Part shown: one piece after another, positions 1-64,000 of the stretch
Layout: each line of letters begins with the position of its first letter
How positions within the stretch are numbered: the stretch's first letter is position 1
NCBI GenBank assembly: GCA_024280215.1
Contig: JAJRQO010000036.1
Location: forward strand, 62,001-126,000
Reading direction: 5' to 3'
Origin: Candidatus Zixiibacteriota bacterium
Lineage (GTDB): Bacteria; Zixibacteria; MSB-5A5; GN15; FEB-12
Length of the DNA: 64,000 nt
Notes under the pieces: generated by a model
The model's database searches: none
What the model saw: only the letters and a program-made list of their open reading frames with translations
Told to the model about the DNA's origin: nothing
Position numbers and translations under genes: made by a program

Positions 1-612
1 TATTCACTCCGGAAAATGTAAAAGTAGTATCTTTTGTTTCTATTTTTGGTAAACCATTTACAATTTCTGTAGTAGCTCTATAAGAAATTGTCATTGCACC
101 TTCCGGCTTATCCGCAAACGAATAATTTCCTGTTGTATTTGTTAATACTGAATCTTTGTTTGAATCAGAATCTGTTATTACAACATAGACATTTGAAACA
201 GGATTTGATGATTGATTCACAACTTGACCGCTAAGGGTATAAATTGCTTTTACAACAGAGACTGTAAACGATGTATCAACTGTATTCTTACTATCACCTA
301 CCGTTAAAGATATTGTATAGTTTGCAACAGTTGTAGGTGGAACCCAAGTAACTTGTGTTGTATTATTACTTCCTGAAAATGTTCCAGCTGTAACACTCCA
401 CAAATATGTAAGAGAATCACTATCAGAATCAGTTGCTGAAACTGTAAAAGTTGATGTTCTGTTACTTGGTACTGGGTTGGAAGTTATTGTTATAGAACTA
501 ATTACGGGAGAATTATTTATTGGGGGGGGGGGGAAGTAGGGCTATCACTCGAACAGCTTATGAGTAAAGCGGTTAAAGCTAATAGTTGTAAAGCAATTAA
601 AGTTTTTTTCAT
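1..612 (-). CDS. Surface lipoprotein with PKD-like and carboxypeptidase-regulatory-like domains; 3' end off window, frame broken at poly-C
   Basis: The ATG at 612 follows a strong AAAGGAGG ribosome site. The first residues form a lipoprotein signal (MKKTLIALQLLAL... LLISC, lipobox LISC) and then SSDSPTS. A run of 12 C on this strand (522-533) follows. As written, the frame ends with CAA TAA just after it, giving a peptide of about 31 residues. With 10 or 13 C the frame would continue open to the window edge. That part reads as a PKD/Ig-like domain (NSPVISSITI..., TDSDSDSLTYLWSV), then a carboxypeptidase-regulatory-like beta-sandwich (YTLSGQVVNQSSNPVSNVYV). What is seen: an intact domain sequence on both sides of the tract in different frames. 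Inference: either a phase-variable outer-membrane lipoprotein in the off state, or a homopolymer length error. Function unknown; the C-terminus is missing. Confidence 0.7.
522..533. repeat. Homopolymer G(12) inside the lipoprotein coding region
   Basis: Twelve consecutive G (C on the coding strand) lie directly after the lipobox region of the minus-strand lipoprotein. The length decides the reading frame: 12 is off, while 10 or 13 restores the frame to the downstream PKD-like domain. Tracts of this type are classic slipped-strand switch sites, and are also prone to sequencing error. Confidence 0.9.
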
Positions 613-914
613 AAAACCTCCTTTTAAATTATTAGTAGTTTTAAGTCATTAGTATAAATCAAAGAGATATTTATGTCAACTATTTTAACTTGTTGATGCA
701 CTTTTGTTCTGATGAATTTACTCAAATTGATTCTGTACTGGGTTCCGTCTGCGACGGAAAGGAGCTCTAGGAGTTATGAATCTATTGTGTGTCAGACGAG
801 GACATATACTACCACATACATATTATTCGGGTTTTACTTGATATTAGAACAATAGTTTTTGAAAAATCTCTCAAGAGCAACTTGCATCTTTTTATCAAAC
901 AGTTATATTTTTTT
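613..914. other. Intergenic region with hairpin and REP half-site
   Basis: Divergent spacer between the lipoprotein (minus) and the ComEA-like gene (plus). It holds a 7-bp-stem hairpin at 743-759 (TTCCGTC-TGC-GACGGAA). Its surroundings resemble the hairpin at 14047-14063: both are preceded by ctgtactgg and followed by ggag-type sequence. A half copy of the GGCAGACG repeat family (gtcagacgaggac) lies at 791-803. An upstream GTG at 789 would start translation inside this repeat, which argues against it as the true start of the next gene. Confidence 0.5.
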
Positions 915-1286
915 ATGAATAAATATTTTGATTTCTCAAACAGACAGTTAAAATTTGTTCTCTTTCTCATTGTGAGCTTGTTACTTTTAGGCTCACTCCA
1001 ATTTATAAAGCAGTTTGCAACACCAACAAAAAATTCACCTACTTTTGAAATTCACCTTGGCGAAAACAACAGTAAACTAACAGGCACATTTATTCTTGAT
1101 CCGAATCTTGCTCCCGCTGACTCACTCGAACTACTTCCGGGGATTGGTAAAGTCTTAGCAGACAGAATTATCGCATACAGACAACATAATCGTTTTGATA
1201 AAACTGTAGACATCACAGACGTCAAGGGAATCGGTCCCAAATTGTACGAAAAAATCAAACCGTATCTGCAGGTTGAAACTCAATGA
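915..1286 (+). CDS. ComEA-like helix-hairpin-helix protein, membrane anchored
   Basis: 123 residues from the ATG at 915. One hydrophobic segment (about residues 11-30, FVLFLIVSLLLLGSLQFI) acts as an uncleaved anchor or signal. The C-terminal half holds two helix-hairpin-helix motifs, LLPGIGKVLADRII and VKGIGPKLYEKI, the ComEA pattern for non-specific double-stranded DNA binding. In competent bacteria ComEA receives DNA at the outer face of the inner membrane. No clear Shine-Dalgarno is seen. The start at 915 was chosen because the longer GTG start at 789 lies in repeat sequence and adds nothing family-like. The stop overlaps the next start (ATGA), so the downstream PilM-like gene is probably translationally coupled. 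A role in DNA uptake is inferred from the domain only. Confidence 0.75.
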   Translation: MNKYFDFSNRQLKFVLFLIVSLLLLGSLQFIKQFATPTKNSPTFEIHLGENNSKLTGTFILDPNLAPADSLELLPGIGKVLADRIIAYRQHNRFDKTVDITDVKGIGPKLYEKIKPYLQVETQ

Positions 1287-2137
1287 ATAGATCAGTTACT
1301 ATTGGCATTGACAACCGTGATGGAACTTACTTTGTTGCACGAGTTGAACATCAAGCAGGTCGTCCAGATATTAAAGCACTCATTCGGTTTGATGCTGAAC
1401 ATTTTAACGGACATCATCTACTTGAAGGGAGCAAAATAGTAATCTCTATTCCCGACAATCAAACGATGATAAAACAAATCCAGATGCATGCTGATACAAA
1501 CATATTAGAAAAAGTACAGTTTGAACTCGAAACAGCATTACTTGATGATGCCGATAATTTTTTCTTTGACATTATTCAAACGAATCTTAACAATCATTAT
1601 GTTGGTTTGACAATCCGCAAAGAACTGACCAGTAAACTCATCGATCCATTTGTTAAACAAAATGGCGACCTTAGTTTTTCCACAGCAGGAGTGATGCGAG
1701 CAGCAGCACTTGCCCGTGGTTTTTTAATATACTGTACTCAATCTGGTGGTGAGTTTAGTGCCGTCATCGATTTTGGAAAAAATTCAGCATCAATTGCTTT
1801 TATCTATCAACAGCAAATTGTCGATTTATCTGGATTGTCTTTAAATGAAGATTATTTTAGCACAAATGAAAATTTCCATAAATTGATTATTGAACTCAAA
1901 ACTTTGCTCAATTACAAATCAGCAACTCTGTTAGATAAAGGGATTTCTGTTCCATTATCAAAATTATTCGTCATCGGTGAACATTTGGATGATTCTTTGC
2001 TTAAAACTCTCAGCGAAAATCTCAAAATTGAGACTACCCGTCCAGAAATTAACAGAGGTTTTATCACTGACCGTAAAGAAAACAAAGATATTCCCTTAGA
2101 TAAATATCTGGTCGCTTTAGGACTTACTGCGGTTTAA
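1283..2137 (+). CDS. PilM-like actin-fold protein, putative
   Basis: 284 residues, starting inside the stop of the ComEA-like gene (ATGA overlap). The N-terminus (VTIGIDNRDGTYFVARVEH) resembles the first phosphate-binding strand of the PilM/FtsA actin fold. A second such strand reads FSAVIDFGKNSASIAFIY near residue 160, and a late segment LFVIGEHLDDSLLKTLSENL fits the adenosine-binding part. PilM is the cytoplasmic ring component of type IV pilus and competence machines and contacts PilN. No signal peptide or membrane segment is visible, consistent with a cytoplasmic protein. No pilN/O/Q genes follow in the window; coaD comes next. The assignment rests on fold-like motifs and the ComEA neighbour, so it stays tentative. 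Confidence 0.5.
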   Translation: MNRSVTIGIDNRDGTYFVARVEHQAGRPDIKALIRFDAEHFNGHHLLEGSKIVISIPDNQTMIKQIQMHADTNILEKVQFELETALLDDADNFFFDIIQTNLNNHYVGLTIRKELTSKLIDPFVKQNGDLSFSTAGVMRAAALARGFLIYCTQSGGEFSAVIDFGKNSASIAFIYQQQIVDLSGLSLNEDYFSTNENFHKLIIELKTLLNYKSATLLDKGISVPLSKLFVIGEHLDDSLLKTLSENLKIETTRPEINRGFITDRKENKDIPLDKYLVALGLTAV

Positions 2138-2175
2138 CCTTGATTTTTTCATCATTTACGCCTATTTTATCAGCC

Positions 2176-2194
2176 AAACAGATTTTATCTGTTT
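2176..2194 (+). terminator. Weak hairpin after the PilM-like gene
   Basis: AAACAGA and TCTGTTT form a 7-bp stem with a 5-nt loop 38 nt after the stop codon. It has no GC core and only a short T run, so it may be a weak terminator or nothing. Confidence 0.3.
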
Positions 2195-2209
2195 AATAGA
2201 AAGTATGTT

Positions 2210-2716
2210 ATGGCAAAAAAACAAACAGAACGAGCTATTTACCCTGGGACTTTTGACCCTGCGACCAATGGACATCTCTCACTTATAGAGAGGTCAGCAT
2301 TGCTCTTTGATGAGTTAATCGTAGCGGTATCATTAAGCGATGGGAAAAACCCATTTTTCACTTTCGACGAACGAATTTTTTTGATGAATGAGTCTATTAA
2401 AAAATTACCAATAGCATCCAAAATTAAAGTCGTTGGGTTCGACGGTCTCTTAGCAAATTTTGCAATTACTATGGAAGCTAAAGCGATTGTACGGGGACTA
2501 CGAGCAATCTCTGATTTTGAATATGAATTCCAGATGGCTCTTATGAATCGAAAACTTGCCCACGAAATCGAAACTGTTTTTTTGATGCCTGCTCTTTCAT
2601 GGGTCTACCTCTCATCAACTATTGTCAAAGATGTTGCCATCAATGGAGGAGATATTACTGGGCTTGTTCCCGCACCCGTAAAGAAAGCGTTAAAGAAAAA
2701 ATTAAAAAGCAAATAG
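2210..2716 (+). CDS. coaD: Phosphopantetheine adenylyltransferase
   Basis: 168 residues, the usual CoaD length. It makes dephospho-CoA from 4'-phosphopantetheine and ATP, the fourth step of coenzyme A synthesis, in the cytoplasm. The nucleotidyltransferase signature is plain: YPGTFDPATNGHL at residues 11-23, with the (T/H)xGH motif as TNGH. GLRAISDFEYEFQMALMNR supplies the conserved Arg and substrate-contact residues, and YLSSTIVKDVA holds the C-terminal Ser-Ser motif. The C-terminus is very basic (KKALKKKLKSK). It is followed 41 bases later by lysS on the same strand, so the two may share a transcript. Confidence 0.95.
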   Translation: MAKKQTERAIYPGTFDPATNGHLSLIERSALLFDELIVAVSLSDGKNPFFTFDERIFLMNESIKKLPIASKIKVVGFDGLLANFAITMEAKAIVRGLRAISDFEYEFQMALMNRKLAHEIETVFLMPALSWVYLSSTIVKDVAINGGDITGLVPAPVKKALKKKLKSK

Positions 2717-2757
2717 TAATAAATTTATAACAATATAAATATAAAGAAATATGAAAT

Positions 2758-4314
2758 ATGTCTGAAGAAAAAAACAATACCCCCGTCGATGCTGAAATTT
2801 CGATACCTCTTGCTGAACTGATAAAAGTACGACGAGACAAAGTTCTCGACTTACAAAGTAGAAATATAAATCCGTATCCGTATTCATTTAATCGGTCTCA
2901 TCAAATTACTGAAGCATTAAATGAATTTGATGCACTCGCTGAAAATGAAACAACCATCTCTTGTGCTGGACGTATTATGCTCAAGCGTAAAATGGGGAAA
3001 ACATTTTTTGCCGACTTACGTGACGGCTCCGAACGGATTCAAATCTATGTTCGCAAAGATAAAGTTGGAGATGAACAGTTTGATATTTTTAACACAACGG
3101 ATCTCGGTGACATCATTGGTGTTGAAGGATTTTTATTCACAACAAAAACTGGTGAAAAAACTCTAAAAGTAACTTCGGTTAAACTGCTGACAAAATCTCT
3201 ACATCCGCTACCTGATAAGCATTCTGGACTGACCGATACTGAACAACGTTACCGCAGACGCTACGCTGATTTAATAGTCAACCCTGAAGTGCGCGATGTT
3301 TTCCGTATGCGAACAAAAATTATTCAGATGGTGCGTGATTATCTTAACAAACAAGAGTTTTTGGAAGTCGAAACACCTATACTGCAACCGATGTACGGTG
3401 GTGGCAACGCTAAACCATTTAAAACTTTTTACAACAAACTCGACCGTGATATGTATATGCGTATCGCCGATGAGTTGTATCTCAAACGTCTGATTGTTGG
3501 TGGCTTTGATAAAGTATGGGAACTCTGTAAGGATTTTCGTAATGAAGGAATCGACCGTTTTCATAATCCTGAATTCACTATGATAGAAATGTATTGGGCG
3601 TACGCAGACTACAAAGATATGGCGAATCTTTTTGAAAACATGTTGCGTGATACTGTTTTTGCCGTACATGGAACATACAAAATCCCTTATGGTGAGAATG
3701 AAATCGACTTTGAACCAAAATTCAAATGGATCTCGATGCTTGACTCTGTTAAAGAAGAGACTGGTGTTGATTTTTCGGAGATGTCATTTGAAGAAGCAAC
3801 TGTAAAAGCAAAAGAGTTCCATGTTGAAGGTGACGGTTTGATTAACTGGGGAAAAGTTGTCGAAGCGATGTGGGAAGAAAAAGTCGAACCGACTTTGATT
3901 CAACCAACTTTCATCACCGACTACCCTGTTGAGATTTCACCACTTGCCAAGAAACATCGTGACAATCCACGCCTAACTGAACGGTTCGAATTGTTTATCT
4001 CATCATTTGAAATGGGTAACGCATTTTCAGAGCTTAACGATCCTGTTGACCAGATGGAACGATTCATCCAGCAAGGTAAAGCGATGGAAGCGGGTGACGA
4101 TGAAGCACAACCACTTGATGATGATTTCATCACCGCTCTTACCTACGGTATGCCACCAACTGCGGGGCTTGGATTTGGTATTGACAGACTTGTGATGGTG
4201 CTTACAAATCAACATACTATTCGCGACGTAGTTTTCTTTCCACAAATGAAAGAATCTGGTGAAGGCACTATCCCAGTCTCGAAAATTTTAGCACAAATCA
4301 TCGACGACGAATAG
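2758..4314 (+). CDS. lysS: Lysyl-tRNA synthetase, class II
   Basis: 518 residues, full length. It charges tRNA-Lys with lysine. After a short tail the OB-fold anticodon-binding domain covers about residues 60-160 (ISCAGRIMLKRKMGKTFFADL). The class II core follows: motif 1 region around FLEVETPILQPMYGGGNAKP, motif 2 WELCKDFRNEGIDRFHNPEF, motif 3 GLGFGIDRLVMVL near the C-terminus. The GGGNAKPF stretch replaces the more common GGAxARPF; the position is otherwise conserved. No Shine-Dalgarno is evident before the ATG. A good terminator follows at 4346. Its tRNA partner, tRNA-Lys(UUU), is encoded at 39.5 kb. Confidence 0.97.
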   Translation: MSEEKNNTPVDAEISIPLAELIKVRRDKVLDLQSRNINPYPYSFNRSHQITEALNEFDALAENETTISCAGRIMLKRKMGKTFFADLRDGSERIQIYVRKDKVGDEQFDIFNTTDLGDIIGVEGFLFTTKTGEKTLKVTSVKLLTKSLHPLPDKHSGLTDTEQRYRRRYADLIVNPEVRDVFRMRTKIIQMVRDYLNKQEFLEVETPILQPMYGGGNAKPFKTFYNKLDRDMYMRIADELYLKRLIVGGFDKVWELCKDFRNEGIDRFHNPEFTMIEMYWAYADYKDMANLFENMLRDTVFAVHGTYKIPYGENEIDFEPKFKWISMLDSVKEETGVDFSEMSFEEATVKAKEFHVEGDGLINWGKVVEAMWEEKVEPTLIQPTFITDYPVEISPLAKKHRDNPRLTERFELFISSFEMGNAFSELNDPVDQMERFIQQGKAMEAGDDEAQPLDDDFITALTYGMPPTAGLGFGIDRLVMVLTNQHTIRDVVFFPQMKESGEGTIPVSKILAQIIDDE

Positions 4315-4345
4315 TAATTAAGATATTTTTCAAATAACATTATCT

Positions 4346-4377
4346 GCTGTCAGGCGTCCTCGCTTGACAGCTTTTTT
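4346..4377 (+). terminator. Rho-independent terminator of lysS
   Basis: GCTGTCAGGCG and CGCTTGACAGC pair over 11 bp with one G.T and a TCCT loop, followed by TTTTTT. The same sequence theme (ctgtcagg...ctgacag) reappears in the terminator at 40777. Confidence 0.9.
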
Positions 4378-4421
4378 ATGTAAAGAGTGAAGGATGCTTT
4401 TATCTTTTTTAGCTTCATTGC

Positions 4422-4450
4422 TTGACAGCAATATTATATTCTTCTATCAT
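4422..4450 (+). promoter_or_regulatory. Sigma-70-type promoter for the 4499 gene
   Basis: TTGACA (4422-4427) and TATCAT (4445-4450) are separated by exactly 17 bases and lie 49 bases before the ATG. This is the clearest consensus-like promoter in the window. The -35 lies in cttgacagc, echoing the right arm of the lysS terminator. Confidence 0.7.
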
Positions 4451-4498
4451 TAAAGCTTATTGTTAGCACACACAAATTAATTTTTCTTCGGAGGATTT

Positions 4499-5041
4499 AT
4501 GAAAAAATATCTAATCGCAACATTTGTAATTGTTTTACTCGCATCATCAGTGTGGTCTTTTGACGGTAATCGTAAAGGTTTTGTCTTAGGTGGTGGCTTA
4601 GGATTTACTCCATCAGCAAAATGGGAATTAGATGGTGCTTCATCAGTTAGCGGAAGCAGTGCGGGTGTTGCCGTCAACTTAATGCTTGGATATGCTTTTG
4701 ATGAAAAAAACATGATTGTTTATGAAGCGAATGCTGCAGGTTATGAACCAAGCAACTCAACTGTCCTCTTAACCCAAGGTTTTGAAGGGGCATCATGGTA
4801 TCATTATTTTAATGACTCAGGTAAAACTTTTTTCTCAATAGTTGGACTTGGTGTATATAATTTTAAAGCTGATGGTTTTAACTCAAATGATATAGGCGGT
4901 GGATTTATGCTTGGGGCTGGTTATGAATTTGCACGTCACTGGCAGATTAGTGCTTACCTCTCTGGTGGTAAGACTTCTGATTCTTTATTTGATTATAAAC
5001 ATACTACATTTAGTATTCTAATTAATGGTATCGCATTCTAA
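4499..5041 (+). CDS. Small outer-membrane beta-barrel-like protein
   Basis: 180 residues with a clear signal peptide (MKKYLIATFVIVLLASSVWS). The rest is rich in Gly and aromatic residues in alternating strand patterns (FVLGGGLGFTPSAKWEL, GGGFMLGAGYEFARHWQIS) and ends in Phe (ILINGIAF), as many outer-membrane barrels do. The length fits an eight-stranded OmpA/OmpW-type barrel. GGAGG lies 4-5 bases before the ATG. It has its own sigma-70-like promoter and ends in a perfect bidirectional terminator. No close family is recognised; a structural envelope role is inference. Confidence 0.65.
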   Translation: MKKYLIATFVIVLLASSVWSFDGNRKGFVLGGGLGFTPSAKWELDGASSVSGSSAGVAVNLMLGYAFDEKNMIVYEANAAGYEPSNSTVLLTQGFEGASWYHYFNDSGKTFFSIVGLGVYNFKADGFNSNDIGGGFMLGAGYEFARHWQISAYLSGGKTSDSLFDYKHTTFSILINGIAF

Positions 5042-5056
5042 TATTTTGATTTACTT

Positions 5057-5088
5057 AAAAAAAAGAGAGGCATGCCTCTCTTTTTTTT
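5057..5088. terminator. Perfect bidirectional terminator between convergent genes
   Basis: A 32-bp perfect palindrome: eight A, GAGAGGCA, then TGCCTCTC and eight T. It lies between the plus gene ending at 5041 and the minus gene ending at 5108, and works as a GC-stem plus T-tract in both directions. Confidence 0.92.
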
Positions 5089-5107
5089 ACTTGATATTAA
5101 AAATATT

Positions 5108-5647
5108 TTAATCTAATAAGACAACTATCGTTCCTGCTGTTTCTGCTTGAATTTCAGAACCTGATGGTATTTCTGCATCGCCACCTTTAATCAATAAACC
5201 CAGAACGCAACACAGAACTGTTACAACAATTGCTGTCCCCATTTTACTTTGTCCTTCAGCAAACTTAGCTCCGTACAATGGAACTATAGTTCCATCAACA
5301 GCATTAACTCTTCTAATTGACATACCAATTTTTGCTGCTTGACCAATAGCACCTCTTAGTTTAGACTCAGTAATTTCGCCAAAGACATCTGTTCCTGCTT
5401 TGATGACAGTCTTGCCATCAATAACAACATCATAGGCGACGGTAAAGCTAACTCTGTCTCCTATCTTATGTACCTCAGGGGAAATACTTTGATAAGTAAG
5501 TAGTGATACAATAGTACCAGCAGGAATTGTAACTTTAGTTTGAGCAAGGGCAATATCACATCCCATGATGACCCAAACAAAAGATAATAATGAAAGATAC
5601 AAAGTAAATTTTGAAAACATGCTCTTTTCGTTAACTTTTTTAAACAT
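5108..5647 (-). CDS. Exported protein with a barrel-like central domain, function unknown
   Basis: 179 residues. GGAGA lies upstream of the ATG at 5647. An N-terminal signal (about residues 10-36, ending around VIMGCDIALAQ) is followed by a conserved-looking domain: VTIPAGTIVSLLTYQSISPE, HKIGDRVSFTVAYDVVIDGK, KAGTDVFGEITESK, then one hydrophobic segment (TAIVVTVLCCVLGLLIKGG) and EIPSGSEIQAETAG. Proteins with the pattern 'pAGT.v...t...is...hkvGd.v.f.v..dvvvdGk.vi..Ga...Gev' occur as exported domains of unknown role in several phyla; this match is from memory. The Cys in MGCDIA could be a lipobox but is not ideal. It may be periplasmic or anchored in the envelope. Confidence 0.6.
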   Translation of the reverse strand: MFKKVNEKSMFSKFTLYLSLLSFVWVIMGCDIALAQTKVTIPAGTIVSLLTYQSISPEVHKIGDRVSFTVAYDVVIDGKTVIKAGTDVFGEITESKLRGAIGQAAKIGMSIRRVNAVDGTIVPLYGAKFAEGQSKMGTAIVVTVLCCVLGLLIKGGDAEIPSGSEIQAETAGTIVVLLD

Positions 5648-5679
5648 ACATTCTCCAATTTCTTAAAAAGGCTATTATT

Positions 5680-6948
5680 TTAAAATTTAAAACCTAAATT
5701 AAAATTTAATAATAAATTATTTTCCAATTTATTATTCATTCTTTTTGCTGACATTATAGAACCATAGATATTACCAGAATACCATCCAAAGGAAAAAACT
5801 CCCATTAACGTTCCGAGACCATAATTCTCATTATCAAAAGCTGAATAAGTTCCCCAAAAGAATAATCCGTTCACAATCAATGAGGATATTGCTGTTTTAG
5901 GATAACCATCGTACAAATATCCTAAACCTGGAACAATCGCAAGAACTCCAGCAATTGTAGAATTTCGATAATTTAAATTTTTTCCCTGCTCACAAGACAA
6001 GAGATTACTTTTCTTAAAAATGTCATATTGTGAATTTGATTTTATCAGATTAAATTCTTTAGAGGCTTTTTCCCAATTCAGTTCATAGGCATATGATAAA
6101 CCTTTTAGCATTATACTTTTATCAACTAAACTATTTTTATTGCTTACAATTGAATTAAAATGAACACGAGCAAGAGGGAAATTTCTTAATTTCAAATATG
6201 CTAATCCAATTTTATAGTTTAATTGATCTTGATTATCCGTAAAATTTTTATCTTCCAGAAGATACTTTCCCCAAGTAGCAACATGAAAATAATCTTCAAG
6301 CAGATAATAACAATCAAATATATTAAGATTAGCTTGTACATTCAATAAACTGTTTGGATAATAGGATATTAAGCGTTGATATTCAACTATAGCATTTATA
6401 AAATCACCATTTATTTGCAATGTAAAAGCAAAATTATATAGTAAGCTATCTGAAGCTGATGTTGTTTCCATCATCTTTTGATTAACTGTCAGCGAACTTA
6501 TTTGTGAATTATTTATGTTAGAATTACGTGAACCTGTTTCCTTACTGGCAACAATAAATTCTAATGGGTCATTATATCTAAGATAATCACCAATCTCAAC
6601 AATATTATAATTTTCTAAGTCATGTCCACATCTGTGCAGTCTATCAGAGGTCATCATAAAAGCTTTTATTGGATTGTATTTTTTAAAAGCAAGCTGACCA
6701 TATAACGAGCAATGTGGATGCATAAAACATGAGCTTCCTTTATAAGGACTTACAAATTTTTGATACAGCTTTATTGAACTATTAGTAAACAGGTTATGAA
6801 AAGAAATTACTGAAGTGTCTGTATGTAATAATCCCGTAATTTGAAAACTTTCTGATTTATCTGATAATAGAAAACCAGGTTTAATTGCGAAGGTACAAGA
6901 TGTTAATATTAAAAGTTGAAGAATAATTATAATAATTATTTTTTTCAT
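5680..6948 (-). CDS. YidD-like domain fused to TPR repeats and a C-terminal membrane region
   Basis: 422 residues with an N-terminal signal (LQLLILTSCTFA; possible lipoprotein Cys). Residues about 57-115 match the YidD (membrane insertion efficiency factor) pattern: IKLYQKFVSPYKGSSC, FMHPHCSLYGQLAFKKY, MTSDRLHRCG, with the family Cys and His-Pro-x-Cys-Ser kept. A helical repeat part follows (FAFTLQINGDFINAIVEYQR, YLKLRNFPLARVHFNSI), which looks like TPRs. Then come two or three hydrophobic segments (TIAGVLAIVPGLGYLYDGYP, SLIVNGLFFWGTYSAFD) of the kind seen in DUF5683-type proteins. Ordinary YidD is about 70-90 residues, cytoplasmic and next to yidC/rnpA. Here it is a domain of an exported protein far from those genes, so a different role is likely. 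Confidence 0.6.
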   Translation of the reverse strand: MKKIIIIIILQLLILTSCTFAIKPGFLLSDKSESFQITGLLHTDTSVISFHNLFTNSSIKLYQKFVSPYKGSSCFMHPHCSLYGQLAFKKYNPIKAFMMTSDRLHRCGHDLENYNIVEIGDYLRYNDPLEFIVASKETGSRNSNINNSQISSLTVNQKMMETTSASDSLLYNFAFTLQINGDFINAIVEYQRLISYYPNSLLNVQANLNIFDCYYLLEDYFHVATWGKYLLEDKNFTDNQDQLNYKIGLAYLKLRNFPLARVHFNSIVSNKNSLVDKSIMLKGLSYAYELNWEKASKEFNLIKSNSQYDIFKKSNLLSCEQGKNLNYRNSTIAGVLAIVPGLGYLYDGYPKTAISSLIVNGLFFWGTYSAFDNENYGLGTLMGVFSFGWYSGNIYGSIMSAKRMNNKLENNLLLNFNLGFKF

Positions 6949-7040
6949 TCCGCCTACTTTAGTTTTTTATTTTTCTTAAAATAAGATAATTATATCTATT
7001 TGTCAACAAATGATGTGTAGCAGACTCTCATGTTGTGTTT

Positions 7041-7946
7041 TTACATCACCAACGTCAGTCCAATCTTAAATTCAAACCAAATTGCTTCTATCTCTTCCTG
7101 AAATGCTCCGACAATATCAAATGATATTTCGGTATTAAAACCTATATGTGGAGTTAGAATTTTCACAAGCCCCATCCCCATTCTCAAAGATTCATATGTT
7201 TCATTTAGAACTGTTTGGTCGGTATAGACAAGATTTGTATTCGTATCTAAAATAGAAACATTTAGGCTTAATTTTTCACTAAGATACCCAAAGCCAGCAT
7301 ATCCATAAAAATATGATTGTTCTTCCTTGTACGGAGCAAGAGGTCGGTTCATCTGAAACGAGACAAAATAACGTTTGGTGTCATAATCAAGAGATTGGTC
7401 AAGAATTGAAATTGATGGCTCGTTTGATTCAAAAATAATAAAATTTTTAGGAAGCTCTATGCCACCAGTGCTATAAGAAAACCTCAGCGAATATTCCTCG
7501 GCGACTGAAACCGCAATGTCAGCGTTTACACTTTTTCCTGAACTAAAACCATCATAATATTTCCCCGCTGGAGTAGTGTACCCCATTTGAAAAAATGCAC
7601 TCACACTCCATGGTTTTGCATTTATATCGTTTAGCCATTCAATATTATTATTTTGGTTTTGTGTCCGTTTGCTTTCGGGATCATAATAAACACCCAAAAC
7701 TATTTTTGATATATCGGCACCCTCTCCATTGAGAATTTTAGATATATCAGCAAAACTGATATACATTTTTTTTTCAGAGTATAAAAAGGATATAATTTTC
7801 AAGCGCACATTTTTTTTAAATGTAATTTTTTCAAAAACAGATCCATCTTTGGTGTAAATTGTTCCAGTTCGTTGTGCAGAAACAGAGCTTACCAAAAAAA
7901 CAAATAAAAGTAGAAATATTGTTTTGAAAAAATAATTTTTATACAT
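7041..7946 (-). CDS. Predicted outer-membrane protein, function unknown
   Basis: 301 residues from the ATG at 7946, preceded by GAGGG. A longer open frame reaches 8039, but only the later start puts a signal peptide at the N-terminus (MYKNYFFKTIFLLLFVFLVSSVSAQ). Mature residues begin RTGTIYTKDGSVFEKITF, a short beta-rich 'produces a message/key' type segment often found before barrels in FCB proteins. The C-terminal two thirds alternate polar and hydrophobic residues (AEEYSLRFSYSTGGIELP, YGYAGFGYLSEKLSLNVSIL, HIGFNTEISFDIVGAF) and end EFKIGLTLVM, like an outer-membrane barrel. Nothing specific is recognised. Confidence 0.6.
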   Translation of the reverse strand: MYKNYFFKTIFLLLFVFLVSSVSAQRTGTIYTKDGSVFEKITFKKNVRLKIISFLYSEKKMYISFADISKILNGEGADISKIVLGVYYDPESKRTQNQNNNIEWLNDINAKPWSVSAFFQMGYTTPAGKYYDGFSSGKSVNADIAVSVAEEYSLRFSYSTGGIELPKNFIIFESNEPSISILDQSLDYDTKRYFVSFQMNRPLAPYKEEQSYFYGYAGFGYLSEKLSLNVSILDTNTNLVYTDQTVLNETYESLRMGMGLVKILTPHIGFNTEISFDIVGAFQEEIEAIWFEFKIGLTLVM

Positions 7947-8078
7947 AAAAGCCCTCACAAATATAGACAACTTAATTTTATATATAATAAAGTAGCATCT
8001 TAAAAAAGTCAAGCAGACTCTATTTCCCATAACTATCATTTTGTCCCATAACAGGATACAAAATTAAGAATTTCGTTG

Positions 8079-8106
8079 TTGCACCACATCGTGAATTCAG
8101 TATATT
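8079..8106 (+). promoter_or_regulatory. Candidate promoter of fumC
   Basis: TTGCAC (8079-8084), 16-base spacer, TATATT (8101-8106), 46 bases before the fumC ATG. The match is reasonable but the region is AT-rich, so chance is possible. Confidence 0.4.
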
Positions 8107-8152
8107 TGAAATAGTGAAAAAAATCGCAATCTGTTTATAAAATGAGGTTTGT

Positions 8153-9532
8153 ATGGAATATAGAACTGAAACTGACTCAATGGGTGAAATCAAAGTACCG
8201 TCTGATAAGTATTATGGTGCTCAAACTGCCCGTTCTAAAATGAATTTCAAAATCGGTGGCGAAACAATGCCTACTGAACTAATTCGTGCTTTTGGAATTT
8301 TGAAAAAATCTGCCGCATTGGTAAATGTCGAACTTGGTATTCTTGACAAAGAAAAAGGGGACTTAATCGTCAAAGCCGCCGATGAGGTCATCGATGGAAA
8401 ACTCGCCGACCATTTCCCACTTGTTATCTGGCAAACTGGTTCTGGCACACAGACAAACATGAATGTCAACGAAGTTATCTCCAACCGTGCTATCGAAATA
8501 GCTGGTGGAACTATCGGTTCAAAAACTCCTGTACATCCCAACGATGATGTAAACAAAGCACAATCGTCCAACGACACATTTCCAACAGCGATGCATATCG
8601 CCGCAGTTGAAGAAATCCACCGACGGTTGATTCCGATGGTTACTTTGCTTCGTAATACGCTGAAAATAAAGTCTGAAAATTTTAACGATGTTATCAAAAT
8701 TGGTCGGACACATCTTATGGATGCTGTCCCGCTTACTCTCGGACAAGAGTTCTCTGGTTATGTTATGCAGTTGTCCAATGGACTCGACCGTATTGAATCG
8801 TGCCTGACTCGTCTTTACCCGCTTGCCTTGGGTGGTACCGCTGTAGGGACTGGGCTTAACACTCATCCAGAGTTTGCCGTCAAAGCAGCTGCTAAAATTT
8901 CTGAACTAACAGGTAAAAAATTCATTACTGCTGAAAACAAGTTTGAAGCACTCGCCGCTCATGATGCAATCGTTGAAGCATCTGGTGTGATGAAAACTCT
9001 CGCCTGTTCACTTATGAAAATTGCATCTGATATTCGTTTGCTCGCCTCGGGGCCTCGTTGTGGTATTGGCGAAATCATTATCCCTGCCAACGAACCGGGC
9101 TCGTCGATTATGCCGGGGAAAGTTAATCCGACCCAACCAGAAGCAATGACGATGGTCTGTGCTCAGGTTCTCGGTAACGATGTCGCTGTCAATGTTGGTG
9201 GTATGTCAGGTCATTATGAACTGAACGTTTTCAAACCTGTTATGATTTACAATTTGCTTCAGTCTATTCGGTTGATTGCTGACTCATGTGAGATGTTTAA
9301 TAACAACTGTGCGGTTGGTATTGAACCACATCATGAAAACATTAAAAACTTTTTAAACAATTCACTCATGCTTGTCACAGCTTTGAACCCTCATGTTGGT
9401 TATGATAATGCCGCAAGCATCGCCAAGAAAGCTCACAAAGAAGGCACGACACTTAAAGAAGCTGCGGTTGCTTTGGGTATTCTAACAGCTGATGAGTTCG
9501 ACGAAAAAGTCAAACCTGAAGATATGGTGTAA
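8153..9532 (+). CDS. fumC: Class II fumarate hydratase
   Basis: 459 residues, typical length. It interconverts fumarate and malate in the citric acid cycle; class II enzymes need no iron-sulfur cluster. Seen: [17 protein letters not shown] near residue 100, [20 protein letters not shown] (substrate site), [16 protein letters not shown] (catalytic His region) and the superfamily signature [17 protein letters not shown] with the catalytic Ser. GAGG precedes the ATG. The codon use is richer in GC than the AT-rich membrane gene that follows. Argininosuccinate lyase and aspartase share the fold, but the [14 protein letters not shown] block and overall match favour fumarase. Confidence 0.95.
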
Positions 9533-9661
9533 AAATCTATTAAATTCAATTAAGGCAGGTTGTTAAACAATCTGCCTCAAAAGATAATCCCTTGTCTCAT
9601 GTAGTTTTGTATTGTATAATATCATATTGCGGATATACAAAACCAAATCTATAGGCAATAA

Positions 9662-11701
9662 ATGGATATTTCTAAAAAATATAATCATATTATCGTAGCA
9701 TATACTCTTATTGTATATATTTTCTTTTCTCTTAATCTGATATTTAAATTTGATTTGATGTGGGGCTTAAATCATTTACTTTTCATAAAAGAACCGATAG
9801 CATTTCTTTTTATAATTCCATTTACAATTGTTTTTTTATCTACAAGATTTATCAAAGAATCTTTTTGGGAAAATTTATTAGAAAAAAAGATGTATTATTT
9901 GATTTTTGTTAGTAATTTATCATTTTCAATTTTTATCTTAGCATTCACTACATTTTTATATTTTTTTAGAATTGAAACTTTTTTCTTAGGTGATGGATAT
10001 GCATGGATAGCAAATTTTTCTAACCCTGAATTTTTCTTAATCAAACCAACTGAATTTTTATCATCATATATTATAAGAGGTGTTCAATTTTTGCTTGGAG
10101 CAAACTCAAAAGAAACTTCACTTCTTGCGTTTCAAATTATTTCAATCTTCTCTGGAGTTCTGTTTTTCTTCAATCTCAAGAACATTATAAATATAATTTT
10201 TGATAATAAGCAGGTGAAAGTTTTTGCCTTTCTATCATTTTTGTTTTCAGGATTAACTCTATTATTTATGGGCTACGTTGAGTTTTACCCAATCCTTTGG
10301 ATGTCAACATCACTGTATGTCTACTTCGGCTTAAAATCTTTTACTTCTTCAAAATATCTCGTTTGGGGAATATTATTTTTTATCATCACTTTACTAATGC
10401 ATGCCCAGGCAATTTATTTAAGTTTTGGATTTATCTATGTATTAGTCTGGAGAAAATTTGATATTGATAAAACAAAACGGTATGTCAAAAAACATATAAC
10501 TCAGGTTTCACTCATATCTACAGTATTAAGCTTAGCAACAATTTATATCATGTATCAAAACAATAAAATTTCTCAAATCCTACTGCCTCTATTTTCAAGT
10601 AATCCTGAGAACCCTTCATACTTTGTATTCTCCTTCATGCATCTTTTAGATATACTTAATCTTATACTTCTTCTTTTTCCAATGTTAATAGTTTTTGCAA
10701 TAATTTTTATTCTTGATTTTAAAAAAATAAAATTTGATACCTTTTCAATATATCTTACTTCTTCAAGCATCGGTTCATTGTTATTTCTGTTATTTATAAA
10801 CCCTTATATTGGATTTGCTCGAGATTGGGATCTTATGTCTATGACCTTATTTCTTCCAATACTACTAATCTTTTATTTAATAGAAAAAACTCAAATAAAA
10901 TTAAGTGGAAGTAGTATAATCATAGTACTATTTCTGTCTCTCACTTTTACTTCATCATTCATCTTTTTAAACATTGATAAAAACAAATCGCTTAGTCGAT
11001 ATGAATCGATTCTATTTTCAAGACAAGGGCTTCAATTTAGACCTGGATGGACTATCTTATTTAACTACTATATTGAGAATTCATTACCTAAAAAAGCGAC
11101 TGTTTTGCAAAACGAAATGAAATCAAGATTTATTGATTATTATAAATTTAATAATGCATACACTTTTATTGATAGTGGAAAGTATCAAGATGCTTATACT
11201 ATATCTAATTATTTAACCAAGGCATATCCTAAAAATATTGACTTTATACAACTACGCGGTTCTATCTTCATGGAAATGCAAAACTTTGATAGTGCACAAT
11301 ATTATTTTGAAAAAGCTTTACAAATTCAAAGCACATATCCACCTGTTCTTAAATTTTATGGTGATTTATTACTAAGAAAAGGAGATTATAAAACAGCTAT
11401 TACAATTCTTGAAAAAGGAAAATCTGTATCACATGGTAGAACAGATATCGTTGAGTTATTGGCATCGGGCTATATTCGATTTGGTAAAATAGATAAAGCG
11501 ATAGAAATAGCAAAAACATTTTATCTCAAAGATAAGCAATCACCATCTTATTATATTATCTCCATGTTTATATATTTACAAAATAAGAACAAAGAAAAAG
11601 CGGTATATCATTATCAAAAATTTTTAGAATTTGGAAAAGATAGAGATGATTATGAGCAGATAAAACATGATTTTGCTTTTTTGACTAATGTATCACAATA
11701 A
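9662..11701 (+). CDS. Multi-pass membrane protein with C-terminal TPRs; GT-C glycosyltransferase-like
   Basis: 679 residues. About eleven to thirteen hydrophobic segments fill residues 10-440. An early extracytoplasmic loop contains FFLGDGYAWIANF, and later GYVEFYPILWM and IGFARDWDLMSMTL occur. Acidic residues in the first outside loop followed by many membrane spans are typical of GT-C glycosyltransferases that use lipid-linked sugars. From about residue 460 the protein is soluble and helical with TPR-like repeats (FIDSGKYQDAYTISNYLTKA, GSIFMEMQNFDSAQYYFEKA, LLRKGDYKTAITILEKGK, YIRFGKIDKAIEIAKTF). This membrane-plus-TPR layout is common in PMT/DUF2723-like proteins. Base composition is strongly AT-rich compared with fumC. 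Substrate unknown; the glycosyltransferase call is inference. Confidence 0.55.
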   Translation: MDISKKYNHIIVAYTLIVYIFFSLNLIFKFDLMWGLNHLLFIKEPIAFLFIIPFTIVFLSTRFIKESFWENLLEKKMYYLIFVSNLSFSIFILAFTTFLYFFRIETFFLGDGYAWIANFSNPEFFLIKPTEFLSSYIIRGVQFLLGANSKETSLLAFQIISIFSGVLFFFNLKNIINIIFDNKQVKVFAFLSFLFSGLTLLFMGYVEFYPILWMSTSLYVYFGLKSFTSSKYLVWGILFFIITLLMHAQAIYLSFGFIYVLVWRKFDIDKTKRYVKKHITQVSLISTVLSLATIYIMYQNNKISQILLPLFSSNPENPSYFVFSFMHLLDILNLILLLFPMLIVFAIIFILDFKKIKFDTFSIYLTSSSIGSLLFLLFINPYIGFARDWDLMSMTLFLPILLIFYLIEKTQIKLSGSSIIIVLFLSLTFTSSFIFLNIDKNKSLSRYESILFSRQGLQFRPGWTILFNYYIENSLPKKATVLQNEMKSRFIDYYKFNNAYTFIDSGKYQDAYTISNYLTKAYPKNIDFIQLRGSIFMEMQNFDSAQYYFEKALQIQSTYPPVLKFYGDLLLRKGDYKTAITILEKGKSVSHGRTDIVELLASGYIRFGKIDKAIEIAKTFYLKDKQSPSYYIISMFIYLQNKNKEKAVYHYQKFLEFGKDRDDYEQIKHDFAFLTNVSQ

Positions 11702-11738
11702 GCGAAAACGGCGACACATCCTTTGCATCACCGTTTTC
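11702..11738 (+). terminator. Probable terminator after the 9662 gene
   Basis: GAAAACGG (11704-11711) pairs with CCGTTTTC (11731-11738) across a 19-base loop; the 3' arm supplies four T. There is no longer T tract, so strength is uncertain. Confidence 0.5.
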
Positions 11739-11872
11739 ATAAAACCTGTAAAATCCCTTTACATCCCACCCATAGAGGGTCATGATTAATATACGCCTGA
11801 ACTCATTAAATGTTCAGTATAATAAGTAAATCTTTTATTTTTTTTCTCGTCAAAATCCTCTATATTGTCGCC

Positions 11873-13546
11873 ATGCAAACTTCATTTCACATTTATGCTT
11901 TAGTGCAAGAGCTCAAAAAAGAACTTATTGGAGCTAAAATTGTCTCGACAGAGTTCTACAAAAAAGAACGTTCGGCATTCATTGTCTGTAAGAACAAGAG
12001 TCGCTTAGCTCTCTCATTCATCTACCATCCAACCAAAAGCGGGATTTTTTTGATTCCACCATCGAAAATCAATCTAAAAACTCGCGAAAAACCTTGGCCG
12101 ATATTTGCTTTAGATAGTGCTGTCATCACCCACATCGAACAGCTCGGCTTTGACCGCATAATACAAATCACTATCACACATAACGATAAGACAAAATATT
12201 TAGTTTTTGAAGCACTCGGTCCCAACGGCAACCTGTGGCTACTCAACGACAAAATGGAAAAAGAGCTGACCTTACGCAAAAAAGAAATTGGTAAAAAAGA
12301 ATTGTATGAAACAACGCCACTTCCTGACAGATTAAGCCCAATTGATTTGAGTGTTGAATCATTTTTGGAACTTTGTCAGAAAAAGGAAAATTTGGCACTG
12401 ACTTTTTTCTTAGACAGATACATGCTTGGCTTTAATATCACTTTGGCGATTGAACTTCAAAAACGAATCGGTCTTGACCCGCTTCCTGTTTCGCAAATTG
12501 ATGTGGCGATTGCCACAAATATTGTAAACGGTATACAAGGTTTAATAGAATCGTTTGAACAGTTTGACAAAGGCTATCTCTACCAAGTCAAAGGGATGTA
12601 TGAAGCGTATCCTTTTAAACTTTCGTCGGTTGATTCACAACCTGAAAAATTCAAATCGCTTTCGCTTGCATCGATGAGTGTCACCGAGCGTAAAAACTCT
12701 GCCGTTAAAACAGTCGACGATGAAAAGATTTACATTACAGCAGTTAAAAAACAGATTAAAAAATTACAAAAACGAATCGTAAATGTTGAAGCTGATATTG
12801 TCAAAGCATCCGATTATGAGACATATAAATTATATGGTGAGCTTCTTCAAATAAATTTTGCCCTTATCAAAAAAGGGATGGAGTCAATCACCGTCAAAAA
12901 TATTTACACTGACAAAGCAACCGAACTGACAATCAGCTTGGACTCATCGCTCTCGCCCAATGAAAACGCCGAGAAATATTTTAAGAAACATCGCAAAGGA
13001 CGTGAGGGTTTAGAACTTCTCAAACGAAGATTAGAAATTACAAAAGGCGAGTTAGCACAAACAGAGACAATCCTCTCAGAACTTGAGCTTCAATTTCAGA
13101 ATGCCAAAGAAAAATTTTCATCTGAGATTGCCGCATTGCTTCCCCGAGAACATAGCAAAGCAATTCAGGTGGAACGTCTCCCTTACCGTGAGCATCAACT
13201 GAGTACAGGGTTGACGATTTACATCGGTCGTGATGGTGCTGATAACGATCGCACCACATTTGAATTTTGTAAACCATACGAATACTGGTTCCACGCATCA
13301 CAATGTCCCGGGTCTCATGTGGTTATGAAATATCCCAACAAAAGCTTTGAGCCATCTATGCAAGAGATAGCCGAGACTGCCGCAATCGCTGCCTTTCATT
13401 CTAAAGCACGTAATGATTCGATGGTTCCTGTTATTTATACCAAGCGTAAATATGTTCGTAAACCTCGTAAAGCAAAAGCAGGCTTGGTAATTGTCGAACG
13501 AGAAAAATCTGTCATGGTCGAACCAAAAAACCATGCAGCAGGCTGA
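11873..13546 (+). CDS. rqcH: NFACT family protein, RqcH-like ribosome quality control factor
   Basis: 557 residues from the ATG at 11873. The family begins just there (SFHIYALVQELKKELIGAKI). The upstream ATG at 11810 only adds an unlike hydrophobic stretch. Domains in order: NFACT-N (to about 220) with the Asp-Arg pair in GFDRIIQI that RqcH needs for tRNA-Ala contact; a central helix-rich/coiled-coil part (AVKKQIKKLQKRIVNVEADI, and again around EITKGELAQTETILSELELQ); and the NFACT-R domain WFHASQCPGSHVVMKYP. RqcH binds obstructed 50S subunits and adds C-terminal alanine tails. Older annotation calls such genes fibronectin-binding protein. The last residues are basic (RKPRKAKAG). No clear Shine-Dalgarno. 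Confidence 0.82.
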   Translation: MQTSFHIYALVQELKKELIGAKIVSTEFYKKERSAFIVCKNKSRLALSFIYHPTKSGIFLIPPSKINLKTREKPWPIFALDSAVITHIEQLGFDRIIQITITHNDKTKYLVFEALGPNGNLWLLNDKMEKELTLRKKEIGKKELYETTPLPDRLSPIDLSVESFLELCQKKENLALTFFLDRYMLGFNITLAIELQKRIGLDPLPVSQIDVAIATNIVNGIQGLIESFEQFDKGYLYQVKGMYEAYPFKLSSVDSQPEKFKSLSLASMSVTERKNSAVKTVDDEKIYITAVKKQIKKLQKRIVNVEADIVKASDYETYKLYGELLQINFALIKKGMESITVKNIYTDKATELTISLDSSLSPNENAEKYFKKHRKGREGLELLKRRLEITKGELAQTETILSELELQFQNAKEKFSSEIAALLPREHSKAIQVERLPYREHQLSTGLTIYIGRDGADNDRTTFEFCKPYEYWFHASQCPGSHVVMKYPNKSFEPSMQEIAETAAIAAFHSKARNDSMVPVIYTKRKYVRKPRKAKAGLVIVEREKSVMVEPKNHAAG

Positions 13547-13609
13547 GATCAATTATAAAAACATTTACAAAAGATCATCCCAAACTTGGAGGTCGTGTCG
13601 CAATAGGAA

Positions 13610-13652
13610 ATGTCGGTTCACAAACCCACTTCGTGGCTTCAGGAACCGACAT
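13610..13652. repeat. Inverted repeat with 10-bp arms
   Basis: ATGTCGGTTC (13610-13619) and GAACCGACAT (13643-13652) are perfect complements around a 23-base centre. It lies 64 bases after rqcH and resembles the other intergenic hairpin repeats in style. Confidence 0.7.
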
Positions 13653-13854
13653 AACAGATAATCCTCTATAATCTTATTGTTCACTTTCACTTATAACGAA
13701 TTGGGTTTGTTTTCTCAAATTTTACTATTTTTAAAAAGCAACTTCCTAAAATGGGTTCGTTTTTGATATAAAATATTTTTTTATTCACGTTTTTTCACTT
13801 TTTTTCATCGTAACAAATTAGTCCACAGCCTGTTACGCCGAAATGGCTTTACTG

Positions 13855-13878
13855 AAAAAAATGGCTTAAGCCATTTTT
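13855..13878. terminator. Palindromic terminator-like hairpin
   Basis: AAAAATGGCTTAAGCCATTTTT is a perfect palindrome with A run on one side and T run on the other, so it could stop transcription from either side. Confidence 0.6.
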
Positions 13879-13995
13879 GCTAATATTTATTGTAGTCTTT
13901 TTGTGCATGCTGTTTTTCCTTGTAATGAAAACTTATTCATCATAGAGAGTGTAGTTGGAAATTACGGTAGAGTTGTAGTGAATGTGTTGAAGATT

Positions 13996-14021
13996 GGCAG
14001 ACGAGGGCGTCTGCCATGCAC
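13996..14021. repeat. REP copy, GGCAGACG family
   Basis: Stem GGCAGACG, loop AGGG, stem CGTCTGCC, then foot ATGCAC. Same family as the copies flanking the RAYT at 56.4-57.3 kb. Confidence 0.85.
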
Positions 14022-14046
14022 AAAACAAAGATGTTCCTGTACTGGA

Positions 14047-14063
14047 CTCCGGCTTTGCCGGAG
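14047..14063. repeat. Hairpin CTCCGGC-TTT-GCCGGAG
   Basis: Seven-base perfect stem with a TTT loop. Left context ctgtactgga and right context gaggag resemble the hairpin at 743-759, suggesting a second small repeat family. Confidence 0.6.
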
Positions 14064-14139
14064 AGGAGTTCAAGAGAATCATTGAATACTTTTCGATAAG
14101 ATAAGGTTGATTAAACTAAACAAGGATTATATTACTACT

Positions 14140-14430
14140 ATGAACAACGACAACGATCAACCACATGAGTATCCGATAGACGGAACCCTCGACTTACATC
14201 ATTTTGCACCGAAAGATACAAAAGATGTTTTGCTTGAGTATATCCATGAATGCCTCAAGCGAAAGATTTACAAGCTTCGTATTGTACATGGCAAAGGTAT
14301 TGGGGTTAAGCGTGATATTGTACTAGCTCTTCTCAAAGAACATGCATCGGTCAAAGAATTTTATCAAGAGGGTGGAACTGGTGGAAGCTGGGGAGCGACG
14401 ATAGTGGATTTGTATCAAGAAGAAAAGTAA
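14140..14430 (+). CDS. Smr domain protein
   Basis: 96 residues from the ATG at 14140; a TTG at 14107 in the same frame is possible. It is almost only an Smr domain: DGTLDLHHF (the LDLHG-type start), then LKRKIYKLRIVHGKGIG matching the H-G-K-G motif, and EGGTGGSWGATIVDL for the glycine-rich third motif. Stand-alone Smr proteins are small nucleases or nucleic-acid-binding proteins, and MutS2 carries the same domain at its C-terminus. Here there is no mutS2 next to it. It is flanked on both sides by hairpin-rich spacers. Cellular role unknown. Confidence 0.85.
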   Translation: MNNDNDQPHEYPIDGTLDLHHFAPKDTKDVLLEYIHECLKRKIYKLRIVHGKGIGVKRDIVLALLKEHASVKEFYQEGGTGGSWGATIVDLYQEEK

Positions 14431-14449
14431 ACCCATTCCAAACAAGTAT

Positions 14450-14477
14450 TGTCAGGCCTCAGAAAGACCTGCCCTAC
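14450..14477. repeat. Hairpin repeat, CAGG...CCTG family
   Basis: Reads tgtcaggcctcagaaagacc then tgccctac; short imperfect stem followed by CCCTAC. Related in wording to 50718-50740, where the hairpin is followed by ACCTAC. Confidence 0.45.
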
Positions 14478-14510
14478 AAATTAATCATAATTGTAAAGAT
14501 AGAATATTAT

Positions 14511-14539
14511 GGCAGAACCGCTAAAGGGTTCTTCCCTAC
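14511..14539. repeat. Hairpin repeat, GGCAGAACC family
   Basis: GGCAGAACCGCTAAAGGGTT then CTTCCCTAC. Further members at 29722-29775 and 62276-62321 differ mainly in the loop. Confidence 0.7.
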
Positions 14540-14573
14540 GATTTATTAGTTCCAGTTAGAGAAAATAAAACAC

Positions 14574-14597
14574 GGAAAAGGCAAGCCTGTTCCCTAC
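14574..14597. repeat. Hairpin repeat, GGAACAGGC family (variant)
   Basis: GGAAAAGGCAAGCCTGTTCC followed by CTAC. A better-paired copy is at 37565-37589. A third copy is split by the IS481 element. Confidence 0.75.
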
Positions 14598-14614
14598 AAT
14601 TCAAAGTACTCATT

Positions 14615-14638
14615 GTAGAGGCGTTTAGTGAAACGCCC
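14615..14638. repeat. Hairpin repeat, GGCGTTT-AGTG-AAACGCC
   Basis: Seven-base perfect stem with AGTG loop, preceded by TGTAGA. Only copy seen here. Confidence 0.65.
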
Positions 14639-14756
14639 TTCATCTTACTTCTAACCAATCAACTTCGCTCACAACCTATTTGCACAGGCAAACTCAGGTT
14701 GACAATTACACACCCCTTAGTCCCCTCATTTATAAAAACAAAAAAACGACCGTATA

Positions 14757-14787
14757 ACAAAAAACCCGCATACAACAACGGGCTTTT
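14757..14787 (-). terminator. Terminator of the giant secreted protein gene
   Basis: On the minus strand GCCCG TTGTTGTATG CGGG is followed by TTTTTT. It lies about 25 bases after the stop codon of the giant gene. Confidence 0.88.
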
Positions 14788-14812
14788 TGTTTAAGGAGTT
14801 CCGAAGAAAAAA

Positions 14813-17800
14813 TTACTTCAACAAAACCATCTTTCTGGTGTCGCTGAACTCTCCAGCCCTCAGACGATAGAAATACACCCCAGAGGCGTACTTAGAGGCA
14901 TCCCACTCTATTTCTATGAAACCTGCTTCTGAATTATCTTCGAACCTATCAACTACCTGTCCTAAAAGATTATAAACTACTAATTCCCAATCAGACGCAA
15001 TCGGTAAGCCAAAACTAATATTAGTAGTTGGGTTAAATGGGTTCGGATAGTTTTGTGACAGTTCAAAGTAATCAGGTAAACTTTCTAATTTTGCAGTCAT
15101 GATATATCCATCATAACTACCAACATCAATTTCAGAAATTTTATTATGTCCGTTAAGTTTCAACAACTCGCCCTCGGCTAAACTTGCTTTACCATCAAGT
15201 GAATAAATAATGACTTTAGTAAACTCACCATCGTAGTCATAATTGATATTCATCTTAGTCGCATCGCCGATCAACTCAGGTCGGGCATCTCCCTCAATTG
15301 TAAGAGATACCGCACCAATCTTATCATCAGCTTTAGAGATGACCAGTTGACCATTTTGAACGATGAACTCGGCTTCGGCATTATAGTTAGCAACACGCTT
15401 GGCATATGGAAGAGCGTCACCAACAATGACTCTGACTAAGTAAACTAAATCAGCAACTGAAAGTGACAAGCCATCTTTGTTGACATCTGAAGCAGCAATC
15501 TGTCCCTCAACATTTTGAGTAAAGACTGAGAGTCCATAAACAAAATAGTTTGAGTAGAGAACGGCATCGGCAATTTCGTAAGAGATTTCGTTGAGATTAA
15601 TGTCGCCAACAGCATCAATAGAATCTGCACAGACGATGTCGATTCCACCATTGGTGAAGTCAACACAACGAATCGGCATTTTTCCTGGTTCACCACCACC
15701 AACCATACAGTCATCATGGGCACCATAGTAGCCAGGGAAGCCATAAGAGTTATCAGTAATAATATTTCCCTCAAGACCAAAGACATCACGAGACATCCAA
15801 AGAGTGTCCCCGAGACGTGATGAAAGGGTATTATCTCCACAGTCAAACCAGAAGAAGTTAATAGCTGCGTATTGACATTCAAGTGTTCTATCATTTGAAA
15901 CTAAGAAATCAACTTGTGCAATATCGCCAACGACAGATGCCATAAAGCAGTCAGGATGGTAGCCACCATTGTTTGTTTCTGCGATTCCGACAATTCTTAA
16001 GACACCTGTTGGACAACCAGTACCGCAATTTCCGTTTGGTCCCATTCGATAGGTAAAGTACTCCCATCCACAATCAGTAAAGAGATCACCAGGGCGAACA
16101 TCGCCAACACTTAATGCCGATTGATCATAGCCAATTGTAACATCAAAACCACCGATTTCCTTAGTAGAACCATCATAGTATATTTTGACTGTTTCATATT
16201 GTCCTTGGAACGTAGCATGTGTTTTGTCGATTTGAAGTAGGAAGCATTCGTCAATTTGAATAGTAATACAAATATCTCTTGTGACAAGTTGACCACAATC
16301 ATCAGACGCTGTAATGGTAAAGCAATATTCTCCAGAGGAATCAGCGACGAAACAAACCTGATCGGCAAGCTGGTCATAGGTTCCAGGAGCAGTAACAGTA
16401 ACAGATGTCATGTTTGTATCTACATCATACGATGATACATCAAAACAGACTTCACCTGGGTCATCAAGATAGACAACAAAACTTGGTGGAACATCTAAGC
16501 TTGGTGGATTGTTATAATCGACAACAACATTGACCGTGTCAAAACTTTCTGCTCCGCAAACATCAACAGCCTTTACAATAAAGCGATAGCTCTGTCCGTC
16601 GGATGCTGTTGGTGTGAAGCAAATTTCATTGGTAGAAGTGTTAAGAGTTCCATTAGTAGTAATCAGTTGAACAAAATCAAGATTATTATTTTGGTCAGAA
16701 TATGTAATCGGTAAACATATTTCTTCGACAGCACATAAGAACTGTGTGAAATCATCACCCGCATCGACAACAGGAGCATCATTGAGCTCAAGTGTAACGC
16801 TGAATGAATCAATACAAGCGGCACCACATGAATCAAGACACATAATTTTCACCATGACAGATTGATCAGATGTTGGAGTATAGACCCATTCATTGCCAAT
16901 AATAGAACCAGGCCCAGCCAAAATCTCACAATGATCAAAATTGTCATCAACATCGCTTGCACTTAAAGGTAATCGAATTTCAGTAGGAGAACACTGGAAC
17001 AAGGTTGTGTCGTTTGGAATATTACATATAGGTGGAGAATTAAGACCGACAGTATACTGAACAGTATCTTCATCATAAAGGCCACATACATCAACAGCTC
17101 TAAGAATAAAAGTATAAACACCGATAGTGTCTGGTGTGAAACAGATTGTCGAACTGTTATAGGTTCCAACAGCAGTTGTAATATATATGGAATCAATATT
17201 TGCATCAATATCGGTAACTGAAACACCCCAACAAAGTTGAGAATTGTCACACAAGAAGATAGAATCATCAACACCCGCATTAACAATAGGAGCATCATTA
17301 AATTCAACTATCACATTAAGAGAATCAATACCAGTCGCACCGCAAGAATCGGTAACTTGCATAACAAGAAGATACGTACCCGAAGTATCAGGAGTAAAGC
17401 AAACGGTACTATCAACGGTATTAAGTATACCCAATGGTGTGAGTAGTGATACTGAGCTGATATTATTATCAACATCAGATGTTGAATAATCAAAACAGAG
17501 AGTCGTACCTGAACACAACTGAACAGTATTGTTATTTACTGAAGCAACCGCAGCACCAGCATTTAATGGAATATTTCCAATTGTTATTAACGGTGCAGAA
17601 TTTATATCGACATTGTAAGTTAAACTAAGAGTATCCGAGGCACCACAAGAATCTGTGACGACACCAACAACAGAGTAGCTTGTAGTTGCGTTGATAGTAT
17701 ACATATTGTTAGAAGCATTAAAACACCAGAGACCAGTCGGTGAAACAGTACCATCACCAGAAAGTCTTGACCAAATAAGCGTCCCCCCGTTAACATCTGT

Positions 17801-20800
17801 TGCAGTAAACTGATAGCAAATTTGATCAGCAGCACAGAGAAAAGTATCAATTGCTGTTGATGCAAATGCTGCTTGCCCCGCAGGGTCATCAGCTATAGGT
17901 GCATCGTTGATGACAACATCAACAACAATGACGCATGAGTCAGAACCACAAGCGGTGGTTGCCACGACAGAAATTTCATAATGACCTGATGTGTCTGCTG
18001 GGAAACAAATATTCCCTGCTTGGTAAGAACCAAATGGAGAAACTGTAACCGAAACATCGGCACCATTGATACCTACTGGAATACAAATTGAATCAGCTTC
18101 ACATATAAAGAGAGACTGTGTTGATGGACAACTAATTGTCGCACCAGTTCCTATCGTTACATTAAAGACAACATTACAACTGTCCGAGCCACAAGATTCA
18201 TCGGCAATTAAAGTAATTGTGTAGATTCCAGATGTATCAGCAGTGAAGCAAAGTTCTCCCCCTGTATAGGTTCCAAATGAAGCCGTTACAATTGCTGTGG
18301 CTGGTTGAATGTCAATCATTTGACAAACGACATCAGCAGCACAAAGATTTATATCAATAGTATCGGTTGGACATGCGATGATTGCCGACTCACCAAAGTC
18401 GACCAACATAACAACAGTATCAAGTGCTGACGCTCCGCATGAATCAATAACTTGAATTATGAATTCATATGAGCCCGCAGTCGTTGGTGTGTAACAAATT
18501 TGATTAGTAGTAGTATCGATAGTACCAAAGCCTGAGACCATCAGTTCGGTCATGCCAAGCAAACCATCAGCATCGGTGGCAGTATAACTGACACACAAAG
18601 ATGTCGGAGAGCAGAGCAAAGTATCAGGAGCAGGGGCAAACTGAACGGTTGGTGTAGAATTTAATTCTACGGTTATAACAACTGTATCTATTGTTGAAAC
18701 ACCACAAGCATCAGTTGCTTCTAAAATAAATTGGTAGTCACCAGAAGTGGTAGGAGTAAAACAGATAGTGCTACCATTATATAAACCATTACCAGTAAAA
18801 GTAAATCCAGATAAGTTATTGTCAATATCAGAGATTGAAGCATTGAGACAAATTTCCTGTGCTTGACAGAGATTAATTGTTTGATTCGATTCTAAGTTTA
18901 CAATAGGAGCGGAATTAATTGTTACCATTACCATGGCAGTATCAACTGAAGATGCACCACAATCATCAGTGACATTTAGAATAAATGTATACATACCAGA
19001 TGTGTCAGGCGTGAAACAAACTTGATTGTTTACTTCATCAAGTGTTCCAACAGCAGTCAACAAGGTAACAGTTTTCGCCTGTGGGTCATTTGGGTCAGAA
19101 ACCGAATAGTCAAGGCATAGTTCAACTGAATTACAAAGGAATTGATCAGTTGTCGTTGCGAATGAAATTGTTGGATCCTGATTAATTTTGAATTCAACCG
19201 AGAAGGTCGACTGACAAACTGCTCCACATGAATCTACGCACTCGACGGTTACTGTCACTACCTGACTTGCGGTTGGCGTATAGCACCAATTACCACCAGA
19301 GATTGAACCAGGACCTGAAACAATCGTACAGAAATCTAAATTATTATCAATATCGGAACCTGACAGAGGCAAACAAACTGGAGCAAGAGTACATTGGCTG
19401 AGAATAGTATCAGCAGGAACGTTACATATTGGATCTGTGTTTAAGGTCACTGTAACAAGCAGAGTATCGGTAGATGTCAAACCACAATCATCGGTCGCTT
19501 CTAAAATAAAAGTATAGATACCAGATGAATCAGGAGTGAAACAGATAGAAGTACCATTATATATACCGATCATTGACGTCAAGTTAGTTGATGTTAGGTT
19601 ACCATCACTATCTGAAGAGGATGCAGGAACGCAAATCTCAGCAGGAGTACATTGGAATATGGTTTGGTCAATACCAGCATCGACTGTTGGAGCATTGTTT
19701 AAATCAACACAAATAATAAGTGTATCAAAAGCTTCCAAACCACAGTCATCAACAGCACGGAAAATAAATTCATAACAGAAATTAGAGTCAGGAGTAAAAC
19801 AAAGTTCGCCAGCGTTGAAAGTTCCGACACCTTCTGTCATTTCAAGAAGGGTCATATTACCATCGGTGTCAGTTGCTGTTATTGTCTGACAAATTTCTGT
19901 TGGTAGGCATTGGAAAAGAATTTGGTCAGCACCCGCATCAACTATCGGAGCAACGTTTAAAGTAACAGTAATATTAACGGTATCAATTGCTTCAAGACCA
20001 CATTCGTCAGTTACTCGAGCAATAAACTGGTAGGTACCAGTTGTGTTCGGATAGAAACATATTTGCGAATTCATCGTGTCAACAACACCATTACCAACAA
20101 GCAAATCAATTCCTGAAATATTATTATCTATATCAGAAGACAGATATGGTACACAAACTGATTGTGAAACACAGAGCGTAACAGTAGTATCATTGGCAAT
20201 TGTAATCAATGGTGCAGAATTTAATGTAACATTGTACGTCATGCTAACGGTATCAACAGCACCGCATGAATCAGCAACAACAGCCGAAACGACGTAGCTT
20301 CCAGCACCTGATGAGGTAAAGCAGAATTGACCACTTGATGAGACTGTTCCAATACCAGAAAGTTTTGACCATGTCAGTGCAGAACCATCGGCATCATTGG
20401 CAACCAGCTGATAACAGAGAGATTGGTTGTCGCATAAGAAAGTGTCAATAATCGCAGGTGGGTCAACAGCAATAGGGGCAGAATTTAGAACAACATCGAC
20501 AATAACGATACAGGTATCTGAACCACAAGCGGTAACTGCGATAACTTCTAATTCATAATGTCCAGATGTATCAGCAGGGAAACAAATATTACCAGACTGA
20601 TAAGAACCTATTGGCGAAACAGAAACAGAAACATCCGAGCCGTTTACACCAACGGGAATACAAATAGAATCAGATTCGCAGATAAATATATTTTGAGGAG
20701 CAGGACAAGAAATTTGTGCGGCAGATCCGATAATTACTTCAAAAACAATTTCGCATGTATCCGAACCGCAAGATTCGTCGGCTATAATAGAGGCAGTATA

Positions 20801-23800
20801 AATTCCAGACGTATCAGCAAAGAAACAAAGCTCACCATTAGCATAGGTTCCAAGCGACGTACTAACAACTGCAGACAGAGGAGAAATCCCTATCAATTGA
20901 CAGATAGAATCAGCAGCACAAAGATTCACGACGATTGTATCAATCGGACAACTGATTGTCGCTAACTCACCAAGTGCGACGGAAACATTTATTGTATCAA
21001 GGCCAGTTGTACCACATGAGTCGGTAACGGACATAATAAACTGATATGAACCAGCTGATGATGGAACAAAACAGATTTGGTTAAGCAGAGTATCTAAAGT
21101 TCCAAATCCAGAAAGCATCGCTTCGGTTAAACCATTGGCACCTTGGATGTCAGAGACAGCATAGTCAAGACAGATTTGCTCGTTCAAACATAAAGAAACC
21201 GATGTATCAGCACCAAGTGCCATAAGCGGTGTGTCGTTTATTATAATATTAAAAGTTTTCGATGTTGTGTCAGCAAGTCCGCATGAATCAGTCACTACCG
21301 CAGAAAGAGTAAAGCTTCCATTGGCTATTGGAGTAAAACACCAAAGACCATCAGTTGTAATAGTACCATCAGAACCAGCAAGCATAGTCCATGTCAAAGT
21401 TCCGCTATCTACGTCAGACGCTGAGAATTGATAACAAACTTGTTCTGATTGACAAAGGAATTTATCAAAAGGGGAAGCTGGGTCAACAGCGATTGGAGCA
21501 GAATTTATTGTAATGTCATAATAGGTTGTAATTGTATCAGCTGAACCACATGGATATGTCACAGCAATAACCGCTTCAATAATTCCTGTACCTGAAGGAG
21601 TAAAACAGTAGTTCCCAGAAGTTGTTACAGAACCAACACCACTAATAAGCGACCATGTCAAAGAATCACTATCAGCATCAGTTGCTACAAGCTGAGTACA
21701 AAGTTGAGTTGTATCGCAGAGGAATAAAGTTACCGAATCAGGTTGAGTTGCTATTGGAGCATTATTTACATTGACAGAGACAACAACAGTATCGTAATCA
21801 TCAGCACCACATGTATCAACAGCATGAATTATGAAAGTATAATCACCAGCAGATGCTGGTGTGAAACAAACTTGATTACCAGTTAAGGTACCGACTCCAG
21901 AAACAAGTTCTGTAAGAGCTAAATCGTTATCAGCATCAGAGAAATTTACTCCAAAACATATTTCAGAGAGAGTACATAAATTTTGTGTGAAGTCATTGCC
22001 AGCATTAGCAACTGGAGGATTACCCTTGGTAATTGTAACCAGCATTGTATCAGAACCAACTGAACCACAAGTATCTGTAACGCTGACTATAATTTCATAA
22101 ACTCCTGCCGTATCTGGTGTAAAGCATAATTCTGAGCCAGCTGTAGATTGAGTAACTCGGGCAGCTATTGCGTCAATTTCTAAAGATGATGACTGACAAA
22201 CAATATGAACCATATTGTAAATTATTCCATCGGGTAAATCAATATATGTTCCACCATCACCCGAACCAGCCATTCCAGCTATAAAGCTTTTATTAACAGA
22301 GAATACAACACTATCATCTAACAAAAAGTTGAAATCAGCGTTTCCCCCACCGTCTGTATTTGTAAAAACAACAAAATCCGAATTAGATGCATAACAAGAT
22401 GCTATATATTGTTTAAAGCCTATGACACAATAATCTCCTGAAACAAATGTAATAGAACCATCGCCGTCACCACCGTCCGGTCCACCTGAACCAGGTAGAG
22501 TATATGTCATGTCAGTTGGAGATGATAGCATATAAAATGGTGAGTTTCCAAAAGTTGAATCAGTTGAAAATGTTCCATAATCAGCAATCGAATCAGCAAA
22601 AATAAAGTCTGGCAAGAGCACACTTACTCCCGAAAGTGAATTTAGAGGTAAAACAAAATCAGCGGATGTCAATAAGACAGTACCAGGGGAACCACCACCA
22701 ACTTGTGTTACAGTTCCACCAAGATTATTTATCGAAGCTAATTGATCATACCCATAAATTGAACCAGTAAAAGAGCCTATGTTTGTAGAAACAGAAGTAA
22801 TGTCACAGTCGACATCATTTATTGTGACAGGTAAACAAATTTGTTCAGACATACATTGGAAATAGGTTGTGTCAAATGGTAATTCAATAGTAGGTGCTGA
22901 ACTTATTGTGACATAAAAAGTAACTTCCATTGTATCATCATCGTCGTCATCATCATGGTCATCGTCATCATCGTTTACTGAGAAAACTATAGTATACTCA
23001 CCAGATGTATCAGGATAAAATTCAAAATAACAATAAGCAGGTGAAGTACTGTTGTCGCAAATAATTGAACCAGGACCTGAAAAAAGAAAAACAGAAAGAG
23101 AATCATCATCGTCTGGATCAGTGACAGTGATTGTATCAATAATACTTTCGCCGGCACAAATCACATAGCTTCTATCACAGTTATCTTCATCTTCATCATC
23201 TTCATCATCGTCATCGTCATCATCTTCTTCATCGTCATCGTCATGGTCATCCCCCTCATCTTCATCCTCACAACGCACAAAATTCGGTGGATTAGCAGGT
23301 GGACAAAACATCGTCGCAAATTGAATTCCGTTGGCATCATATGCATACGAACCACTATACATATCTCCGTAAGAGGTACCAGGAGAGATTAAACCATTTT
23401 TATTATATGTTGCTCCTGGAAGAATTTTAGTAGTAAAGACACTTGTGTTTGGATCATTTTCGGGATTATTAAACTGATACTGGTCTGTAATCCCAGAATA
23501 TGTATCTGAAAAACCAGGTACATCTGATAAAGGAATCATATCATCACCGAGATAAACTTGAGTCTCATCAAAAGGTACATCATGTCCTGACGACCAGATA
23601 TTGAAATCAATAGCACACCCAGCGACTTCTACCCCGAGTGTATCTCGAAAGTCACCTGTATCTTTTTTCTTGGCATAATCTATGGTAATATCCCACCAAA
23701 TTTCATATAGATTTGGTGCGATACTATCTGGCCATCTAACCCAACCCCATCTATCATTTTGTTTGAGATCATTTGATAGTTCAAACCCTTTACTCCAGAT

Positions 23801-24145
23801 ATTCACATTTGGAGCAGGTGGTTGCGAGAGGTTTACCAAAATTGAACCGTGGAATTGTTCTAATGATTTTCCTCTTGAGTAAAGGAAATTAGTAATATAC
23901 CACTTACCTTCAGAAGTGTCACTGAAGATATAAAACCCACCAGCATCATTAGTAAGTGGATCAGGCAAATTTGGAACACCCTGAAAATATGATGAATCGA
24001 TTAAATTATAATTTGGAGGAGATCCAGGTGGAATATTATCATATGGATTATAAAATGATGGAGAAAGAATTGGCTCATCTTGAGCAAAACCAACGCTTGC
24101 GATCAACAACAATACTACAAACAGAATGCAATTTTTTTTTATCAT
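14813..24145 (-). CDS. Giant secreted cysteine-patterned repeat protein with cohesin/dockerin-like region and sorting tail
   Basis: 3,110 residues from the ATG at 24145 (MIKKNCILFVVLLLIASVGFA signal; a start five codons earlier is possible). Order: unique N-terminal region to about 290; a Cys-flanked Asp/Glu tract (about 295-328); about 24 Ig/cadherin-like repeats of about 85-95 residues (to about 2,640); a cohesin-like segment (IGGFDVTIGYDQSALSVGDV); a dockerin-type calcium pair (DINLNEISYEIADAVLYSNY, SDVNKDGLSLSVADLVYLV); a second cohesin-like segment; and a type IX-like sorting tail (SQNYPNPFNPTT ... GVYFYRLRAGEF). The usual repeat pattern is LCxxxxIC ... xCFTPxxSGxYxF ... DxCGxxxxDT, four Cys each. 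The second repeat carries an insertion of about 170 residues. Probably an extracellular or cell-surface fibre exported over the outer membrane. Ligand unknown. The spacer upstream shows no clear promoter. Confidence 0.9.
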   Translation of the reverse strand: MIKKNCILFVVLLLIASVGFAQDEPILSPSFYNPYDNIPPGSPPNYNLIDSSYFQGVPNLPDPLTNDAGGFYIFSDTSEGKWYITNFLYSRGKSLEQFHGSILVNLSQPPAPNVNIWSKGFELSNDLKQNDRWGWVRWPDSIAPNLYEIWWDITIDYAKKKDTGDFRDTLGVEVAGCAIDFNIWSSGHDVPFDETQVYLGDDMIPLSDVPGFSDTYSGITDQYQFNNPENDPNTSVFTTKILPGATYNKNGLISPGTSYGDMYSGSYAYDANGIQFATMFCPPANPPNFVRCEDEDEGDDHDDDDEEDDDDDDDEDDEDEDNCDRSYVICAGESIIDTITVTDPDDDDSLSVFLFSGPGSIICDNSTSPAYCYFEFYPDTSGEYTIVFSVNDDDDDHDDDDDDDTMEVTFYVTISSAPTIELPFDTTYFQCMSEQICLPVTINDVDCDITSVSTNIGSFTGSIYGYDQLASINNLGGTVTQVGGGSPGTVLLTSADFVLPLNSLSGVSVLLPDFIFADSIADYGTFSTDSTFGNSPFYMLSSPTDMTYTLPGSGGPDGGDGDGSITFVSGDYCVIGFKQYIASCYASNSDFVVFTNTDGGGNADFNFLLDDSVVFSVNKSFIAGMAGSGDGGTYIDLPDGIIYNMVHIVCQSSSLEIDAIAARVTQSTAGSELCFTPDTAGVYEIIVSVTDTCGSVGSDTMLVTITKGNPPVANAGNDFTQNLCTLSEICFGVNFSDADNDLALTELVSGVGTLTGNQVCFTPASAGDYTFIIHAVDTCGADDYDTVVVSVNVNNAPIATQPDSVTLFLCDTTQLCTQLVATDADSDSLTWSLISGVGSVTTSGNYCFTPSGTGIIEAVIAVTYPCGSADTITTYYDITINSAPIAVDPASPFDKFLCQSEQVCYQFSASDVDSGTLTWTMLAGSDGTITTDGLWCFTPIANGSFTLSAVVTDSCGLADTTSKTFNIIINDTPLMALGADTSVSLCLNEQICLDYAVSDIQGANGLTEAMLSGFGTLDTLLNQICFVPSSAGSYQFIMSVTDSCGTTGLDTINVSVALGELATISCPIDTIVVNLCAADSICQLIGISPLSAVVSTSLGTYANGELCFFADTSGIYTASIIADESCGSDTCEIVFEVIIGSAAQISCPAPQNIFICESDSICIPVGVNGSDVSVSVSPIGSYQSGNICFPADTSGHYELEVIAVTACGSDTCIVIVDVVLNSAPIAVDPPAIIDTFLCDNQSLCYQLVANDADGSALTWSKLSGIGTVSSSGQFCFTSSGAGSYVVSAVVADSCGAVDTVSMTYNVTLNSAPLITIANDTTVTLCVSQSVCVPYLSSDIDNNISGIDLLVGNGVVDTMNSQICFYPNTTGTYQFIARVTDECGLEAIDTVNITVTLNVAPIVDAGADQILFQCLPTEICQTITATDTDGNMTLLEMTEGVGTFNAGELCFTPDSNFCYEFIFRAVDDCGLEAFDTLIICVDLNNAPTVDAGIDQTIFQCTPAEICVPASSSDSDGNLTSTNLTSMIGIYNGTSICFTPDSSGIYTFILEATDDCGLTSTDTLLVTVTLNTDPICNVPADTILSQCTLAPVCLPLSGSDIDNNLDFCTIVSGPGSISGGNWCYTPTASQVVTVTVECVDSCGAVCQSTFSVEFKINQDPTISFATTTDQFLCNSVELCLDYSVSDPNDPQAKTVTLLTAVGTLDEVNNQVCFTPDTSGMYTFILNVTDDCGASSVDTAMVMVTINSAPIVNLESNQTINLCQAQEICLNASISDIDNNLSGFTFTGNGLYNGSTICFTPTTSGDYQFILEATDACGVSTIDTVVITVELNSTPTVQFAPAPDTLLCSPTSLCVSYTATDADGLLGMTELMVSGFGTIDTTTNQICYTPTTAGSYEFIIQVIDSCGASALDTVVMLVDFGESAIIACPTDTIDINLCAADVVCQMIDIQPATAIVTASFGTYTGGELCFTADTSGIYTITLIADESCGSDSCNVVFNVTIGTGATISCPSTQSLFICEADSICIPVGINGADVSVTVSPFGSYQAGNICFPADTSGHYEISVVATTACGSDSCVIVVDVVINDAPIADDPAGQAAFASTAIDTFLCAADQICYQFTATDVNGGTLIWSRLSGDGTVSPTGLWCFNASNNMYTINATTSYSVVGVVTDSCGASDTLSLTYNVDINSAPLITIGNIPLNAGAAVASVNNNTVQLCSGTTLCFDYSTSDVDNNISSVSLLTPLGILNTVDSTVCFTPDTSGTYLLVMQVTDSCGATGIDSLNVIVEFNDAPIVNAGVDDSIFLCDNSQLCWGVSVTDIDANIDSIYITTAVGTYNSSTICFTPDTIGVYTFILRAVDVCGLYDEDTVQYTVGLNSPPICNIPNDTTLFQCSPTEIRLPLSASDVDDNFDHCEILAGPGSIIGNEWVYTPTSDQSVMVKIMCLDSCGAACIDSFSVTLELNDAPVVDAGDDFTQFLCAVEEICLPITYSDQNNNLDFVQLITTNGTLNTSTNEICFTPTASDGQSYRFIVKAVDVCGAESFDTVNVVVDYNNPPSLDVPPSFVVYLDDPGEVCFDVSSYDVDTNMTSVTVTAPGTYDQLADQVCFVADSSGEYCFTITASDDCGQLVTRDICITIQIDECFLLQIDKTHATFQGQYETVKIYYDGSTKEIGGFDVTIGYDQSALSVGDVRPGDLFTDCGWEYFTYRMGPNGNCGTGCPTGVLRIVGIAETNNGGYHPDCFMASVVGDIAQVDFLVSNDRTLECQYAAINFFWFDCGDNTLSSRLGDTLWMSRDVFGLEGNIITDNSYGFPGYYGAHDDCMVGGGEPGKMPIRCVDFTNGGIDIVCADSIDAVGDINLNEISYEIADAVLYSNYFVYGLSVFTQNVEGQIAASDVNKDGLSLSVADLVYLVRVIVGDALPYAKRVANYNAEAEFIVQNGQLVISKADDKIGAVSLTIEGDARPELIGDATKMNINYDYDGEFTKVIIYSLDGKASLAEGELLKLNGHNKISEIDVGSYDGYIMTAKLESLPDYFELSQNYPNPFNPTTNISFGLPIASDWELVVYNLLGQVVDRFEDNSEAGFIEIEWDASKYASGVYFYRLRAGEFSDTRKMVLLK
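17860..21240 (-). repeat. Internal block duplication within the giant gene
   Basis: Repeats 6-10 (starting TPLMALGAD, ELATISCPID, SAAQISCPAP, APIAVDPP, APLITIAND) recur in the same order as repeats 16-20 (TPTVQFAP, ESAIIACPTD, TGATISCPST, APIADDPA, APLITIGN). The order continues with VDAG- and CN(V/I)P-type repeats. The offset is ten repeats, about 2.6 kb. The coordinates span the first block (about 21.2-20.4 kb) to the end of the distinctive second-block pair (about 17.9 kb). The CGSDTC/CGSDSC pair is diagnostic. Confidence 0.8.
22933..22972 (-). repeat. Asp-codon tract (GAT/GAC) in the first repeat
   Basis: Encodes NDDDDDHDDDDDDDTMEV, standing where the other repeats have the DxCGxxxxDT loop. 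Trinucleotide tracts of this kind can change length in frame. Confidence 0.8.
23176..23271 (-). repeat. Asp/Glu-codon tract between two cysteines
   Basis: About 32 residues that are almost all Asp and Glu, with Cys at each end (RCEDEDEGDD ... EDEDNC). It separates the unique N-terminal region from the repeat array and may be a calcium-binding hinge. Confidence 0.85.
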
Positions 24146-24160
24146 CTGAAATTGTCCCAC

Positions 24161-24494
24161 GTATGAACTTTATATAACATCCAATTACAAATTATTAAAT
24201 TTCCAAATTGGATAAAATACGTAATTTTTTATTTATTATTTTTATATGAATGAAATTTTAGTAAGAATGGCGTTAGCAATCAACCTATTCAGTACTCCTT
24301 CACCTAATATCGTTAAAATTAAAAGTGGTTCCTTGCCGCAAACAAATCAGATAAATACCTTATCTTGTTTTCCACTTTATATATCATTAAAGTAACCTCT
24401 GAAACTGCTTACGTCAAGTTATAAAACCCCTTTTTTAGTAAATAACAGTTAAAAGCAGACTAACCTTGTCTAACTTGTCAAGTTTTTTCAGATT
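24161..24494. other. AT-rich spacer, no gene seen
   Basis: It must contain the promoter of the giant gene, but no consensus pair with proper spacing stands out. No hairpin repeat was recognised here, unlike most spacers of this size in the window. Confidence 0.5.
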
Positions 24495-26840
24495 TTACTG
24501 CTTAACTTTTGCTAAAACCGATTCAAATGGGTTCAAGATAATTTTTCTCGGACGATTTGAAAGTCCTGGAATTTCAAAGCTGTAATCTTTGGAATCAACA
24601 AGAATGCGTATATACGCTTTACTATCTTTACCAAACTGGATTTCTAATGGAAGATACATTTTAAAATTATCAGGAACCCCTTTTGTCGTTATACGACACT
24701 TCACATCAAGCAGTTTAGTAGAGTCATTATGAATGATATCATATGTAAAATTATATTCGGGAAGATAATTATTATAAACCCATTGGTCAAAAAACCAATC
24801 AAGCTCGATGCCAACATATTTTTCAGCAATTCTCTTAAAATCCTGAGTAGAAACATCTTTGCCACGATAGGTACCATAAAACTCTCGCATCATTGCCAGA
24901 AATTTATCTTCGTTCATTGTTTTTAAGTCAATCATCAAATTTCTCAACATGTGAAGGACAAATGCTGATTTTTCATACACAATCAGACCATAATCACCCC
25001 TTGTTTTAGTACTTGAAGTACGATAACCCATCGCAATCGGACCTGCCTCCCCACCAGAGGAAAAGATATATTTGCGAACAGAGAAAATATTATTTCGGGA
25101 TTCTTTTAATTTCTTGAGAAATTTTTTATTATCTGTTATCACCTGAAAATATAACAACGCTGAATATTCAGCAAACCCCTCCGATAACCATTGGTCATGA
25201 TAAGTTTCGTACCCAACGCCAACACCCCACCATTGATGAGCGACTTCATGAGCTCGAAAAAGCCTATCATTTCCCCATGCATCAGTATTTATCCATGTAT
25301 TAAAACCAAGATGTACAAAACCTGGAAAGGCTTCCCCATGCGATGCCAGTATTTCACTCACCGACAATTTTGGGAGAGCATACGGACCAAAGTAATGTTT
25401 AAAAACTCGAAGTGAGTTCTGTATATCCTCAGCAACTTGTTTTTCCATATCTTTCCCTATACCAATCATTAAATCTTGCGACAGATAGTTGGCAATATCC
25501 GCATGTAATTCTTTGGAATAAAAGATTTCGACAGGTACTATATCATCTTCTTCAAATTTATATTTTTTCATATATCCAAGGTTAAAAGAAATATTTGCAG
25601 CGGCTTGACTGACAGTCCATTCAGTAAAAAGAGTATCTCCTATTTTACTTTCATTTTGCAAACTACCGCATGATGTAAAAGTATATCTTCGGTCTGTTTT
25701 AAATTTTAAATCATAGGTAGCCCTATCACGCCACCCGTATTTTGGATACCAATTTGAACCCGCAAAAAGATATAGCTCACCAAAGTCATACTCGGCGACT
25801 TTACCGTGATAATAAAATATTAAATTTAACGTATCACCATAGAGATACTCTTCATTGAGAAAAAGTGCAATTTGCCTTGTCTCCCAATTTTTAAAAGTCA
25901 TATCAAGTTTCCCACGGTAATAATCTATCATCTTCCCTTGAATATTTTTTATTGAATCGATAACTAAAGATGGAAGTATTGAAAATTGGACAAGCTGCAA
26001 CGGACCCGAGAGAACCTTCGCTTTCACTTTTGCTTCACTAACAATGACCCCTTTGTAATTGATTCGAGTACTAATATCATAGTGCAATATATCAAGCTGT
26101 GCTTTCTTACGACCATTAATATTAGTATAGCTTTCATCAATATTATATTGTGAGTAACTGTTGACTAACTCCGAAAATGAATTACCTGGCTCCCAGTATT
26201 TTTTCCAAAACCGAATCTCTTCCCGTAAGTACGGATTAAACTGATACATTATTTTATAGTCATTTTTTGGTTCTAAACAAGTAAGAAAATACGGACGTCC
26301 AAAAGGGCTGGTAAGGTTTCGCATCAACTCAAAGGAAAACAAAAAGTCAGATTCTTGTTTAATTTCAGAATGAAGCTTCCTCATCTTTTTTGTATTACTA
26401 TTATCAAATTTTAAATCTGACAATTGTAACATTTTTAGCAATGAGTCATACATCGAAGGAGCAAAAAAGAAAATCGCTGAGTTGATCTCTTCATCAAGGG
26501 AATCTTTATGGTAAAAACGATTAAGCTGGTCACGCTCCATCTGAACAGATGGGCGAAAAAGCAGACTGCCATTCCCTTCAAAATATCCACCATAGACAAC
26601 CGAATCACCATTGATAACAATCGGATCAAAAAATGCTATCCGACCTGTACCCATGATGAGTGCAAAATCGTGATGAAATATCGTATCGGACGAGACTTTG
26701 TATGTTTTGTTTATATTCAACAATGGATAATATAGTTGTTGGTGTAGTTCTGAAAAATCTTGTGAGTTATATGCATTTGGTGAACTATTGCTCAATACGA
26801 GAAGAATGAAAATTGCGAAAAGATATTTTTTTATTTTCAA
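24495..26840 (-). CDS. M1-family zinc aminopeptidase, exported
   Basis: 781 residues with an N-terminal hydrophobic signal (YLFAIFILLVLSNSSPNAY). The zinc site HEVAHQWWGVGVGYETYHDQ with the following WLSEGFAEY (HExxH plus 18 residues plus Glu) lies near residue 530. The substrate-side motif that reads GAMEN in typical M1 enzymes is here around SHGEAFPGFVHLGF, so exopeptidase specificity may differ. A long N-terminal half (residues 30-260) precedes the M1 domain and is not recognised. It ends in a beta domain (FEIPGLSNRPRKIILNPFES). Likely periplasmic or surface peptide digestion. Next downstream on this strand is the giant gene; upstream is an M48 protease. Confidence 0.85.
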   Translation of the reverse strand: MKIKKYLFAIFILLVLSNSSPNAYNSQDFSELHQQLYYPLLNINKTYKVSSDTIFHHDFALIMGTGRIAFFDPIVINGDSVVYGGYFEGNGSLLFRPSVQMERDQLNRFYHKDSLDEEINSAIFFFAPSMYDSLLKMLQLSDLKFDNSNTKKMRKLHSEIKQESDFLFSFELMRNLTSPFGRPYFLTCLEPKNDYKIMYQFNPYLREEIRFWKKYWEPGNSFSELVNSYSQYNIDESYTNINGRKKAQLDILHYDISTRINYKGVIVSEAKVKAKVLSGPLQLVQFSILPSLVIDSIKNIQGKMIDYYRGKLDMTFKNWETRQIALFLNEEYLYGDTLNLIFYYHGKVAEYDFGELYLFAGSNWYPKYGWRDRATYDLKFKTDRRYTFTSCGSLQNESKIGDTLFTEWTVSQAAANISFNLGYMKKYKFEEDDIVPVEIFYSKELHADIANYLSQDLMIGIGKDMEKQVAEDIQNSLRVFKHYFGPYALPKLSVSEILASHGEAFPGFVHLGFNTWINTDAWGNDRLFRAHEVAHQWWGVGVGYETYHDQWLSEGFAEYSALLYFQVITDNKKFLKKLKESRNNIFSVRKYIFSSGGEAGPIAMGYRTSSTKTRGDYGLIVYEKSAFVLHMLRNLMIDLKTMNEDKFLAMMREFYGTYRGKDVSTQDFKRIAEKYVGIELDWFFDQWVYNNYLPEYNFTYDIIHNDSTKLLDVKCRITTKGVPDNFKMYLPLEIQFGKDSKAYIRILVDSKDYSFEIPGLSNRPRKIILNPFESVLAKVKQ

Positions 26841-26874
26841 TGTATGCTCCCGAATAAATTTTTATTGCGTTGTT

Positions 26875-28134
26875 TTACTTACGATATTGTCTAACAAATT
26901 CCATCCTATCCTGTAAAGATGGATGTGAATGAAACCAAAAAACTATAAAGGGATGAGGGTTTGGATCGGCAAGATTATAGACAGAAAGTTTGTCAAATGC
27001 TGAGGCAGCCTCTTCCCCGTCTACATCTGTTACTTCCATACCATAGATATCGGACTGATGTTCATGGTATCGACTCAACGAATTTATAACTGGATTAAAC
27101 ATAAACATAATAAATGACATGTAAATAATTAGAAGTGGTAATGATGCATGGTCAGACAATGAATCAAATTTCAATCTTGATTTAAACCTATCTATAAATT
27201 TTTGTATTGTCAATCCTGTTAACCAGAGTGCCAGTGCCAAAACAATAATTATAACTATCAATGTTTTCCAAATATGGTTCATGACATAGTGCCCCATTTC
27301 ATGCCCCATTACAAATTTAATTTCATTTGTAGTAAAATGATTTATCAAATTATCAGTTAGCACTATCCGTTTAGAATTAAACATACCTGTCACATAGGCG
27401 TTTATCTTTGAAGACTGTTTTGATGTGTTCACCTGAAAAATATCTGAGCCTTCAATACCAGCCTTTTCTGCTAAGGAATGTATCTCACTTTTTAATTCTT
27501 TATTTTCTAAATCAATAAAATCATTAAACAAAGGGGAAATAAAAATCGGAGCCAATACAATCATGATAACAATAAATGGTATCGCTCCAATAGTAAATTT
27601 GAGCCACCAGTATTTTGTCGCTTTAATTAATTTATATAAAAAGAAAATCGGGACTATCATAAGAAGCATATTTATCCCTAAACCGAGTAAATCTTCTGAG
27701 AACCATTCGATAAAAGTTTGGTTCATAAATCCAAATTCTCCTTCGACTAAAAAACTTCTATACACATGGAACGGTAACAATAAAATATACTCTAATGCCA
27801 AAAAGAGAACTATAAATCCCCAAAGTGCGAAAAACTTATTCGGGATTTTTTCGGCATAGGTGCGAAGTTTTGCTGATAAACCTGTAAAGAGAATCAGAAA
27901 CAGAATAATAATTGAAATAATAAAATCGGTAAACCGCCAAATATTATTAAAAAGTGAATAGGATGTGAGTTTTTCTTTTCGTTCTAAAGACATCGGATAA
28001 ATAGAGTTTGACTGTGTTGCTACTGAATCTATTTGAGCATCAACTACTAAAGGTGTTTCAACAACTGAAGAGTCAGCGGCATATAAAACAGTGGAACAAC
28101 ATAACATCAATATAATAATAACAATATTCTTCAT
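26875..28134 (-). CDS. M48-family integral membrane metalloprotease (Ste24/HtpX type)
   Basis: 419 residues from the ATG at 28134 (MKNIVIIILMLCCSTVLYA); the longer start at 28164 adds ten residues before the signal. Several membrane segments lie at residues 60-210 (FTDFIISIIILFLILFTGL, NMLLMIVPIFFLYKLI, IGAIPFIVIMIVLAPIFI). The zinc motif is FVMGHEMGHYVMNHIW (about residue 275), followed by two more membrane segments and the third zinc ligand region EHQSDIYGMEV. The layout follows CAAX protease 1/Ste24 rather than the shorter HtpX. In bacteria such enzymes act in membrane-protein quality control. It lies 34 bases upstream of the M1 gene on the same strand, so they may be co-transcribed. Confidence 0.85.
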   Translation of the reverse strand: MKNIVIIILMLCCSTVLYAADSSVVETPLVVDAQIDSVATQSNSIYPMSLERKEKLTSYSLFNNIWRFTDFIISIIILFLILFTGLSAKLRTYAEKIPNKFFALWGFIVLFLALEYILLLPFHVYRSFLVEGEFGFMNQTFIEWFSEDLLGLGINMLLMIVPIFFLYKLIKATKYWWLKFTIGAIPFIVIMIVLAPIFISPLFNDFIDLENKELKSEIHSLAEKAGIEGSDIFQVNTSKQSSKINAYVTGMFNSKRIVLTDNLINHFTTNEIKFVMGHEMGHYVMNHIWKTLIVIIIVLALALWLTGLTIQKFIDRFKSRLKFDSLSDHASLPLLIIYMSFIMFMFNPVINSLSRYHEHQSDIYGMEVTDVDGEEAASAFDKLSVYNLADPNPHPFIVFWFHSHPSLQDRMEFVRQYRK

Positions 28135-28366
28135 CTTTATCTCTATTCTACATGATAGAAACACAATATCATATATTTAAACATTTAAGTCAACAATACT
28201 GATAAGTGAATTTTACTATTTTCTATTTTACTATACCTGTCAAACAGCCTTGTCTCATGTTTTTCGAGACTCAAGAAAATATGTTGTAATCCGTTGTCTT
28301 TCATTTTGTTCTATCGCTATTGCTGAAAAAACTTGCCAAAATCGAATAATCAAGTATAATATCTAT

Positions 28367-29431
28367 ATGCCTCGAATATGTTATACTATTGTCCTACTAT
28401 TACTTGTCATTAATTGCAGTTCAGATAAAAATAGAATTAGTAACAACAATTTTGAATTAACACCTACAAACCCCGATTTAAAAGTTGAAAACTCTACTAT
28501 TATCATTGCTGCTGGTGTTCCTAAACCTTTGGGTGAGACAGAAGATTTTAATTTAATTTTTTCTACTTTACAGACACATCTAATCTCTTCATTTTTTCCG
28601 ACATTCCAATACTCTGAACTGCCTCCTCTTTCTTTAGGTTTAGAGACAAAATTTATTCCGCCTTATTCTGAAACATCTATTTCTCCAACTGTTTTCTCCA
28701 CAACAAAAACAAAACTAATACTTCCCGGAGGTCTCCTGTACCCGACTCCACCAACAGCATTCCCGACTATCGACCAAGACCCCCTTCAACAGGTGATTGA
28801 TTTTTATGGTCGTGAAAATATTTTGGCGATTACAAATTATGATGAGCCAGTCGGCTGGGTTTCATTAGACAGCATAGCGCGGAAAGATTATCCGCAAATG
28901 TTGTACGATAGAGTCAAACAAATCGACCCTACAATACCAGTTATGATGGTACATGCTCCGATAATTGCTACTGTTGACAATCGTGATGTTACGCAGGCTG
29001 AAGTAGACGGCTATCTTTCTTCTGTCAAACATTACAATCAATTCGCCGATATAATCGGTTTCGATATTTATCCTATCCCTTTAGGATTTCCAAATATAAC
29101 TTCACCATATAATTACCCATCAACAGGCACTCTTAATACAATTTACAAAGATTATATCGATTGGTTAAAACTTGAGGGGAACGGCAAACCGACCTTGATG
29201 GCATTGCAAGGTTTTGGGTATAATATGTTTGATTCAAACATGACCGAAGGAACAGACCCAACATATTTTGAATTGCAGACTTCACTTCGTGAATGTATTG
29301 ACAATGATGTATCGTATGTCATCTGGTGGGGGCAGGGATTCATTACCGAAAATAATTCTACCTTATGGCAAAACATACTTAATGTTTCCAAGAATAGAGA
29401 CAAGATAGAAATTCTTCCGTTGATACAATAA
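28367..29431 (+). CDS. Lipoprotein with TIM-barrel glycosidase-like domain
   Basis: 354 residues from the ATG at 28367. That start gives a lipoprotein signal (MPRICYTIVLLLLVINC, lipobox VINC); the open frame extends to 28250 but without a signal. After a linker and an unrecognised region, the C-terminal 220 residues read like a TIM barrel: ILAITNYDEPVGWVSLDSIA, YDRVKQIDPTIPVMMVHAP, FADIIGFDIYPIPLG, GKPTLMALQGFGYNM, NDVSYVIWWGQGF. The DEP after a strand and the late aromatic WWGQG resemble glycoside hydrolase clan patterns, but no family can be named. Outer-membrane or periplasmic location is expected. Confidence 0.55.
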   Translation: MPRICYTIVLLLLVINCSSDKNRISNNNFELTPTNPDLKVENSTIIIAAGVPKPLGETEDFNLIFSTLQTHLISSFFPTFQYSELPPLSLGLETKFIPPYSETSISPTVFSTTKTKLILPGGLLYPTPPTAFPTIDQDPLQQVIDFYGRENILAITNYDEPVGWVSLDSIARKDYPQMLYDRVKQIDPTIPVMMVHAPIIATVDNRDVTQAEVDGYLSSVKHYNQFADIIGFDIYPIPLGFPNITSPYNYPSTGTLNTIYKDYIDWLKLEGNGKPTLMALQGFGYNMFDSNMTEGTDPTYFELQTSLRECIDNDVSYVIWWGQGFITENNSTLWQNILNVSKNRDKIEILPLIQ

Positions 29432-29550
29432 AAATAAATGGCAGGGTGGCATACCCCTTGGGGTTTGTGTAATATTCAAAATTATTTTTACATTTGAAAA
29501 TAATTTAGTTTGCAAAATGTTCTGATTGAAACGAAAATCTTGGAATAGAT

Positions 29551-29715
29551 ACTCACCCCAAGGGGCTTGTTGAAAAAGTCCAAACAGTCTTTCAAGACCC
29601 TTCGACTCCGCTCAGGGTGACTTGAAAGACAACAACTTATAATTTGTCATACTGAGCGGAGTCGAAGTATGTTCCAAAATAAGAGGTTTCTCAACAGTTC
29701 CCAAGGGGTGAGCTA
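29551..29715. repeat. Composite nested inverted repeat, MITE-like
   Basis: Outer arms ctcaccccaaggggcttgtt and, at the other end, the inverted form ending aaggggtgag, with tgttga/tcaaca next inside. Inner arms are two inverted copies of the CCTTCGACTCCGCTCAGGG repeat (29597-29621, 29646-29669). No clean target duplication was found. Confidence 0.55.
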
Positions 29716-29721
29716 CTCGGC

Positions 29722-29775
29722 TGGTGGAAGAACCACTAAAGGCTTACAGCCCGCATTGGCGGGGTTCTTCCCTAC
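29722..29775. repeat. Hairpin repeat, GGCAGAACC family (long loop)
   Basis: GGTGGAAGAACCACTAAAGG ... GGGGTTCTTCCCTAC. Same ends as 14511-14539 with an enlarged centre. Confidence 0.6.
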
Positions 29776-29803
29776 TTTTTCTACTTGCATTAATGCAATA
29801 AAA

Positions 29804-29825
29804 AAAGCCCGCAAATGCGGGCTTT
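29804..29825 (-). terminator. Terminator of the class I aldolase gene
   Basis: Minus strand AAAGCCCGCA-TT-TGCGGGCTTT followed by TTTT; perfect 10-bp stem, 24 bases after the stop codon. Confidence 0.92.
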
Positions 29826-29848
29826 ATATTTACATATCATAATATAAA

Positions 29849-30898
29849 CTATGCGATTGTTACATCATCACAAAGATAAACATCCTGAATAGCATTGAGC
29901 AGTGCCGCTCCCTCTTTCATTGGACGTTGAAACGCTTTCCGACCAGAAATTAGTCCCGTACCACCAGCACGTTTGTTGATGACGGCTGTTTTAACTGCTT
30001 CAGCCAAATCGGTCGCACCTGATGATGCCCCACCAGAATTAATAAGCCCTGAGCGACCCATATAACAATTTGCAAGTTGGTAACGAGTCAGATCGATTGG
30101 GTTATCAGTTGTAAGTTCTGAATATACTTTTGGATGTGTCTTGGCAAATTTGATTGCATTAAAGCCACCATTATTTTCAGGTAATTTCTGTTTGATAATA
30201 TCTGCTTCTATAGTCACGCCAAGATGATTCGCTTGCCCAGTTAGATCAGCAGCAGCATGATAATCTTGGTCAGCTTTGAAATCGGGGTTTCGTAAATAAC
30301 ACCATAGCACGGTAAACATACCAAGTTCGTGAGCGTAACTAAATGCTTCTGCGACTTCTTGAAGCTGACGCATTGATTCATCGGAGCCAAAATAAATAGT
30401 TGCACCAATTCCAGCAGCACCAAGATTAAAAGCATCTTTTACCTGAGCAAACATGATTTGGTCAAATGTGTTTGGATAGGTCATAAGTTCATTATGGTTA
30501 ATTTTTACAATAAATGGAATCCGATGGGCATATTTGCGTGAAACAGCACCTAAAACACCAAATGTTGATGCGACCCCATTGCAACCACCCTCAATTGCCA
30601 ATTCGACAATTTTAGCAGGATCAAAGTAGATTGGGTTTGGAGCAAATGATGCCCCAGCTGTATGTTCGATTCCCTGATCAACAGGTAAAATAGAGACATG
30701 TCCAGTACCCGCCAAACGACCTGTGTTAAAAAGCCAATTCATTGAACGCATTACGTTTGGAGTGCGATCAGATTGAGCGACAACATCGGATACAAAGGTT
30801 GGGCTTGGTAAATATAAGTTAGATTTGTCGATTGTTTTACATTCGTGAGTAAGAAGTGATTTGTTCTTACCTAATAATTCTTCAATTTTAGAAATCAT
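29849..30898 (-). CDS. fbaB: Class I fructose-bisphosphate aldolase, DhnA/FbaB type
   Basis: 349 residues from the ATG at 30898, chosen because GGAG stands 6 bases upstream; the longer ATG at 30910 contains that site. It cleaves fructose 1,6-bisphosphate (or runs in reverse in gluconeogenesis) through a Schiff-base lysine, without metal. Barrel segments recognised: [71 protein letters not shown], and a late phosphate loop [12 protein letters not shown] near [15 protein letters not shown]. The family is the archaeal/bacterial DhnA-like aldolase, not the metal-dependent class II. It has its own strong terminator and faces divergently from the ABC exporter. Confidence 0.88.
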
Positions 30899-31046
30899 GG
30901 CTATCTCCATCGATAATTATTCTTTTACATGTCAAAAAGTAAATCATTTTTTTCACAAAGGCAACATTTTTTGTTAAAATTGCGTATAATTGATTACTAT
31001 ATTAAACTATCGGCAGAAAATTAAAACTACACATAGAGAAAAATGT

Positions 31047-31937
31047 ATGATTTCGATTGAAAATCTTAAAAAAAGCTACGGTAATATTAAAGCTGTAGAT
31101 AACCTCTCATTTAACATCCCCAAAGGTGAAACTTTTGGCCTGTTAGGTCCAAATGGAGCTGGAAAAACAACGACTATTAACATGATAGTCGGTATTTTAA
31201 AACCAGATTCAGGATCAATTCAACTCAATGGAGAAACTGATCCGACTCAAAAAGAAATTCGACGTCAAATCGGAAATACGCCACAGGCATTGGCAATTTA
31301 TGAAGATTTAACAGCTGAAGAAAATCTAATCTTTTTTGGTAAACTATACAATTTAAGTGGGGCAAAACTAAAAGAACGAGTTTCATATTGCCTTGATTTG
31401 GTAGATTTGACAAACCGCAAAAATGATTTTGCAAAAACTTTCTCTGGTGGTATGAAAAGAAGACTCAACTTAGCCGTTGCGATAATTCATGAACCACAAA
31501 TTTTACTTTTTGATGAACCAACAGTCGGGGTTGACCCTCAGTCTCGAAATTTTATTTTTGATAACATCGAACAAATGAAGTCAGAAGGTAAAACTATTAT
31601 CTATACGACTCATTATATGGAAGAGGCTGAACGACTTTGTGACCGGGTAGCTATTGTTGACCAAGGTAAAATTCTCGAATTAGATACTGTCGATAATTTG
31701 ATAAATAGACGTGGTGGAAAATCTACCGTTATTGCTGAATTGTCTTCCTCACAAAAAATAGATAAACTATCAAAATATGAAATTAAAAACAATAAAATCA
31801 CGATTGAAACTGATTCTCCTTTAGAAATAATCAAAGAACTCTCAGCACTTGATATAACATTTAAATCAATCCATATCAACAGACCTGATTTGGAAAAAGT
31901 ATTTTTGAATTTGACAGGACGGAGGTTGAGAGACTAA
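31047..31937 (+). CDS. ABC-2 type exporter, ATP-binding protein
   Basis: 296 residues from the ATG at 31047 (MISIENLKKSYGN), where the family begins; the longer start at 30990 adds an unlike tail. Walker A GPNGAGKTTTINM, Q-loop NTPQALAIYEDLT, signature FSGGMKRRLNLAVA, Walker B ILLFDEPTVGVDPQS, H-loop IYTTHYMEEAE. The C-terminal extension after residue 225 is the DUF4162-like part seen in NatA/CcmA-type drug and sodium exporters. Its stop overlaps the permease start by one base, so the two genes form one translationally coupled unit. Confidence 0.9.
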   Translation: MISIENLKKSYGNIKAVDNLSFNIPKGETFGLLGPNGAGKTTTINMIVGILKPDSGSIQLNGETDPTQKEIRRQIGNTPQALAIYEDLTAEENLIFFGKLYNLSGAKLKERVSYCLDLVDLTNRKNDFAKTFSGGMKRRLNLAVAIIHEPQILLFDEPTVGVDPQSRNFIFDNIEQMKSEGKTIIYTTHYMEEAERLCDRVAIVDQGKILELDTVDNLINRRGGKSTVIAELSSSQKIDKLSKYEIKNNKITIETDSPLEIIKELSALDITFKSIHINRPDLEKVFLNLTGRRLRD

Positions 31938-33235
31938 TGCGACCTATTCTAACCTTAGCACTTAAAGATATCAAACTTCTTATGCGTGACAAAGCGGGAC
32001 TATTTTGGATAATCGGATTTCCACTCTTGATGGCATTGCTTTTTGGAGCAATTTTCGGAGGTTCCAGCGGCGGCTCGGTATCATCAGTAAAAATTGCGAT
32101 TGTGGATGAAGACAACACCGAATATTCCCAAAAATTTATTGAAAAATTGACCGCTACAGAAATGCTTGAAGTTACAAACACTACATCCGATTCGGCTCAT
32201 GCATTAGTGAGAAAAGGGAAAAAAACTGCCTTTATAAAAATCAATGAAGGGTTCACACAAGCACAAAACAGTTTCCAAACTGATAGCTCATTTTTGGAAC
32301 TCGGTGTTGACCCATCAAAACGATTTACATCAGAACTAATCAAAGGAATGATTATAAAAACTTCATTTGAAATGATGATGGAAAATTTCTCCAACCCGCA
32401 AGAGTTACTTGGTGGAATAGCTAAACAGAAGCACTCTATTGACACCAGTTCATCAATGTCAGATGATCAAAAAAAGATATATAAAAAATATTTCTCTGGC
32501 TTGGAATCATTTATAGATGGATTCGATAGTAGTATCGTGTTAGGTAGTTCAGAGAATTCTGATGGCTCAAGTAGTTCCTTTATGAATGGTCCAAAAGTTA
32601 AAAACGTTGATGTTACAAAAGACACGATTGGCAAACCTCGTTCTGCGTATGAAATAACATTTCCAGCAGCGATTCTCTGGGCATTAATCGGATGTACGTC
32701 AGCTTTTGCAGTTTCAATTGTTAGTGAAAAAACAAAAGGAACCTATACAAGATTACGAATAGCTCCTATTAGTAGAACACAAATCTTAGCGGGCAAAGGT
32801 CTCGCCTGTTTTATAACTATCATATCAGTTTCTTCTGTTTTATTACTCTTAGGGAAAGTTGCCTTTGGAATTCGGTTAGATAATTTACCGTTTCTCGCAT
32901 TGGCACTCTTCGCCTCTGCTTTCTGTTTTGTCGGACTTATGATGTTTATTTCTGTTATCGGAAAAACCGAACAAGCAGTCGGAGGTGCTGGTATGGCTAT
33001 CATGCTCATTATGTCTATGACTGGCGGTGGTATGATTCCGTTGTTTGCTATGCCAAGTTGGATGATAACTGTCAGCAACTTCTCGTTTGTGAAATGGGGG
33101 ATTATTTCTCTTGAGGGTGCTATATGGCGAGGGTACAGTTTTAATGAAATGATGCTACCTGTTTCAGTTTTGATAACGTCGGGTATTGTTTTATTTTCAA
33201 TTGGAGTATTTATCCTAACCAAACGTGATGGGTGA
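31937..33235 (+). CDS. ABC-2 type exporter, permease
   Basis: 432 residues. One N-terminal membrane span (LFWIIGFPLLMALLFGAIFG), then a large extracytoplasmic domain of about 220 residues (VSSVKIAIVDEDNTEYSQKF ...) and five C-terminal spans starting at ALIGCTSAFAVSIVSEKTKG, with GTYTRLRIAPISRTQILAGK as the conserved coupling segment. This is the NatB/YhgE-like ABC-2 layout (1 + 5 spans). It pairs with the ATPase just before it. The substrate is not predictable. The Ser-rich stretch GSSENSDGSSSSF in the outer domain is low-complexity. Confidence 0.88.
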   Translation: MRPILTLALKDIKLLMRDKAGLFWIIGFPLLMALLFGAIFGGSSGGSVSSVKIAIVDEDNTEYSQKFIEKLTATEMLEVTNTTSDSAHALVRKGKKTAFIKINEGFTQAQNSFQTDSSFLELGVDPSKRFTSELIKGMIIKTSFEMMMENFSNPQELLGGIAKQKHSIDTSSSMSDDQKKIYKKYFSGLESFIDGFDSSIVLGSSENSDGSSSSFMNGPKVKNVDVTKDTIGKPRSAYEITFPAAILWALIGCTSAFAVSIVSEKTKGTYTRLRIAPISRTQILAGKGLACFITIISVSSVLLLLGKVAFGIRLDNLPFLALALFASAFCFVGLMMFISVIGKTEQAVGGAGMAIMLIMSMTGGGMIPLFAMPSWMITVSNFSFVKWGIISLEGAIWRGYSFNEMMLPVSVLITSGIVLFSIGVFILTKRDG

Positions 33236-33267
33236 AAATAAGTTTTTTATAACATGAAATAGTTGAG

Positions 33268-34374
33268 TTATTTTACTATTGGTGAATTTGTAAATCCTAT
33301 ATCACCAACATTGTAATAATCTATCAATTTTACAAAAATGGATGTAATCTTTGGATTCTCAGGGCAATTCACTTCTACATAGATTATATTTCCACAAGCA
33401 TTACAGAAGCGACTTTCGAATTCAGGTACATAAGTATATCCAGATTGAAATACATCATTCATCTTACACACTGAAGCACCCTCTGACTCCAAAAACTGTT
33501 TGGCAGCTTGTTTTGCATGAATATATTTAGGAAAAGTAGACCAATCTTTATTATTACTTAACCGAAAAAAACCAATAGTATTATGAGATACACCACTTTC
33601 AAAATATTGGTCAATTTTAGAAAATGTTACACCAGAAGATACTCGTATACGGTTATTTTCTACTTTTGCATATTTGATTGTACAATTTTTTTGAAATTGT
33701 TCTATTTGAGGTATTTTCCACTTACCCAAAAATAATGGAATATTGTTCAACAATACAGAGTCATGAAAAGTAAACGAATAAAAATATAAATATCCATCCG
33801 ACAAATATCTACCTTTCAAAGTATCTTGAATACAATTCCATTCAACAGATTTGGAATCGCATCCAATAATACCATTTTTTGGTTTTATATTTTTTAGAAA
33901 AAGAGTACTACCTTCATCTAATTCAATATTTTTGATAAACGAACTAATATTTTCACAAAAGTCAAGTATCCTGTCTTCGTTCGTACATATTAAATCTTTA
34001 AAATGATAGTTTACCGATAATGTATATTCTATATTATAGATAGAATAATTTTTAGGAAGAATGTATTGCATAGTTATAGATACTGTGGTATATCGATGAT
34101 AAATCCCTCTTTCGGAATCAGTAATAATAGGATTTGCCATAGCTCTCAAACCTACAAATTTGTGGTTCGCCCAATCACGAGTAAGCTTATTCACTCTTAA
34201 TAATGAAATTAGATTTATATATTTATTTGTGTCACTTAATTGAACAGGAATTGAAAATAACGGTTGTGAAGCACTGCACATACTATTAAGAACAAGAAAA
34301 GTCAGTAATAATGTAATTAGCATCAAACGAATCTTGTACGTTTTAAAATATTTGTAATCTAAGCTTAACTTCAT
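33268..34374 (-). CDS. Exported protein of unknown function
   Basis: 368 residues from the ATG at 34374, which has GAGGG 9 bases upstream; an earlier start at 34389 is possible. N-terminal basic region and hydrophobic signal (YKIRLMLITLLLTFLVLNSM). The rest is soluble, beta-rich and tyrosine-rich, with no repeat. Near the C-terminus FCNACGNIIYVEVNCP has a CxxC that could bind metal or form a disulfide. Very AT-rich. I recognise no family. It is convergent with the ABC permease and lies downstream of the POT transporter across a REP. Confidence 0.5.
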   Translation of the reverse strand: MKLSLDYKYFKTYKIRLMLITLLLTFLVLNSMCSASQPLFSIPVQLSDTNKYINLISLLRVNKLTRDWANHKFVGLRAMANPIITDSERGIYHRYTTVSITMQYILPKNYSIYNIEYTLSVNYHFKDLICTNEDRILDFCENISSFIKNIELDEGSTLFLKNIKPKNGIIGCDSKSVEWNCIQDTLKGRYLSDGYLYFYSFTFHDSVLLNNIPLFLGKWKIPQIEQFQKNCTIKYAKVENNRIRVSSGVTFSKIDQYFESGVSHNTIGFFRLSNNKDWSTFPKYIHAKQAAKQFLESEGASVCKMNDVFQSGYTYVPEFESRFCNACGNIIYVEVNCPENPKITSIFVKLIDYYNVGDIGFTNSPIVK

Positions 34375-34442
34375 TGAATCAACCCTCATTATAAAGTATA
34401 ACTAATAGACGATTACAATAATTGTTTGTTTAATCTGTGTAT

Positions 34443-34462
34443 GGCAGACGCTCTCGTCTGCC
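34443..34462. repeat. REP copy, GGCAGACG family
   Basis: GGCAGACG-CTCT-CGTCTGCC, perfect 8-bp stem with a CTCT loop, lying just after the POT transporter gene. Confidence 0.85.
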
Positions 34463-34485
34463 AACTAATAATAATTAATTTTCTC

Positions 34486-35931
34486 TTACACGTCAGCTTC
34501 TTCGACTTTTACCCACTTGGCATAGAACAACATCAGTACTGCTGAAACTAAACCAATCGCAGCAAAACGATACCAAATCGTATACGGGTCATATTGATCC
34601 CAAAGTATATTTGTCACCTCCTGATGATTTTTGCCTGTCACTTCAACAAGTTTATTCATCGCATCTGTACGAGCAATATCTGTCAGCTGAAAATTATTGG
34701 AAAGATAATCTAACGCTAAGTTTGCTTTGTCACCTTGAGTTTCATACACATCGCCCGCAACTTTGGAACCAATCGCCCAACCTATTCCCTGTGGAATATT
34801 AGCGTAACCCATGTATAATCCTTTTTGACCTTCGGGAGCAATCACACCGAGATAGTCATTCATCTTAGGTGATGCCAACATTTCGCCAACAGAAAACATC
34901 ATGATGCCTATAAGACACATAGAGCCAGCCGTTGTAAACCCAGCGACGATAAGCCCAATCGAGCCAAGGACAATTCCTAAAAAAATAGATGTCACTCGTC
35001 GCATTTTTGAGACTAACCATGAGACAAAAACAACCGAGACAACAATAAGTCCCGCATTGATATTAATCATCCATTCTTGAGAAATCTGAGCACCACGTAA
35101 TGAATTTTTCTGTAGCATAAAATCAGGAATTCCAAATGATTTAACCACAGCCGAAGAATCAATCCAATCGACAATAAAATTCGGAAGCATATCAAAAAGC
35201 TGCATAAACATCAACCAGAAACCCGACATTATAAGAACAAATACAATAAGTTTTACGTTAAAGAAATTTCTAATTGTCATAACAAAAGTATCAAACATCG
35301 ATGCTGTTTGGTCACCACCAGCTTTAGGGTCTTTGTATGTCAGCATCATTAAAAAGTTAAGCGAGACAATCCCAGCACAACCATAAAAGACAGTGTCCCA
35401 TCCCCAACCTAAGAGCAATCCAGCAAGTGGAGGTCCTAAGAAGCCGCCGATATTAACAAGCATATAGAAAGTTCCCCATCCTACCGATGAGTTCTCTTTG
35501 GTCATTGATTGACACATCGTTCCCTGCACACCAGGTTTAAAGGTCGCCGTTCCCAATGCGAGGACACAACAACCTGTTAAGAACAGACCAAATGATGTGA
35601 ATGTTGCCATCATGAGATAGCCGATAACTTTTAAGAATATCGATACCGTAATTGTTTTTTTGTATCCATATCTATCAGCGAAACCGCCTGTCACTAATGG
35701 AGGGAATGATTGGAAAATCGCCCACCAGAAAAAGATGATACCTTTATCAATGTGAGAAAAATGTAGCCCGCCGATTTCATCAGCCTGAGCAATATAAATT
35801 GGAATGACAACCCGAACACCGTAGTACGCCAGACGCTCAAACATCTCCATGATGTTGACCATCCAAAACGGGCGGTTCAACGATGCCAATTGTTGGGTGA
35901 GTGGAATTTTTTGTGCAGTTGTTGATGACAT
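34486..35931 (-). CDS. POT/PTR family transporter (proton-coupled oligopeptide type)
   Basis: 481 residues, about 12-14 membrane spans. The family signature lies in the first span, MEMFERLAYYGVR (ExxERxxYYG), and the inter-span motif GGFADRYGYKKTI matches the MFS motif A. ATFKPGVQGTMCQSM fits the POT motif following the fourth span. POT carriers import di- and tripeptides with protons. The neighbours encode peptidases and an S9-type hydrolase, in line with peptide use, though not in one operon. The substrate is inferred from the family only; nitrate and other substrates occur in relatives. Confidence 0.85.
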   Translation of the reverse strand: MSSTTAQKIPLTQQLASLNRPFWMVNIMEMFERLAYYGVRVVIPIYIAQADEIGGLHFSHIDKGIIFFWWAIFQSFPPLVTGGFADRYGYKKTITVSIFLKVIGYLMMATFTSFGLFLTGCCVLALGTATFKPGVQGTMCQSMTKENSSVGWGTFYMLVNIGGFLGPPLAGLLLGWGWDTVFYGCAGIVSLNFLMMLTYKDPKAGGDQTASMFDTFVMTIRNFFNVKLIVFVLIMSGFWLMFMQLFDMLPNFIVDWIDSSAVVKSFGIPDFMLQKNSLRGAQISQEWMININAGLIVVSVVFVSWLVSKMRRVTSIFLGIVLGSIGLIVAGFTTAGSMCLIGIMMFSVGEMLASPKMNDYLGVIAPEGQKGLYMGYANIPQGIGWAIGSKVAGDVYETQGDKANLALDYLSNNFQLTDIARTDAMNKLVEVTGKNHQEVTNILWDQYDPYTIWYRFAAIGLVSAVLMLFYAKWVKVEEADV

Positions 35932-36015
35932 ATATGTCTGCCTGTAGTTTTAATGTTTGTTATTTAATATCAGACAATAACGGAAATGTTGATTTGGTAG
36001 TCAAGCGGAGAAATT

Positions 36016-36969
36016 CTACAAATATTTCGCAAGCCATGCTTTACGAAGCACATCTATCTCTTTATACGAACCATCTTTGAGTGATATATGTCCGCCATTT
36101 TCGATGATTTTGAATTCGTGAGGATGTTCAAGCCGTGTTAACTCTTTTGCCATCGCTTCCGAATGAGAAATCGAAACCGCCTCGTCATCAGTACCATGCA
36201 TTAAAAGAATCGGACATTTCTTATCAAACTGTTCGGCAATATATACTCCTGAAAGCGACGACAGTTTTGTGGTGCGTTCATCGGGTGAAAGGTCAGTCGT
36301 AATTTTATCAACTAACTTTGCAAACCGTTCGTCCTCTTTTTCCAAAGCAAAGATATCTGATATTCCTGCATGTATCATTGCACATTTAAAACGATGCTCT
36401 CGTGCTAAGGCTCGATAAGTTGTCATGCCACCGCGACTGGCACCCTCGATAGCCACTCGACTCAAATCTGCCTGCGGATATTCTTTAGCAACATCAAGCA
36501 TGGTGAGAGCGTCGTCTAAGTCTTTACCGCCAAAGTCTGCTTCCCTCTCACCGCCCATGTTGCCGCGGTACTGTGATGCGACGACTACATATCCCCACAG
36601 AGCTGTTGATGCGAGTATCAGAAACGATGTTAAATCTTCTATCGCACCACCGTCTTTGTAGCCACCACGGTTCCAGAGTAGGACAGGATAGCTACCTGCT
36701 TCTTTGGGAGAGGCGACATACCCTTTGACTTTTAGACCACCTGAGAGATAGGTTATGTTTTCGACTATTGTATTTTCATAGACAGATGTATCGTAGAGCT
36801 TTTCAATCATACGTCGTTGGAAAGCATTAGCAGTTACAATTTGTCGGTCTGTGATTATTGTGCTAGGCATGGGGGGAAGATAGCTTATTGTGTGTGAATG
36901 TTCAACTGGAATTTGTTTTGTAGGTTGGTGTTCCGATTCTAAAAAATATAATAGTGAGAAACCCAACAT
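36016..36969 (-). CDS. S9-type alpha/beta hydrolase (prolyl oligopeptidase-like)
   Basis: 317 residues. A short N-terminal hydrophobic segment (MLGFSLLYFLE) may be a weak signal or anchor. The catalytic domain shows the full triad: nucleophile S178 in EGASRGGM, an Asp at 261/262 in MHGTDDEAV, and H294 in ENGGHISL. Upstream YPVLLWNRGGYKDGG and VASQYRGNMGGE supply the oxyanion side. It lacks the seven-blade propeller of classical S9 enzymes, so it may be an esterase or small dipeptidyl hydrolase. The start lies 6 bases after the stop of the upstream 118-residue gene, so they are probably co-transcribed. Confidence 0.8.
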   Translation of the reverse strand: MLGFSLLYFLESEHQPTKQIPVEHSHTISYLPPMPSTIITDRQIVTANAFQRRMIEKLYDTSVYENTIVENITYLSGGLKVKGYVASPKEAGSYPVLLWNRGGYKDGGAIEDLTSFLILASTALWGYVVVASQYRGNMGGEREADFGGKDLDDALTMLDVAKEYPQADLSRVAIEGASRGGMTTYRALAREHRFKCAMIHAGISDIFALEKEDERFAKLVDKITTDLSPDERTTKLSSLSGVYIAEQFDKKCPILLMHGTDDEAVSISHSEAMAKELTRLEHPHEFKIIENGGHISLKDGSYKEIDVLRKAWLAKYL

Positions 36970-36975
36970 CTTTTT

Positions 36976-37332
36976 CTAATTATTATTTAAATATTCTTCA
37001 TCAGCTTTTTGTCTTGCTATTTCTATCTGTTTATCAAACTCCTTTGCTAAGATAGAGTCATCTTGTATTGCTATTTTTTTTAGTTGTTTGAGAAGTTTAT
37101 AACTTTCTATAGCACTTATACTATATGATTCAATATTATTCTTACTTGATGGCATTTTAAATTTTCCAACCCAAGAAATTATTCCTTTTGTTTTCAATCT
37201 TCCTTTTTTTAACCATTCAGGAGATTCAATCCCTTTGTTTTTATTTTGATATAATGTAACTAAGGTTAACATTAAAATTGAAATTACCACCCACTGTAGT
37301 ATAAGCTTTTCTATATTAATTTCTGATTTCAT
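36976..37332 (-). CDS. Small single-span membrane protein, function unknown
   Basis: 118 residues with one membrane span near the N-terminus (LILQWVVISILMLTLVTLY) and a Lys-rich, helical soluble part (YKLLKQLKKIAIQDDSILAK, QIEIARQKADEEYL). The frame stays open upstream of the ATG to a stop near 37449 and reads protein-like (SATISGVNYFNQ, KFGFILEHPKAETP) but without a usual start codon. The gene may therefore be the remains of a longer one cut by the repeat at 37430-37493. It is followed within 6 bases by the hydrolase gene. Confidence 0.5.
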   Translation of the reverse strand: MKSEINIEKLILQWVVISILMLTLVTLYQNKNKGIESPEWLKKGRLKTKGIISWVGKFKMPSSKNNIESYSISAIESYKLLKQLKKIAIQDDSILAKEFDKQIEIARQKADEEYLNNN

Positions 37333-37421
37333 TGGTGTTTCTGCTTTAGGATGCTCAAGAATAAAACCAAACTTTGATTCTTGATTAAAATAATTTACTC
37401 CTGAAATTGTCGCTGATTTTG

Positions 37422-37493
37422 TTTTATCAAAATTGTGAACTAACGATTAGATGTCAGTTCTCAATTCACATTCTGTAAATAAGGAACTGACAT
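37422..37493 (-). repeat. Approximately 72-base repeat, copy 1 (inverted relative to copy 2)
   Basis: On the minus strand it reads tgtcagttcc ... gaactgaca, then gttcacaattttgataaa. Copy 2 at 63808-63878 has the same layout on the plus strand. Within the repeat TGTCAGTTC and GAACTGACA are perfect inverted arms. Confidence 0.75.
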
Positions 37494-37511
37494 AACTTTT
37501 ACAATAACCTG

Positions 37512-37553
37512 ACCCTTCGACAAGCTCACAGCTTGCAAGCTGTTCAGGGTGAC
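37512..37553. repeat. CCTTCGACAAGCTC...GGGTGAC repeat with inserted AGCTTGCAAGCT
   Basis: The arms cccttcgacaagctc and ttcagggtgac surround a 12-base perfect palindrome AGCTTGCAAGCT (37530-37541), which also occurs twice at 40635-40663. Confidence 0.7.
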
Positions 37554-37564
37554 TCGGTGTTAGA

Positions 37565-37589
37565 CGGAACAGGCAAGCCTGTTCCCTAC
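37565..37589. repeat. Hairpin repeat, GGAACAGGC family
   Basis: GGAACAGGCAAGCCTGTTCC followed by CTAC; perfect 9-bp arms with a two-base centre. Confidence 0.85.
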
Positions 37590-37622
37590 ACAAAGCTAAC
37601 ACAATAAAGGCAACTTCGTTGC

Positions 37623-39020
37623 CTAAAACTTTGCCCAGCGGGGGACTCTTGGGAATGAGATAACGTCTCTTATATTTGCCATACCTGTGATATACATTAT
37701 CAGACGTTCAAAACCAAGACCAAAGCCGGCATGCGGACAGCTACCATATTTACGAAGTTCGAGATACCAGTAGTATGATTCCATGTTGTCCATCTGTTTT
37801 TTATCAATACGATTTTGTAAGACATCCAAACGATGTTCACGTTGCGATCCACCTATAATTTCACCAACACGAGGAACCAACACATCCATCCCCCGCACCG
37901 TTTTCTCATCATCGTTGACATACATATAAAATGGTTTGATCGTTTCAGGATAGTCATAGACGATAACTGGTTTTTTCATAATTTCTTCGGTTAAGAACCG
38001 TTCATGCTCAGTCTGCATGTCGATTCCCCATTTGACTTGGTATTCAAATTTATGTTTGGAATCTTCAAGCAGTTTGATTGCATCGGTATAGGAGATTCGT
38101 TCAAAATCAGAATCCAAGACAGACTGAAGTGAACCGATAAGTTCTTTATCAATCCATTGACCAAAAAATTTCATATCATCGGCACACTCATCAAAGGCAA
38201 ACTTTATAAGATACTTAATAAAACTCTCAGCCAAATCCATATTGTCAGGAAGTTCAGCCCACGCCATCTCTGGTTCAATCATCCAGAACTCAGATGCGTG
38301 ACGAGCGGTGTTTGAATTTTCTGAGCGGAATGTAGGACCAAAGGTATAAATATCGCCAAGGGCGGTCGCCATAATCTCACCCTCAAGCTGACCTGAGACC
38401 GTAAGGTATGCTTCCGAACCAAAAAAGTCTGAATCCCAATCGATGCCACCATCTTTTTTCGGAATGTTTTGAAAGTCTAAAGTCGAGACCCGAAACATAT
38501 CGCCAGCACCCTCACAATCAGAGGTTGTGATAATCGGTGTATGAATATGATAGAAACCTTGGTCTTGATAAAATTTGTGTACTGCATAGGCAAGTTTGGA
38601 ACGCATCCGAGTCACGGCACCAAATGTATTTGAACGAGGACGAAGATGAGCAATCTCACGAAGGTATTCCATCGTATGGCGTTTCTTCTGAAGCGGATAA
38701 GTAGAATCAGCCTCGCCGACGATATCAAGAGTGGCACCCTCGATTTCGTATTTTTGTCCTTTGCCCTGCGACTCAATAAGTTTTCCTTTGACTCGCACGG
38801 AACAACCAGTCGTAACCGATTTTAGAATTGGCATTGAATCAGGGTTGCCATAGACCGCCTGCAGGTTACCCATGCAGGAACCGTCATTGATATCTACAAA
38901 TGCGACTTCTTTACTTACCCGACTTGAACGCACCAATCCTAAGATAGTAACTTCAGTACCGAGTGCGACTTTATCTTCAAGAAGTATCTTCGCTATTTTC
39001 GTTCTACTTTTATAATCCAT
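37623..39020 (-). CDS. asnS: Asparaginyl-tRNA synthetase
   Basis: 465 residues, usual length. GAGG lies before the ATG. The N-terminal OB-fold (VTILGLVRSSRVSKEVAFVD, residues 25-110) binds the anticodon. The class IIb core follows with HLRPRSNTFGAVTRMRSKLA, FYHIHTPIITTSDCEGAGDMF, the AsnRS-like FGSEAYLTVSGQLEGE, motif 2 TFRSENSNTARHASEFWMIE and motif 3 GFGLGFERLIMYITG. The GSCPHAGFGLGFERL ending separates AsnRS from AspRS. It charges tRNA-Asn directly, so the cell need not depend on transamidation for asparagine. Confidence 0.95.
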   Translation of the reverse strand: MDYKSRTKIAKILLEDKVALGTEVTILGLVRSSRVSKEVAFVDINDGSCMGNLQAVYGNPDSMPILKSVTTGCSVRVKGKLIESQGKGQKYEIEGATLDIVGEADSTYPLQKKRHTMEYLREIAHLRPRSNTFGAVTRMRSKLAYAVHKFYQDQGFYHIHTPIITTSDCEGAGDMFRVSTLDFQNIPKKDGGIDWDSDFFGSEAYLTVSGQLEGEIMATALGDIYTFGPTFRSENSNTARHASEFWMIEPEMAWAELPDNMDLAESFIKYLIKFAFDECADDMKFFGQWIDKELIGSLQSVLDSDFERISYTDAIKLLEDSKHKFEYQVKWGIDMQTEHERFLTEEIMKKPVIVYDYPETIKPFYMYVNDDEKTVRGMDVLVPRVGEIIGGSQREHRLDVLQNRIDKKQMDNMESYYWYLELRKYGSCPHAGFGLGFERLIMYITGMANIRDVISFPRVPRWAKF

Positions 39021-39065
39021 AATTTCCTCTATATTTTCGATAACTCATTTATTCTATATTAACAA

Positions 39066-39091
39066 GTCCCTTCGACTCCGCTCAGGGTGAC
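39066..39091. repeat. CCTTCGACTCCGCTCAGGG repeat
   Basis: Same sequence as in 29597-29621, followed by tgacttg; a 4-bp CCCT/AGGG stem with an inner GAC...GCTC segment. Other copies lie at 29646-29669 (inverted) and 50550-50573 (inverted). Confidence 0.8.
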
Positions 39092-39244
39092 TTGCTTATA
39101 TTAAATTTATATTAAGATTGTAATAAAGCTAATTATCGGTTTTCTTGCAAGAAATTAAGCAGAAATTGAGTCGTAACAAAAATTAGTAAATTTCATGAAA
39201 CAAAAAGTTGTCAATCACAGTATAAGAAATAGACACAATAAATA

Positions 39245-39322
39245 GCTTACTATTAAATTAGTTCTATTTTTAAAAAAGCTTACTATTATTAAATAGGTCC
39301 TATTTTTAAATAGTTTACTAAA
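39245..39322. repeat. AT-rich direct repeats
   Basis: Two units of the form agcttactatta...aaat(t)ag(t/g)tc(c)tatttttaaa and a truncated third (agtttacta), period about 37 bases. Confidence 0.55.
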
Positions 39323-39343
39323 GTTCCCAACCTATCATACAAC

Positions 39344-39380
39344 AATCCCTTCGGACATCGAGAGTGTTCGAGGGGATTTT
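39344..39380 (-). terminator. Hairpin 1 downstream of tRNA-Lys
   Basis: AATCCC...GGGGATT arms around the centre acatcgagagtgtt. It shares that 14-base centre with hairpin 2 (39428-39462). On the minus strand both lie after the tRNA and may act as a tandem terminator. Confidence 0.45.
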
Positions 39381-39427
39381 CTTATGAGTACAATAGCATT
39401 GTTAGATAGATACTTCCAGATATAAGA

Positions 39428-39462
39428 AAACCCTCAAACATCGAGAGTGTTGAGGGTTTTTA
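39428..39462 (-). terminator. Hairpin 2 directly downstream of tRNA-Lys
   Basis: AACCCTCAA(C/A)A arms around tcgagag, with T runs on both sides; 25 bases after the tRNA 3' end on the minus strand. Confidence 0.6.
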
Positions 39463-39486
39463 TATAAAACGATAATAATCAAAAAA

Positions 39487-39558
39487 TGAGGGTGGATGGA
39501 ATCGAACCATCGACAACCTGCTTAAAAGGCAGATGCTCTACCCCTGAGCTACACCCCC
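39487..39558 (-). tRNA. tRNA-Lys (anticodon UUU)
   Basis: Read on the minus strand it folds fully. The acceptor is GGGGGTG with CACCCTC (one G.T). The D arm is GCTC...GAGC. The anticodon arm is TCTGC-CTTTTAA-GCAGG with anticodon TTT. The T arm is GATGG-TTCGAAT-CCATC, then discriminator A. The 3' CCA is not encoded and must be added. 72 bases. A plus-strand open frame across it is just its antisense. Confidence 0.96.
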
Positions 39559-39665
39559 ATAACACTACCGAAGTAGTGGTTCAGGTGATTGCTAAAATAC
39601 AGATTTCCATCCATTTGTCAAACTTTATTTCAAAAAATTTACAGATTCTTAAAATGACTGGTTTG

Positions 39666-39686
39666 TGACATTTAAGAGAATAAAAT
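39666..39686 (+). repeat. 21-base direct repeat, left copy
   Basis: TGACATTTAAGAGAATAAAA then T; the right copy is at 40495-40515 with two differences. They flank the 7TM gene. Confidence 0.5.
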
Positions 39687-39722
39687 AGACTTTAATAGTC
39701 TAATTATATTAAAGGAGACAAA

Positions 39723-40448
39723 ATGACCACAGAACAGCTGATACAGCTCTCACATTATATTCCTATTTTGACAACATTTATTTCAGTATATTTTGCATAT
39801 ATCATTTTATCACGCTATATGGAGAAAAAAGAAGCCTTTTACATGCTTTGGTGGGGGTTAGGCGTGATTGCATACGGTGCTGGTACATGTGTCGAGTCGA
39901 TTAATACTTTATTTGGTTGGTCTGAGCTAAATTTTAAGCTTTGGTATATATTAGGAGCATTGTTAGGTGGAGCTCCACTTGCGATTGGCTCGGCTTATCT
40001 GCTGATGGGGAAAAAAATCGGTCATATCTCGGTTTGGATACTTCTCACAACGGTATCAATTACTTCGGTATTTGTAATTCTATCTCCTATCAATATGTCG
40101 CTGGTCGACCCATTGATTATGAATGCAAAAGTGCTCGAATGGCAGTCGATTCGTAAAGTGTCGCCATTTATAAATGGGATGGCTGGGATTTTCTTAATTG
40201 GTGGGGCATTTTACTCAGCATTTAATTTCCGTAAAGTAAAAGAATATCGAAATAGGTATATTGGAAATATCTATATCACCATCGGAGCGATTTTACCTGG
40301 TATTGGCGGTGGATTCAGTCGTGGTGGATTTACCGAGGCTCTGTATATTGGCGAATTTGTAGGAATTCTGATGATTTGGTTTGGGTATATGTACTGTAAA
40401 CGTCCAGTAATTTCAGAACAATCAGTTCAAACAACCTCAAGCAGATGA
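39723..40448 (+). CDS. Seven-span membrane protein, function unknown
   Basis: 241 residues with a strong GGAG 7 bases before the ATG. About seven hydrophobic segments fill the whole length (IPILTTFISVYFAYIIL, AFYMLWWGLGVIAYGAG, LWYILGALLGGAPLAIGSAY, ISVWILLTTVSITSVFVIL, VSPFINGMAGIFLIGGAFY, IGNIYITIGAILPGIGGG, IGEFVGILMIWFGYMYC). Short loops contain Arg/Lys on the cytoplasmic side. No catalytic motif is seen and no family is named with confidence; the layout resembles small 7TM sensor or carotenoid/rhodopsin-size proteins, but without a retinal lysine pattern that I can identify. Near-identical 21-base sequences (TGACATTTAAGA...ATAAAAT) stand before and after the gene. Confidence 0.6.
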   Translation: MTTEQLIQLSHYIPILTTFISVYFAYIILSRYMEKKEAFYMLWWGLGVIAYGAGTCVESINTLFGWSELNFKLWYILGALLGGAPLAIGSAYLLMGKKIGHISVWILLTTVSITSVFVILSPINMSLVDPLIMNAKVLEWQSIRKVSPFINGMAGIFLIGGAFYSAFNFRKVKEYRNRYIGNIYITIGAILPGIGGGFSRGGFTEALYIGEFVGILMIWFGYMYCKRPVISEQSVQTTSSR

Positions 40449-40578
40449 ATCATTTGAAGTTAGTGAAAATTTACTACAAACCATGACTTTATAATGACAT
40501 TTAAGAAGATAAAATGTATATAATTAGTCTGCGAATGCGATTAGAACAAAAGTTTAGATATACCTTATTATACCTCTT

Positions 40579-40610
40579 AAAAAAAGCCTGCTCCTCCGCA
40601 GGCTTTTTTT
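40579..40610 (+). terminator. Terminator downstream of the 7TM gene
   Basis: AGCCTGC-TCCTCC-GCAGGCT with A run before and TTTTTT after; 130 bases beyond the stop. Confidence 0.9.
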
Positions 40611-40634
40611 ATTGCAGCTAAATAGCTGTCTCAC

Positions 40635-40663
40635 AGCTTGCAAGCTGAGCCAGCTTGCAAGCT
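40635..40663. repeat. Two copies of palindrome AGCTTGCAAGCT
   Basis: Perfect 12-base palindromes at 40635-40646 and 40652-40663, separated by gagcc. A third lies inside the repeat at 37512-37553. Confidence 0.75.
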
Positions 40664-40767
40664 TAGGCAGTCTGAAGCCTGTTTTTTTATATCAAAATAT
40701 TCTTTTCAACTCATATTAAATAAAATTGAATCATGTTCTTATCATCTATTAATAGGAAATTAAAAAG

Positions 40768-40802
40768 TAAAAAAAAGCTGTCAGGCGGGGACACCTGACA
40801 GC
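40768..40802 (-). terminator. Terminator of the purA-FKBP transcript
   Basis: Minus strand GCTGTCAGG-TGTCCCCG-CCTGACAGC followed by TTTTTTT. Perfect 9-bp stem. Confidence 0.92.
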
Positions 40803-40851
40803 ACAAAATAACAATATCCCCGTTTTCACGAGGATTATATTTTATATCTGC

Positions 40852-41367
40852 TTATTTAACACTCATCATTTCAGTTTCAAAAATCATATAGGTATTGGCA
40901 GGGATCAATGGTGGACGACCGCCTTTACCATAACCCAAATCTGGTGGAATAATAAGCGTACGTTTACCACCTACTTTGACACCAACAAGACCTTCGTCCC
41001 ATCCACGAATCATACGACCCGCACCAAGTCGGAATGGAAGAGGAGTTCCACGTTTTACAGAACTATCAAATGGTTCACCAGATTTTTTACCATCAATATA
41101 TAACCATCCAGTATAATGCACTTCAATATTATCACCTTTTTTAGCTTCAGTGCCATCACCAATTTTAGTATCAAAATACTGAAGACCTGATTTTGTCGTT
41201 ATGATTTTAGGTCCTTTAGATTCGGTTGAATCTTTTTTCATTTCCATTTTATGTCCCATTTTGTGTTCTGTAGTATCCATCTTATGTTTGTATTCTGTAG
41301 AGTCACCAGCAAAAGCGACTGAAGAACAAATCATAAGAGCTGTTAAAGTTAATAAAGTTTTTTTCAT
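40852..41367 (-). CDS. Exported FKBP-type peptidyl-prolyl isomerase
   Basis: 171 residues from the ATG at 41367, placed 8 bases after AAAGGA; the longer start at 41385 includes that site. Signal peptide MKKTLLTLTALMICSSVAFA. Residues about 21-48 form a His/Met/Lys-rich stretch (HKMDTTEHKMGHKMEMKKD), then one FKBP domain (GDNIEVHYTGWL, KSGEPFDSSVKRG, LGAGRMIRGWDEGLVGVKVG, IIPPDLGYG, PLIPANTYMIFE) with the active-site aromatics and the Tyr/Trp/Phe set intact. It speeds proline isomerisation during folding in the periplasm. It lies 14 bases after purA. The His/Met stretch could bind metal. Confidence 0.92.
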   Translation of the reverse strand: MKKTLLTLTALMICSSVAFAGDSTEYKHKMDTTEHKMGHKMEMKKDSTESKGPKIITTKSGLQYFDTKIGDGTEAKKGDNIEVHYTGWLYIDGKKSGEPFDSSVKRGTPLPFRLGAGRMIRGWDEGLVGVKVGGKRTLIIPPDLGYGKGGRPPLIPANTYMIFETEMMSVK

Positions 41368-41381
41368 AATTTTTCCTTTTT

Positions 41382-42668
41382 TCATACTAAGACTTTAATA
41401 GTTTCTGCTCTTTTTGCACCCGTTGATATTATACAAATTTTGACGTCTAAATCTTCAATTATATAATTCAGATATTTTTGTGCATTTTCAGGCAACTCAT
41501 CAAAATGTACCTTCCCTGTTGTTGGGTCTGACCAACCAGGGAATGATTTATAAATCGGTTTAACATGTTGTAGTTCCGCCAAATCAAGCGGTACTTCATC
41601 AAGGGTCTCGCCATTTAATTCATATCCAACACACACTTTTAGTTCTTCCAGACCGTCCAAAACATCAAGCTTGGTAATAGCAACTGAATCGACACCATTG
41701 ATACGCACAGCATGACGAAGCGAAACTAAATCAAGCCAGCCACATCTGCGAGGTCGCCCAGTCGTCGCTCCGAACTCATCCCCTTTACGGCGGAGTTCTT
41801 CACCCATCTCGTCTACAAGCTCTGTTGGAAATGGTCCCGCACCAACACGAGTTGTATATGCTTTGACAATTCCAACAACTTCATCAACCATCCGAGGTCC
41901 CATACCTAAGCCAGTAAAAGCACCACCCGAAGTTGTGTTTGATGATGTCGCATATGGGTAAGTTCCAAGATCAACATCAAGCATTGAGCCTTGAGCACCT
42001 TCAAAGAGAATTTGTTTATTCTCTTTATATGCTTTGTGTAAAAGAAGCGAGACATCAACAGCAAGTTCTTTAAACAAATCTGCCATTGCCATCAAGTCAT
42101 CAAAAGTTTTGTCGAGGTCGGCACGTTCATCAGTTGAACCAGTAAAATATTTTGCTTTGATTTCTTTCTGATACTCAAGACGTTTTTTCAACCTGTCAGG
42201 TGAAAAGATATCAGCAATACGGATACCATGACGTGCGACTTTGTCAACATAGGCAGGACCTATACCACGTTTGGTTGTACCAATCGATGCGGTACCACGT
42301 TTTGATTCTTCGACAGCATCTATCATTTTGTGATACGGCAAAACAAGATTTGCCGCTGATGAAATAAAGAGTCGACCTTTGTAATCGATTCCCTGTTCGG
42401 TTAGAAAATCGAGTTCTTCTTTAAATCCGAATGGATCTAAGACAACACCATTTCCTATGACACAAATCTTTCCAGGATGAATAATCCCAGATGGTATCAA
42501 ATGCAGTACATACTTTTTGTCTTCGACAATAATCGTATGACCAGCATTTGCACCGCCTTGAAAACGAGCGATAACATCAGCATCGGCAGCAAGGAGATCG
42601 ACAATTTTGCCTTTTCCCTCATCGCCCCATTGACATCCAACAATAATTCTGTTTTTTCCCATGTTCAT
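41382..42668 (-). CDS. purA: Adenylosuccinate synthetase
   Basis: 428 residues, usual length. It joins IMP and aspartate with GTP, the first step from IMP to AMP. P-loop GCQWGDEGKGKIVD at the N-terminus with the catalytic Asp, then AGHTIIVEDKKYVLHLIPSG with the catalytic His, GTTKRGIGPAYVDKVARHGI, EGAQGSMLDVDLGTYPY, GVVKAYTTRVGAGPFPTE-like segment, and TTGRPRRCGWLD. Start could be either of two ATGs (42668 or 42662). It lies 16 bases after engB and upstream of the FKBP gene: a compact minus-strand run lon-engB-purA-FKBP. Confidence 0.96.
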   Translation of the reverse strand: MNMGKNRIIVGCQWGDEGKGKIVDLLAADADVIARFQGGANAGHTIIVEDKKYVLHLIPSGIIHPGKICVIGNGVVLDPFGFKEELDFLTEQGIDYKGRLFISSAANLVLPYHKMIDAVEESKRGTASIGTTKRGIGPAYVDKVARHGIRIADIFSPDRLKKRLEYQKEIKAKYFTGSTDERADLDKTFDDLMAMADLFKELAVDVSLLLHKAYKENKQILFEGAQGSMLDVDLGTYPYATSSNTTSGGAFTGLGMGPRMVDEVVGIVKAYTTRVGAGPFPTELVDEMGEELRRKGDEFGATTGRPRRCGWLDLVSLRHAVRINGVDSVAITKLDVLDGLEELKVCVGYELNGETLDEVPLDLAELQHVKPIYKSFPGWSDPTTGKVHFDELPENAQKYLNYIIEDLDVKICIISTGAKRAETIKVLV

Positions 42669-42684
42669 CTATTTCTATTAAGGT

Positions 42685-43266
42685 TCATTTTTTCTTATTC
42701 ACTAAGGCAAAAACCGCTTGAAGAACTTCATCTTTTCCAGTGCCTTTGGTAGTTGAAAATGGTATCGACGTTAGACCGTATGCATTTTCAATCTGCCTTG
42801 CTTTACGATTTGTTTTGTCTCTTGTAATTTTATCAGTCTTTGTAATGATTGCCACACATGGCATCTCTTTTTCTGAGAGCCAACGGATAAGGTCTTCGTC
42901 TTCCGCATTTGGGTCTCTGCGACAATCTAAAAGAAGCATCAGTCCTGCCAAGTTTTGTGATGAGACTAAATAATCTTCAATCAGTTGACCCCATGATTCT
43001 TTTTCAACTTTTGATACTTTGGCATAGCCATAGCCAGGTAGATCAACAAAATAAAACTCCTCATTGATTAAAAAGAAATTGAGGGCTCTTGTCTTTCCTG
43101 GGGTTTGGGAAACTTTGGCAGCTTTTCGATGGCCGGTTATTTTATTCAGTAGCGAAGATTTTCCAACATTCGACCGCCCTGCAAAGGCGATTTGAGGTAG
43201 AGAATCTGTGGGTAGCTGATCTAATTTGTAAAATGAACCGATAAATTTAACGTCTATGTTTTTCAA
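42685..43266 (-). CDS. engB: Ribosome biogenesis GTPase EngB/YsxC
   Basis: 193 residues, usual length. A small essential GTPase that helps late assembly of the large ribosomal subunit. G1 GRSNVGKSSLLNKITG, G2 around SQTPGKTRALNFF, G3 VDLPGYGYAKV, G4 ITKTDKI, G5 region FSTTKGTG. PGYGYAKV and KTRALNFF are specific to the EngB family. It lies 39 bases after lon and 16 before purA. Confidence 0.95.
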   Translation of the reverse strand: MKNIDVKFIGSFYKLDQLPTDSLPQIAFAGRSNVGKSSLLNKITGHRKAAKVSQTPGKTRALNFFLINEEFYFVDLPGYGYAKVSKVEKESWGQLIEDYLVSSQNLAGLMLLLDCRRDPNAEDEDLIRWLSEKEMPCVAIITKTDKITRDKTNRKARQIENAYGLTSIPFSTTKGTGKDEVLQAVFALVNKKK

Positions 43267-43305
43267 ATCTCTTTATATCTTATTTCTATAATTTCTTTGT
43301 ACCAT

Positions 43306-45702
43306 TTATAATCTCGGTCGGTTATCAACTGGTTTGGAAAGTTTTCTTTTCAGATACGGCGATTTCACCATAGCAATTTGCAATACTTCTTTGACTCGTT
43401 TGACATAATGCAAAGTAAGTCCTTCAAGTAATTCAGATGGAAGTTCTTTGACATCTTTTTTATTTTTATAAGGTAGAATAATTTCTGTAATACCATTTCG
43501 CTTAGCAGCTAACAGTTTTTCATTCAACCCGCCAATAGGTAAAACATCACCAGTCAGAGTAATCTCACCAGTCATAGCAACATCGGTACGAATCGGTATT
43601 GATACAAGCGACGAAAGGAGTGCAGTAATAAGTGTCACACCAGCCGATGGGCCATCTTTTGGAACGGCACCCTCAGGGATATGTACATGCAGTTCTAAAT
43701 TATCGTAAAAATCTTTTGAGAGTCCAAACAGTTCACGATTTTTACGAATAAAAGAAAGAGCTGCCACAGCAGACTCCTGCATAACATCACCAAGCTGACC
43801 AGTCAATGTCAATTTTGATTTACCATAGAGAGGAACAACCTCAACAGGTAAAGTCTCGCCCCCAACAACAGTCCACGCCAAACCAACAGCATAGCCGATA
43901 GTTGGTGTCAGTTTTATATTTGAATCAACATACTTAGCAGCACCCAATGCTTTGGTTATTTTACTTTTTGTAATTGTAACTTTTTTTGTCTTTTTACCTG
44001 ATGCAACTTCAACGACAATCTTCCGTAACACACCACCAATTTGACGTTCTAATTCACGAACCCCAGACTCACGAGTATAGCTTCTGATAATATCAAGCAG
44101 AGCATCATCATCAAATGTGATTGCAATTTTTGTCAGCCCAAGCTCTTTGAGAAGTTTTGGTAATAAGAAATTTTTTGCTATTGCAAGTTTTTCAAAATCA
44201 AGATAGCCTGATAAAGTTATTATTTCCATTCTATCCCTAAGTGGTGCAGGAATAGATGAAATCGAGTTTGCGGTAGTGATAAACAATGTATCCGACAAAT
44301 CATATTCAACTTCCAAATAGTTATCAGCAAAGGTTGAATTCTGTTCTGGGTCTAATACTTCAAGAAGTGCCGAAGCAGGATCACCACGAAAATCTTTACC
44401 TATTTTATCAATTTCGTCCAAGAGAAAAACAGGATTTGATGAGCCAGCTTTTTTTAACGACTGAATAATACGACCTGGTAATGCACCAATATATGTCCGA
44501 CGGTGTCCTCGGATTTCAGATTCATCATGTACACCACCGAGTGACATACGAACAAATTTTCGATTCATAGCATTGGCGATAGAACGACCAACAGATGTTT
44601 TCCCCACACCAGGAGGACCTACCAAACAAAGGATAGGACCTTTGACTTTTCCTGCTAAACGAATTATAGCAAGATGTTCAATAATACGACTCTTTGGTTT
44701 TTCAAGTCCAAAATGATCCGCATCCAAAATTGCTTTAACATCTTTGAAGTCCAATCTATCTTTGGTTGGTTTATTCCATGGAATACTTAATAACCAATCA
44801 AGATAGGAACGCACCACACCTGCCTCAGCAGAGTAAGGATGCATCTTCGAGAGTTTTTTAATCTCTTCTTCAGCTTTGTTTTTCACTTCAACAGGATAAT
44901 CATAGCTCTCAATTTTGGCATACAAGTCATCTACTTCAGCAGTCGGTTCATCATGCTGTCCAAGTTCATCTTTAATAACTTTTAATTGTTGTTGTAGATA
45001 AAACTCCCGTTGTGATTGAGTCATCGACTCCCGAACAGTACCATCAATTTCTTGTTCAATTTTTAATATTTCAATCTCTTCATTTAAAATATCAGAGAGA
45101 ATGGCAAACTGAGATTTTATATCAAACTCTTCTAAAATAGTTTGTTTTGTATCAATCTTTTGTAAAATATGAGCAGCAATTGTATCTGACTTTTGTTGAT
45201 ATTCATTTATAGATGCAAGGGTAACCAAAACTTCATCAGGAACCCGACGATTCAAACGGATATACTCAGAAAATTGTTCAGAGACCGCCCGACATAACGC
45301 TTCGGTTTCTCTATCTTGAGATTCTTCATCAGCAACGACAATCTTTGTTTTGGCATAAAAATAATTATTTTTCCTCGTGATTTTTTCAACCTTTGCCCGC
45401 ATCAATCCCTCGACTAATACCTTGAAAGTACCATTTGGCATTTTCATGACTTGCAAAACTCTGGCAACAACACCAACCTCATATAAATCATCGGGGTTTG
45501 GTTTATCAACCGAGGCTTCTTTTTGAGAAAGAAGTAAAATTTGTTTATCGTCAGACATCGCTTCTTGTAAGGCATTAATTGTAAAATTACGACCTATTAA
45601 AAGCGGAAAAATCATATGTGGAAATACTACAACATCTCTAAGTGGGATAATTGGAAGAGCTGTTTTTAGATTAATCGTTTCATCATTATGCTTAATTTTC
45701 AT
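43306..45702 (-). CDS. lon: ATP-dependent protease La
   Basis: 798 residues from the ATG at 45702; a TTG three codons earlier, nearer to AGGA, is also possible. N-terminal substrate domain (LPIIPLRDVVVFPHMIFPLL), coiled-coil part, AAA+ module with GPPGVGKTSVGRSIANAM, VFLLDEIDKIGKDFRGDPAS and the sensor Arg region, then the serine-lysine protease domain with IPEGAVPKDGPSAGVTL (catalytic Ser) and GLNEKLLAAKRNGI (catalytic Lys). Degrades damaged and short-lived regulatory proteins in the cytoplasm. No HAIR/CIRCE-like operator was recognised upstream. Confidence 0.97.
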   Translation of the reverse strand: MKIKHNDETINLKTALPIIPLRDVVVFPHMIFPLLIGRNFTINALQEAMSDDKQILLLSQKEASVDKPNPDDLYEVGVVARVLQVMKMPNGTFKVLVEGLMRAKVEKITRKNNYFYAKTKIVVADEESQDRETEALCRAVSEQFSEYIRLNRRVPDEVLVTLASINEYQQKSDTIAAHILQKIDTKQTILEEFDIKSQFAILSDILNEEIEILKIEQEIDGTVRESMTQSQREFYLQQQLKVIKDELGQHDEPTAEVDDLYAKIESYDYPVEVKNKAEEEIKKLSKMHPYSAEAGVVRSYLDWLLSIPWNKPTKDRLDFKDVKAILDADHFGLEKPKSRIIEHLAIIRLAGKVKGPILCLVGPPGVGKTSVGRSIANAMNRKFVRMSLGGVHDESEIRGHRRTYIGALPGRIIQSLKKAGSSNPVFLLDEIDKIGKDFRGDPASALLEVLDPEQNSTFADNYLEVEYDLSDTLFITTANSISSIPAPLRDRMEIITLSGYLDFEKLAIAKNFLLPKLLKELGLTKIAITFDDDALLDIIRSYTRESGVRELERQIGGVLRKIVVEVASGKKTKKVTITKSKITKALGAAKYVDSNIKLTPTIGYAVGLAWTVVGGETLPVEVVPLYGKSKLTLTGQLGDVMQESAVAALSFIRKNRELFGLSKDFYDNLELHVHIPEGAVPKDGPSAGVTLITALLSSLVSIPIRTDVAMTGEITLTGDVLPIGGLNEKLLAAKRNGITEIILPYKNKKDVKELPSELLEGLTLHYVKRVKEVLQIAMVKSPYLKRKLSKPVDNRPRL

Positions 45703-45812
45703 ATTATTCAATAATTCCTATATTTTTTGCATACTACATAACATACCTCTTTTTTGCACTAAGGTAAATACTTTTTTGCATTTGTGATAGAAATGTGAAT
45801 TGAATTAATTTA

Positions 45813-46736
45813 TTAGATACTTACAAACGAAAGAATCGACCATAAGAGAATAACCAAAATAGCCAAAAGACTCACTTTCAAATACTTACGAGGGTTTTCC
45901 TGAATTGTATCGAGATTTGAATATTTACTGCTATTTTCATCAAACTGGTTGATTTCAAGTAATGTCGCCATCAATTCTGAAGTATCAGTAAAACGGTCTT
46001 GTCGTTTTTTGGCAAGTAATTTCCCCAAAAGCAAACGGTTAATTCTTTGCTCATATCCTTGCTCAGAACTTGAAAAATCAGGTTTATCGTTTAAAATAGC
46101 ATGAGTCAGTTGTTCCTCATTATCCCCTACAAATGGAAGTCGCCCAAACGACAACCGATAGGCAATTACACCGAGTGCGAAAAAATCGGACTGCTGACTC
46201 ATTGGCTCATTTTTCACTTGTTCGGGAGCAAGATAATGGCAGGCATCATACGGTGCCATAAATTCGGGAGAGTTTTGAAAATCATCAAATGGAGAAAGTC
46301 CTGCATCCAGCAAAACTATTTCACCAGAATCGGTAACTATAATATTAGATGGTTTCAAGTTACCATGTAAAAGGTTTTGAGTATGCAAGGCTGATAACCC
46401 GCAACTTATTTGTTTCAGTAAGTCTAATAGATTTTCTTTTTCAAAGGCAGACTTTGAAAATAGTTGCTTGAGTGTTACACCCTCAATATAGTCAGAGATA
46501 ATTATGATAGAGTCATTATATTCTTCGACAGAATAGACTGTACTCAAATTTGGATGTTCGATTCCTATGTAGCACTTTATTTTATGAACATCTCTTTTGA
46601 TGGAATCGGTCGGTTTTAACTGCTTTATAGATACAACTCGATTATGTTCTAAATCGTATGCTTTATAAATTACCGATGTTGTCGATTCACCGATTTTTTG
46701 TGTTGATTCGTATGAATTTATCTGTTTATAGTCCAT
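45813..46736 (-). CDS. Ser/Thr kinase-fold protein with C-terminal membrane anchor; probable pseudokinase
   Basis: 307 residues. A Hanks-type kinase fold covers about residues 9-270 and one membrane span lies at the end (SLLAILVILLWSILSFVS), so the domain faces the cytoplasm. Kept: Lys38 in VVSIKQL, Lys128 and Asn131 of the catalytic loop, Asp144 in LLDAGLS, and APE as LAPEQ. Altered: the catalytic Asp of HRD is Asn (LLHGNLKPSN), the glycine loop is GESTTS instead of GxGxxG, DFG is DAG, and the helix-C glutamate is not evident. The anchor is directly after the kinase without an outer sensor domain. It is probably a scaffold or ATP-binding regulator rather than an active kinase. Confidence 0.8.
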   Translation of the reverse strand: MDYKQINSYESTQKIGESTTSVIYKAYDLEHNRVVSIKQLKPTDSIKRDVHKIKCYIGIEHPNLSTVYSVEEYNDSIIIISDYIEGVTLKQLFSKSAFEKENLLDLLKQISCGLSALHTQNLLHGNLKPSNIIVTDSGEIVLLDAGLSPFDDFQNSPEFMAPYDACHYLAPEQVKNEPMSQQSDFFALGVIAYRLSFGRLPFVGDNEEQLTHAILNDKPDFSSSEQGYEQRINRLLLGKLLAKKRQDRFTDTSELMATLLEINQFDENSSKYSNLDTIQENPRKYLKVSLLAILVILLWSILSFVSI

Positions 46737-46796
46737 ATCTATTAATAACGGTCGTTTAGGGGTAAATCTTTAGGAGAGAATTTACATCGATTATTA

Positions 46797-47180
46797 CTAC
46801 TCTGCGACATCAAAGGCATTTTCATAATGTTCAAGCTGATCATCGACAAAAGTTACTACATCAAACCGCATATCTACATTTTGTAAATTGTTCACTAAAA
46901 TATATTGATTAGCAGCATGGGAGAGATTCCGAATTTTTCGTTTATCAACTCGTTCTGAGGGATGACCAAATCTTTTTGATGATGCCGATTTGACTTCGAC
47001 AAATACAATCTGATTATCTTTTTTGACAATAAGGTCAATTTCTTTGTGACCTGCTTGCCAATTTTTTTCAAGAATTTCAAAACCGTGTTCTACAAAATAT
47101 TTCCGAGCGAGTTCTTCAAATTGACGACCTCGTTCACGATTTGCTTTTGTGTATGAACTATTCTTTTTAGAGGAGGGCAT
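46797..47180 (-). CDS. yraN: YraN/UPF0102 family nuclease-like protein
   Basis: 127 residues, usual length. Pattern NRERGRQFEELARKYF, GFEILEKNW, HKEIDLIVKKDNQIVFVEVK, RKIRNLSHAANQYI: the restriction-endonuclease-like core E...D...ExK (EIDLI ... FVEVK) is intact. Function not settled; the family is linked to DNA processing. The start overlaps the end of rnhB by 14 bases, a common pairing of rnhB and yraN. Confidence 0.9.
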   Translation of the reverse strand: MPSSKKNSSYTKANRERGRQFEELARKYFVEHGFEILEKNWQAGHKEIDLIVKKDNQIVFVEVKSASSKRFGHPSERVDKRKIRNLSHAANQYILVNNLQNVDMRFDVVTFVDDQLEHYENAFDVAE

Positions 47181-47826
47181 ACTGATTTAAAACTTCAGCA
47201 ACTGGCTTAAAAGTTTTACGATGAATATCGGTTGGCCCAAATTCTTTCAACTCAGCAATATGTGCCGCCGTTGGATAGCCTTTATGTTTGGCAAAAGAAA
47301 ATGACGGATAGAGACTTTGATAGTGATCCATAATCCGATCACGGGTAACTTTGGCAACCACCGATGCTGCCGCCACTGACTGACAAAGAGCATCACCGCC
47401 GATTACCGCATATTGCGGTTGAGAAATTTTTGGTATCGGATAGTTCCCATCAACAATGACAAAGTCAGGTTTCTCTGATAAATCATGCACCGCTTTTCGC
47501 ATCGCCATAAGTGACGCTTGTAAAATATTTATTTTGTCGATATCTTCATTATCCAAAATACCAATGGCACAGACTAATCCGATTTGCGCTATCTCATCAA
47601 AGATACGGTCACGTTTTGCAGGGGATAATTTTTTAGAATCTGTCAAACCTTCGATTTTCACATCATGAGGTAAAATCACCGCAGCCGCAACAACAGGACC
47701 AGCCAATGGACCACGACCAACTTCGTCGACACCGCATACCGCTTTGTATCCTTGAGTGTGAAGAGAATTTTCTAAGTTTTCCATCATCGCTTGAAACTGT
47801 TCGTTGTTTTCTGGTTTCATTTTCAT
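47167..47826 (-). CDS. rnhB: Ribonuclease HII
   Basis: 219 residues. It removes RNA and single ribonucleotides from RNA-DNA hybrids. Signature GVDEVGRGPLAGPVVAAAVI carries the first acidic residues and the GRG substrate loop; LTDSKKLSPAKRD, FVIVDGNYPIP and VVAKVTRDRIM provide the rest of the DEDD site. The N-terminal 30 residues are an extra hydrophilic tail. Overlaps yraN by 14 bases. Confidence 0.95.
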   Translation of the reverse strand: MKMKPENNEQFQAMMENLENSLHTQGYKAVCGVDEVGRGPLAGPVVAAAVILPHDVKIEGLTDSKKLSPAKRDRIFDEIAQIGLVCAIGILDNEDIDKINILQASLMAMRKAVHDLSEKPDFVIVDGNYPIPKISQPQYAVIGGDALCQSVAAASVVAKVTRDRIMDHYQSLYPSFSFAKHKGYPTAAHIAELKEFGPTDIHRKTFKPVAEVLNQYALL

Positions 47827-47915
47827 CTACCTGTATAATATTTTCTTTTTGTCCTACAATCAACAAAATAATTTATATTATTGTTATCGGATAAAAACTG
47901 TTGTAATATTAGAAT

Positions 47916-48521
47916 ATGAAGAAAAAAATTAATAATGTTGAAAATAAACAGCAGAATGAGATGTTTGAGTTTAAAATAGTTGCGGGAACTCTCAAAAACC
48001 GAACTATTAAAGCACCCAATTTAGGCGTCACCCGTCCGCCTCTTACTCGTTTGCGGAAATCTATCTTTGATTTTTTAAAACCGCACCTTGAAGATGCCAA
48101 CTACTTAGACCTTTTCTCTGGTACAGGCTCGTATCTTTTTGAAGCGGTCTCACGAGGCGTTGACTCCGCCATGGGTGTCGAGCTTGAAAAACAATTGGTC
48201 GACTCAATAAAAAGACAGGCGGGAAAGTTTGGAGTTGCTGACCGACTGAACTGTATGCAAGAAGATGTGTTCAAAGCGATAGTTCGTCTTGAGAACCAAG
48301 CACAGAAATTTGACATTATTATGATAGCTCCTCCGCAATACCGTGGCATTATCGATAAGACTTTGCTGACTCTTCGGGAACATCCGATAGTGACTGACGA
48401 ACATCTGATACTTTGCCAGCATGATACCTCGGAAACCAAAGGTATCAATTTTAAAGGGTACGAAATTTTGCAACAACGCAAATACGGCAACACGACTTTT
48501 ACGGTAATGCAGTTAGGGTGA
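47916..48521 (+). CDS. rsmD: 16S rRNA guanine-N2 methyltransferase RsmD-like
   Basis: 201 residues; an internal ATG at 47961 could also be the start. RsmD methylates G966 of 16S rRNA in the 30S subunit. N-terminal core IVAGTLKNRTIKAP with TRPPLTRLRKSIFDFL, the SAM site YLDLFSGTGSYLFEAVSRG and VELEKQL. The motif that is usually DPPY/F reads APPQYRG here. The Asp-to-Ala change with the extra Gln is also the form I recall for some cyanobacterial relatives, so it may be a subfamily mark rather than damage. Divergent from rnhB. Confidence 0.85.
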   Translation: MKKKINNVENKQQNEMFEFKIVAGTLKNRTIKAPNLGVTRPPLTRLRKSIFDFLKPHLEDANYLDLFSGTGSYLFEAVSRGVDSAMGVELEKQLVDSIKRQAGKFGVADRLNCMQEDVFKAIVRLENQAQKFDIIMIAPPQYRGIIDKTLLTLREHPIVTDEHLILCQHDTSETKGINFKGYEILQQRKYGNTTFTVMQLG

Positions 48522-48569
48522 GAGGGTTTAGACATTTAATTGTTTCAGCTCAAAATAAATACTTTTTAA

Positions 48570-48995
48570 AGGAAAAAAAGTTATCTATTCGATAATTTAG
48601 AATTCAAGAGAAACGAACGTAAAATAGAAATATACGACAAACTCTATACAATCTTTAAATCTGAATTTGAATTATCTATTATTTGTAAAGTTAAAAATAA
48701 AAACATAGGGTATATTGCAAAGCATCAAAAACATTATTTGTATAGTGTAGATAATAATGATAATGTTGATGAAATATCATCATTATTGAATTCTATATCA
48801 ATATGGCATTACAGCAACTTTGTAATAATAGCAGGGAGTTTAGGTTTAACTAACTCACTTAAACAAATAGACTTTAGTCGTACTATACCTGAGATGCAGG
48901 AAGATATAGACACCTATATCTCTGGTTTTATGTTCCCTGTTGATGAAGAATTAGTATGTTATGGAGATAAAAAATTTCAGAATTTATTTAAATAA
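48570..48995 (+). pseudogene. Protein-like open frame lacking a standard start codon
   Basis: From the stop at 48567-48569 the frame is open to TAA at 48995 and reads as a normal protein (SYLFDNLEFKRNERKIEI, YTIFKSEFELSIICKVKNK, IGYIAKHQKHYLYSVD, ISSLLNSISIWHYSNFVII, IDFSRTIPEMQEDIDTYISG). The first usable start codon in frame is a TTG at 48738, which would drop a third of it. An AAAGGA lies at 48568-48573 right before the open part. Either a rare start codon is used or the 5' end is damaged. No family recognised. The next gene starts 10 bases later. Confidence 0.5.
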
Positions 48996-49004
48996 TAGGT
49001 AAAC

Positions 49005-49808
49005 ATGCCAATCAAACAAGCTATTCTAACATTTATAATCTGCATACTATCTTTCAATGCAACAAACTTCGCATCACAACAAACAGAACCCAACGACAAA
49101 GAAATTTCCGAAGTTTTCAATAAACACAACGTCCAAGGCACGTTGGTTCTTGCATCGCTTGATAACAAATCGACATACATACACAATCATGAACGAGCAA
49201 ACAAACGTCTCTCACCCGCATCAACATTTAAAATTCTAAATTCAATAATCGCTCTTGAAGAAGCTATCATCAAAGACCAATATGAAATTATAAAATGGGA
49301 TGGGAACAAACGGTTCTTTGATTCATGGAACAAGGACCACAATATGAAATCAGCTTTCAAGGTTTCATGTATTTGGTTTTATCAAGAGCTTGCTAAAAAA
49401 ATTGGTAAAGAAAACTATTTGAGATATTTCAATAAGTTCAACTATGGAAATAAACAAATAGGTGACGATATCACTACTTTTTGGCTTGGTAAAGAATTAA
49501 AGATAACACCTCTTGAGCAAATTGAATTCTTAAAAAAGATATATAAAAAGAAGTATGACATATCAAAAAAGTCATACCTAATTTTAGAAGATATCATGCT
49601 TGTTGACAGCACCGACAACTACAAACTCTACGCCAAGACAGGTTCCACTACTCAAAACGGAAAAGGTCATGGATGGTATGTTGGTTATGTCACTACAAAA
49701 GCTAACACATGGTTCTTTGCTACAAATTTACTGATAGATGGGTATGAAGATTTGAAAAAAAGAAAAGAAATTACCATCGCTGTGTTGAAGAAAAAGGGTT
49801 TGATATAA
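49005..49808 (+). CDS. Class D (OXA-type) beta-lactamase
   Basis: 267 residues with an N-terminal signal (AILTFIICILSFNATNFA). All class D motifs are in place: S73-T-F-K76 in PASTFKIL (acylating Ser and carbamylated Lys), S121-C-I in KVSCIWFYQ, Y147-G-N in NYGNKQIG, W160-L-G in TFWLGKELK, and K211-T-G-S in YAKTGSTT with WYVGYV after it. Class D enzymes hydrolyse penicillins and sometimes carbapenems in the periplasm; relatives without activity are the BlaR sensors, but this one has no membrane sensor part. No transposon, integron or regulator lies beside it, so it looks like a resident gene. Actual activity cannot be read from sequence. Confidence 0.92.
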   Translation: MPIKQAILTFIICILSFNATNFASQQTEPNDKEISEVFNKHNVQGTLVLASLDNKSTYIHNHERANKRLSPASTFKILNSIIALEEAIIKDQYEIIKWDGNKRFFDSWNKDHNMKSAFKVSCIWFYQELAKKIGKENYLRYFNKFNYGNKQIGDDITTFWLGKELKITPLEQIEFLKKIYKKKYDISKKSYLILEDIMLVDSTDNYKLYAKTGSTTQNGKGHGWYVGYVTTKANTWFFATNLLIDGYEDLKKRKEITIAVLKKKGLI

Positions 49809-49906
49809 ATAGATTTTTTTAGTCCCTGTTTTTTTGAACCATTCTACTAATACATTGTACAAAATTCATCACAAAGAGAAATAAGAAATCAAATTAGGAT
49901 ACAAAG

Positions 49907-50500
49907 ATGAAAAAAACAATTTTCGTACTCACAATTGCAATTCTTATATTTGCAACTCATTCAATCATTAACGCTGAAGAACATGAAACTGTGCTGAGTG
50001 CACCTGACAATTGGCAAAGCGAAATATTACCCTTCCCTTTAGGTTTCGCTCAAGATATTGATTTAGTCGGCTTTGAAGATTTACGGTTTGCACCAGGATG
50101 GTCCGACTCGACCAGTCAAGAATTTTGGGCGTACATGTTTGTCTGGCATGTTGAAAAAAATTCCGCAATGACTGAAGAGATACTTACAAAATATTTTAAT
50201 AGCTATTATGATGGACTTATGAATATAGACCACAACAATAAAATAGATTCTTTAAAAACAAATCAATTAGATAAAACGATATGCCTCTTTGTCAAAACAC
50301 CTGATGGATTTTCAGGAAAGATGCGAGTGTATGATCGTTTTTTCACTAAAGATTATTTGACTTTAAACATAAAAGTGAAAGAATCTATTTGCCCGAAAAC
50401 AGATAAACAAATTATCTGGTGTGATATTTCGCCAAAAAACTTTAGCCATGAGGTATGGGGCATATTTGATAATGTAAAACTGATTATAGAATGTGAATAA
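49907..50500 (+). CDS. Exported protein of unknown function
   Basis: 197 residues with a clear signal peptide (MKKTIFVLTIAILIFATHSIINA). The mature part is compact and aromatic: LSAPDNWQSEILPFPLGFAQ, LRFAPGWSDSTSQEFWAYMF, then KMRVYDRFFTKDYLTLNIKV. The APGW...EFWAY...W pattern reminds me of a family of hypothetical proteins found in Bacteroidetes and relatives; no function is known to me. It is followed by a terminator at 50598 and may be co-transcribed with the beta-lactamase 98 bases upstream. Confidence 0.6.
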   Translation: MKKTIFVLTIAILIFATHSIINAEEHETVLSAPDNWQSEILPFPLGFAQDIDLVGFEDLRFAPGWSDSTSQEFWAYMFVWHVEKNSAMTEEILTKYFNSYYDGLMNIDHNNKIDSLKTNQLDKTICLFVKTPDGFSGKMRVYDRFFTKDYLTLNIKVKESICPKTDKQIIWCDISPKNFSHEVWGIFDNVKLIIECE

Positions 50501-50549
50501 ACAGATAAACTGAATAAGCTTGTGACCATCGAAACGATATTTTACAATT

Positions 50550-50573
50550 CACCCTGAGCGGAGTTGAAGGGAC
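50550..50573. repeat. CCTTCGACTCC repeat (inverted)
   Basis: CACCCTGAGCGGAGTTGAAG then GGAC; reverse complement of the copies at 29597 and 39066 with one base change. Confidence 0.75.
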
Positions 50574-50597
50574 TTGTAAAATTATAATTCATACAAA

Positions 50598-50623
50598 AAA
50601 ACGCCTGCGTTAACAGGCGTTTT
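50598..50623 (+). terminator. Terminator after the 49907 gene
   Basis: AAAACGCCTG-CGTTAA-CAGGCGTTTT, perfect 10-bp stem, then TAATTTT. Confidence 0.85.
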
Positions 50624-50650
50624 AATTTTGCAAAATCAGAAAACATGTAT

Positions 50651-50672
50651 TGTCAGGAAAGGGTTCCCGACA
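50651..50672. repeat. Hairpin TGTCAGGAA...TTCCCGACA
   Basis: Imperfect 9-bp stem around AGGG, in the style of the other intergenic hairpins. Confidence 0.5.
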
Positions 50673-50681
50673 ACGCATTAG

Positions 50682-50701
50682 GGCAGACGAGGGCGTCTGC
50701 C
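50682..50701. repeat. REP copy, GGCAGACG family
   Basis: GGCAGACG-AGGG-CGTCTGCC, perfect 8-bp stem. Confidence 0.85.
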
Positions 50702-50712
50702 GCTCACATAAT

Positions 50713-50740
50713 AAAAAGTCAGGAGCACAGGGCTCCTGAC
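50713..50740 (-). terminator. Terminator of the ffh-rplS operon
   Basis: Minus strand GTCAGGAGC-CCTGT-GCTCCTGAC followed by TTTTT. It is also preceded on this strand by gtaggtc, tying it to the CCTAC-tagged hairpin style. Confidence 0.85.
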
Positions 50741-50764
50741 CTACAAGTTCTGATCAGAAATTTA

Positions 50765-51217
50765 CTATTCTGATTTTTTTGCTTTTGGTTTGGCTTTTGC
50801 TTTTGGTTCTGCTTTTGCCTTAGATGCTTTTTTTGCTTTAGCATCTGTTTTTTCTTTAGCAACTTTTGGTGTATCAATAATTTTTTCTTTGATACGAGCA
50901 GATTTACCGGTCAGGTCGCGGAGGTAATACAATTTCGCACGACGAACTTTACCAGAACGGATGAGCTCTACTTTTTCAATATTAGGTGAATGAGATGGGA
51001 ACACCCTTTCAACGCCAATACCGTTGGACATTTTTCGAACAGTAAAGGTTGCATTGGTTCCGCTTCCGCGACGTCCAATAACAGTTCCTTGGAAGACCTG
51101 TACTCTTTCTTTGTCACCTTCTTTGATTTTTACGTGGACACGAAGAGTGTCACCCGCGTTAAATGCAGGAATATCATCCCTTAAATAACTTTTTTCGATT
51201 TGGGCAATTCTTTTCAT
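50765..51217 (-). CDS. rplS: Large subunit ribosomal protein L19 with Lys/Ala-rich tail
   Basis: 150 residues; the L19 core occupies about 115 ([80 protein letters not shown]). The last 35 residues are only Lys, Ala, Pro, Glu and Ser ([20 protein letters not shown]), an added basic tail that may contact rRNA. Last gene of the ffh-rpsP-khpA-rimM-trmD-rplS run. Confidence 0.96.
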
Positions 51218-51237
51218 GAAATCACTCCTTTCAATCT

Positions 51238-51990
51238 CTATATTTTATTTCTTTTTTTTTCAACAAATTTAAATTCTTCTTCTGTCAAATCAGCATTTAT
51301 AAGAAGGTCAGGGCGATTGGTCAAACATTTTTTAATCGCTTCGTCTCTTCTAAACTTTTTAATTTTTTTATGGTCTCCGCTGAGCAGTTCTTTGGGAACT
51401 TCACAGTTTTTATATTCGGCAGGTCGGGTATAACATGGTGTCCCAACAATTTGATCCATGTAGGAATCTTCAAGTGCCGATTCAAAATTACCAAGCACTT
51501 TCGGAATCAAGCGTCCGACCGCTTCAATCATTACCATCGCTGCGGGTTCACCACCCGTTAAGATATAATCGCCGATAGAGAGTTCATCAATATCATACAA
51601 TTGCAATATCCGTTCATCAATACCAAGGTAGTGTCCGCAAATAATAGTAAGTCGTTCGCACAAAGAATATTCTATCGCAGTAGGTTGGCAAAATTGTTTG
51701 CCAGCCGCTGAGGTAAGAATAATCCTATTTTTTTTGTTTTTGACAGATTCAGATTTATGAGCATAGCCAAGTGATTTCAGACAGGCATCTAAAGGTTCTA
51801 CTTTGAGAACCATGCCACCACCACCACCGTAGGGGGTTTCATCAACCGTCTGATGTTTGTCAAAGGCAAAATCGCGGAGATTTATTATTTCAATTTCAAA
51901 GAGCTGTTTCTCAACCGCTTTCCCTATAAGTGATTGTTTTAGCGAGAGGCTAAAAAAATCAGGAAAGAGAGTGATAATTTCAAATTTCAT
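51238..51990 (-). CDS. trmD: tRNA (guanine-37-N1)-methyltransferase
   Basis: 250 residues, usual length. It methylates G37 next to the anticodon and prevents frameshifting. SPOUT fold with the trefoil-knot SAM site: [91 protein letters not shown]. Sits between rimM and rplS with gaps of 15 and 20 bases. Confidence 0.97.
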
Positions 51991-52005
51991 TTTTCTATTT
52001 TGGTT

Positions 52006-52518
52006 CTAACTTAACAAACCAGCTTTATCTATTAGAACAAGTTTCTTATCAATATCAACCGACTCAACAAAATGTTTTACCGCAGGGAAACGAATTTCCT
52101 CACCTGATTCTGTCTTAATAAGATAGACATCATTGGCAGGATAGGTTTCAACATCGATAATTTCGCCGATAGTTTCGTCTGAGTCTTTACACTTAACTTT
52201 GCACCCAATAATGTCAAAGACATAAAAAGATTCTTCGGGAAGTTCTTCCAAATCATCTTTAAGGAGTGCAATCTCACGATTGGTAAATGATGCGGCATTT
52301 TCAGGATTGTTAACACCTTTCAATTTCACAACAGGTCGTTTTCCAATTAAGGTTGTTTTGATAATTTCAAACTTTTTCCACTCAGATTTCTTTTTAACAT
52401 AAAATTCATCGAGTTCTAAAAAACGTTCGATATCATCGGAGACTGGAGTGATATAAAGTTCACCACCCAGACCTCTGGAACGACCGAGTTTGCCAATTAT
52501 GATATATGTATCGCTCAT
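52006..52518 (-). CDS. rimM: 16S rRNA processing protein RimM
   Basis: 170 residues, usual length. It helps assemble the 30S head around protein S19. N-terminal beta-barrel IIGKLGRSRGLGGELYITPV and FEIIKTTLIGKRPVVKLKGV, then the PRC-barrel half FYVFDIIGCKVKCKDSDETI, ETYPANDVYLIKTESGEEI, RFPAVKHFVESVDIDKK. Overlap with khpA is close (4-base gap). Confidence 0.94.
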   Translation of the reverse strand: MSDTYIIIGKLGRSRGLGGELYITPVSDDIERFLELDEFYVKKKSEWKKFEIIKTTLIGKRPVVKLKGVNNPENAASFTNREIALLKDDLEELPEESFYVFDIIGCKVKCKDSDETIGEIIDVETYPANDVYLIKTESGEEIRFPAVKHFVESVDIDKKLVLIDKAGLLS

Positions 52519-52522
52519 AAAA

Positions 52523-52753
52523 CTATTCTAAAATTTCCAATACCGCTCTTTTGCCTTGTCTGGCAGAAACAGCAGCGAGTAATGTACGGATTGATTTTGC
52601 AGTTTGACCTTGTTTACCAATCACTTTGCCAAGATCACCTTCGCCTACACGTAATTCATAAACAGTCGTACGACTTCCTTCAACTTCTCTTATATCAACC
52701 GCATCTGGGTTATCTACTAACGATTTAACTATAAATCCGACAAAATCTTTCAT
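52523..52753 (-). CDS. khpA: KH-domain RNA-binding protein KhpA
   Basis: 76 residues, a single KH domain. The GxxG loop is GKVIGKQGQTAKSIRTLL. The position between rpsP and rimM is the standard one. KhpA works with KhpB/EloR in control of cell elongation in Gram-positive bacteria; its role in this group is not known. Confidence 0.92.
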   Translation of the reverse strand: MKDFVGFIVKSLVDNPDAVDIREVEGSRTTVYELRVGEGDLGKVIGKQGQTAKSIRTLLAAVSARQGKRAVLEILE

Positions 52754-52856
52754 TTTACGTCCTTTTCAGTGTGTGTGTCAGTTATCGTTTTTGACATTTC
52801 AATTCAATTTGTAAAACATGTACTACTCGTGTTTTGCTATTCAGCAGTTCACCCTG

Positions 52857-53348
52857 CTATTCAGCAGGTTTGTCGCCTTCGGCAGCTTTTGCCTCAGCAG
52901 CAGCTTTTGCTTCTTCAGCAGCTTTAACCTTTGCTTCGGCGGCAGCTTTTTGTTCTGCTTCTTTAGCGGCGGCATCGGCGGCAGCTTGTTCAGCAGCAGC
53001 AAGAGCAGCTTTTTTTATTTTACGAGTTTTCTTTTTCCGTTCAACGATAATACCTTTTAATTCGATAGCGGAAACATCTTCACCTTTTTTAGCTTTATTG
53101 TATTTTTCAGTAAAGCCAATTTGAGTTAACAACGATTTGACAGTTGAGGTAGGTGTAGCACCTTCATTCAACCAATTGGTTAATTTGTCTTCATTGATAG
53201 TCACTTCTGCTGGAACTTTGATTGGATTATAAGTTCCAATAATTTCCAGAAAACGACCATCACGGGCACGACGTGAATCAGCAGCAACAATACGATAAAA
53301 CGCTTGTTTCTTTTTGCCCATTCTGAGTAATCTAACATTTACAGCCAA
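52857..53348 (-). CDS. rpsP: Small subunit ribosomal protein S16 with Ala/Glu/Lys-rich tail
   Basis: 163 residues; the S16 core is the first 85 or so ([59 protein letters not shown]). From about residue 110 the chain is almost only Ala, Glu, Lys and Gln ([20 protein letters not shown]), predicted as one long helix. S16 with an Ala-rich helical tail is known in several phyla. Together with the L19 tail it suggests expanded basic/helical tails on ribosomal proteins in this organism. Confidence 0.95.
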
Positions 53349-53367
53349 TTAAATGACCTCCTTAGTT

Positions 53368-54690
53368 TTAGAAACGAGGCATCCCACCAGGGATTCCACG
53401 TCTCTTCTTTTTATTAAAATTTCCAAACATTTTTTGCATTTGTTGGAACTGCTTGAGCAACTGATTGACAGCTTGTACGCTGTTACCAGAGCCTGCGGCA
53501 ATTCGTTTTTTTCTTGGACCATTGATAAGTTTTGGGTTTTGTCGTTCCTTGGTAGTCATTGATTTTATAATCGCAACCATCCGTTCCATACCCCGCTCAT
53601 CAATTTTGACACCCTTGAGTGCTTTACTCGCTCCGGGAATCATTCCGAGGAGAGATTCAAGCGGTCCCATTTTTTTAAGCTGTTCCATTTGTACAAGGAA
53701 ATCCTCAAAATCAAATTTAGATTTGAGAAGTTTCTCCTGCATTTTGGAGGCTTGTTCTATATCAATATGTTCTTGTGCTTTTTCAACGAGTGATAAGACA
53801 TCACCCATCCCGAGTATACGAGTTGCCATACGTTCTGGATGGAAAATTTCCAAGTCAGAAAGTTTTTCGCCTGTTGATGCAAGTTTAATCGGACAGCCTG
53901 TCACTTCACGAATAGAAAGAGCAGCACCACCACGAGCGTCACCATCAAGTTTTGAAAGAACCACACCAGTAATCCCGAGACGGTCATGAAAAGATTGTGC
54001 AACATTGACAGCATCCTGCCCAGTCATTGCATCAGCAACTAATAAAATTTCATCTGGTTTTGTGAGAGCTTTAATTTCTTCAAGTTCTTCCATCAGTTCG
54101 TCGTCAACATGAAGACGTCCCGCGGTATCTAAAATAACTAAATCGATAAAATTCTTTTCGGCGTACTTGACCGCTTCACGACATATTTCAGGTGGTTGTT
54201 TTCCCTCAACGAAAAAATGTTCAACCTGAATAGAGTCTGCTAATACTTTGAGTTGTTTAACAGCGGCAGGACGGTGGATATCGGCGGCGACTAAGAGTGG
54301 TTTTTTCTTTTTCCGTTTTGCATCAAGAGCAAGTTTGCCAGAAAGAGTTGTTTTACCTGACCCTTGTAGACCGCATAGCATATAGACAGATGGAGTTTTG
54401 ACAATTGGTGCGACTGGTTCGGCGGTTGTGCCTAAGAGTGTGACAAGTTCGTCATGGACGACTTTGATTACTTGTTGAGAAGGATCTAATGCTTTGAGAA
54501 CTTCGATACCAACAGCTTTTTCGGTGACTGCTTTTACAAAATTTTTAGCGACTTTGTAGTTTACGTCAGCTTCGAGTAAGGCTTGACGTACTTCACGCAT
54601 GGCATCGGAAATATTTTTTTCCGATAGAATTCCTTTTCCGCGAAGGTGTTTAAAAGCGGAGTCTAATTTGTCAGTTAACGATCCAAACAT
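53368..54690 (-). CDS. ffh: Signal recognition particle protein Ffh
   Basis: 440 residues, usual length. GTPase that brings ribosomes making membrane proteins to FtsY. N domain (FGSLTDKLDSAFKHLRGKG), G domain with CGLQGSGKTTLSGKLA, DTAGRLHVDDELMEEL, TKLDGDARGG-type loop as LSKLDGDARGGAALS, and the M domain (LLGMIPGASKALKGVKIDER, PRKKRIAAGSG) with the RNA-binding Arg-rich loop and a Met-rich end (QQMQKMFGNFNKKKRRG). First gene of the translation cluster; rpsP follows after 19 bases. Confidence 0.97.
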   Translation of the reverse strand: MFGSLTDKLDSAFKHLRGKGILSEKNISDAMREVRQALLEADVNYKVAKNFVKAVTEKAVGIEVLKALDPSQQVIKVVHDELVTLLGTTAEPVAPIVKTPSVYMLCGLQGSGKTTLSGKLALDAKRKKKKPLLVAADIHRPAAVKQLKVLADSIQVEHFFVEGKQPPEICREAVKYAEKNFIDLVILDTAGRLHVDDELMEELEEIKALTKPDEILLVADAMTGQDAVNVAQSFHDRLGITGVVLSKLDGDARGGAALSIREVTGCPIKLASTGEKLSDLEIFHPERMATRILGMGDVLSLVEKAQEHIDIEQASKMQEKLLKSKFDFEDFLVQMEQLKKMGPLESLLGMIPGASKALKGVKIDERGMERMVAIIKSMTTKERQNPKLINGPRKKRIAAGSGNSVQAVNQLLKQFQQMQKMFGNFNKKKRRGIPGGMPRF

Positions 54691-55120
54691 TTCTTTCTCA
54701 GTTTTTCACACGCAAAGATGTGTGACTGTAATCAGCATCGCAAGGAGTCCCCGTTGGGGCAACGTGGCTTTCTTGAGCTTCAAGAAAAAAACGCCACAAA
54801 CAATCTGATTTCTCATCTTGTTATGCGATGACTACCCTGAACGTAAAAAATTAAACATTGCACAGAGCGCAGTTATTCTTATTCAGTCGTAGCAACCTAA
54901 GCTGATCCAACTGATTTAGCCAAACAATATACAAAAATTCAGACTTTAGGCAAGCTATTAATGAGCAAAAACAATGACTTTTTAAAAGAACCTCAAGATG
55001 TAGGCTATTGACTGTAAGTAGGTTATGAGAATATAAATTTAATTTGAGTTTATTCCCCGATTTTCCTACTCAATTAAACTTGTTGATTATAAAAATCTGA
55101 GCCTTTAGAAATATTTCGAC
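54691..55120. other. Spacer upstream of ffh with a GCATCGCAAGGAG-type repeat
   Basis: No convincing gene. A hairpin-rich repeat lies at 54733-54797. At 54905-55015 a short frame without a start reads ADPTDLAKQYTKIQTLG ... QDVGY and stops, possibly a gene remnant, but too short to judge. Confidence 0.5.
54733..54797. repeat. Palindromic intergenic repeat
   Basis: gcatcgcaaggagtccccgt with CCCC...GGGG, then cgtggctttcttga-gct-tcaagaaa...gccac: nested GTGGC/GCCAC and TTTCTTGA/TCAAGAAA arms. The wording 'gcatcgcaaggag ... cgtggc' is like intergenic repeats known from several phyla; only one copy is in this window. Confidence 0.55.
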
Positions 55121-56122
55121 CTATTGTAAGAATAAAATTATCAAACTACTGCTCAAAACTATCTGAAGTAAAAATATCAGACTACCTACCAAAAGAGCCG
55201 TTTTCCCATCTTTTAAAATTGACCCAAATGTTATCCTCAAGCCTATGGCAGCCATTGCAACTATAAGTGTATAATGACTTATTTGACTGATAATATGTAT
55301 ATATTCTTCAGGAAGTACACTAAAAGTAGGAATTAGAGAAAACAGAATAAATCCGATAATAAATAACGGTATTCCTGCTTTTTTGCTATTTTTCTGCTCG
55401 GTATCATTGTTGTTTTTCTTTAAAAAGATAAACATCAGAACAAATACAAGAGGAGTCAACATCAGTATTCGCACCATTTTTACAATAGTCGCTGTCTCTC
55501 CAGAAAGATTACTAACAGAAAACCCTGCCGCCACGACCTGACCGACCGCCTGCAAGGTTGAGCCGATAAGAATGCCTGAGTTAATTTCAGAAAAATGTAA
55601 GAAAAGAGAACCAAGAAAAGGTAGTAGAAAAATACCGATAGTACCTAAGAAATTAACAATCGCAATAGATAACCCAACCTCATCTTTTTTTGCTCCGATA
55701 ATCTGTTCGGTGGCAGCGATTGCCGAACTCCCACAGATACCGTTGCCGATTCCTATAAGGAGAGCAAATTTGCTATCAAGTTTACATATTTTCCCAATCA
55801 GAAGTGATGACAATACTGCGACTGATACTATCACAAATAATATGAGAATAGATTTGTAACCGAGCTTTTCTAAAATGAGAAAGTTTAAATTTACACCCAT
55901 TAGTGCGACAGCAAATGATAATATCTGTTTCTCACTATATGTTATCCCTTGTTGAAATGTGTCAGAAATTTTTGCAACATTGCCGACAACAATGCCTAAA
56001 ATAATTGCAATAACAACCGCACCGATTTGGATATAGGCTGATAAAACAACAGCAACTATACCGATGAAAGTACAGAGAGCAATACCGTATGTAGTCTTTA
56101 AAAAATGAATGATTTTATAATC
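55121..56122 (-). CDS. YeiH-family membrane transporter (putative sulfate exporter family), start codon unresolved
   Basis: The homologous protein clearly begins upstream of the first in-frame ATG (55900). Before it the frame reads KTTYGIALCTFIGIVAVVL, GAVVIAIILGIVVGNVAKIS and TYSEKQILSFAVALMGVNLN, which are the first spans of YeiH proteins. The frame stays open to a TAG near 56190 but holds no ATG, GTG or TTG. An ATT at 56122 or ATC/ATT some bases later stands after an AGGA. Further motifs: GIGNGICGSSAIAATEQII (the family GSSICGxxA motif), GSTLQAVGQVVAAGF. About ten spans, 333 residues if ATT is used. The substrate assignment in the family is weak. Either a rare start codon or a damaged 5' end. 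Confidence 0.75.
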   Translation of the reverse strand, partial: DYKIIHFLKTTYGIALCTFIGIVAVVLSAYIQIGAVVIAIILGIVVGNVAKISDTFQQGITYSEKQILSFAVALMGVNLNFLILEKLGYKSILILFVIVSVAVLSSLLIGKICKLDSKFALLIGIGNGICGSSAIAATEQIIGAKKDEVGLSIAIVNFLGTIGIFLLPFLGSLFLHFSEINSGILIGSTLQAVGQVVAAGFSVSNLSGETATIVKMVRILMLTPLVFVLMFIFLKKNNNDTEQKNSKKAGIPLFIIGFILFSLIPTFSVLPEEYIHIISQISHYTLIVAMAAIGLRITFGSILKDGKTALLVGSLIFLLQIVLSSSLIILFLQ

Positions 56123-56183
56123 CTGTTTTTAAATTCAGGGTATAGTATGAAGAAATAATCGGATGTGTCAAGTGCTATCTATT

Positions 56184-56249
56184 AACTAACTTTTCTATTT
56201 CTTCAAAGATTTCATCTTTAGTATTATAATTCAAACTCATACCAAACTC
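56184..56249 (-). CDS. Very short open frame with ribosome site upstream of the YeiH gene
   Basis: ATG at 56249 follows GGTGGAG and encodes 21 residues, MSLNYNTKDEIFEEIEKLVN plus Arg, ending at TAG just before the YeiH frame opens. It could be a leader peptide, or the displaced 5' end of a damaged gene. Confidence 0.35.
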
Positions 56250-56302
56250 CACCCTTACAAGACAAGCATTATTGTCAACTCTACAAACTTATTTTGATCA
56301 CC

Positions 56303-56427
56303 GTGCAAGGCAGACATCCACTAACAAGTGCAAGGTAGACGTCCTCTAACAAGTGCAAGGCAGACGTCCACTAACAAGTGCAAGGCAGACGTCCTCTAAC
56401 AAGTGCAAGGCAGACGTCCTCGTCGGC
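56303..56427. repeat. Tandem array of five 25-bp units made from REP sequence
   Basis: Units at 56303, 56328, 56353, 56378 and 56403. Each reads GTGCAAGGCAGACGTCC(T/A)C then TAACAA, with 1-2 changes. The last unit continues into the second stem (tcgtcggcc), forming a full hairpin. Each unit is the foot plus first arm of the GGCAGACG REP. No spacers, so not CRISPR. Confidence 0.92.
56403..56427 (+). repeat. Left REP flanking the RAYT
   Basis: GTGCAA foot, GGCAGACG-TCCT-CGTCGGCC hairpin, then ggtcaatt. The foot faces away from the transposase gene. Confidence 0.8.
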
Positions 56428-56448
56428 CGGTCAATTCAAAACAAACTC

Positions 56449-56937
56449 TTATCTACCCTTGTCAGTCAACCAATCCTTTGCACTCGAGAACTCAAAATCT
56501 TCAGACTTTGTTACCAAATTACCTCGTACAGGATTATTATGGATATATTCCATTTTACGAATAAACTGTATATCTGAATAAAGAATTAAATCATCAAATC
56601 TCGGCATCCACAATCTAAATTTGGAATCATTCATAAACTTTTTCTTTATAGCTTCTGTGAGTTCCTCTTTGATTTTTCTTGAAGATAAACTCTTGAAAGA
56701 CTGCATAAATTTTGATAATTGAGAATACTCTGAAAGGAAAACCATCATGTGTAAATGGGAAGGCATAAGAACATAACTTATTATTGGGATTTTATAGAAT
56801 CTTAGCGTTTCCTCTAATTGTTTTAATAAAATTATGGATAAATTTCTATCAATAAATATCGGGGACCATTCTTTGATTGTAGTAGTGATATAAACAAAAG
56901 CACAATCATTAAAGTCAGCACGTTTTTTAACGGGCAT
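56449..56937 (-). CDS. REP-associated tyrosine transposase (RAYT, Y1 family)
   Basis: 162 residues, the normal RAYT length. The HUH pair is H61-L-H63 in YVLMPSHLHMMV. The catalytic Tyr candidate is Y131 in RKMEYIHNNPVRGNLV, the standard RAYT ending. Between them SLSSRKIKEEL and WMPRFDDLILYSD match the family. These single-strand transposases bind hairpin REPs and are held to move them without moving themselves. Here inverted REP copies with outward feet stand on both sides (56403-56427, 56952-56977), and more copies are close by. The flanks hold no IS ends. Intact, so possibly active. Confidence 0.9.
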   Translation of the reverse strand: MPVKKRADFNDCAFVYITTTIKEWSPIFIDRNLSIILLKQLEETLRFYKIPIISYVLMPSHLHMMVFLSEYSQLSKFMQSFKSLSSRKIKEELTEAIKKKFMNDSKFRLWMPRFDDLILYSDIQFIRKMEYIHNNPVRGNLVTKSEDFEFSSAKDWLTDKGR

Positions 56938-56951
56938 ATATTTTACTCCTT

Positions 56952-56977
56952 GGCAGACGAGGACGTCTGCCTTGCAC
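56952..56977 (-). repeat. Right REP flanking the RAYT
   Basis: GGCAGACG-AGGA-CGTCTGCC, then foot TTGCAC facing outward: the exact inverted counterpart of the left copy, 15 bases from the RAYT start. Confidence 0.92.
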
Positions 56978-56978
56978 A

Positions 56979-57188
56979 GTGATAGGCAATCGGAACGCCT
57001 ACCAAGTACAACATGAATCAGTCAGTGTATTCTACGCAGACACGATAAAGCAGATGGGATTACCTGCATCTCACATTGTTAAAGTTAATTTATTATATGA
57101 TGGGGTACTGACAGGTGATGTCAGTTTAATTCAAAGACTCATCAATAATCTATGCAAGTCAGACGAGGACATCTGCCATGCACCTTGA
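56979..57188 (+). pseudogene. Unrecognised short frame between REPs
   Basis: 69 residues from a GTG that lies in the REP flank, with no ribosome site. The middle reads protein-like (VFYADTIKQMGLPASHIVKV, NLLYDGVLTGDVSLIQRLIN) but the end (KSDEDICHAP) is translated REP. It may be the rest of a gene cut by REP insertion. No family recognised. Confidence 0.3.
57158..57183 (-). repeat. REP copy, diverged
   Basis: GTCAGACG-AGGA-CATCTGCC, foot ATGCAC; two stem changes. Confidence 0.8.
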
Positions 57189-57271
57189 AAGTTAGTTCAA
57201 AAGTTTACCATATACTCTGAGAATTAGTTGGAAAATCTACCATGCATATTTCTTAATATTACATTATCATA

Positions 57272-57297
57272 GTGCAAGGCAGACGTCCTCGTCTGTC
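57272..57297 (+). repeat. REP copy
   Basis: Foot GTGCAA, GGCAGACG-TCCT-CGTCTGTC. It is followed by ggtcaatt, just as the left RAYT-flanking copy is, so homology extends past the hairpin. Confidence 0.9.
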
Positions 57298-57311
57298 GGT
57301 CAATTTGTAAC

Positions 57312-58277
57312 TTACACCAACTTTGATTTGAGTATATCATGCAGATGGACGATGCCACGAAGTTTATTAGTCGTATCAACTGTTGGTAGCTGGCTAATCG
57401 AATACTGTTCCATCATCTGTAAGGCTCGGTCAAGTAGTGCCTCAGCATCGACAGATTTTGGATTTTGTATCATCACATCAGATGCCGTCAATTTGTAAAA
57501 ACTATCGGATTGTTCGGCTATACGTCGTAAATCCCCGTCGGTGAAAATCCCCAACAGTTTGCCTGAGTCATCAACAGTCACCACACAGCCCAAACGTTTG
57601 GAAGTCATTTGTAAAATCATATCATTCATGGTAGCATCTTGTTTTACTATCGGGAGTTCGTTGCCATCGTGGTGTACATCGGACACTTTGGTAAGCAGTC
57701 TGTTCCCTAAAGAGCCACCAGGATGAAACGTAGCAAAATCTTCGGCAGAGAAATTCCGTGCCTGAAGCAGTGCCACTGCCAAAGCATCACCCATTACAAG
57801 TGCTGCAGTAGATGATGAGGTTGGCACAAGATTATTAGGGCAGGCTTCCCGCTCGACTGAACAATCGAGTGGCATATCGGCACGTTTATAAAGTTCGGAA
57901 TCGATATTCCCACAGAGAACTATAATCGGCACGGCAAGACGACGAGCAGCAGAGATTAGTTGTTCCATCTCGCCCAATCGCCCAGATTTTGATATAAGCA
58001 GCAAGATGTCATCAGCACGCATCAATCCCAAATCACCATGCATCGCTTCTGCCGGATGTAAGAAAAATGATGAGATTCCTGTTGAGTTAAATGTCGCGAC
58101 GATTTTTTTGCCAATAAGTCCCGACTTACCCATCCCGCCAACAATCACCCGACCTTTACAGATCAAGATTGCATCGACGGCATGTTCAAAATTTTCGTCA
58201 AGATTCTCAGCCATCGCTTTGACTGCATCGGCTTCAGCAAGAATCAGTTCACGGGCATGTTTTTTATGTTCATTCAT
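57312..58277 (-). CDS. kdsD: Arabinose-5-phosphate isomerase
   Basis: 321 residues. It converts ribulose 5-phosphate to arabinose 5-phosphate, the start of Kdo synthesis for lipopolysaccharide. N-terminal SIS domain with VIVGGMGKSGLIGKKIVATF, FFLHPAEAMHGDLGLM and LLISKSGRLGEM, then ATFHPGGSLGNRLLTKVSDV and two CBS domains (VVTVDDSGKLLGIFTDGDLR; SQLPTVDTTNKLRGIVHLHD). GutQ/KpsF have the same layout. The kds neighbours favour KdsD. Overlaps kdsC by four bases. Confidence 0.95.
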   Translation of the reverse strand: MNEHKKHARELILAEADAVKAMAENLDENFEHAVDAILICKGRVIVGGMGKSGLIGKKIVATFNSTGISSFFLHPAEAMHGDLGLMRADDILLLISKSGRLGEMEQLISAARRLAVPIIVLCGNIDSELYKRADMPLDCSVEREACPNNLVPTSSSTAALVMGDALAVALLQARNFSAEDFATFHPGGSLGNRLLTKVSDVHHDGNELPIVKQDATMNDMILQMTSKRLGCVVTVDDSGKLLGIFTDGDLRRIAEQSDSFYKLTASDVMIQNPKSVDAEALLDRALQMMEQYSISQLPTVDTTNKLRGIVHLHDILKSKLV

Positions 58278-58843
58278 ATTAAATAGTCATTCGCATCTTT
58301 TTGAATTGCATCAAAATAATATTCTATAACTTCACGGACGGCACCATGACCGCCATTTTTTTCAGTGATAAAATCGACCACATTTATAAGTTGTTTGGTA
58401 GAGTCAGCTACTGCAATAGAAAGTCCGCATTTTTGAGCGAGTTTAATATCTAATATTTCATTACCGACAAATGCAACTTGTTCAAATGTTAAATTCAATT
58501 TTTCAAGTAGAGGTTTCATCATTGCTACTTTGCTTTGGGTGCCTTTGAGAATTTTACCATCATCAGCTTTTGTTAGCTTTGCCTGTAAGACATGCGTCAC
58601 GCCCAAATCTTTCATACGGGAATCTGTCGCCGCTGAATGTCTACCAGAGACAATTGCGATCTCAAGACCTGCTCGCATCGAAAGAACCATAAAGAGTCCA
58701 TCGGAGATATTAAATTTTTTCAACTCGAACCCATCAGGTCCAAAATAAATAGAATCGTCTGTGAGGACACCGTCAACATCAAGTGCTAACAGTTTTATAT
58801 TTTTAAATCGCTCTATAAGTTGTTCTGTAGAAAGTTTACTCAT
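58274..58843 (-). CDS. kdsC: Kdo-8-phosphate phosphatase
   Basis: 189 residues. HAD-type phosphatase that removes phosphate from Kdo 8-phosphate. Catalytic DxDxT-like loop LLALDVDGVLTDDSIYFGPD, second motif IVSGRHSAATDSR, third motif FVGNEILDIKLAQKCGLSIA. The usual GDD of this family reads GNE, a noticeable but conservative change at the Mg site. Four-base overlaps with kdsA before it and kdsD after it show one operon. Confidence 0.93.
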   Translation of the reverse strand: MSKLSTEQLIERFKNIKLLALDVDGVLTDDSIYFGPDGFELKKFNISDGLFMVLSMRAGLEIAIVSGRHSAATDSRMKDLGVTHVLQAKLTKADDGKILKGTQSKVAMMKPLLEKLNLTFEQVAFVGNEILDIKLAQKCGLSIAVADSTKQLINVVDFITEKNGGHGAVREVIEYYFDAIQKDANDYLI

Positions 58844-59643
58844 GCGTGGGCAGCTTTCTTTACTTCGAGAATTTCAGTAAGCATCTGTTCTAATTTATCA
58901 AGTGGCAGCATTGCTCCTGCATCGGAGAGAGCTTCTTTTGGGTTCGGATGTGTCTCGACGAATAACCCATCAAAACCAATCGATGCGGCAGCCTTTGCCA
59001 TCGGGATAATATACTGCGGTTGTCCTGTTGAAACAGCACCGCCACCACCAGGAAGTTGGAGCGAATGGGTGGCATCGTAGACAATCGGACAGCCTGTCTC
59101 TTTCATAATAAGTAAAGCTCTGAAATCTACAACTAAGTTGCGGTAGCCGAATGAAGATCCCCGTTCGCAGAGCATAATTTTTCCGTTGGCGACTTTACCA
59201 GCAATTTTTGCCATATCTTCGGGAGCTAAAAACTGTCCTTTTTTGATATTAACCCAGCATCCCGATTCGGCAGCCTTGACGACTAAATCTGTCTGACGGC
59301 ACAGAAAAGCAGGGATTTGAAGAATATCCGCGACTTTGGCGACTTTGTCTATCTCTATTGTCTCATGAACATCCGTACAAATAGGCAACTTAAGTTGCCC
59401 TTTCACTTTTTGTAAAATTTCAAGAGCTTTGTCATCACCGATTCCTGAGAACGAGCCTGCTGACAAGCGATTTGCTTTTTTAAATGATGCTTTGAACACA
59501 TACGGAATGCCAAGTTTGTCGGTGATAGTTTTGACCGATTCAGCAATGAGCATACAGTTTTCTTCGGACTCGACGACACATGGTCCAGCGATTAAGAAAA
59601 ACGATTTTGGGTCGTTTTGGATTTTTTGTATATCAATATTCAT
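58840..59643 (-). CDS. kdsA: Kdo-8-phosphate synthase
   Basis: 267 residues from the ATG at 59643 (MNIDIQKIQNDPKSFFLIAG), where the family begins; the frame extends to 59787 but without likeness. It condenses arabinose 5-phosphate with phosphoenolpyruvate. IAGPCVVESEENCM, FKASFKKANRLSAGSFSGIG, TDVHETIEIDKVAKVADILQ, CERGSSFGYRNLVVDFRAL, YDATHSLQLPGG. The position that is Cys in metal-dependent and Asn in metal-free enzymes falls near FLIAGPC, so a metal-dependent type is possible. First gene of kdsA-kdsC-kdsD; implies a Kdo-containing outer membrane. Confidence 0.94.
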   Translation of the reverse strand: MNIDIQKIQNDPKSFFLIAGPCVVESEENCMLIAESVKTITDKLGIPYVFKASFKKANRLSAGSFSGIGDDKALEILQKVKGQLKLPICTDVHETIEIDKVAKVADILQIPAFLCRQTDLVVKAAESGCWVNIKKGQFLAPEDMAKIAGKVANGKIMLCERGSSFGYRNLVVDFRALLIMKETGCPIVYDATHSLQLPGGGGAVSTGQPQYIIPMAKAAASIGFDGLFVETHPNPKEALSDAGAMLPLDKLEQMLTEILEVKKAAHA

Positions 59644-59707
59644 ACGGTGGAATATAAAGAGATTGGATGAGACAGGCAATGAGAAAGATTTGGGGGTGGG
59701 GAGGGGT

Positions 59708-60139
59708 TTATTTGTAATGCTCATCCTCATTACGCGAATAACCTCTTGTAAAGTTACATACTGGTAAATCAAAATGAATATCTTCAAAAGCCCTTAAAAG
59801 TTCATCTTCTGTCTTTTTTGTATTACCTACATCTAAGATACAATATCTAAAAGTTATTTTACTATTTTTTCGTATTTGATTTATCATATTAGCATTATGG
59901 TGAATATTTAAATGTTTCAAAATCTCTTCTGATAGGCTTTTATTACTATACCCAAATTTTACAGTTCTTGTTTTTCCATTGTAACGACGATAGTGTTTTG
60001 ATTGTAAAATTTCGTATACTCCAGATGTTTAAGGAGCTAACTTTATACTTTCTTTAGAAAAAGATAGCTCATCACTCCACTCAATATCTATCAATTTATC
60101 ATCTCGTTTCAAAAAACATGTAATAAGGCATTCTATCAT
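59708..60139 (-). pseudogene. GIY-YIG-like gene interrupted by an in-frame TAA
   Basis: From the ATG at 60139 the frame gives MIECLITCFLKRDDKLIDIE ... KESIKLAP, then TAA, and continues without shift as TSGVYEILQSKHYRRYNGK, RTVKFGYSNKSLSEEILKHL, FRYCILDVGN, KTEDELLRAFEDIHFDLPVC to a final TAA at 59708. The part after the stop has the GIY-YIG fold order: GVY strand, Arg-x-x-x-F-G-Y in place of YIG, and a Glu helix. LAPxTSGVYEI is typical of the domain start, so one base change (for example AAA to TAA) explains the stop. The ATG overlaps the stop of the upstream lipoprotein gene (ATGA), which supports this start. Broken or read through. Confidence 0.7.
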
Positions 60140-60858
60140 GGACATGTCGCTTGCCCCTTTTCCCATGTCAATACTGATTGTTTATTGGCTCTTACAAAAA
60201 TAGTCATATCTGCGTCAGTAAAATAATATGCTTTTATTATATCAGGGTTCATACAAGTAACTACAAGTTCTTGATACGTTCCTATCTCACTTACAACTAA
60301 GTTCTTATCCCAATTAATTCCTGTCCAAACATTTTCCATAACCCAAAACTGTTTATTTTTCTTTTGTAGAAAATCAGTAGCAGAAACACCACTTCCTTTT
60401 AATAAAACATCGTATTTGCCTTTTAAAGTCTTTTTTATTTCTAAAGCTTTAGGATTACCATTTTCAGCACCCCATTGAGGGTAATAAGTTATCTCAGCGG
60501 TATAATTACCACTCGGTAATTTTTTATATGCTGAATTCAGAACAACAGTCTGTATAGAATCTTTTAAAACTACTTTTTCAGAATATCCAATATATAAATC
60601 ATCTGGGTTTTGGTCTATTAAGTTAATACTTGCCATAACTTCAACTGGTAACGGAATATTAGTATTAATTTCGCATTTCACAACGTATTCTGATATAGAT
60701 GTTGCCGATAATTTAATATAATAATCAACTTTTACGATTTGTTTTGATTCAATTTTTTCTTCAACAATACTTTCTTTTACCATCTCAGTATCGTTATTAT
60801 TACAACCAATCAATAAAATGCAACATGTAAAAAGATTTAAAATTATTATTTTTCTCAT
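60136..60858 (-). CDS. Lipoprotein of unknown function
   Basis: 240 residues from the ATG at 60858, 6 bases after AAGGGA; the start at 60879 includes that site. Lipoprotein signal KIIILNLFTCCILLIGC with lipobox LIGC. The mature part has a linker (NNNDTEMVKESIVEEKIESK) and a beta-sandwich-like middle (YVVKCEINTNIPLPVEVMAS, LPSGNYTAEITYYPQWG). No family recognised. It overlaps the GIY-YIG-like frame by four bases. The region just upstream ends in the IS481 element. Confidence 0.6.
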   Translation of the reverse strand: MRKIIILNLFTCCILLIGCNNNDTEMVKESIVEEKIESKQIVKVDYYIKLSATSISEYVVKCEINTNIPLPVEVMASINLIDQNPDDLYIGYSEKVVLKDSIQTVVLNSAYKKLPSGNYTAEITYYPQWGAENGNPKALEIKKTLKGKYDVLLKGSGVSATDFLQKKNKQFWVMENVWTGINWDKNLVVSEIGTYQELVVTCMNPDIIKAYYFTDADMTIFVRANKQSVLTWEKGQATCP

Positions 60859-60879
60859 TATTTCCCTTAACTTTTTCAT

Positions 60880-60965
60880 AAATTTTTAGCCAATCCACTT
60901 TGAAATAATATAAAGGACTAATGAACCCACCGCAAGAGTAAAAAAGGAACAGGCGAGCTGTACAG
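60880..60965. repeat. Left half of a GGAACAGGC-family hairpin plus target duplication
   Basis: GGAACAGGCGAGCTG (60946-60960) and TACAG (60961-60965). The other half is at 62245-62265. Joining them with one TACAG restores a hairpin with 9-bp arms. Confidence 0.85.
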
Positions 60966-61002
60966 TGTCAAGAGATAGTTTACATTGTGTATCATGACAT
61001 CC
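60966..61002 (+). repeat. IS481 left terminal inverted repeat
   Basis: Starts TGT and ends GTATCATGACATCC; about 28 of 37 positions agree with the right end. Confidence 0.8.
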
Positions 61003-61013
61003 TTAACACTTTA

Positions 61014-62159
61014 TTAGTTTCTGGGAGTCAGCATCGATGCTGATTTCCCGGTTATAATATCTATTTCTCTGATATACATATGTCTGTAACTTACGATAAG
61101 TTTCTTGTCAATCTGTTCTATTCTCACTTGTTGATTCTCTAATGCTTCTGATACAAAATAACGCCGTTGTTTATAAGTGAGACAACCCTGACCGTTTAAC
61201 TCCGACACAACAGCACCCACAGGATATTCCCATCTTTGAGGATTTGGTGTATATGTTTTCCTGCTTGGCAGATAATGTGTATTCGGCGTATTCATATCTA
61301 ATGCCTCATGAGGACGAACATGGTTATATTCATACAGAAAGAATTCAAGAAACTCTTTCCATCTATCAATAGTTTTAGGACGTCCATGATGACAGATATA
61401 CTCATTGAGAGTACGATGAAACCGTTCAACTTTACCCTGTGTCTGAGGATGTCTGATGCCGCTAAAATATAATTTAATCCCTTGATTCATTAAACGAACC
61501 GACAAACGAGTCAAACCATGGTTATTACGGTTACCCCACCAAGGAGAACCGTGATCGGTAAGTATCGCCTCTGGAACACCATAAGTCTCAAAAGCATCGA
61601 CTAAACAAGAGTAAACGGTTTCAGTATCCTGATGGTTGAGAGCATATAACCCGACCATATATCGGCTGTGATCATCCAATAAAGACAACGGATAGCAACG
61701 ACCTCTATCTGAGGGATAGTCACCTTTAAAATCCATCTGCCACAACTCATTAGGAGTAGCACGTTCAAATCGTTTCAAAGCAGGGCGATGAGAGTTTTTT
61801 CGGTCAACTAAATCATTACGTTTTAAAATACGATTGAGAGTGACCACTTTCATATCTATCTTCTCTCGTAATAACAATACCTGAATCTTCTTTGCTCCCC
61901 AACCATAACGATGACGAAGAGCAATAACACGCTGTTCTAATGTGGCTGAAGTCTTATTCGCAATATGATGAGGACGACGAGAAAGCTCCTGAACTTCGCT
62001 TACTTTACCTCTTCTTTTGTAGCGGTTAAACCACAAATAACCAGTAGTACGACTGATTCCAAAACTTTTACATACACGACTGAAATTAACATTTTCTTGA
62101 TTGGCTAATATCACAAATTCTATACGTTTCTCCATAACACTTGACACTTCCCATGGCAT
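61014..62159 (-). CDS. IS481-family transposase
   Basis: 381 residues; internal ATG eight codons on could be the start. N-terminal helix-turn-helix (RVCKSFGISRTTGYLWFNRY), second HTH-like part (RYGWGAKKIQVLLLREKI), then the rve integrase core with the DDE triad: Asp in ELWQMDFKGDYP, Asp in AILTDHGSPWWGN, Glu in QTQGKVERFHRTL. The C-terminal Mu-type beta domain (YPVGAVVSELNGQGCLTYKQ) follows. It cuts and joins the IS ends. Full length without frameshift. Confidence 0.95.
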   Translation of the reverse strand: MPWEVSSVMEKRIEFVILANQENVNFSRVCKSFGISRTTGYLWFNRYKRRGKVSEVQELSRRPHHIANKTSATLEQRVIALRHRYGWGAKKIQVLLLREKIDMKVVTLNRILKRNDLVDRKNSHRPALKRFERATPNELWQMDFKGDYPSDRGRCYPLSLLDDHSRYMVGLYALNHQDTETVYSCLVDAFETYGVPEAILTDHGSPWWGNRNNHGLTRLSVRLMNQGIKLYFSGIRHPQTQGKVERFHRTLNEYICHHGRPKTIDRWKEFLEFFLYEYNHVRPHEALDMNTPNTHYLPSRKTYTPNPQRWEYPVGAVVSELNGQGCLTYKQRRYFVSEALENQQVRIEQIDKKLIVSYRHMYIREIDIITGKSASMLTPRN

Positions 62160-62204
62160 AACAAAACTCCTCTCATTTGAGTCTTAATATACCAAATGTG
62201 TAAG

Positions 62205-62244
62205 GGATGTCATGATACTTTGTGTCAACTATGTTATGATACTA
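62205..62244 (-). repeat. IS481 right terminal inverted repeat
   Basis: GGATGTCATGATAC then tttgtgtcaactatgttatg...; mirror of the left end. Confidence 0.8.
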
Positions 62245-62265
62245 TACAGCGAGCCTGTTCCCTAC
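62245..62265. repeat. Right half of the GGAACAGGC-family hairpin
   Basis: TACAG duplication, then CGAGCCTGTTCCCTAC with the family's CCCTAC end. Confidence 0.85.
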
Positions 62266-62275
62266 AATCAATAAT

Positions 62276-62321
62276 GGCAGAACCGCTAAAGAGCTATAAA
62301 GCTCTTCGGGTTGTGCCCTAC
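62276..62321. repeat. Hairpin repeat, GGCAGAACC family
   Basis: GGCAGAACCGCTAAAGAGCT ... GGGTTGTGCCCTAC. Inner AGAGCT/AGCTCT pairs as well. Confidence 0.65.
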
Positions 62322-62385
62322 TATTACTTACTTTGTCGGGTTTCTCACAATTATATTTTTTGGAATCGGAACCGCGACCTACATT

Positions 62386-63009
62386 TTATTCCATGATTTT
62401 AATGTCTGAATATGAACCGTTTACTTGCAAGGTCACGACCATGTTTTCAGAAGTTCGGTTACGCCAGAACCAACCATGATTACCATCGAAGGCTGCTTCC
62501 ATAGTTCCTTCGTTTCGTTCCATCGAACCTTTTTCATAGTTGTGGTATGAAATTTTCAGAGGTTTTGAGTCAGCGTGAGCATCAAAGTTCGCCTTGCCAC
62601 CATCGGTGAACCAGACAAAATCGACTGTCTCACCCTTAAGCATTGCAAGTTTGATTTCTTTCCCTTCGTCTGGTTGCAAGATGATTTTTATTTCATCTGA
62701 ATTTATATTCTCTGTTGATTTTTCAGTCACTTGCTTTTCTGCTTCTTTAACAAGCTCGGTGATTTCATCTGAATCTGTTTTCATAGCTGCTCTGTCTGAT
62801 GCAGCTTCTTCGGCGAGCGATGTTTTTATTTCGCCCATTTTGAGAAGCCCTATCATGCTACCGACACCTGTCGGGTCGATACCATATTCTGCGGGAAGTA
62901 CCACCGTGACTAATATCACAGCCGCTAAAAAGATTGCAAAGATTGTCGATTTGATAAGTTTTGCCATTGACGGCAATTCGTTGTTTGTTTCAATATTGTT
63001 ATGTGTCAT
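62386..63009 (-). CDS. Transmembrane anchor protein (HupE-associated family)
   Basis: 207 residues. One membrane span (STIFAIFLAAVILVTVVLPA) followed by EYGIDPTGVGSMIGL, a long charged helix and a beta domain (IKLAMLKGETVDFVWFTDGG, TMEAAFDGNHGWFWRNRTSE). This matches the family annotated as transmembrane anchor proteins, known to me from the block AEYGIDPTG and FDGNHGWFWRN. They often sit next to HupE/UreJ membrane proteins, as here (14 bases after it). Biochemical role unknown; the soluble domain faces the periplasm. Confidence 0.8.
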   Translation of the reverse strand: MTHNNIETNNELPSMAKLIKSTIFAIFLAAVILVTVVLPAEYGIDPTGVGSMIGLLKMGEIKTSLAEEAASDRAAMKTDSDEITELVKEAEKQVTEKSTENINSDEIKIILQPDEGKEIKLAMLKGETVDFVWFTDGGKANFDAHADSKPLKISYHNYEKGSMERNEGTMEAAFDGNHGWFWRNRTSENMVVTLQVNGSYSDIKIME

Positions 63010-63022
63010 AATTTATTCCTCT

Positions 63023-63739
63023 TTAGTTAATAAAAAACCCTGTCATTTGGTAACCAACAAAAATAAAACCACCCGCCATCAGAAGTACGTTGGCATTATA
63101 TGCGTGACGGTTGAACGATCCTGAACGACGCCAAAAACTTATAAGTAGTAAAATAATTGCAAGCCCCATAAGTTGCCCTAACTCTACACCAAAGTTAAAA
63201 GCGAAGAGATTTGCAATAAGCCCATCTTCTGAAATTTTGTATTCTAAGATCTTGGTCGCCAGACCAAAACCATGAAACAGCCCGAATATAAGCGTCGCTA
63301 TTTTTGTACTTGGCTGAAAACCAAACCAACTTTTAAAGGCGTTCATATTATCAAGAGCTTTATAGACAATCGAAAACCCGATAATGGCATCGATGAGATA
63401 TGCACTGACACTGATTTCCATCAGTACTCCAGACAAAAGTGTCACGGAATGCCCCACCGCAAAAAGGGTGACATAGATAGAGACATCTTTGAGACGGTAT
63501 AAAAAGAAAATAACGCCGAATAGAAACAGAAGATGGTCATAACCCGTTACCATGTGCTTAGCTCCGAGATAAATAAACGGGATTATCATCCGACCCGAAC
63601 TTTCCTGAATATACCCTTTGTCCCCTTCGGTGACCCCATGGGCGAACGCTTCGGGAATGACAGCGAGCAGAATCGCCATCAGAGTAAACAGAAAGAGATA
63701 ATTATTTTTCTGATATGTGTGTTTTATATAATCAATCAT
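63023..63739 (-). CDS. HupE/UreJ family membrane protein
   Basis: 238 residues. N-terminal signal (YLFLFTLMAILLAVIPEAFA) then His-Gly and about six spans. Family motifs: IYLGAKHMVTGYDHLLFLFG (conserved GxDHLLF), FAVGHSVTLLSG, and IFGLFHGFGLATKI with conserved His. HupE proteins carry nickel or cobalt in hydrogenase/urease clusters, but none of those genes is in the window, so another metal or role is possible. Co-transcribed with the anchor protein downstream. Confidence 0.88.
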   Translation of the reverse strand: MIDYIKHTYQKNNYLFLFTLMAILLAVIPEAFAHGVTEGDKGYIQESSGRMIIPFIYLGAKHMVTGYDHLLFLFGVIFFLYRLKDVSIYVTLFAVGHSVTLLSGVLMEISVSAYLIDAIIGFSIVYKALDNMNAFKSWFGFQPSTKIATLIFGLFHGFGLATKILEYKISEDGLIANLFAFNFGVELGQLMGLAIILLLISFWRRSGSFNRHAYNANVLLMAGGFIFVGYQMTGFFIN

Positions 63740-63807
63740 TAGTTGACCTCATTAAAAGTTTCTTTCATAATAATTCATTTGAATAATGTAGATATTCAAA
63801 GTTGTGT

Positions 63808-63878
63808 CAGTTCCTGATTCAAAATAAAGTAAATTGTGAACTGACACTTTATCGACTGTTCACAATTTTGATAAATCA
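63808..63878 (+). repeat. Approximately 72-base repeat, copy 2
   Basis: TGTCAGTTCC ... GAACTGACAC then gttcacaattttgataaatc. Pairs with copy 1 at 37422-37493 in inverted orientation; arms are the most conserved part. Confidence 0.75.
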
Positions 63879-63910
63879 AAATCAAGAACTGTCGAAACTG
63901 AAAAGCACTG

Positions 63911-63929
63911 GATTCCCATTTTCATGGGA
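63911..63929. repeat. Hairpin GATTCCCAT-TTTC-ATGGGAA
   Basis: Seven-base stem followed by agac. The wording 'ctggattccc...gggaatgac' is a known style of intergenic hairpin repeat in many genomes. Confidence 0.5.
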
Positions 63930-64000
63930 AAGACATTATATCATTTATGAAAGAGATGGAGGTCCACGGGTGATAAAGCTTGTGTGTTGATACCTCTCAA

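Follow-up and report, generated by a model that had tools for sequence, protein, structure and literature searches.

An exported YidD domain fused to a TPR protein in a Zixiibacteriota genome: a possible fused form of a two-part envelope-assembly module

The canonical yidD gene encodes a small cytoplasmic protein and belongs to the locus rpmH-rnpA-yidD-yidC. YidD aids YidC and was cross-linked near SecYEG (PMC3573977, PMC8082313), reportedly by Yu et al. 2011. In the reviews consulted, YidD figures only as a putative insertion factor. The window analyzed here, a stretch of 64,000 nucleotides from a Candidatus Zixiibacteriota genome, contains a gene with a YidD domain that is not a canonical yidD gene, since its product is 422 aa long and carries a predicted export signal. 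The literature searched, in which subscription journals were largely outside coverage, yielded no description of an exported YidD. By its sequence, it would be a novel form within a known family, and its partner protein would be novel too.

The open reading frame lies on the minus strand (Table 1), and the plus strand across 5680-6948 is interrupted by stop codons throughout. The encoded protein matched the YidD family of Pfam (E 1.7e-12, 47.3 bits at a cut-off of 27, residues 58-108), the YidD equivalog TIGR00278 of NCBIfam (E 6.9e-15, 54.6 bits, cut-off 40) and TPR_6 (E 4e-6, 27.6 bits, cut-off 26.3), and it scored far below the cut-off of the T9SS family PorW/SprE (NF052312; 19.8 versus 250 bits). 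Its N-terminus starts with MKK and continues as a long hydrophobic stretch up to the lipobox-like LTSC. The original prediction, which hinged on a YidD profile match and had placed a YidD domain with its conserved Cys (C74, C80 and C107 in the fused copies) behind a signal sequence and in fusion with TPRs, is thus borne out. The separate normal yidD by rnpA that it had proposed to look for was also found: the genome (3.03 Mb, 96% complete) carries on another contig a canonical-looking yidD, its sole further YidD match over the cut-off (103 bits), which neighbors rpmH and rnpA and is followed by a yidC-like gene (names read from the sequence).

Table 1 Positions of the features of the YidD-TPR fusion and of the adjacent small gene (window coordinates unless a locus is named)
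Feature	Positions	Strand	Basis
Whole gene, exported YidD-TPR fusion (export predicted), 422 aa	5680..6948	(-)	ORF; Pfam and NCBIfam matches
N-terminal export signal, residues 1-18, lipobox-like LTSC	6895..6948	(-)	Hydropathy; predicted
YidD domain, residues 58-108 (C74, C80, R103, C107)	6625..6777	(-)	PF01809, TIGR00278
TPR region, residues 167-327	5968..6450	(-)	TPR_6 over cut-off; homology to unfused T
C-terminal region, residues 328-422 and stop, PGLGYLYDGY motif	5680..5967	(-)	DUF5683-like through relatives
Small exported ‘IPAGT’ protein, 179 aa, possible third member	5108..5647	(-)	Next gene downstream
‘IPAGT’ copies	Window 5108-5647; L062:3634-4173; L061:3421-3984; L178:298-903	(-) (window copy)	By eye

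Beyond what had been predicted, the C-terminal half of the window protein corresponds to an independent partner protein. We refer to the exported YidD as Y and to this TPR protein, which is likewise exported and has a DUF5683-like end of weak hydrophobicity, as T. Profile-profile comparison (hhalign, alignment A2 versus A3) of the fused C-terminal half with unfused T gave a probability of 99.95 and an E-value of 6.8e-38 over 247 columns, and the aligned part takes in the C-terminal region, residues 328-422. The claim of a DUF5683-like membrane end held in part. The window protein itself had no match to DUF5683 (PF18935) in Pfam up to E 1, and the likeness came through its relatives only: among seven unfused T homologs scanned, one was over the cut-off (L060:3756-4640, 27.1 versus 26.7 bits, E 4.7e-6), three matched below it and three had no match. 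As to the membrane, the C-terminus of the window copy is of borderline hydrophobicity, its best 19-residue Kyte-Doolittle mean being 1.22, and none of the 16 rows compared (the fused ones and the unfused ones of the window side) reaches a classical transmembrane helix there. A mean of at least 1.6 was reached by 0/16 window-side and 26/47 Desulfobacterota-side T sequences. Because this hydrophobicity is marginal, Y and T could be placed at either the inner or the outer membrane.

We placed 63 T sequences in a tree by a quick method with SH-aLRT supports and no bootstrap. A single branch (SH-aLRT 89) separates the eight fused rows from the rest, and the unfused T of locus L061, itself a long branch, adjoins the fused clade (SH-aLRT 97). 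One fusion event would be the simplest reading of this topology, and the scattered distribution hints at loss or transfer. Genome G011 carries the same parts as neighboring genes, namely an exported YidD of 150 aa and, after it, exported TPR proteins. At three loci (L058, L059, L060), two tandem T paralogs that belong to two different clades follow the exported YidD.

A first search of 61 genomes, comprising the window's own and 60 relatives, recovered near full-length fused copies in four: the window's own genome and three others (G048, G022 and G021, with the G021 copy truncated at the end of its contig), whose copies share 31–38% identity with the window protein. None of the three same-genus genomes searched had a fused copy. 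Across 132 genomes of the window's phylum, many of the surveyed genomes in this study being draft MAGs, 119 had a YidD match and 13 an exported YidD, which was fused in seven (G000, G022, G048, G081, G109 and the contig-end-cut G021 and G085) and separate in six (G011, G079, G094, G106, G111 and G120). Low or partial single YidD matches were left out (G026, G112, G045); the first two of these are canonical YidD, located at contig ends next to an rnpA-like gene. The label ‘FCB-type variant’ from the original prediction finds no support in this distribution, which is rare and patchy in the window's own phylum, includes one fused copy in a TA06 genome, and extends in the unfused form to 46 of 198 Desulfobacterota-like genomes. 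On plasmids, the window protein gave two weak YidD-only matches and T gave none.

The occurrence of Y and T is tightly coupled. In the window's phylum (n = 132; T called at E up to 1e-15), Y was present in 13 genomes, T in 13 and both in 12 (Fisher 5e-15, uncorrected for kinship), so that the T set equals the Y set minus G094 plus G096. In G094 (Y without T) the contig stops inside the next gene, and in G096 (T without Y) T starts at base 6 of its contig. The 198 Desulfobacterota-like genomes were sampled evenly across the group to which G139 belongs, which we take to be Desulfobacterota. Here, Y was present in 46 genomes (43 with at least two YidD matches and three with an exported-kind match only), T in 46 and both in 43 (Fisher 3e-36, likewise uncorrected for kinship). 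Y occurred without T in G303 (at a contig end), G276 and G178, and T without Y in G140, G155 and G233, each of which reaches a contig end. The eight exceptions in both sets are therefore contig ends or decayed remnants. In G276 (L141), T is absent and Y is cut to 69 aa; in G178 (L169), both genes are reduced to remnants. In both genomes, Y and T decay together. Outside the sample of 198, two genomes had Y and T (G136, G137), and in a third (G138), which has Y, T gave no match up to E 1e-10.

The two genes are also neighbors. In 40 regions fetched from the 46 Desulfobacterota-like Y genomes, T lay beside Y in 30, on the same strand every time. The order is not fixed, with 11 Y-T and 13 T-Y among 24 ORF-resolved loci, in several of which the two genes overlap by 4–11 bases. 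For the ten regions without an adjacent T, T was found elsewhere in the genome in eight, the remaining two being G303 and G276. Some further neighbors were noted by eye. In four loci of the window's phylum, a protein similar to ‘IPAGT’ comes next after the Y-T pair; two copies scanned had no Pfam match, and the window copy had none in NCBIfam either. The gene upstream of the fused gene (window 7041-8039, minus strand), which resembles L071:2586-3584, shares with it a ‘KDGSVFEKI’-type N-terminal stretch, is a probable barrel and had no significant family in Pfam and NCBIfam. A single-anchor TPR gene, named YfgM-like by its appearance, lies near T-Y in L115, L116, L120-L123, L145 and L162, and in L145 directly upstream of T. 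Two lipoprotein YidD copies from Desulfobacterales/Deltaproteobacteria hosts (L055:4851-5309, L057:4881-5264) adjoin what look like znuABC and Fur-type regulator genes. A seemingly conserved protease neighbor in 17 loci was discarded, as the cluster consisted of chained, unrelated TPR and membrane proteins.

We see about an even chance that the window gene represents, in fused form, an extracytoplasmic module for assembly that has two parts, Y and T, and is built on YidD. The evidence behind this reading is the homology of both halves, the confinement of the fusion to one clade, the adjacency of Y and T elsewhere, their tight co-occurrence, and the presence of a canonical yidD as a further gene of the window's genome. 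Export of both proteins, and hence a periplasmic location, is predicted from their N-termini: by a simple hydropathy rule of our own making, an export-like N-terminus was found in 13/13 window-side and 40/42 other exported copies and in 0/27 canonical ones, counting parsed copies (unparsed were 1/14 and 2/44 exported and 3/30 canonical rows). The window copy is possibly lipidated, and an uncleaved N-in anchor would likewise leave the YidD domain outside. In such a module, Y would rest on the membrane surface by its first helix, the TPRs of T would hold on to a client or machine, and the two together might help to assemble or insert envelope proteins. Their place would be on the outside of the inner membrane, or at the outer membrane in the case of the lipobox copy. 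An envelope-assembly role, at which the original prediction had hinted, is favored by the signal sequences and the gene context and is modeled on two analogs, YidD in its work with YidC/Sec and YfgM, a TPR protein, at SecYEG. The machine served by Y and T may differ by lineage.

The exported class is marked by a distinct set of residues. Because motif parsing was prone to error (3/58 exported rows yielded no motif, and at least four exported and 2/30 canonical rows were mis-parsed), invariance was taken from a 39-row alignment (A5) of exported rows and a canonical YidD, in which C74, P78, C80 and R103 are invariant. All eight fused rows share C74, C80 and C107. The residue before R103 is mostly Lys or Arg in canonical YidD and mostly Asp in the exported class, and the CHPxxxGGYDPVP end of canonical YidD has been replaced: the window protein has no C-terminal CHPxxxGGYDPV motif and reads RCGHDLENY, where canonical copies read CHPW..GGYDPV. 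The third Cys, retained in the fused copies, is absent from many T-coupled Desulfobacterota copies. Given the lost third Cys and the lost end, the chemistry of canonical YidD may not be kept. An AF2 model of the YidD domain alone (6553-6831), built on the 39-row alignment, reached a mean pLDDT of 82.9 and consists of three helices and a beta hairpin; in the whole-protein model (eight rows), the YidD part had low confidence and the TPR region a pLDDT mostly above 80. A fold search with the YidD domain alone gave only uninformative matches, with Z-scores up to 3.3 over 44–74 residues, and canonical YidD had no PDB relative by sequence (best E 0.06).

These residues could also be read differently, with the exported YidD domain binding metal (CPMHPHC ... 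RCGHD) or forming a disulphide in metal or redox homeostasis and with T as a scaffold. The invariance of C74 and C80 in all 39 rows would suit such a function, as would the Met and His residues between the two Cys in fused and lipoprotein copies and the znuABC-like genes, named by eye, beside the lipoprotein copies L055 and L057. However, the same Cys occur in canonical cytoplasmic YidD, many T-coupled copies lack the third one, and no metal genes were seen alongside the fused copies, which makes this explanation unlikely.

A second alternative builds on type II secretion, with which T is linked in 11 of its 46 genomes. In five of them (G244, G300, G273, G175 and G325; L148-L152), T directly follows gspE as the last gene of the gsp operon (gspF...E), and Y is located elsewhere. 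The gene order is gspD-gspE-Y-T in G298 (L109); T-Y is divergent from gspF in G271 (L154), has a secretin gene and an AAA-SPOR gene in its vicinity in G148, G186 and G222 (secretin loci L130, L138 and L140), and lies ~7 kb from gspF in G242. Pfam matches in representative loci comprised T2SSE (GspE), Secretin (GspD), T2SSC (GspC), T2SSK (GspK), GspL_C (GspL) and T2SSG; other Gsp names were assigned from gene order and appearance, and GspB-like hits of 36–63 bits (L119, L124, L133, L139, L143, L163, L054) were taken as chance TPR/TonB-like similarity and not counted. Six of the gsp-linked T sequences form one clade (SH-aLRT 94), so their association may go back to one event. Within the set of 198, T2SSG occurred in 37/46 Y genomes versus 98/152 others, a weak association (Fisher 0.047). 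An explanation of Y-T by type II secretion is nevertheless quite improbable. T2SSG (PF08334) is absent from nine of the 46 Desulfobacterota-like Y genomes, had no match in the window genome up to E 1e-6, and is missing from every Y carrier of the window's phylum, where its one weak match among 132 genomes (G089) is in a genome without Y; moreover, the fused copies retain the YidD Cys and the TPRs and are not relic-like. The T2SS was accordingly rejected as a general client, and the lack of a T2SSG match in the window genome makes the link lineage-specific. Within the reading of Y-T as an assembly module, the type II secretion system may be the machine served in one Desulfobacterota clade. A bolder version, which we put forward tentatively and would rather bet against, is that exported YidD and T constitute a new, obligate two-protein machine for envelope assembly that served as an add-on to various systems, plugging into the T2SS in that clade, and that is fused and joined by a third partner, ‘IPAGT’, in Zixiibacteriota.

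That the window protein is an ordinary YidD, its N-terminus a membrane anchor and its domain acting with YidC in the cytoplasm, is highly improbable despite the match to the equivalog model, because a canonical yidD is also present in the genome, exported copies mostly have Asp in place of Lys just ahead of the invariant Arg, and the N-terminus resembles an export signal, beginning with MKK and oriented N-in.

The nearly constant joint occurrence of Y and T in two bacterial groups points to an undescribed envelope-assembly device. It may also serve as a handle on YidD itself, whose action must fit outside the cytoplasm and alongside a TPR partner. In Desulfobacterota, Y and T are candidates for a pair of accessory genes of type II secretion. 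For annotation, the suspected risk of misnaming is real: six of six further exported YidD proteins scanned passed the 40-bit cut-off of NCBI's YidD equivalog model, which thus gives its name to exported, different proteins.

Compared with known systems, the exported form shares with canonical YidD (PF01809/TIGR00278; E. coli YidD) the family, the CxxxPxCS core with the following Arg, and the helical core. It differs by the export signal, the Lys to Asp exchange, an added beta hairpin and the TPR partner, and by its lack of the CHPxxxGGYDPVP end and its position outside the rnpA-yidC locus. DUF5683 (PF18935) has the C-terminal P-G-x-G...Y motif in common with T, one T being over its cut-off and the window protein itself having no match. 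The whole AF2 model matched translocon-associated YfgM (8zht_B, Z 17.3) and BamD (2yhc, Z 14.8) in a fold search that was filled by TPR proteins, whose folds are common. TPR similarity to BamD/YfiO (TIGR03302) was also seen by profile, at 24.6 bits for the window protein and 55.2 bits for one T; these scores stay below the 81.4-bit cut-off, and the DUF5683-like end and the YidD partner set Y-T apart. YfgM-PpiD, the ancillary SecYEG complex, resembles Y-T in having a TPR fold at the inner membrane on its periplasmic side (PMC9643414, PMC8082313). YfgM, however, has an N-terminal membrane anchor and a PPIase-like chaperone as partner, whereas T has a C-terminal hydrophobic part and is paired with YidD.

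Follow-up and report, generated by a model that had tools for sequence, protein, structure and literature searches.

The giant repeat protein encoded on the minus strand of the window (the whole stretch of DNA that was analyzed, 64,000 nucleotides) is probably a fiber exported by the type IX secretion system (T9SS), with 24 Ig/PKD/cadherin-like domains stapled joint by joint. The probability given to this reading is about 0.87. Covariation of cysteines among related repeats provides strong statistical evidence that every domain would be disulfide-tied to the next along the 24-domain chain. The double cysteine loss in repeat 22 would remove only the internal bond between strands B and E, and the staples to repeats 21 and 23 would remain, as would the additional pairs at columns 8-80 and 40-72.

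Layout of the protein

The ORF contains, in order, a signal-like peptide, an Asp/Glu-rich tract, 24 repeats with up to four main cysteines each (C1-C4), a cohesin-like region and a type A T9SS sorting domain (Table 1). Homologues of the giant protein occur in many Zixibacteria genomes as open frames of about 2000-4400 aa, and the repeat family was matched in 115 of the 132 genomes of the phylum that were searched. The repeat count of 24 comes from a profile built on the protein's own repeats; the same search found repeat 2 split in two by an insert. The insert (repeat 2, window 22063-22900) is about 200 aa long and has three cysteines (578, 589, 655), and in relatives the second or third repeat is likewise split at this position. 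Besides the Asp/Glu-rich tract, window 22883-23269 has a second poly-Asp run in repeat 1, where C4 is missing. The two ORFs immediately upstream on this strand (24495-28164) look peptidase-like; one has HEVAHQWW and the other HEMGHYV.

The whole protein is matched by the Pfam profile Big_9 (118.6 bits against a cut-off of 23.6, E = 2.3e-34), by K319L-like PKD (63.3 bits against 27, E = 2.1e-17) and by PKD_4 (47.4 bits against 27). Taken singly, repeats 13, 14 and 22 score below the cut-offs of the Ig-like and PKD profiles. HYR does not appear among the profile matches of the whole protein or of single repeats; the C0-C5 pair (columns 10-81) may resemble the HYR cysteines. The region after the array scores 19.6 bits against the Cohesin cut-off of 24.1 in the Pfam search of the whole protein and is not assigned to that family. 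This region is conserved among homologues and was the query in the contig scan for relatives.

Table 1. Features of the giant repeat protein, in window coordinates
Feature	Position	Strand	Basis or remark
Giant, predicted secreted repeat protein, 3115 aa	14813..24160	-	ORF
Putative N-terminal signal peptide MIKKNCILFVVLLLIASVGFA	24083..24145	-	translation read by eye; assumes start at internal Met6
Asp/Glu-rich tract directly before repeat 1	23180..23269	-	translation read by eye
Array of 24 Ig/PKD/cadherin-like repeats, ~86 aa each	16247..23176	-	profile search, Pfam, AF2
Repeat 1: C1 kept, C2, C3 and C4 absent; array start	22883..23176	-	
Repeat 13: C1-C4 all present, with extra pairs (columns 8-80, 40-72)	19163..19447	-	
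Repeat 22: C2 to Arg, C3 to Val; C1, C4 and extra pairs kept	16763..17044	-	
Repeat 24: C1 to Asp, C4 kept; array end; extra pair 67-85	16247..16513	-	
Cohesin-like domain after array	15821..16246 (end approximate)	-	Pfam Cohesin E = 0.0011, below cut-off
Type IX secretion C-terminal sorting domain	14825..15049	-	Por_Secre_tail 2.7e-9, TIGR04183 3.4e-12
C1 of repeat 22, C2390	16991..16993	-	inferred partner: C4 of repeat 23 (C2535)
C2 position of repeat 22, R2396	16973..16975	-	
C3 position of repeat 22, V2426	16883..16885	-	
C4 of repeat 22, C2445	16826..16828	-	inferred partner: C1 of repeat 21 (C2304)
C1 of repeat 21, C2304	17249..17251	-	
C4 of repeat 23, C2535	16556..16558	-	
Extra Cys, column 8 of repeat 22, C2379	17024..17026	-	probable pair with C2449; 8-80 covariation
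Extra Cys, column 80 of repeat 22, C2449	16814..16816	-	covariation
Extra Cys, column 40 of repeat 22, C2411	16928..16930	-	probable pair with C2441; 40-72 covariation
Extra Cys, column 72 of repeat 22, C2441	16838..16840	-	covariation

Cysteine pairs within and between domains

Repeat 22 was originally noted to lack C2 and C3 while retaining C1 and C4. This is confirmed, with R2396 (EIRLPL) and V2426 (EWVYTP) at the C2 and C3 sites and with C2390 and C2445 present. Repeat 13, named as its intact sister, has all four cysteines (C1590, C1596, C1626 and C1645). Repeat 22 had been placed at 16860-17040; the location holds approximately, but the repeat comprises aa 2373-2466 and its C4 is just outside that span. 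Four further cysteines (2379, 2411, 2441, 2449), absent from the earlier description, are common to repeats 22 and 13. The same two cysteines, C2 and C3, are missing from repeat 1, so the array contains more than one such case. Non-Cys residues occupy both sites in 19 of 19 aligned segments of repeat 22 orthologues (R/V, S/V, I/K, Q/V and T/S, among others); the double loss is ancestral.

For the analysis of covariation, 1354 repeats from relatives were aligned on one profile, of which 1305 are readable in all four columns. Among these, 1090 have both C2 and C3, 0 have C2 alone, 3 have C3 alone and 212 have neither. In the same order, the counts are 688/0/1/139 after reduction to 60% identity (Fisher 7e-160), 162/0/1/55 in independent loci, where the pooled tables took in non-Cys repeat proteins, and 172/2/2/62 in other families of the phylum. 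Three cases of C3 without C2 are fragments of the insert-split repeat 2 and three are genuine (L086, L070, L071). The covariation, replicated in independent loci, strongly supports the C2-C3 disulfide of the original prediction, which would be an intradomain cross-strand bridge from strand B to strand E. Single losses in relatives, proposed at the time as a check on this bond, are rare (3 of 1305) and not common.

Other cysteine columns also covary in pairs (10-81, 67-85, 8-80, 44-69, 30-40 and 40-72), with counts of 31/1/3/727 for columns 8-80 (p = 1e-50) and p = 1e-24 for columns 40-72. Loss of C2/C3 is commoner in repeats with 8-80 or 40-72 (odds ratios of 6.8 and 7.9, to which the repeat 22 orthologues contribute much). 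From this behavior, the covarying cysteine pairs are presumably disulfides.

The partner of C1 appears to be the C4 of the following repeat. The counts for C1(n) and C4(n+1) are 1214/1/2/7 (p = 4e-16), with 163/1/1/5 in independent loci restricted to Cys arrays (p = 3e-8) and 201/1/6/6 in families outside the order (p = 5e-8); all of the Fisher p-values given here, that for C2-C3 included, overstate independence because many repeats are related by descent. The offset test covered 98 arrays and about 1900 repeats. An offset of +1 gave 18 joint losses against 0.35 expected and was the only offset enriched. When losses were shuffled within arrays, the mean was 1.3 and the maximum 7 in 20000 trials. 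The joint-loss events fall into 7 sequence clusters. Offsets 0, -1 and 2 gave one joint loss each, against 2.2, 2.1 and 0.4 expected; the opposite staple, C4(n) with C1(n+1), which corresponds to offset -1, was rejected (p = 0.69).

The positions of the losses also follow the joints. Internally, a repeat that has lost C1 is followed by one that has lost C4. First repeats usually keep C1 and lack C4, and most C4 losses are found there; last repeats of the window's subfamily keep C4 and lack C1, and most C1 losses are in last repeats. In arrays with C1 in the last repeat, the next domain carries additional cysteines (xCDVC), and in several arrays with C4 in the first detected repeat, a preceding degenerate domain has a C1-like cysteine and no C4. 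Exceptions are nine cases in which C1 is lost and the next C4 kept, and two to three of the reverse, some of them at contig edges or gap positions.

The protein of the window has exactly 23 C1 (repeats 1-23) and 23 C4 (repeats 2-24). In all, 55 pairs take up 110 of its 131 cysteines. Seven cysteines in the array region fall outside these pairs (328, 368, 377, 452, 578, 589 and 655), all of them located in repeat 1 or shortly ahead of it, or else in repeat 2 with its insert. L196 and L192, two arrays from other families, have almost no C2/C3 and keep C1 and C4, which makes the staple the more conserved of the two elements.

Domain topology and proposed load path

The positions of the cysteines in the fold were obtained from AF2 models of repeats 21-23 and 12-14, with alignments of window and named-locus sequences, and from mean-field coevolution of 1399 adjacent repeat pairs. 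The models have a pLDDT of 97 (linkers about 98) and a pTM of 0.78, and their strands A, A', B, C, D, E, F and G are those of a seven-stranded beta sandwich. The first model places C1 after A' (13-17), C2 within B (23-26), C3 within E (52-55) and C4 in the turn between F (61-71) and G (76-87). The top intradomain coupling is 25-57 (z 36), which together with 23-59 recovers the B-E pairing, and the F-G hairpin is recovered by 71-81, 69-83, 67-85 and 65-87, which puts C4 at the hairpin tip. Couplings 26-86 and 58-86/88 put C2/C3 level with the end of strand G, and the AF2 secondary structure is consistent with the couplings. This suggests that C4 and C1-C3 occupy opposite ends of the sandwich, separated by about ten strand residues, or 30 A. 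Since C1 lies beyond A' at the bottom and C4 in the F-G turn at the top, each domain would be stapled to the next. The top interdomain coupling is 19(n)-76(n+1), with z 12.9, or 4.0 with Cys left out. Couplings from linker N91 to D32 and D74 of the following domain point to a putative cadherin-like calcium site.

In the original prediction C2-C3 and C1-C4 were both intradomain disulfides, giving one lock per domain. C1 and C4 are both near-universal (in 1293 and 1287 of the 1354 rows) and repeat 22 retains both, as such bonds would have it; however, losses of C1 and C4 in the same repeat are independent (1190/44/9/1, p = 0.31; 1 joint loss against 2.2 expected). Non-Cys repeat proteins in the pool made the two look associated, and this was gone when the data were restricted to Cys arrays. 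First repeats with C1 and no C4, and last repeats with C4 and no C1, also argue against a bond within the repeat, as does the location of the F-G turn and the A'-B loop at opposite ends of the sandwich. The C1-C4 half of the prediction is therefore not upheld, and it is very improbable that both bonds are intradomain.

It is also unlikely that C1(n) and C4(n+1) adjoin and hold a metal ion at the joint with no disulfide. The joint has a conserved linker Asn, DxDGN and D74, mutually coupled as in a cadherin-like calcium site, and known disulfide oxidases were not found in the genomes searched, but calcium would be served by oxygen ligands and not by Cys, the strict pairwise gain and loss of Cys at several column pairs is the behavior of disulfides, and the protein appears to be exported. 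The paired C1/C4 losses could instead be an artefact of degenerate terminal repeats plus one inherited internal event. Although the Asp that replaces C1 in last repeats is inherited within the window's subfamily and five internal cases are one orthologous event, the terminal repeats lose C1 and C4 asymmetrically and in opposite senses, the internal events are in 7 clusters across different families and only offset +1 is enriched. The chance that the pattern is such an artefact is very small.

In the preferred stapled fiber, C2 in strand B and C3 in strand E would form a cross-strand disulfide inside each domain, and C1, which follows strand A' at the lower end of domain n, would bond to the C4 that sits in the F-G turn of domain n+1, at its upper end. 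Staple n would overlap staple n+1, shortcutting the domain cores. The shortest covalent route would alternate staples with segments of 31 residues, each of which starts at C4(n+1), passes through strand G, the linker and strand A and ends at C1(n+2), so that the order along a covalent track would be strand A, staple, strand G, linker, strand A. The C4(n)-C1(n+1) spacing is 31 (5-95% range 30-32) and the repeat period is 86 (80-94); overlapping staples would thus leave 31 residues of covalent load path for every two domains. Typical figures for Ig-like domains are about 0.36 nm per residue and roughly 9 nm for two folded domains. Two domains may then contribute a load path of about 11 nm, compared with roughly 9 nm in the folded state and about 62 nm if there were no staples. 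With the staples closed and a load path of 31 residues, the fiber should be nearly inextensible. The protein could be a stiff, nearly inextensible surface rod, folded and oxidized outside the cytoplasm. Instead of the mechanical lock per domain that was first proposed, each joint would have a lock, with a further, optional one inside each domain. The odds are somewhat better than even that giant fibers across the phylum have overlapping interdomain disulfides at every joint, which would form two interleaved covalent tracks, let force bypass the domain cores and prevent appreciable lengthening even if all domains unfold.

Export, known systems and significance

The type A T9SS sorting domain scores 46.2 bits with TIGR04183 (cut-off 23) and 37.6 bits with Por_Secre_tail (cut-off 27). 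SprA was found in 20 of the 21 genomes searched, with a match of 2.9e-17 in the source genome (G000), consistent with a T9SS cargo. The source genome, with an assembly size of 3.0 Mb, has 45 matches to the T9SS sorting domain, so this genome would encode many T9SS cargos, the giant protein among them. Another giant repeat locus in this genome (L061, G000:C38:79430-86935) has 29 repeats in one 3164-aa frame with a T9SS tail, and many of its repeats lack C2/C3. One orthologue (L041, G003:C86) is interrupted, with two open frames of 1602 and 1538 aa and one in-frame TAA, which is either a sequencing error or a pseudogene.

The original prediction implied that the array folds in an oxidizing place. 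The paired cysteine losses, the signal peptide and the T9SS tail support this indirectly, whereas no known disulfide-forming enzyme was found in the source genome. VKOR was found in 0 of 21 genomes searched, DsbB in 0 of 13 and DsbA-type thioredoxin folds in 1 of 13. Genomes with no VKOR or DsbB matches still encode proteins with more than 100 apparently paired cysteines.

Tandem PKD/Big_9 arrays (KIAA0319L PKD, collagenase ColH PKD, chitodextrinase PKD) share sequence homology with the window repeats, in which C4 falls on DxxG, the PKD F-G turn motif, when the two are aligned. Unlike the window array, the aligned sequences of solved PKD structures have no Cys at C1-C4, and therefore no staple. 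The best structural match over three domains end to end is to cadherin/protocadherin EC domains (VIA Z 11.7, rmsd 5.0, 259 aligned), and the coupling of a linker Asn with DxD-type acidic residues at the joint is cadherin-like. Among Pfam cadherin families only Cadherin_5 matched, in one repeat and at 14.8 bits against a cut-off of 26.5, so the similarity is of fold only. Cadherin joints are stiffened by calcium and not by disulfides. In titin, many adhesins and other tandem Ig arrays, extension comes from the unfolding of domains.

In MAG (Siglec), the disulfide C37-C165 joins two successive Ig domains and restricts flexibility (PMC5150538). This Ig1-Ig2 disulfide is at one of four joints, whereas the window array would have one at all 23 joints. 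In the Sel1-like repeats of Helicobacter Hcp, disulfides link the end of a repeat with the beginning of its successor (PMC3851747). Hcp is an alpha-helical solenoid of packed repeats and its tether joins adjacent chain ends; in contrast, the window array has beta-sandwich beads and its staples would be an overlapping shortcut across about 140 residues. The window protein shares its type A sorting tail with T9SS-exported surface proteins, and SprA is present. No described beta-sandwich array (bacterial Ig/PKD) stapled at every joint was found in the literature searched, of which coverage was incomplete.

The apparent lack of known disulfide-forming enzymes raises the question of the oxidant for more than 100 cysteines per protein. 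With about 1900 repeats of one fold in which several cysteine pairs were naturally gained and lost, the arrays also offer a clean data set on disulfide evolution. If all joints are stapled and the load path keeps a constant length, such an array would represent a different route to mechanical strength at the bacterial surface.
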